Origin: Omnitrophica bacterium GWA2_52_8
GTDB lineage: Bacteria > Omnitrophota > Omnitrophia > Omnitrophales > Aquincolibacteriaceae
Direction: 5' to 3'
DNA: 15,000 bases
NCBI GenBank assembly: GCA_001804025.1
Contig: MHFC01000001.1
Coordinates: 2,880 to 17,879 of the forward strand
The notes under the pieces were generated by a model. The model worked only from the letters and a program-made list of their open reading frames with translations. It was not told the origin of the DNA and searched no databases. Below, piece by piece: positions 1 through 15,000 of this stretch (positions are counted from its first letter, which is position 1; each line of letters begins with the position of its first letter). Made by a program: the position numbers and the translations under genes.

Positions 1-3000
1 ATTGAGGCTCACGAATAAGGGCCGTCCAGGTTAAGCGGAGCCCCCGCCCTCCGGCAAGAAGCTCTGCCTCCCAGCGGCGAACGTGCTGCGGATCGGCTAT
101 GCCTCGCAAAATAACAAAGCGGTTTGGACGGTCAGAATCTATATCCGCGCGCACAAAAAACTTTTCCTGCGTCTGCCGGGTCTTTGTCCACTCACGCATC
201 AGGTGCGTCCGCAAATTAGCAAATCCTTTTCCCATTCCGTCAAAGTAACGGACCGAGCCTTCTTCTATCGGGCGGTCATCGACGAAGAGAAACCCTGTGT
301 GATCGGGATGAGGAACCAAAGCAATAGGACGCAGAGGGACCGGCCGGTCTTGTCCCGCCGCCGCTAAAGCCTGAACTCCTGCCGGCACAGGCTGCCATCC
401 GCTATCCCTTTTTTCATTAACATAAATTCCCGCGTCCGGATCATAGGCCAAGGGCAGCGATCTTGTTTCATACGTTGCGCTTCCTATGCGCCTAGCCAGA
501 ATTTCAAGCTGCCCAAGCCGCAGGCCGCCGGCCTCCGCTTCCTCACCTTCAACATCGCGGATTTCAATCTTGATGAAACGGAACCGGTCTTCGTCAAGGT
601 CCGGTATTTTTACGTTGCGAGTCTTCGGATTGAGCATTTCATCATAATGAGTGATCACCATGTTATGGCCCGGCACGTCGCCAAACTCATGCTGCTTTCC
701 TACAAAATGAGCAGACCATTGCGGCGACCGCGATCTATGCGGATTCATCCATTGCAATTTAACATCTTGCGGCCCGGCAATAGTTTTTGAAAAAGCATGC
801 CAACGGAATTCCCCCGTCCAGAATTGAGGCATGAGAACCCGCGGATTTTTCAGCTGCGCAAAAAATGAACTCGTCTGCAGGATGCCAACCTGAACCCCGG
901 TTTCCCCGGTTTGATAAATCGCTAATTGAATTCTGTTCGGATCCGCCGCGCTGGGATCCGGGTTTAAGCCTTCGATTCTTTGCTGCCATTGAAAGTCCCC
1001 GTAACGGACCGTTAAAACGCCGTATTGATCAATCTCCGCCTGCCAGGGCCCTGCAGTTTGTTCCAGGTGAAGTGTTCTTGGCCGATAGGGCTCATAACCA
1101 GCCCTTGGAGAAGACGGCTTGCTGTTCGCTTCAACGGCGGCCGGAAGAGTTTGCCATTGATGTAAATTAAATGGAATCACCGCCGCTCCGGCGAGCCGCG
1201 TCCGCGGAAACTGAAGCCGCATAAACACATCCCCTCCATTTCTATCTTGTATGTCGACCGCCCATTGCTCCTCGCCGAATCCGCGATCCAGGATGGGGAG
1301 GCGGACCCGCCCCGGCGTAAGCACTGCGACACGGTGACGAGGATGCCCGCTGGATTGGTTTGACCGGAGTGCCGCGCCGAAATCGTCCGCGAATGACCGG
1401 AGGCGCCCCTCGATGGCCGCATTATAATCGGGGTCAAAAAGTGAGACCGTTTGATTCCCGCCCAACACAAGCTGAACACGCATCGGATGCCCCGGAGCCG
1501 GACGCACCGCAATAGCCTGCGCAAACTTATCCCTGGACGCTGCGAAAACCTTTGAGAGATCCAGCGTGCGTTCCAAAACCAGCGTAACGTTTCCCTCAGT
1601 ATCGATATGCGCGGCAAGAAAGACAAGTTTCTCTCCGTTTGAGCGGATCAATATCCTTCCGCGGTTTGGATCGATGGCCACATGAAATGGTTTTTTGCTC
1701 AAGGAATAGTCCTGGTACTCGGGAAAATAATCTTCAATTTTGACATTCACTTTCATTTTATAGAAATGACCGGCGCTCGTCATTCCGGCCCACTCAAAAG
1801 CTTTAAGGCGATACTCCTTATACTCTTCTTCGTCAATAACCCAGATCCAGCCGCGACTGGCTTGGCCCTTCTGCGTGAAAGAAGGCGGGTCCGCCGCAAT
1901 ATGGATCGGTTCCACCAGGAAATCCCGCAAGTTTTTGGCCCCGACAACACTTCCCTGCCAATCCTTGACATAGGGATCAAACAGAATTGCATGCGTCTTC
2001 CCGAAGATATTCATGCCCAAAGCCAGGATTTTTTCCGCCAAAGGGTCAAAAACCAGTCCTTTTGCCTCCGCCCCAAATTCTTCGGTGTCGTTAATTTTCG
2101 ATGCAAATGCGCTGCCGTCACTATTGTAGACAAATTTCCCATTGCCCCTATCTTCGAACGCAAGCCTCAGATCGTGGAAGCTTCCGCTTGCCGTTAAAAC
2201 AGCATAACGTGTCACTGTTTTGGGGGCGGCGGCAGCGGGCGCGCCGGCGACTTTTCGGGGAGGAATTCTTGCAAGAAAACCACGGGGGCCAATCGCCCCG
2301 CCATACGCAACCGCCTCGACAGCGGGGGACCTTTCAGGACTAAAGACATAAAATGACTGGCCGGCATCCCGGATCGCCAGAAACCGGCCTTCCGGATCTC
2401 CCCATTCGAATTGATAAAATTCATGGCCGTATCGCGTTTCATAACTGAGCTTAGCCAGGCGATGCTCCCCCTTGAGGACTTCGACGCCGGCTCTTGTCTC
2501 CATAAATGTACGCAGCTCCGAACGCGGTTTGGGGATGTTGCTGTTCCTCATCGCTTCAAAATCCCCATCCAGGCGGGCAAGGGTGAGAGCTTCAACGGCC
2601 TTGCGGAATAACCAGTCTCGATGCGCTTGATTTTGTATTTCCTGCTCCTGCCGCCGGCGTTCCAGCATCTCCTTTTCTTCTTTCAGAACCTCTTGCATCC
2701 CTTCTTTTAAAACCGGTCCGATCTCCCGCAAAAGACCCGACAGATATTCCGCGCGCTCATTATATAAAAACGCCAGAACCTCCGACTGATCTGCTTCCGG
2801 CAAAGCCGCGAACTTTTCAATCTCCGCTGCCTTTCGCCGTACATCCTCAATGCCTTCCCGAGTTCGACGGATCTGCCCGGCTAACCGATCGAAGTCTTTT
2901 CGCAGCCGCCCGAGTAACAATTCATCCCGAACCTGCCGTATCTGATGTTCTATGCCGGATTGCACGCGGCCAAGCTCTATTAGCCGCTGCTCGCGGCGGC

Positions 3001-6000
3001 CGAGCACGCTACCGCCCAGCCGGGACCAGTACCAAAGCAGACCTTTTGCATTAAGTTCGTGAGCATCAAAAACCGCATGGGCCGCATCGCCTAAGGTCAC
3101 GGGCAGTGGCGCTTGTTCCGGAGCCATTGGGCCTGCCGCAACCCGGGAAAATGATTCCGATTGCCTCCGAATATGATCCGCCTGATCCCCAAACAGTCCC
3201 AACAAGGCCTTTGAGAGATATTCGGGATCCTGAGTCTGCGCTTCGGTAATGCTTGTCTTGATCCCTCGGGATCGAACCTCCCTATAAGCTTCCCGAAAAC
3301 TGTGGATCCAACCGCGGGAAGCCGCTTCAGGATTTCGAATAAACCGCTCCATAGCGTTCTCGCCTGGGACAGATGTTAAACTGACAAAAAATATCAGGGC
3401 CTCGCGTGCTTCCCGGACAATTCCAAACCGTGCTAATTTTTCAATCAACGCGCTTTCAAAGCTCCCTTGCGTTGAAACAAAATGAGCGGTTAACTGCAAA
3501 AATTTTCTCCGCGAAAGACCCGGATCTGCAGAGGGCTCCTGAGGATCCCGGTTATCTTCGCTCTGCCGGACTTCGGATTGCTCTCCGGATTTTGGCTGAA
3601 GCAGCCGCCCGCCTGCCTTTACGTTATCTTTGTCCTCCCGCGTTTCCGAGCGGCGCCCGTCTGAAATTTCATAGAGCTTTGTCAGCAAGGGACGGAACGT
3701 CGGATCTGCGAAAAGATCGATTCTGTCCAAATAGGGCTCTTCTTGCCGCGCAATCCTGGCAAGCTTCGAACAAAAGTCATCACTCTTCGCATGCTTCACG
3801 ATTTCATCCCAAATTTCATCGGCCGGAACATCATCGCCGAAATAGCCGCGCAGAAAAGGTTCCGCGAACCCCCTCCCATCCTCGACCCTTATATTTTTCA
3901 CGCTTGTTCTCAAGGCCATGCGAAGCAAAAGCGGAGACAAATCCAAAAACCGGTATACCGCTTCTGATTTCCGCCGGGCTTCAGGTAAGCCGCGCAGACC
4001 TCTTCTTTTCTGAACGGTTTCAAGATCTGCCACAATAATATCCGGCAAAACGGCAGCCGGGGGCCCGGTCAGCCTGAGATTATCACCTATATGTTGATGA
4101 AACCGGCCGCTATCATTAAGGCTTCTGATCATCTTTCCTTTCTTTTTAAATAAATCCCCTGCATTTTCTACGGGGGTTTTCTCTCCGGTCTCAAGATTAA
4201 CCACCCGATAAATGACTCTCAAAATCGTTTCCGTCTCACCTAAATCAATGTCCGTATCATCATAATCGTCACCCTCTGGACTTCCCACGTTCCGGTTAAT
4301 ATGATCCAGATGTCTTAATACTTTTATTTCAGGGCCTTCCTGCCCGATAATAAGGAATCCGCTTTTTGCCCCATTAAATTTTTTCCGCAGAAATGTTCCG
4401 CTGCCCTCCAGGGTATCGCTATAAACAGACAGCGCTTCGTCATCAAGCAAATCCCGCATCTCCTTTCCTTCACGGCGTTTTCTTTTATGCAGCACCGCGC
4501 CATAGGCTGAACCCGTATCGATGTATTTGCCGATAATTTCTCCGGGATTAGCCGGATCTGGAACAAAAATCCAATGAGGCTGCCCATAGGCAAGAAGTTT
4601 TCCGCTGAGGCTCCGCGGCCTAACCCCTTTTAATTTCAATACACGAAGAACGCGCCCCTTCGTTTCGATGGGCTGAGACAAATTCAGATAAACCGTCCGT
4701 CCGATAGACTCTGACTTCCTTTCCCGGAAATCAATCCATACTTTTCCGCGGGATGACTCCATTATATGCGTCAGCCCCGGTTCATCTTCCAATGCTCCAA
4801 GCCATAGAATTCTGTAAAGAAAGATCCAATCTCCTGATTGTTTCAATCCTTCAAAAACTGCCCTCTTGATTTCGAACTCGATTTCTTCCCCCATTCGGAC
4901 CTTGACATTGTCTGCGTCTTCCGTCCTGACAATCTCCGGCAACTCCGAACTTTTAACCACTTCTAAAGACTCCGCTGCGTCCTCCGTCCGCGCTTCGGAG
5001 CGATTGTTTTGTATTCGCAATTCTGACCCTTTAATCTGGAAGTAATACCCGTCCTCACCGGAAAAACGAATGCTCATGAAGAGCGGGGGCGCAACTTTTT
5101 TCTTCTTCATAAACCGTACCATTTCCTCCGCCTCCGCCTGAGAACGATTGTGGTTCTCGGCCATACTCACTATCGTCATCCGTTTGTCATCTGCGGCACG
5201 CATGTGACTTATGCCGTAAACGGGAATCCACTGTGCCATAAAAGCCTCTATTTCGTTCCATGATCTTAAATAAACATTGCTTGGCAGTTGATTTTCCCTG
5301 GCTTCCGAACGATTTAACGGAGAATAAGACTGCATCCATTGAGATGATGCAAACCTGGCCGTCAGACGGGGATCTCCGCGTAATTCGCGCTCGATGATTT
5401 TGCGCATGGCCGCCGCATCAACGTTTTCGGGCCTCCGCATTTCGGCCCGGCGGGGTGCTTTCGCCCGCTTTTGTTTTTTTCTGGCGGCCTCAATTTTGCT
5501 GCGCAGCCGGCCGCGCGCCGCATCAACGTCACGGACAAAAGACCGCCGTCTTTGCTGCGCCGCCGCATCGGTTGTTCCAGTCTCCTCCCGCATTAACGCC
5601 GCTTTTATTCCGATCAATTGCCGCTGCAGCGCAAAGAGCGCTTTCAACCCTTCTGTTTCATCGGTTTTTTTTATGATTGCCTGCATGCGTTCGGCGTCGA
5701 TACGCAATTCGGAACGGACGGCGCTTCGTTTGATAATGCCTTGTGCGAGAATCGGCATTGCGGAAGCAGCTTTTCTCGAGTCGTTCTCGTGAATGGCAAA
5801 GCGGACGGTCATGGGGGTCGAGGAAAGAAGCCGGATACCAAGGGTGTCGCCTGAAAAGTCCGTCCGTTCCTGGGGCGTAAAAAGCTCGTCCAATCGGCCG
5901 GCATAGTTTTGAATATACTCCTTCAGGTATTCGATCAACCATTCCACCGTCAGCTCCTGCCCGTTCACCGGCTCTCTAATTGACCGGACGCGTACCCGTA

Positions 6001-7996
6001 TTTCATGATCCGATAACGTCATCGTAAATTCTACGATTTCTGATTCATCGTCCGTTTCATCCCTCATCCATGATTCCGATTCCCTCACTTCAGCCCGGCC
6101 ATTCTGCCCGCGGACCGCTGCCGGCGGCGCGGCGCTTACAGTTTTTCCCTGATCTTCATCCCGCGCTCCCCGCCTGAAATATCCGCTCATAAATTGGGAG
6201 CTGCGGAATTGTTCAAGCAGCCGGGGCGCCAAGGCGCCTTCGGCATGGATTTCGCGTTCGATGGTCTTGCGCATGCCGGAGCGGGCATGCGCAAAGAGCT
6301 GCGGGTCGAGCCGCATCAAAGCGGCCGGCTGCATGCGGCGGAAGGCCGCGATCGTAGAGGTCTTTACCGCCGCCGGACCTAAAAGCGCGCGTGTGTAAAT
6401 TTTGTTTTCATGCCGCCCGGCGTCCGTGACATTGGGCATGATTTCCACATAAGATATTTTTTTGGCGAGAAGTTCCCGCTTTAAACCTTCCGTATGAAAA
6501 CCTCCGGCAATCAAAACAGCCGCTTTTGTTTTGCTGCGTTCAAGCTGCGCTGCGGTGTTTTCCAGCATGTGCTTTTCGCGATGAATCGCACCGGAATAGA
6601 AAGACAGCGCAGTTTTATAAATCGGGTTGCGGGGCGTGAGCCGTGCGTCGTGAGTCGTGCCGCCATCCTCGCGAATGAGCGGGATAACAGCCGGCAAATC
6701 TTGTGCGGCGCCGGAATTTGTGCCGTTAAGCTTCCGGACTCTCTCAAGCATTCGTTCGGGACTGATTTCTTTCGCGCGGGTCTGGATCTCTTCGTATTCT
6801 TTTCGTGTCAATTCGAGGTTAAAAAGTTTTTTAAGCAGGCGGAAATCCCGGCTCCAGGCCGTCATTTGTTTCGCCGCATCCGTTAGCGCCAGCGCGTCCA
6901 TGATCTCTCCGGCCAAAGTTTCCGCTTCGCCGAAAAGACCGGCCGCGTGCAGTTCTTCGATCAAAATCCGGTGCTGAATTTGCATTTTTAAATGCGGATA
7001 CGCATCGAAAGAAAAGGATTGAGGCAGGCGGTCAAACAGGCGCTCAAACAAATGCCGCGTCGCATAGGGCCGTGCACCGGCAGGACCGCGCATTAAACTG
7101 TCTGGACTTTCGCCCAAGACGCCCGCGACTTGCCTCCGTAAATCCGGTGAAATTTTCAGGGTCTCGAGTTTGGCGTCAAAGGCCCTGGCTTCTTCCGCGC
7201 TTTGCTTCGGATCCATTTTTCCCTCAAGGGCGGCGAGCCGGTAATAACGCACGAGCGCAGGCCGCGCGTCCTGGTTCCAGACGCTTTCGAGGTCCAGTTT
7301 CAGGGTTTCAAGCGCAGTTTTCTTAAGCGTCGCAAACCAGGCTTCAAGCGGAACATGCCCCGCCTCAAAGGATTCCTGCTGTTCGATGAGGTTTTTCAAT
7401 GCGCGCGGCAGCACACCCTCCGCAGCTCTTTGCCACACTGGATGCAGCTTTGCCGTGACCGCCGCAGACTCTTCTTTTCTCAAATAGCTCTCGCGGTAAT
7501 CCTGCCAGTTTTTTTTGTAGGAATCGAAATCCTCGATGCCATGCCCCCGGACCGCTTTCGCTGTTTGAGCAAGATACGCTTCCGCACCGGAAAGCTCGCC
7601 CCTGCGCAGCAAACTGTCCACAATGCGGCCGTTTAATTCCGGCCGGCCGGGATAAATTTTAAAAAGTCCGGCCTCTAGTGCGCCGCTTGCGCCTTCGGTG
7701 AGGACAACCGATATCCGGTATTTTTTTTCGAGATATTGCAGAATTTTTTGAATGTTTTTCTGGGCTTCTTCGCTGGCATGAATTTCGGGGATATGAATGA
7801 CGGTATGCTCGGAACCCGGAACAAGTACCGTTTCCCGGATGCCGCCAAGTTCAAACGGAAGCGACCAATCCGCCGCAAGGAGCGCCGGCAATTGGCGAAT
7901 TTCTTCCGCATAGGCAGGCTGATAGACATTGGTGAGTAGATAGACAAGAACCAACAGGCAAGCCGTGACCCTGCGCGATTTTTTGAATCCAGACAT
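1..7996 (-). CDS. Giant exported multidomain protein with N-terminal ChaN/TraB-like domain (3' end outside window)
   Basis: The frame from ATG at 7996 stays open to base 2, giving at least 2,665 residues; the end lies outside the window. The start is supported by a signal peptide (basic MSGFKKSRR, hydrophobic core, AYA|EE cleavage near residue 30) and an in-frame stop upstream at 8066-8068; no convincing ribosome-binding site is seen. Visible order: residues about 60-525, a ChaN/TraB-like domain (EIHA at 71-74, TEG at 100-102, AGGFHT around H501); 575-606 and 864-891, a repeated module; basic segment 795-855; 1040-1420, a possible degenerate kinase-like region (GFLIIG at 1213, HQHIGDN at 1300-1306, ADLE at 1323-1326); about 1660-1800, strongly charged and probably coiled coil; about 1840-2665, beta-rich, with propeller-like FDP/IDP strands near 1984 and 2109 and an F5/8C-like stretch (RFRFIKIEI) near 2474. 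Short R(S/A)ExR linkers recur. The signal peptide implies export; the function is unknown. That this is a real gene is near certain; the domain names are tentative. Confidence 0.93.
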   Translation of the reverse strand, partial: MSGFKKSRRVTACLLVLVYLLTNVYQPAYAEEIRQLPALLAADWSLPFELGGIRETVLVPGSEHTVIHIPEIHASEEAQKNIQKILQYLEKKYRISVVLTEGASGALEAGLFKIYPGRPELNGRIVDSLLRRGELSGAEAYLAQTAKAVRGHGIEDFDSYKKNWQDYRESYLRKEESAAVTAKLHPVWQRAAEGVLPRALKNLIEQQESFEAGHVPLEAWFATLKKTALETLKLDLESVWNQDARPALVRYYRLAALEGKMDPKQSAEEARAFDAKLETLKISPDLRRQVAGVLGESPDSLMRGPAGARPYATRHLFERLFDRLPQSFSFDAYPHLKMQIQHRILIEELHAAGLFGEAETLAGEIMDALALTDAAKQMTAWSRDFRLLKKLFNLELTRKEYEEIQTRAKEISPERMLERVRKLNGTNSGAAQDLPAVIPLIREDGGTTHDARLTPRNPIYKTALSFYSGAIHREKHMLENTAAQLERSKTKAAVLIAGGFHTEGLKRELLAKKISYVEIMPNVTDAGRHENKIYTRALLGPAAVKTSTIAAFRRMQPAALMRLDPQLFAHARSGMRKTIEREIHAEGALAPRLLEQFRSSQFMSGYFRRGARDEDQGKTVSAAPPAAVRGQNGRAEVRESESWMRDETDDESEIVEFTMTLSDHEIRVRVRSIREPVNGQELTVEWLIEYLKEYIQNYAGRLDELFTPQERTDFSGDTLGIRLLSSTPMTVRFAIHENDSRKAASAMPILAQGIIKRSAVRSELRIDAERMQAIIKKTDETEGLKALFALQRQLIGIKAALMREETGTTDAAAQQRRRSFVRDVDAARGRLRSKIEAARKKQKRAKAPRRAEMRRPENVDAAAMRKIIERELRGDPRLTARFASSQWMQSYSPLNRSEARENQLPSNVYLRSWNEIEAFMAQWIPVYGISHMRAADDKRMTIVSMAENHNRSQAEAEEMVRFMKKKKVAPPLFMSIRFSGEDGYYFQIKGSELRIQNNRSEARTEDAAESLEVVKSSELPEIVRTEDADNVKVRMGEEIEFEIKRAVFEGLKQSGDWIFLYRILWLGALEDEPGLTHIMESSRGKVWIDFRERKSESIGRTVYLNLSQPIETKGRVLRVLKLKGVRPRSLSGKLLAYGQPHWIFVPDPANPGEIIGKYIDTGSAYGAVLHKRKRREGKEMRDLLDDEALSVYSDTLEGSGTFLRKKFNGAKSGFLIIGQEGPEIKVLRHLDHINRNVGSPEGDDYDDTDIDLGETETILRVIYRVVNLETGEKTPVENAGDLFKKKGKMIRSLNDSGRFHQHIGDNLRLTGPPAAVLPDIIVADLETVQKRRGLRGLPEARRKSEAVYRFLDLSPLLLRMALRTSVKNIRVEDGRGFAEPFLRGYFGDDVPADEIWDEIVKHAKSDDFCSKLARIARQEEPYLDRIDLFADPTFRPLLTKLYEISDGRRSETREDKDNVKAGGRLLQPKSGEQSEVRQSEDNRDPQEPSADPGLSRRKFLQLTAHFVSTQGSFESALIEKLARFGIVREAREALIFFVSLTSVPGENAMERFIRNPEAASRGWIHSFREAYREVRSRGIKTSITEAQTQDPEYLSKALLGLFGDQADHIRRQSESFSRVAAGPMAPEQAPLPVTLGDAAHAVFDAHELNAKGLLWYWSRLGGSVLGRREQRLIELGRVQSGIEHQIRQVRDELLLGRLRKDFDRLAGQIRRTREGIEDVRRKAAEIEKFAALPEADQSEVLAFLYNERAEYLSGLLREIGPVLKEGMQEVLKEEKEMLERRRQEQEIQNQAHRDWLFRKAVEALTLARLDGDFEAMRNSNIPKPRSELRTFMETRAGVEVLKGEHRLAKLSYETRYGHEFYQFEWGDPEGRFLAIRDAGQSFYVFSPERSPAVEAVAYGGAIGPRGFLARIPPRKVAGAPAAAAPKTVTRYAVLTASGSFHDLRLAFEDRGNGKFVYNSDGSAFASKINDTEEFGAEAKGLVFDPLAEKILALGMNIFGKTHAILFDPYVKDWQGSVVGAKNLRDFLVEPIHIAADPPSFTQKGQASRGWIWVIDEEEYKEYRLKAFEWAGMTSAGHFYKMKVNVKIEDYFPEYQDYSLSKKPFHVAIDPNRGRILIRSNGEKLVFLAAHIDTEGNVTLVLERTLDLSKVFAASRDKFAQAIAVRPAPGHPMRVQLVLGGNQTVSLFDPDYNAAIEGRLRSFADDFGAALRSNQSSGHPRHRVAVLTPGRVRLPILDRGFGEEQWAVDIQDRNGGDVFMRLQFPRTRLAGAAVIPFNLHQWQTLPAAVEANSKPSSPRAGYEPYRPRTLHLEQTAGPWQAEIDQYGVLTVRYGDFQWQQRIEGLNPDPSAADPNRIQLAIYQTGETGVQVGILQTSSFFAQLKNPRVLMPQFWTGEFRWHAFSKTIAGPQDVKLQWMNPHRSRSPQWSAHFVGKQHEFGDVPGHNMVITHYDEMLNPKTRNVKIPDLDEDRFRFIKIEIRDVEGEEAEAGGLRLGQLEILARRIGSATYETRSLPLAYDPDAGIYVNEKRDSGWQPVPAGVQALAAAGQDRPVPLRPIALVPHPDHTGFLFVDDRPIEEGSVRYFDGMGKGFANLRTHLMREWTKTRQTQEKFFVRADIDSDRPNRFVILRGIADPQHVRRWEAELLAGGRGLRLTWTALIREPQ
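5324..5407 (-). repeat. Internal protein repeat, copy 2 (residues 864-891 of the giant protein)
   Basis: This segment starts MRKIIERE, contains PRL and F-x-SSQ-x-M and ends in Y at residue 891, like copy 1. It follows the basic RAEMRR linker and is followed five residues later by the RSEARE linker, so repeat and linker may form one unit. Confidence 0.7.
6179..6274 (-). repeat. Internal protein repeat, copy 1 (residues 575-606 of the giant protein)
   Basis: The segment starts MRKTIERE, contains PRL and F-x-SSQ-x-M and ends in Y at residue 606. It matches a second segment 289 residues downstream at 16 positions, allowing a four-residue gap. It sits between the ChaN-like domain and an acidic linker. 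It may be a small helical module; I do not recognise it as a named family. Confidence 0.7.
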
Positions 7997-8098
7997 GGGG
8001 AGAATGGACGCAATACCTTTCCGTAAAATGACTTGTAAAAAATTCGCCTTAAGCTTACCATTTTTTTAAACAATTTCAATAATTGGGAAAAGCCTTTA

Positions 8099-8117
8099 AA
8101 AAGGAGGCCTCCCTTTT
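8099..8117. repeat. Palindrome GGAGGCCTCC flanked by A and T runs
   Basis: Bases 8103-8112 form a perfect 10-bp palindrome. An A run precedes it and, after one extra C, a T run follows. It lies about 100 bp from both divergent start codons. It could be an operator for a dimeric regulator or a bidirectional terminator-like hairpin that insulates the two genes. The sequence alone does not decide. Confidence 0.4.
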
Positions 8118-8181
8118 GCTTCATGAGGCCACCGAATGTTAGCGAGTGCTATTTTCTGCAAATTATTTTTTTTAAGAAATT

Positions 8182-8209
8182 TTGCTAATTTCAGGCCCTT
8201 GGGTATAAT
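8182..8209 (+). promoter_or_regulatory. Sigma70-type promoter placed for a leaderless transcript
   Basis: TTGCTA (8182-8187), a 16-bp spacer and a perfect TATAAT (8204-8209) precede the ATG at 8217 by seven bases. A normal start point would fall at or one base before the A of the ATG. No Shine-Dalgarno sequence precedes this ATG, which fits leaderless translation. Confidence 0.6.
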
Positions 8210-8216
8210 TCCGTGC

Positions 8217-10289
8217 ATGAACTCTTCTTTCTGCGTTCGATCAACTCTGGCAGTCCTGGTCCTTCTGTCCGGACTTCCGTCCGTTTCCGCCGAACTGCAG
8301 GATCCGGTGCCGCTTACCCAGTTCGCGATCCCCGAATCGCTGGGAAAAATCGAGGAGCGGCACATCGGCACCCGCGACCGCTGGATCATTCAAATTCAGG
8401 ACATCCATGCCCATGCAACGGCCCAGGAAAACATTGCCGCCATTTTGGACCATTTAAATGCGGTTTATGGAATTCAGAAAATCGCCCTTGAGGGCAATTG
8501 GGGGAAAACAAGTTACGCCGAAGTCTGGGAGATACAGAATTCCGCGAAAAAACAGCTCTTACTGCGCACCCTGATGGAAAACGCCATTATCTCGGGTGCC
8601 GGCTATGCCGCGTCTTTTTCACGAACGCCGTTAGTCCTCACCGGCATCGAAGACCCCGCGCTTTACGAGGAAAACCGCCGGGCTTTTTTAAAACACCTTG
8701 CCGGTTTTGATGCAGCGCACCAAACCATTGCGGCCGAAGACACCCGGATCGAAAACCAAAAAGCTTCGCTTTACTCTCCGGAATTACTGGTTTTTGACAA
8801 AGCTTACCGCAAATTCCGCGAAGGAGAAAAAGCGGAACAATTTTTACCGGCGCTGCTTGAAATGGCCGCTTCGCAGCAAATCAATATTCAGGACCTGGGT
8901 CAAATTGTCCTGCTGCGGGAGATTATTCAAACCGCTTCGGCCGTCAAAAAAACAAAGCTCGAAGCGGAAGCCGGACGCCTCATGCCGGAATATCAGCGGG
9001 AGGGCCTGCATTTCGAGGAGCTGTTGAAAAGCGGAAAAATCCAGGCCGAAAAACTTGCCTATTATCCCGAAACCGCCCGGTATCTTCAGCTTATGCAGCT
9101 TCAGGACAAACTCTCGCACCATGACCTTTTCGCGCAAATCGAAGCCGCCGTGAAGCGGGTCAAAACAACTCTTATGACCGCTGAAGATGAAAAGCTCCTC
9201 GATGCCCGTGCGGAACGATTTTATATTGCCCGCCAAATTCTGAATTTAAAAGCTACGCCTGACGACCTGAAAAAATATGCGGTCGTGCAAGATTTGACGG
9301 ACGAAGAGCTGCGCGCCGCCGGGTTGGCGGAAGCCTTTATGATCTCAATGGGGTTTTACGCGCTCGCCAAACAGCGCGACGAGGAGTTTTTCAGAAAAAT
9401 CGAGTCCGATCCGGAACTCGCGGGAAATTTCGCGCTTGTGGCCGGCGGTTTTCATACCGGAGACATGATCAAACGCTACCGGCAGGCGGGATATTCCTAT
9501 CTGGTCATCACGCCGGATCTGGGAGGCCTGCCGCCGGATGAGGCCTTATACACCAGGCGTTTAAACGACGCCCTGGCAGTTGCCGAAACCTTGTCATCCG
9601 ACCAAAACCGGACAATCCGCGCACCCGCTTATATCCCGGAAGGTTTTTCGGTTTTGCTCGAAACAAACGACGCGCGCAAAGCCGCGGCCGCCGTTGATAC
9701 CGCACTGCTACAGGCCGGAACGCGCGATGCAGCACTTAAAGCTGCAGCCACGAGCGCAGAGGCTTTTACCGACGACGCACAATTCGACGATGCCGCCCGC
9801 GTCGAACTTCTTAAAGGCTGGCTGTCGCTTGCCTTTGCCGGAACGGAGACAATCGCCATTGCAGGACTGCAGGACAATCTCCTCCGCAATGACAGACTTT
9901 TTTCATCGATGGCCGCTAACTCCAGAAATCATTTTGTGGTCATCGTGCCGTCCTCCGGCGGAATCGATGAAAGACTGCTGGGAACGCCGAGAAATGTCCA
10001 CAAGCTTGCCGCTGAGTCCCTGCGTGCGGCCTTGACGATGCAACAGGCGCGGGGGCTGCTGGAACGCTTTGTCAAAGAAAGGCTTGCTGCCGCCGTTGAT
10101 CCGGACATGCCGCCCGGAGGCTTTCTTGTTTTTCAGCCTTCCGACTGGACGCTTTTGATCATACGTCCCGTTTTGGAAGGATATCTGCAGTGGTCCGACA
10201 ATCCCGAAATCCAGGCCCGTTTTTTCAGTATCGTTGACCGTCTCATGACCTCGGTTGAAAGTTTGCGCCAATCCCTCGAATCCGCCTAA
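8217..10289 (+). CDS. Exported protein with ChaN/TraB-like domain, related to the N-terminus of the giant protein
   Basis: 690 residues from ATG 8217. I prefer this start to the in-frame ATG at 8136 because it begins a clear signal peptide (MNSSFCVRST, hydrophobic core, VSA|ELQ near residue 25) and follows a well-placed promoter. The motifs QDIHAHATAQENI (D62, H64), LEG (91-93) and AGGFHT (H413) match the pattern of the ChaN/EreA/TraB superfamily: an acidic residue near a histidine, a later glutamate, then a Gly-Gly-x-His. The first 32-residue block aligns without gaps to the giant protein with 14 identities and the same 28-residue spacing from His to Glu. Residues about 440-690 are alanine-rich and helical; the final part is not recognised. 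Known relatives bind haem or act as esterases or peptidases, but the substrate here cannot be told. The stop codon lies inside the end of a MITE-like element, so the C-terminus may have been altered. Confidence 0.92.
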   Translation: MNSSFCVRSTLAVLVLLSGLPSVSAELQDPVPLTQFAIPESLGKIEERHIGTRDRWIIQIQDIHAHATAQENIAAILDHLNAVYGIQKIALEGNWGKTSYAEVWEIQNSAKKQLLLRTLMENAIISGAGYAASFSRTPLVLTGIEDPALYEENRRAFLKHLAGFDAAHQTIAAEDTRIENQKASLYSPELLVFDKAYRKFREGEKAEQFLPALLEMAASQQINIQDLGQIVLLREIIQTASAVKKTKLEAEAGRLMPEYQREGLHFEELLKSGKIQAEKLAYYPETARYLQLMQLQDKLSHHDLFAQIEAAVKRVKTTLMTAEDEKLLDARAERFYIARQILNLKATPDDLKKYAVVQDLTDEELRAAGLAEAFMISMGFYALAKQRDEEFFRKIESDPELAGNFALVAGGFHTGDMIKRYRQAGYSYLVITPDLGGLPPDEALYTRRLNDALAVAETLSSDQNRTIRAPAYIPEGFSVLLETNDARKAAAAVDTALLQAGTRDAALKAAATSAEAFTDDAQFDDAARVELLKGWLSLAFAGTETIAIAGLQDNLLRNDRLFSSMAANSRNHFVVIVPSSGGIDERLLGTPRNVHKLAAESLRAALTMQQARGLLERFVKERLAAAVDPDMPPGGFLVFQPSDWTLLIIRPVLEGYLQWSDNPEIQARFFSIVDRLMTSVESLRQSLESA

Positions 10290-10524
10290 GTAACAGTGCA
10301 TAAGTCTTTTAATGTTTTGTTAGACATCCCCGGCTGGTTTTTCCATTAAACCAGCACGGGGAAGTACGAGGGCCAATGAAGCCCTCGTCATCCCCGAATG
10401 CTTGTGTCGGGGATCCAGGAAATTGTGACTGCCCGCCTCAGCCTGAGGCTGATCCGCCTTTGGCGGAAAAGGCATGGGGAATGACAGCTCACAAATATCA
10501 AAAGACTTTTGAACGATTACTTAG
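10286..10524. mobile_element. MITE-like foldback element with about 25-bp terminal inverted repeats
   Basis: The left end reads CTAAGTAA, eight bases, AAGTCTTTT (10286-10310). The right end is its inverse with the same spacing, AAAAGACTT, eight bases, TTACTTAG (10500-10524). Weaker matching continues inward to CCCC/GGGG. The 239-bp unit has no coding capacity. Inside are several hairpins, including 10328-10361 (CCCCG and GCTGGTTT arms) and 10367-10387 (CGAGGGC arms). TCCG occurs just outside both ends (10281-10284, 10525-10528) and may be a target duplication. The upstream gene's TAA (10287-10289) lies within the left repeat. No T-run follows any hairpin, so I do not call a terminator. Confidence 0.65.
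10387..10486. repeat. 100-bp palindromic repeat unit (GTCATCCCC ... GGGGAATGAC)
   Basis: Nested in the foldback element. It opens with a perfect 8-bp hairpin, ATCCCCGA/TCGGGGAT (10390-10414), followed by two back-to-back palindromes, TCAGCCT/AGGCTGA (10438-10452) and TCCGCC/GGCGGA (10453-10467), and ends GGGGAATGAC, nearly the inverse of its start. Intergenic repeats of this GTCATxCCC type are widespread in bacterial genomes, so more copies are expected elsewhere in this one. Confidence 0.6.
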
Positions 10525-10526
10525 TC

Positions 10527-10718
10527 CGGTTTTCTCATCGATTAGGTGAATCGATAAGAAAACCGCTTTGGACGCATGGGGTTGCATCCAAAGTTTTGCG
10601 CCCGCGTTTTAACAGGGCGCAAAAGACAACCCCTGTGGTACAAATGAAAAAACCCATTTGCACCACAGCCTCCGCGAGGGCATTTTTCATTGGTGATGAG
10701 AAATGCGGGTTAGCGCAT
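10527..10718. other. Array of abutting, unrelated hairpins (possible structured RNA or DNA element)
   Basis: Successive stem-loops touch or nearly touch: A 10527-10565 (CGGTTTTCT, one mismatch, ATCGATT; 17 positions), B 10566-10593 (CTTTGGA plus GCA around one mismatch), C 10594-10624 (TTTTGCGCCC, perfect 10 bp), D 10633-10668 (14 positions, one mismatch), a small CCTC/GAGG hairpin 10669-10679, and F 10680-10706 (11 positions, one G-T wobble). An alternative hairpin, ATGCG/CGCAT at 10703-10718, overlaps and would compete with F. GGGGTTG in and beside the loop of B (10578-10584) is the exact complement of CAACCCC between C and D (10627-10633), a possible pseudoknot. The stems do not resemble each other, so this is not a simple repeat. 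I recognise no known RNA family. From 10719 to 10800 I see only a weak hairpin near 10752-10785. Confidence 0.6.
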
Positions 10719-10800
10719 CGTCAGCTTTAATCTTGGGGAAACGCGATATTAGCCGCTCACAAAACAATCCTTGTGCAGCCGGCGGTTCATCAGAAAACGG

Positions 10801-10828
10801 TTGCAATCCCCGCGTAATTTGCTAGCTT
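10801..10828 (+). promoter_or_regulatory. Possible promoter for the EEP-family gene, leaderless spacing
   Basis: TTGCAA (10801-10806), a 16-bp spacer and TAGCTT (10823-10828) precede the ATG at 10835 by six bases. The -10 is weak, but the layout copies the stronger promoter before the ATG at 8217 (TTGCTA, 16 bp, TATAAT). No Shine-Dalgarno sequence precedes this ATG either. Confidence 0.35.
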
Positions 10829-10834
10829 AAATAC

Positions 10835-12487
10835 ATGCTCAAGCGTTTCGTTTCCGCAGGCCTTGTTTTTAGCCATCTGCTATCCCCTTTCACATCGTCT
10901 GTTTTTGCACAAACAGCGGAAAACGCCGGAACCCCTTTGGCAGAGAAATCACTTTCCGGCGCCGAGCCCTATACGCGCTTTCAAAACATCGACTTTTTAA
11001 CCTTCGACGAAATCCTGACTCTCCCGGAGAAGCCCAGCCCTTCGGGCACTCTGGGGGACAAACTCAAGAAATTATGGACCGCCCCCATTATCAGCAACGA
11101 AGCTTATTATGACGGCGCGCGCGCCATTAAACCGGTCGTTCCCCTTCTCGGCCCGATTTTACGGGTAGCCAGCTGGAACATTGAGAAATCGATGAACATC
11201 GGCCGTGCGATCGAACTCCTTACTTCGAAAGAAGCTTTTGAAAAAATGGTCCGTACGGAGGAAATCAAGCCGGACTCCGAGGAATATAAAGAAATCCTGC
11301 GCCAGCGCGGCCGCCTCGTTCAAGCCGATGTCCTGATCCTTCAGGAAATGGAAATCGGTCTCAAGCGTTCAAACTATCTGGATGCGGCAAGAGAAATCGC
11401 GAAGTCCCTGAACATGAATTACGTTTATGCTCCCCAATTCCTGGAAATCGATCCGGTCTTGCTCGGACTCGAACCTATTGCTCTCGAAGAAGGCGGGGAC
11501 GACAAAGAAGCCATGGACTATTACCGGGCAGATCACGAAAAATATAAGGGCCTTTTCGGTTCCGCCGTTCTGTCGCGGTATCCTATAAAATCGGCCGTCA
11601 TTTTTCCCCTAAAGCATCAGGCTTATGACTGGTATGAAGGGGAAAAGAAAAAAATCGGATTTCTGGAGAAATCACGCCGGCTCGGGTCTAAAACCATCTT
11701 TAATAATGAAATGACCCGGGAACTCAAAGTAGGAGGCCGCGGTTTTTTCCGCGTCGACCTGGACGTCCCGGAACTGCCTGAGGGTACGTTGACAGTCATT
11801 AACGTACATCTGGAAATCAAATGCCAGCCGGAGGGGCGCGCGCGGCAAATGCACGAGCTTCTTTCATACATCCGGGACATAAAAAACCCTCTCATTATGA
11901 TGGGAGATTTCAACGCCGCCCCCACAGACATCAGCCCGACCTCGGTTGGCCGGACCGTCAAACGCACGGCTAAAAATCCCACAACATGGCTCGGATTGGC
12001 GGTGAATGCCGTCACGCCCCACGGCCTCGTCATCAATACCAGCCGGGGCGTCTCCAACGTGACCAAAAACTTCAACGATCCGTTTGCGGCAGACGTCAAG
12101 GTCGTCGCCCCAAATGCTCTTAAGCCGATGTTTTCCTTGATCCGGAACTTTCAATTTAATGACGGTTATACTTTTGATTTCCGCGGAAACGCGGCCCGGT
12201 CCATCGGGAAAAAAGACGAGCGGCTGGCCAATTCAAATCAAAGAGGATTCAAAGGTTTTAAAACGACCTTCAGCGTCAAACGCGCGCTGGGAGTCGTTGG
12301 AAAATATCGTCTGGACTGGGTCTTCGTAAAAGCCTATACGGCTACCGCTGAAAGCGGAACCTGGCCCTACCGCTTTGCGCCGCACTTCGGGGAAACACTC
12401 GAGGAAATGAATACGGGATTAATCGAACCGGTTTCCGATCATCATCCCAATGTGGTCGATCTTCCTTTTGAAGAACCGCGGCTTTAA
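10835..12487 (+). CDS. Exported endonuclease/exonuclease/phosphatase (EEP) family protein
   Basis: 550 residues starting with a signal peptide (MLKRFVSAGL, hydrophobic stretch, VFA|QTA near residue 25), so it should act outside the cytoplasm. The EEP (DNase I-like) catalytic set is complete and in order: SWNIE (N115, E117), LQE (E171), GSAVLSRYP, NVHLE (H325), GDFNA (D358, N360), LDWVFV (D494) and SDHHP (D535, H536). Enzymes of this fold cut phosphodiester or phosphate-ester bonds in nucleic acids, lipids or inositol phosphates using a divalent metal; the substrate here is unknown. Two features are unusual: about 110 residues before the domain, and about 130 residues between GDFNA and LDW instead of a short connection. 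It is the third consecutive gene with a signal peptide. Transcription is likely independent, given the 545-bp gap upstream and the possible promoter just before the ATG. It converges with the membrane-protein gene downstream. Confidence 0.93.
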   Translation: MLKRFVSAGLVFSHLLSPFTSSVFAQTAENAGTPLAEKSLSGAEPYTRFQNIDFLTFDEILTLPEKPSPSGTLGDKLKKLWTAPIISNEAYYDGARAIKPVVPLLGPILRVASWNIEKSMNIGRAIELLTSKEAFEKMVRTEEIKPDSEEYKEILRQRGRLVQADVLILQEMEIGLKRSNYLDAAREIAKSLNMNYVYAPQFLEIDPVLLGLEPIALEEGGDDKEAMDYYRADHEKYKGLFGSAVLSRYPIKSAVIFPLKHQAYDWYEGEKKKIGFLEKSRRLGSKTIFNNEMTRELKVGGRGFFRVDLDVPELPEGTLTVINVHLEIKCQPEGRARQMHELLSYIRDIKNPLIMMGDFNAAPTDISPTSVGRTVKRTAKNPTTWLGLAVNAVTPHGLVINTSRGVSNVTKNFNDPFAADVKVVAPNALKPMFSLIRNFQFNDGYTFDFRGNAARSIGKKDERLANSNQRGFKGFKTTFSVKRALGVVGKYRLDWVFVKAYTATAESGTWPYRFAPHFGETLEEMNTGLIEPVSDHHPNVVDLPFEEPRL

Positions 12488-12505
12488 GTTTGTATCTTGT
12501 ATTAC

Positions 12506-12643
12506 GTGAAGCAGCTTTCGGCATATGCCGCTGGGACTTCCGGGCGTTTACCGACTCCGCAAATGAATTTAACGCATTTACGTTAAACCCGCAATAAACA
12601 ACCTGCGTCTATCGGTTTTGGCGTTATGCGCGCCGCGCTTCAC
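12506..12643. repeat. Imperfect inverted-repeat element between convergent genes
   Basis: GTGAAGC (12506-12512) is repeated in inverse as GCTTCAC (12637-12643). Inside both, at nearly the same distance, comes GCATA followed by GCC or its inverse. The centre holds a perfect TTTAACG/CGTTAAA hairpin (12568-12587), and CGGCATATGCCG (12519-12530) is a perfect palindrome. A T run follows the right arm. It may be a decayed foldback element or act as a terminator region for the converging genes. No gene is seen in 12488-12662. Confidence 0.4.
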
Positions 12644-12662
12644 TTTTTACCAACAACAGAAT

Positions 12663-13253
12663 TTAATGCAGAACTTTTATGAGGACAAACCCGCCGATCA
12701 AAAGCAACGTAAAAACAACGGTGAGAATATTAAAATACTTGTCAATAAAGCCGTGCACTTTTTCGCCGAAGAAATACAGCAGCCCTGCGACCAAAATAAA
12801 GCGCCCTCCGCGGCCGATAACGGACGCCATCACAAAACTTAAAAAATTAATTTGCGTAACCCCCGCGGTGATCGTAAAGACCTTATAAGGAATGGGGGTA
12901 AACGCCGCTATAAACACGATCCAAAAATCATGCTGGGCATAGAGCTGTCTGACTTTATCAAAAGTCTGCTCTGAAAAAACGTGCCCGTAAAACCACGGGT
13001 GGACGATTTCCCAAACCCCGAGCCCGATACCGTATCCGGCAATGCCTCCCAGAACGGAACCTGTAAGACAAATCCAGAAATAGCGCAGCCATTTTTCGCG
13101 GTGTGCCAGGACCATGGCAATCAACAAGACATCGGGCGGCACGGGGAAAAAAGAGGACTCCGCAAAAGCAATTAAAAAAAGGGCGCTTTGCGCGTGCGGC
13201 GAGCGCGCCTGATTTAGGCTCCAGTCATAAACTTTACGCAAAGGCTTGAACAT
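12663..13253 (-). CDS. YqaA/DedA-like VTT-domain inner-membrane protein
   Basis: 196 residues from ATG 13253. This start is chosen over an upstream in-frame TTG (13301) because GAGAGG stands six bases before it and because MFKPLRKVYDW matches how YqaA-type proteins begin. Hallmarks of the SNARE-associated/VTT (DedA) superfamily are present: AESSFFPVPPDVLLI (31-45), a glycine-rich helix (65-80), AAFTPIPYKVFTITAGV (116-132) with the proline-bearing re-entrant segment, and IGRGGRF (146-152). Several hydrophobic segments follow, the last near 174-193. DedA relatives flip or scramble lipids, or support membrane homeostasis, at the inner membrane; the precise role of YqaA is not settled. The ACT-domain gene lies 89 bp upstream on the same strand and could be cotranscribed. 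Confidence 0.92.
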   Translation of the reverse strand: MFKPLRKVYDWSLNQARSPHAQSALFLIAFAESSFFPVPPDVLLIAMVLAHREKWLRYFWICLTGSVLGGIAGYGIGLGVWEIVHPWFYGHVFSEQTFDKVRQLYAQHDFWIVFIAAFTPIPYKVFTITAGVTQINFLSFVMASVIGRGGRFILVAGLLYFFGEKVHGFIDKYFNILTVVFTLLLIGGFVLIKVLH

Positions 13254-13259
13254 CAAAAA

Positions 13260-13265
13260 CCTCTC
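13260..13265 (-). promoter_or_regulatory. Ribosome-binding site GAGAGG deciding the YqaA-like start
   Basis: On the minus strand GAGAGG lies six bases before the ATG at 13253. It favours this start over the TTG at 13301 and shows that Shine-Dalgarno initiation is used alongside the apparently leaderless starts. Confidence 0.6.
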
Positions 13266-13342
13266 GAATTTTGGCCGGCACATTCCTTTGACGCCCGTCA
13301 AGAAAACGGTGTCCGAAGAGGGATTTTGGGCAATGCTCGCTG

Positions 13343-13735
13343 TTATCGGGTAAGAATTTCCAGAGTCCGTTCCGGATTATCGGTTTTAAGCACCAGACAA
13401 CCCCGGCCTTGCTCGCGCGTGGCCGTGCAATAGGCGTACGCAATATTAATATCGGCTTCGGCCAGACTTTGACAAATTCGGGTGAGTTCTCCTGCGGCAT
13501 TTTCAACTTCCAGGACTACAACATCCTGTTCCAGAACATAAAGCTCTTCTTGTTCAAGCATCAAAAGCGCTTTTGTGGGTTGATCGGCAAGGAAACGCAC
13601 CACCGCATTGTCGACGGTATCATGTATGGCCATCGCCAGGATATTAACACCCGCTTCGGAAATAATGGAGCATGTGCGCGCCAACGCGCCGGGACGGTTA
13701 GGAAGAAACACCGAAAGTTGTTTTTGGATGGGCAT
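13343..13735 (-). CDS. Double ACT-domain protein
   Basis: 130 residues from ATG 13735, made almost entirely of two ACT folds. The first (about 4-68) carries LPNRPGALARTCSIISEAGVNI, where the Pro-Gly turn starts the ligand-binding helix. The second (about 71-129) repeats the pattern as NAAGELTRICQSLAEADINI. There is no catalytic domain. ACT domains bind amino acids or similar small molecules and usually regulate metabolic enzymes, so a free-standing pair probably acts as a regulatory or sensor subunit in the cytoplasm; the ligand cannot be told. No Shine-Dalgarno sequence is visible before the ATG. The YqaA-like gene follows 89 bp downstream, possibly in one transcript. Confidence 0.9.
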   Translation of the reverse strand: MPIQKQLSVFLPNRPGALARTCSIISEAGVNILAMAIHDTVDNAVVRFLADQPTKALLMLEQEELYVLEQDVVVLEVENAAGELTRICQSLAEADINIAYAYCTATREQGRGCLVLKTDNPERTLEILTR

Positions 13736-13814
13736 TTTTTGAGTTGAGGTCTGTAAAATATGATTCTTTGGTTACGGAACCGAGAGTTATTCTAAACCAT
13801 GGCTATCAGAATAT

Positions 13815-13912
13815 CTAGTACTGTGTCACATTAATTTTTATGAATCGGAACACAGTACTGTACTTGTCTCCTTATAAAAACACTCCTAATTTTTAATGAA
13901 ACAATGTACTAG
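13815..13912. mobile_element. 98-bp MITE-like element bounded by CTAG
   Basis: Between two small genes, CTAGTAC..TGT..CATTAA (13815-13834) is mirrored by its inverse ending in CTAG at 13912, with 16 of 20 positions matching. Inside, AGTACTGTGT (13817-13826) has a second, perfect inverse at 13850-13859. There is no coding capacity. CTAG at both ends could be a 4-bp target duplication of the YTAR type made by IS5-family transposases; this is an inference. The rest of 13736-14001 shows no gene. Confidence 0.55.
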
Positions 13913-14001
13913 CACTATGATCATCGAGGGAAGAACAACCGTATCCAATTTTCTTGCGGGGCAGATTGTCCGCACAACCTTTACCGTCTTTACAGACCGG
14001 C

Positions 14002-14364
14002 TTAAACGGGCATTCTGCTGATAACACCTTGCGCCTGACGGGCCATGGGCTTAGGGACGGCAACACCCAATCCGTTCATCATATTCCCGTGAATGTCTTT
14101 TTTGCCTTTCTCGTAAATGACACACTCGATTTCCTGCTCCTGCAGGCGCGCTTGCATCATTTGCGCTTCTTCGCGGGATTCCGTTTCATAAACCTGGATC
14201 CACACTTCCCGGGGATGGCGTTTGGCTTTAAACCAGCGGGAGGCGGGTTTTTTGACAGGATCGTCTTCATCAACAGGCCCCTGAACACCGCGCCTTTGCG
14301 CGGAGTAAGAGACCGCATACAAAATAATTCCGAACATCAAAAGATAAATGAACAGACTGCTCAT
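14002..14364 (-). CDS. Small membrane-anchored protein with DUF2007-like domain
   Basis: 120 residues from ATG 14364, with GGAAGG seven bases upstream. Residues 3-20 form one hydrophobic segment (LFIYLLMFGIILYAVSY), followed by a charged linker. Residues about 54-88 (VWIQVYETESREEAQMMQARLQEQEIECVIYE) match the pattern of DUF2007, the putative prokaryotic signal-transducing family: a strand, a helix with EA, then the end of the helix and a strand. The C-terminus (96-120) has MMNGLGVAVPKPMARQA, like the ending of family members where the residue is read as a position in a compact domain. Location is likely the inner membrane with the domain in the cytoplasm. The function of the family is not known. 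It lies downstream of the rRNA terminator on the same strand and probably has its own promoter, which I cannot identify. Confidence 0.82.
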   Translation of the reverse strand: MSSLFIYLLMFGIILYAVSYSAQRRGVQGPVDEDDPVKKPASRWFKAKRHPREVWIQVYETESREEAQMMQARLQEQEIECVIYEKGKKDIHGNMMNGLGVAVPKPMARQAQGVISRMPV

Positions 14365-14371
14365 GAAGCAA

Positions 14372-14377
14372 CCTTCC
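14372..14377 (-). promoter_or_regulatory. Ribosome-binding site GGAAGG of the DUF2007-like gene
   Basis: GGAAGG on the minus strand stands seven bases before the ATG at 14364, an ordinary Shine-Dalgarno arrangement that supports this start. Confidence 0.65.
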
Positions 14378-14504
14378 TTTTATAGACCGACCTGATAATT
14401 CAGACCTCATGCCTGACGCCGTAAGGCGCCTGCAAAGGCTCTTATAAAATATAATTTCTTATAGCATGCTTGTCAAATTCAGAAAGGGGAATTATTCTGC
14501 GGAT

Positions 14505-14543
14505 TAAAAAAAACCGCCTGCCAAAGAAAATGGCAGGCGGTTT
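14505..14543 (-). terminator. Rho-independent terminator of the rRNA operon
   Basis: On the minus strand a perfect 13-bp stem, AAACCGCCTGCCA paired with TGGCAGGCGGTTT, with a seven-base loop, runs directly into a T run (14505-14510 on the plus strand is A-rich). It begins ten bases after the 3' end of the 5S rRNA, so it ends the rRNA transcript. Confidence 0.93.
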
Positions 14544-14552
14544 AATAAAAAA

Positions 14553-14670
14553 TCCCGGCAGCTTGCTACTCTCCCAACGAACTGCTCCGTTAGTACCATC
14601 GCCGGTAGAGGGCTTAACTTCCGTATTCGAAATGGGAACGGGTGTGACCCCTCTCCTATTACCACCGAGA
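14553..14670 (-). rRNA. rrf: 5S ribosomal RNA
   Basis: The minus strand contains the conserved 5S core, with CACACCCGTTCCCATTTCGA, then ACGGAAGTTAAG and CGATGGTACT. The ends were set by pairing: the first ten bases, TCTCGGTGGT, pair completely (with G-U pairs) with the last ten, GCTGCCGGGA, giving 118 nt. It follows the 23S gene and precedes a strong terminator. Confidence 0.95.
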
Positions 14671-14759
14671 AACCGTGACACGAAATCTTCACGAACTTAA
14701 TCCGTGAAAATCCGTGATAAATAACACAACTGAATAAGTTTTGACAGATTTAATGAAAA
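14671..14759 (-). other. 23S-5S spacer without tRNA
   Basis: About 89 bases of AT-rich spacer. No tRNA-like sequence is seen. It contains a tandem 10-bp near-repeat, AATCCGTGAA then AATCCGTGAT (14699-14718, plus strand), which may be part of rRNA-processing pairing or chance. Confidence 0.7.

Positions 14760-15000
<241 letters not shown>

Follow-up and report, generated by a model that had tools for sequence, protein, structure and literature searches.

The window, a 15,000-nt stretch of contig MHFC01000001.1 from the genome of Omnitrophica bacterium GWA2_52_8 (designated G000), carries two long divergent reading frames, two adjoining dispersed repeats and ribosomal RNA sequences. A 2665-aa frame on the minus strand (2-7996) runs off the window and is divergent from a 717-aa frame on the plus strand (8136-10289), whose product had no Pfam match. 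By eye, the two frames have a similar N-terminal stretch (IHIPEIHASEEAQKNI and IQIQDIHAHATAQENI). The 5S rRNA and the 3' end of the 23S rRNA are located at 14553-15000 on the minus strand. One of the dispersed repeats (10286-10524) has imperfect inverted ends of 39 nt (77% complementary) and hairpins of its own, and lies directly upstream of the element considered here. In the window and, judged by the flank, at a second locus (L003), the element is located at the TTAG with which this repeat terminates; a 94% identical copy of the repeat without the element was present on contig C109 (L002).

The region 10527-10718 was described in the earlier note as a chain of abutting, mutually dissimilar hairpins, unlike random or simple repeat DNA. 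Five main hairpins in series were indeed present, given here in plus-strand coordinates. In hairpin A (10527-10565), residues 10527-10543 pair with 10549-10565 through 17-nt arms that are 94% complementary. Hairpins B (10566-10593) and C (10594-10624) are followed by a linker, GACAACCC (10625-10632), for which the element's 3' end and TTAG are a potential pairing partner. Hairpin D (10633-10668) is separated from hairpin E (10680-10706) by an extra small hairpin (10669-10679). The predicted fold of 10520-10740 had an energy of -94.1 kcal/mol on the plus strand, compared with a mean of -61.7 kcal/mol for shuffled sequences (z -6.9), and of -99.5 kcal/mol on the minus strand (z -9.6), and in neither case were any of 200 shuffles as stable. 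The non-random character of the region was borne out by this fold, by further copies and by homologues with compensating changes. The stems are in general unrelated in sequence, as had been claimed, except that hairpins A and E have terminal-repeat letters in common (TTTCTCATC and GATGAGAAA).

The extent given initially was a few bases off. The element comprises 185 bp (10525-10709) with TTAG on both flanks, at 10521-10524 and 10710-10713 on the plus strand, and the hairpins form its interior. The left terminal inverted repeat is TCCGGTTTTCTCATC (10525-10539, plus strand); a left-end pattern occurred at 88 sites in the genome at three or fewer mismatches, as against one site for the same pattern read backwards. 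The right terminal inverted repeat is CCCGCATTTCTCATC (10695-10709, letters read on the minus strand), and the match between the two repeats is imperfect. The end sequence of the element is CTAACCCGNNTTTCTCATC. A 73-aa open reading frame that crosses the element had no Pfam match.

The earlier note had also asked whether the structure recurs in the genome, and further copies were readily found. The assembly amounts to 2.2 Mb in 146 contigs and is 82% complete. A blastn search with 10290-10740 gave 40 full-length copies of about 193 bp, that of the window included, among the best 40 of 176 candidates; a 41st long alignment (L002) was the neighbouring repeat and was not counted as a copy. Over the element alone, the full copies were 96.9-99.0% identical to the one in the window. 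A covariance model of hairpins A-C, the first half of the element, had at least 84 matches in G000, a lower bound that includes copies truncated by contig ends. The entries of exactly 193 nt numbered 38, including one in reverse; seven were identical inside, most others had 1-5 differences and a few had 12 or more. This divergence pattern is that of recent bursts over an old family.

The same model had 79 matches in G041, 22 in G033, 7 in G038, 5 in G031 and 2 in G006, so that 6 of 47 genomes from the order, its own counted, carry the element by this model; these six represent four families. By blastn, it was present in 7 of 97 genomes, its own included, all within one order of Omnitrophota, and in none of 50 outside the order; the short blastn match in G011 was not recovered by the covariance model. 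A pattern for hairpins B-C, run over a collection of 84,980 species from which the genome of the window was possibly left out, found 46 stretches, all in Omnitrophica (FULL_44_17, FULL_50_11, GWA2_47_8 and CG11 45_26). There was no match to the element in plasmid and phage collections and none to the B-C pattern in viral contigs. Such a scattered distribution among relatives is consistent with a mobile element. The titles and abstract openings of the top-listed papers described no such repeat for Omnitrophota, a weak negative.

The flanking tetramer is a 4-bp target-site duplication of the form YTAR in fixed orientation. The seven internally identical copies differed only in the tetramer, five being flanked by TTAG/TTAG and two by CTAG/CTAG; consequently, the tetramer derives from the target and not from the element. 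When 219 candidates in both orientations were reduced to 117 across all genomes, the 61 from G000, read in canonical orientation, comprised 46 TTAG/TTAG, 8 CTAG/CTAG, 1 TTAG/CTAG and 6 other, the last partly due to shifted end calls. All seven copies in G033 had TTAG/TTAG. The 46 in G041 comprised 34 CTAA/CTAA, 7 TTAA/CTAA and 5 other, one of which was TTAA/TTAA. The seven imperfect duplications (L169, L171, L177, L184, L190, L195 and others) always had TTAA as the left and CTAA as the right tetramer. Although TTAG is not palindromic, the canonical orientation in G000 gave 46 TTAG/TTAG and no CTAA/CTAA. Outside the tetramer, there was no base preference in either G000 or G041 (less than 0.15 bit per position, both orientations pooled). 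One pair of filled and empty sites, paralogous and not orthologous, was available from G041. A member of a related subfamily lies inside the hairpin E loop of another copy, and an uninterrupted copy of the host hairpin represents the empty site. The filled site TTAGCCCGGATTTCTCATCG-TTAA-element-TTAA-TAAGAAATTCCG (L320) corresponds to the empty site TTAGCCCGGATTTCTCATCGTTAATAAGAAATTCCG (L316), with two TTAA in the former and one in the latter.

The subfamily sequences are 75-88% identical. The chain of five main hairpins is conserved, and relatives lengthen or shorten it by whole hairpins. In some versions from G033 and G038, which measure 253 and 254 nt with tetramers included, the 3' arm of hairpin B contains two additional hairpins (about 60 nt). 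G038 also has longer versions with apparent extra hairpins, seen by eye, ahead of D, and hairpin D of three copies in G041 contains an insert of about 96 nt. Short forms (36-44 bp) amount to a single terminal-repeat hairpin, and matching tetramers flank four of the seven that a strict pattern detected. In G041, the loop of hairpin E contains YTAA and has itself received nested insertions. Nested hairpins are seen in G041 at L189/L320 and L319, where elements of a second subfamily lie in the loop of hairpin E, or of short one-hairpin forms, of another subfamily.

Several features identify the element as a miniature transposon: 1) it is a short non-coding unit with terminal inverted repeats, 2) it is bounded by a 4-bp target duplication and 3) it is present in many dispersed, near-identical copies. 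This explanation was not among the three put forward in the earlier note, a structured RNA, a folded single-strand DNA element and repeated template switching, of which the last is supported as a contributor. We think it likely that the element is a 185-bp non-autonomous MITE with a conserved chain of hairpins, moved in trans by a putative IS5-type DDE transposase.

The bacterial MITEs Correia/NEMIS, ERIC, RUP and RPE are likewise short (about 100-200 bp), encode no protein, have terminal inverted repeats and a target duplication and are highly base-paired, as outlined in PMC2229807. The present element differs in having five main separate hairpins and a 4-bp YTAR duplication, a distinction drawn from published descriptions. 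BOX of Streptococcus, as portrayed in PMC3049150, is a composite MITE of modular build whose predicted RNA fold is conserved; it has terminal repeats and a target duplication, and its size also varies by whole modules. Compared by description, the Omnitrophota element differs in that its modules are single or paired hairpins gained or lost at several places. REP elements are short palindromes in many copies with a tetranucleotide next to the hairpin, and are associated with RAYT/TIRYT transposases; however, the REP tag, given as GTAG (or CGTC) in the account of PMC3733652, is at one end, whereas the element has YTAR on both sides, as a target duplication. The element apparently belongs to a known kind of mobile DNA, within which it forms a new family with a conserved, modular hairpin chain.

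The assignment to an IS5-type mover is based on the footprint. The duplication motif of IS5 is given as YTAR in PMC10359306, while for IS711, according to PMC2266754, the target is also YTAR and the reported duplication only TA. The 11 IS5 copies of E. coli MG1655 (insH1 to insH11), read in IS5 orientation, had CTAA/CTAA in five cases and CTAG/CTAG, TTAA/TTAA, TTAA/CTAA, CTTG/CTTG, TTAT/TTAT and CTCC/ATAA in one case each. None had TTAG/TTAG, so that the yardstick for polarity is a small sample of five CTAA copies against no TTAG. Within this small sample, IS5 shares with the element the 4-bp YTAR duplication, a similar polarity and even the odd TTAA/CTAA class, and for this reason an IS5-type transposase acting in trans is favoured and would be, by footprint, the best-supported mechanism. 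The fixed tetramer orientation had been considered as evidence against a DDE transposase and for single-strand or site-specific recombination, an argument that was dropped because the polarity of IS5 is similar. In contrast to the element, IS5 encodes its transposase and has different ends (GGAAGGTGCG). Since the ends differ and no IS5-type element with the ends of the present element was found, it is IS5-like in footprint and is not classed as IS5-derived.

Searches for an autonomous relative with matching ends, using PF13546 in the own genome (82% complete), PF01609 in five genomes and PF01797, PF13701 and PF05598 in seven, were negative. PF05598, which recognised IS5 InsH as a positive control, had no match in G000, G033, G041, G038, G006 and G011 and a single match in G031, the surroundings of which lacked the ends of the element. 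The PF01609 proteins were two of IS4 type and one of ISAs1 type in G000 and one of IS4 type in G041; the one frame scanned in G033 had no family, and the remaining PF01609 hits were examined for ends only. An IS701-type mover was rejected on the lack of a PF13546 match in the own genome, and an IS1380-type mover on PF13701 matches that were below the cut-off in five of seven genomes, above it in none, and without matching ends. Exact end sites numbered 93 in G041 (control 0), and inspection of 12 seemingly unpaired ends and four stretches with short or nested forms revealed only truncated, nested or short forms. To our knowledge, an autonomous relative is not known for every MITE.

A covariation analysis, a check proposed in the earlier note, was carried out on 26 aligned copies, of which 25 were taken from 58 representatives (3% difference) and one from G031, and homologues with compensating changes were found. 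The 65 stem pairs were standard in 90.7% of cells, as against 85.8% in shuffled alignments and 36-48% with slid partners, and in 21 of the 65 both partners had changed (a mean of 10.9 in shuffled alignments and 8-11 with slid partners). Of five covariation measures, four were above all 500 shuffles and the fifth, further pair types, was matched by 28 of 500, with the cautions that the structure was taken from one of the sequences and that relatedness alone can beat shuffles. Covariation supports the stems. In hairpin A, 6 of 17 pairs had changed on both sides, and in hairpin D, 7 of 12. The latter is the most variable between subfamilies, with other letters in the relatives and still a hairpin, and was paired in 84.9% of cells; the small hairpin between D and E was paired in 72.1%. 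The segments GGGGTTG, in the loop region of hairpin B, and CAACCCC, between C and D, are complementary, as had been pointed out, but the pseudoknot suggested for them was not upheld: 56.6% of cells were paired compared with a shuffled mean of 56.3%, and the full complement occurred in own-genome rows only.

Strong covariation and a fold far more stable than shuffles are also what favours a structured RNA gene or cis-regulatory RNA, dispersed by chance and maintained by selection on the transcript fold. A mild bias in gene orientation also fits an RNA role: of the 114 copies from three genomes, 39 are oriented like both of their flanking genes and 19 opposite to both, with mixed or undetermined arrangements for the remainder (binomial p 0.012). 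This explanation is nevertheless very improbable. The unit is defined by terminal repeats and target duplications, and no Rfam family matched it at the gathering threshold, the window containing only those of 23S and 5S rRNA. Moreover, stem pairs within G000 and G041 had 34 G.T and 38 A.C as minor non-Watson-Crick states; the wobble counts show no RNA-strand polarity among the copies and no sign of one strand folded as RNA.

Transposition as single-stranded DNA, in the manner of IS200/IS605 or REP/RAYT and with the hairpins as substrate, would account for the hairpin-rich ends, the polar YTAR and the unlike tetramers of 7 of 46 G041 copies, always with T on the left and C on the right; but the tetramer is duplicated, and IS5, a DDE element, has a similar polarity. 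All seven genomes searched had Y1_Tnp genes, and one such gene, on contig C87 of G000, lies just within a truncated copy. However, the ends of the element were found at 1 of 15 Y1 loci fetched, that of C87, where the gene has its own inverted repeats and the adjoining copy is truncated. The predicted fold of the minus strand was more stable in all eight subfamily sequences, in one by a margin of only 0.3 kcal/mol, which is no more than a hint. A replication-strand bias was not significant by GC skew, which was positive at 20 of 38 copies in G000, 23 of 44 in G041 and 5 of 5 in G033 (p 0.87, 0.88 and 0.06). On balance, we consider this route quite unlikely.

Template switching, described in PMC8794818 as a process that generates perfect stems, preserves them and inverts loops, was retained as a contributor because the loops of hairpin A occur exactly inverted. 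TCACCTA, TCGCCTA and TCGTCTA correspond to TAGGTGA, TAGGCGA and TAGACGA as reverse complements, both sets are present, and 6 of 61 copies in G000 are inverted, which suggests that template switching helps to keep the stems perfect. As a full explanation without mobility, a footprint of repeated template switching is refuted to the point of being scarcely conceivable, despite these exact inversions, in that it cannot yield dozens of dispersed copies that are 97-99% identical and have target duplications.

For a MITE moved in trans, the putative IS5-type DDE transposase would recognise both ends of the element and join them to a staggered 4-bp cut at YTAR. The hairpins would be kept by a mix of selection on moving copies and DNA-level repair of palindromes via template switching. 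Where the element lies in transcribed DNA, its hairpins would also form in the RNA and might affect adjacent genes, an effect that has been proposed for other MITEs. A bolder proposal, which we regard as doubtful, is that mobility depends on the folded chain, with a single-stranded fold, perhaps that of the minus strand, being read by the transposase or by a host factor. If true, the element would be DDE-moved with structure-dependent mobility, and whole hairpins could be exchanged, gained or lost while the families retain the architecture.

Throughout the families of a single bacterial order, it is the architecture of the multi-hairpin interior that is conserved, and not its letters, and the same genome contains both old copies and the products of recent bursts. 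The element is thus a natural test case for whether covarying stems in mobile DNA arise via selection on the fold or via template-switching repair of palindromes. The question matters for covariation-based searches for new RNAs; a strong covariation signal in repeats does not on its own count as evidence for an RNA gene.

Two further loci were noted in these genomes. In G038, an insertion sequence of about 1.5 kb (L215, 1248-2777) has a CTAG duplication and ends, TTTTACTGTCTGAG, that are unrelated to those of the element and, by our reading, appear to resemble the IS701 consensus of PMC2266710. The Y1 gene on contig C87 of G000 (L069, 1651-2637; Y1 domain at C87:8816-9151) is flanked by the inverted repeat AGGGGTCAAGACTTCAATTG and starts just inside the copy of the element that is truncated in hairpin C. 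Its transposase is of the REP-associated type by NCBIfam, below the cut-off, and the locus resembles the TIRYT/TIRtron arrangement outlined in PMC3733652.
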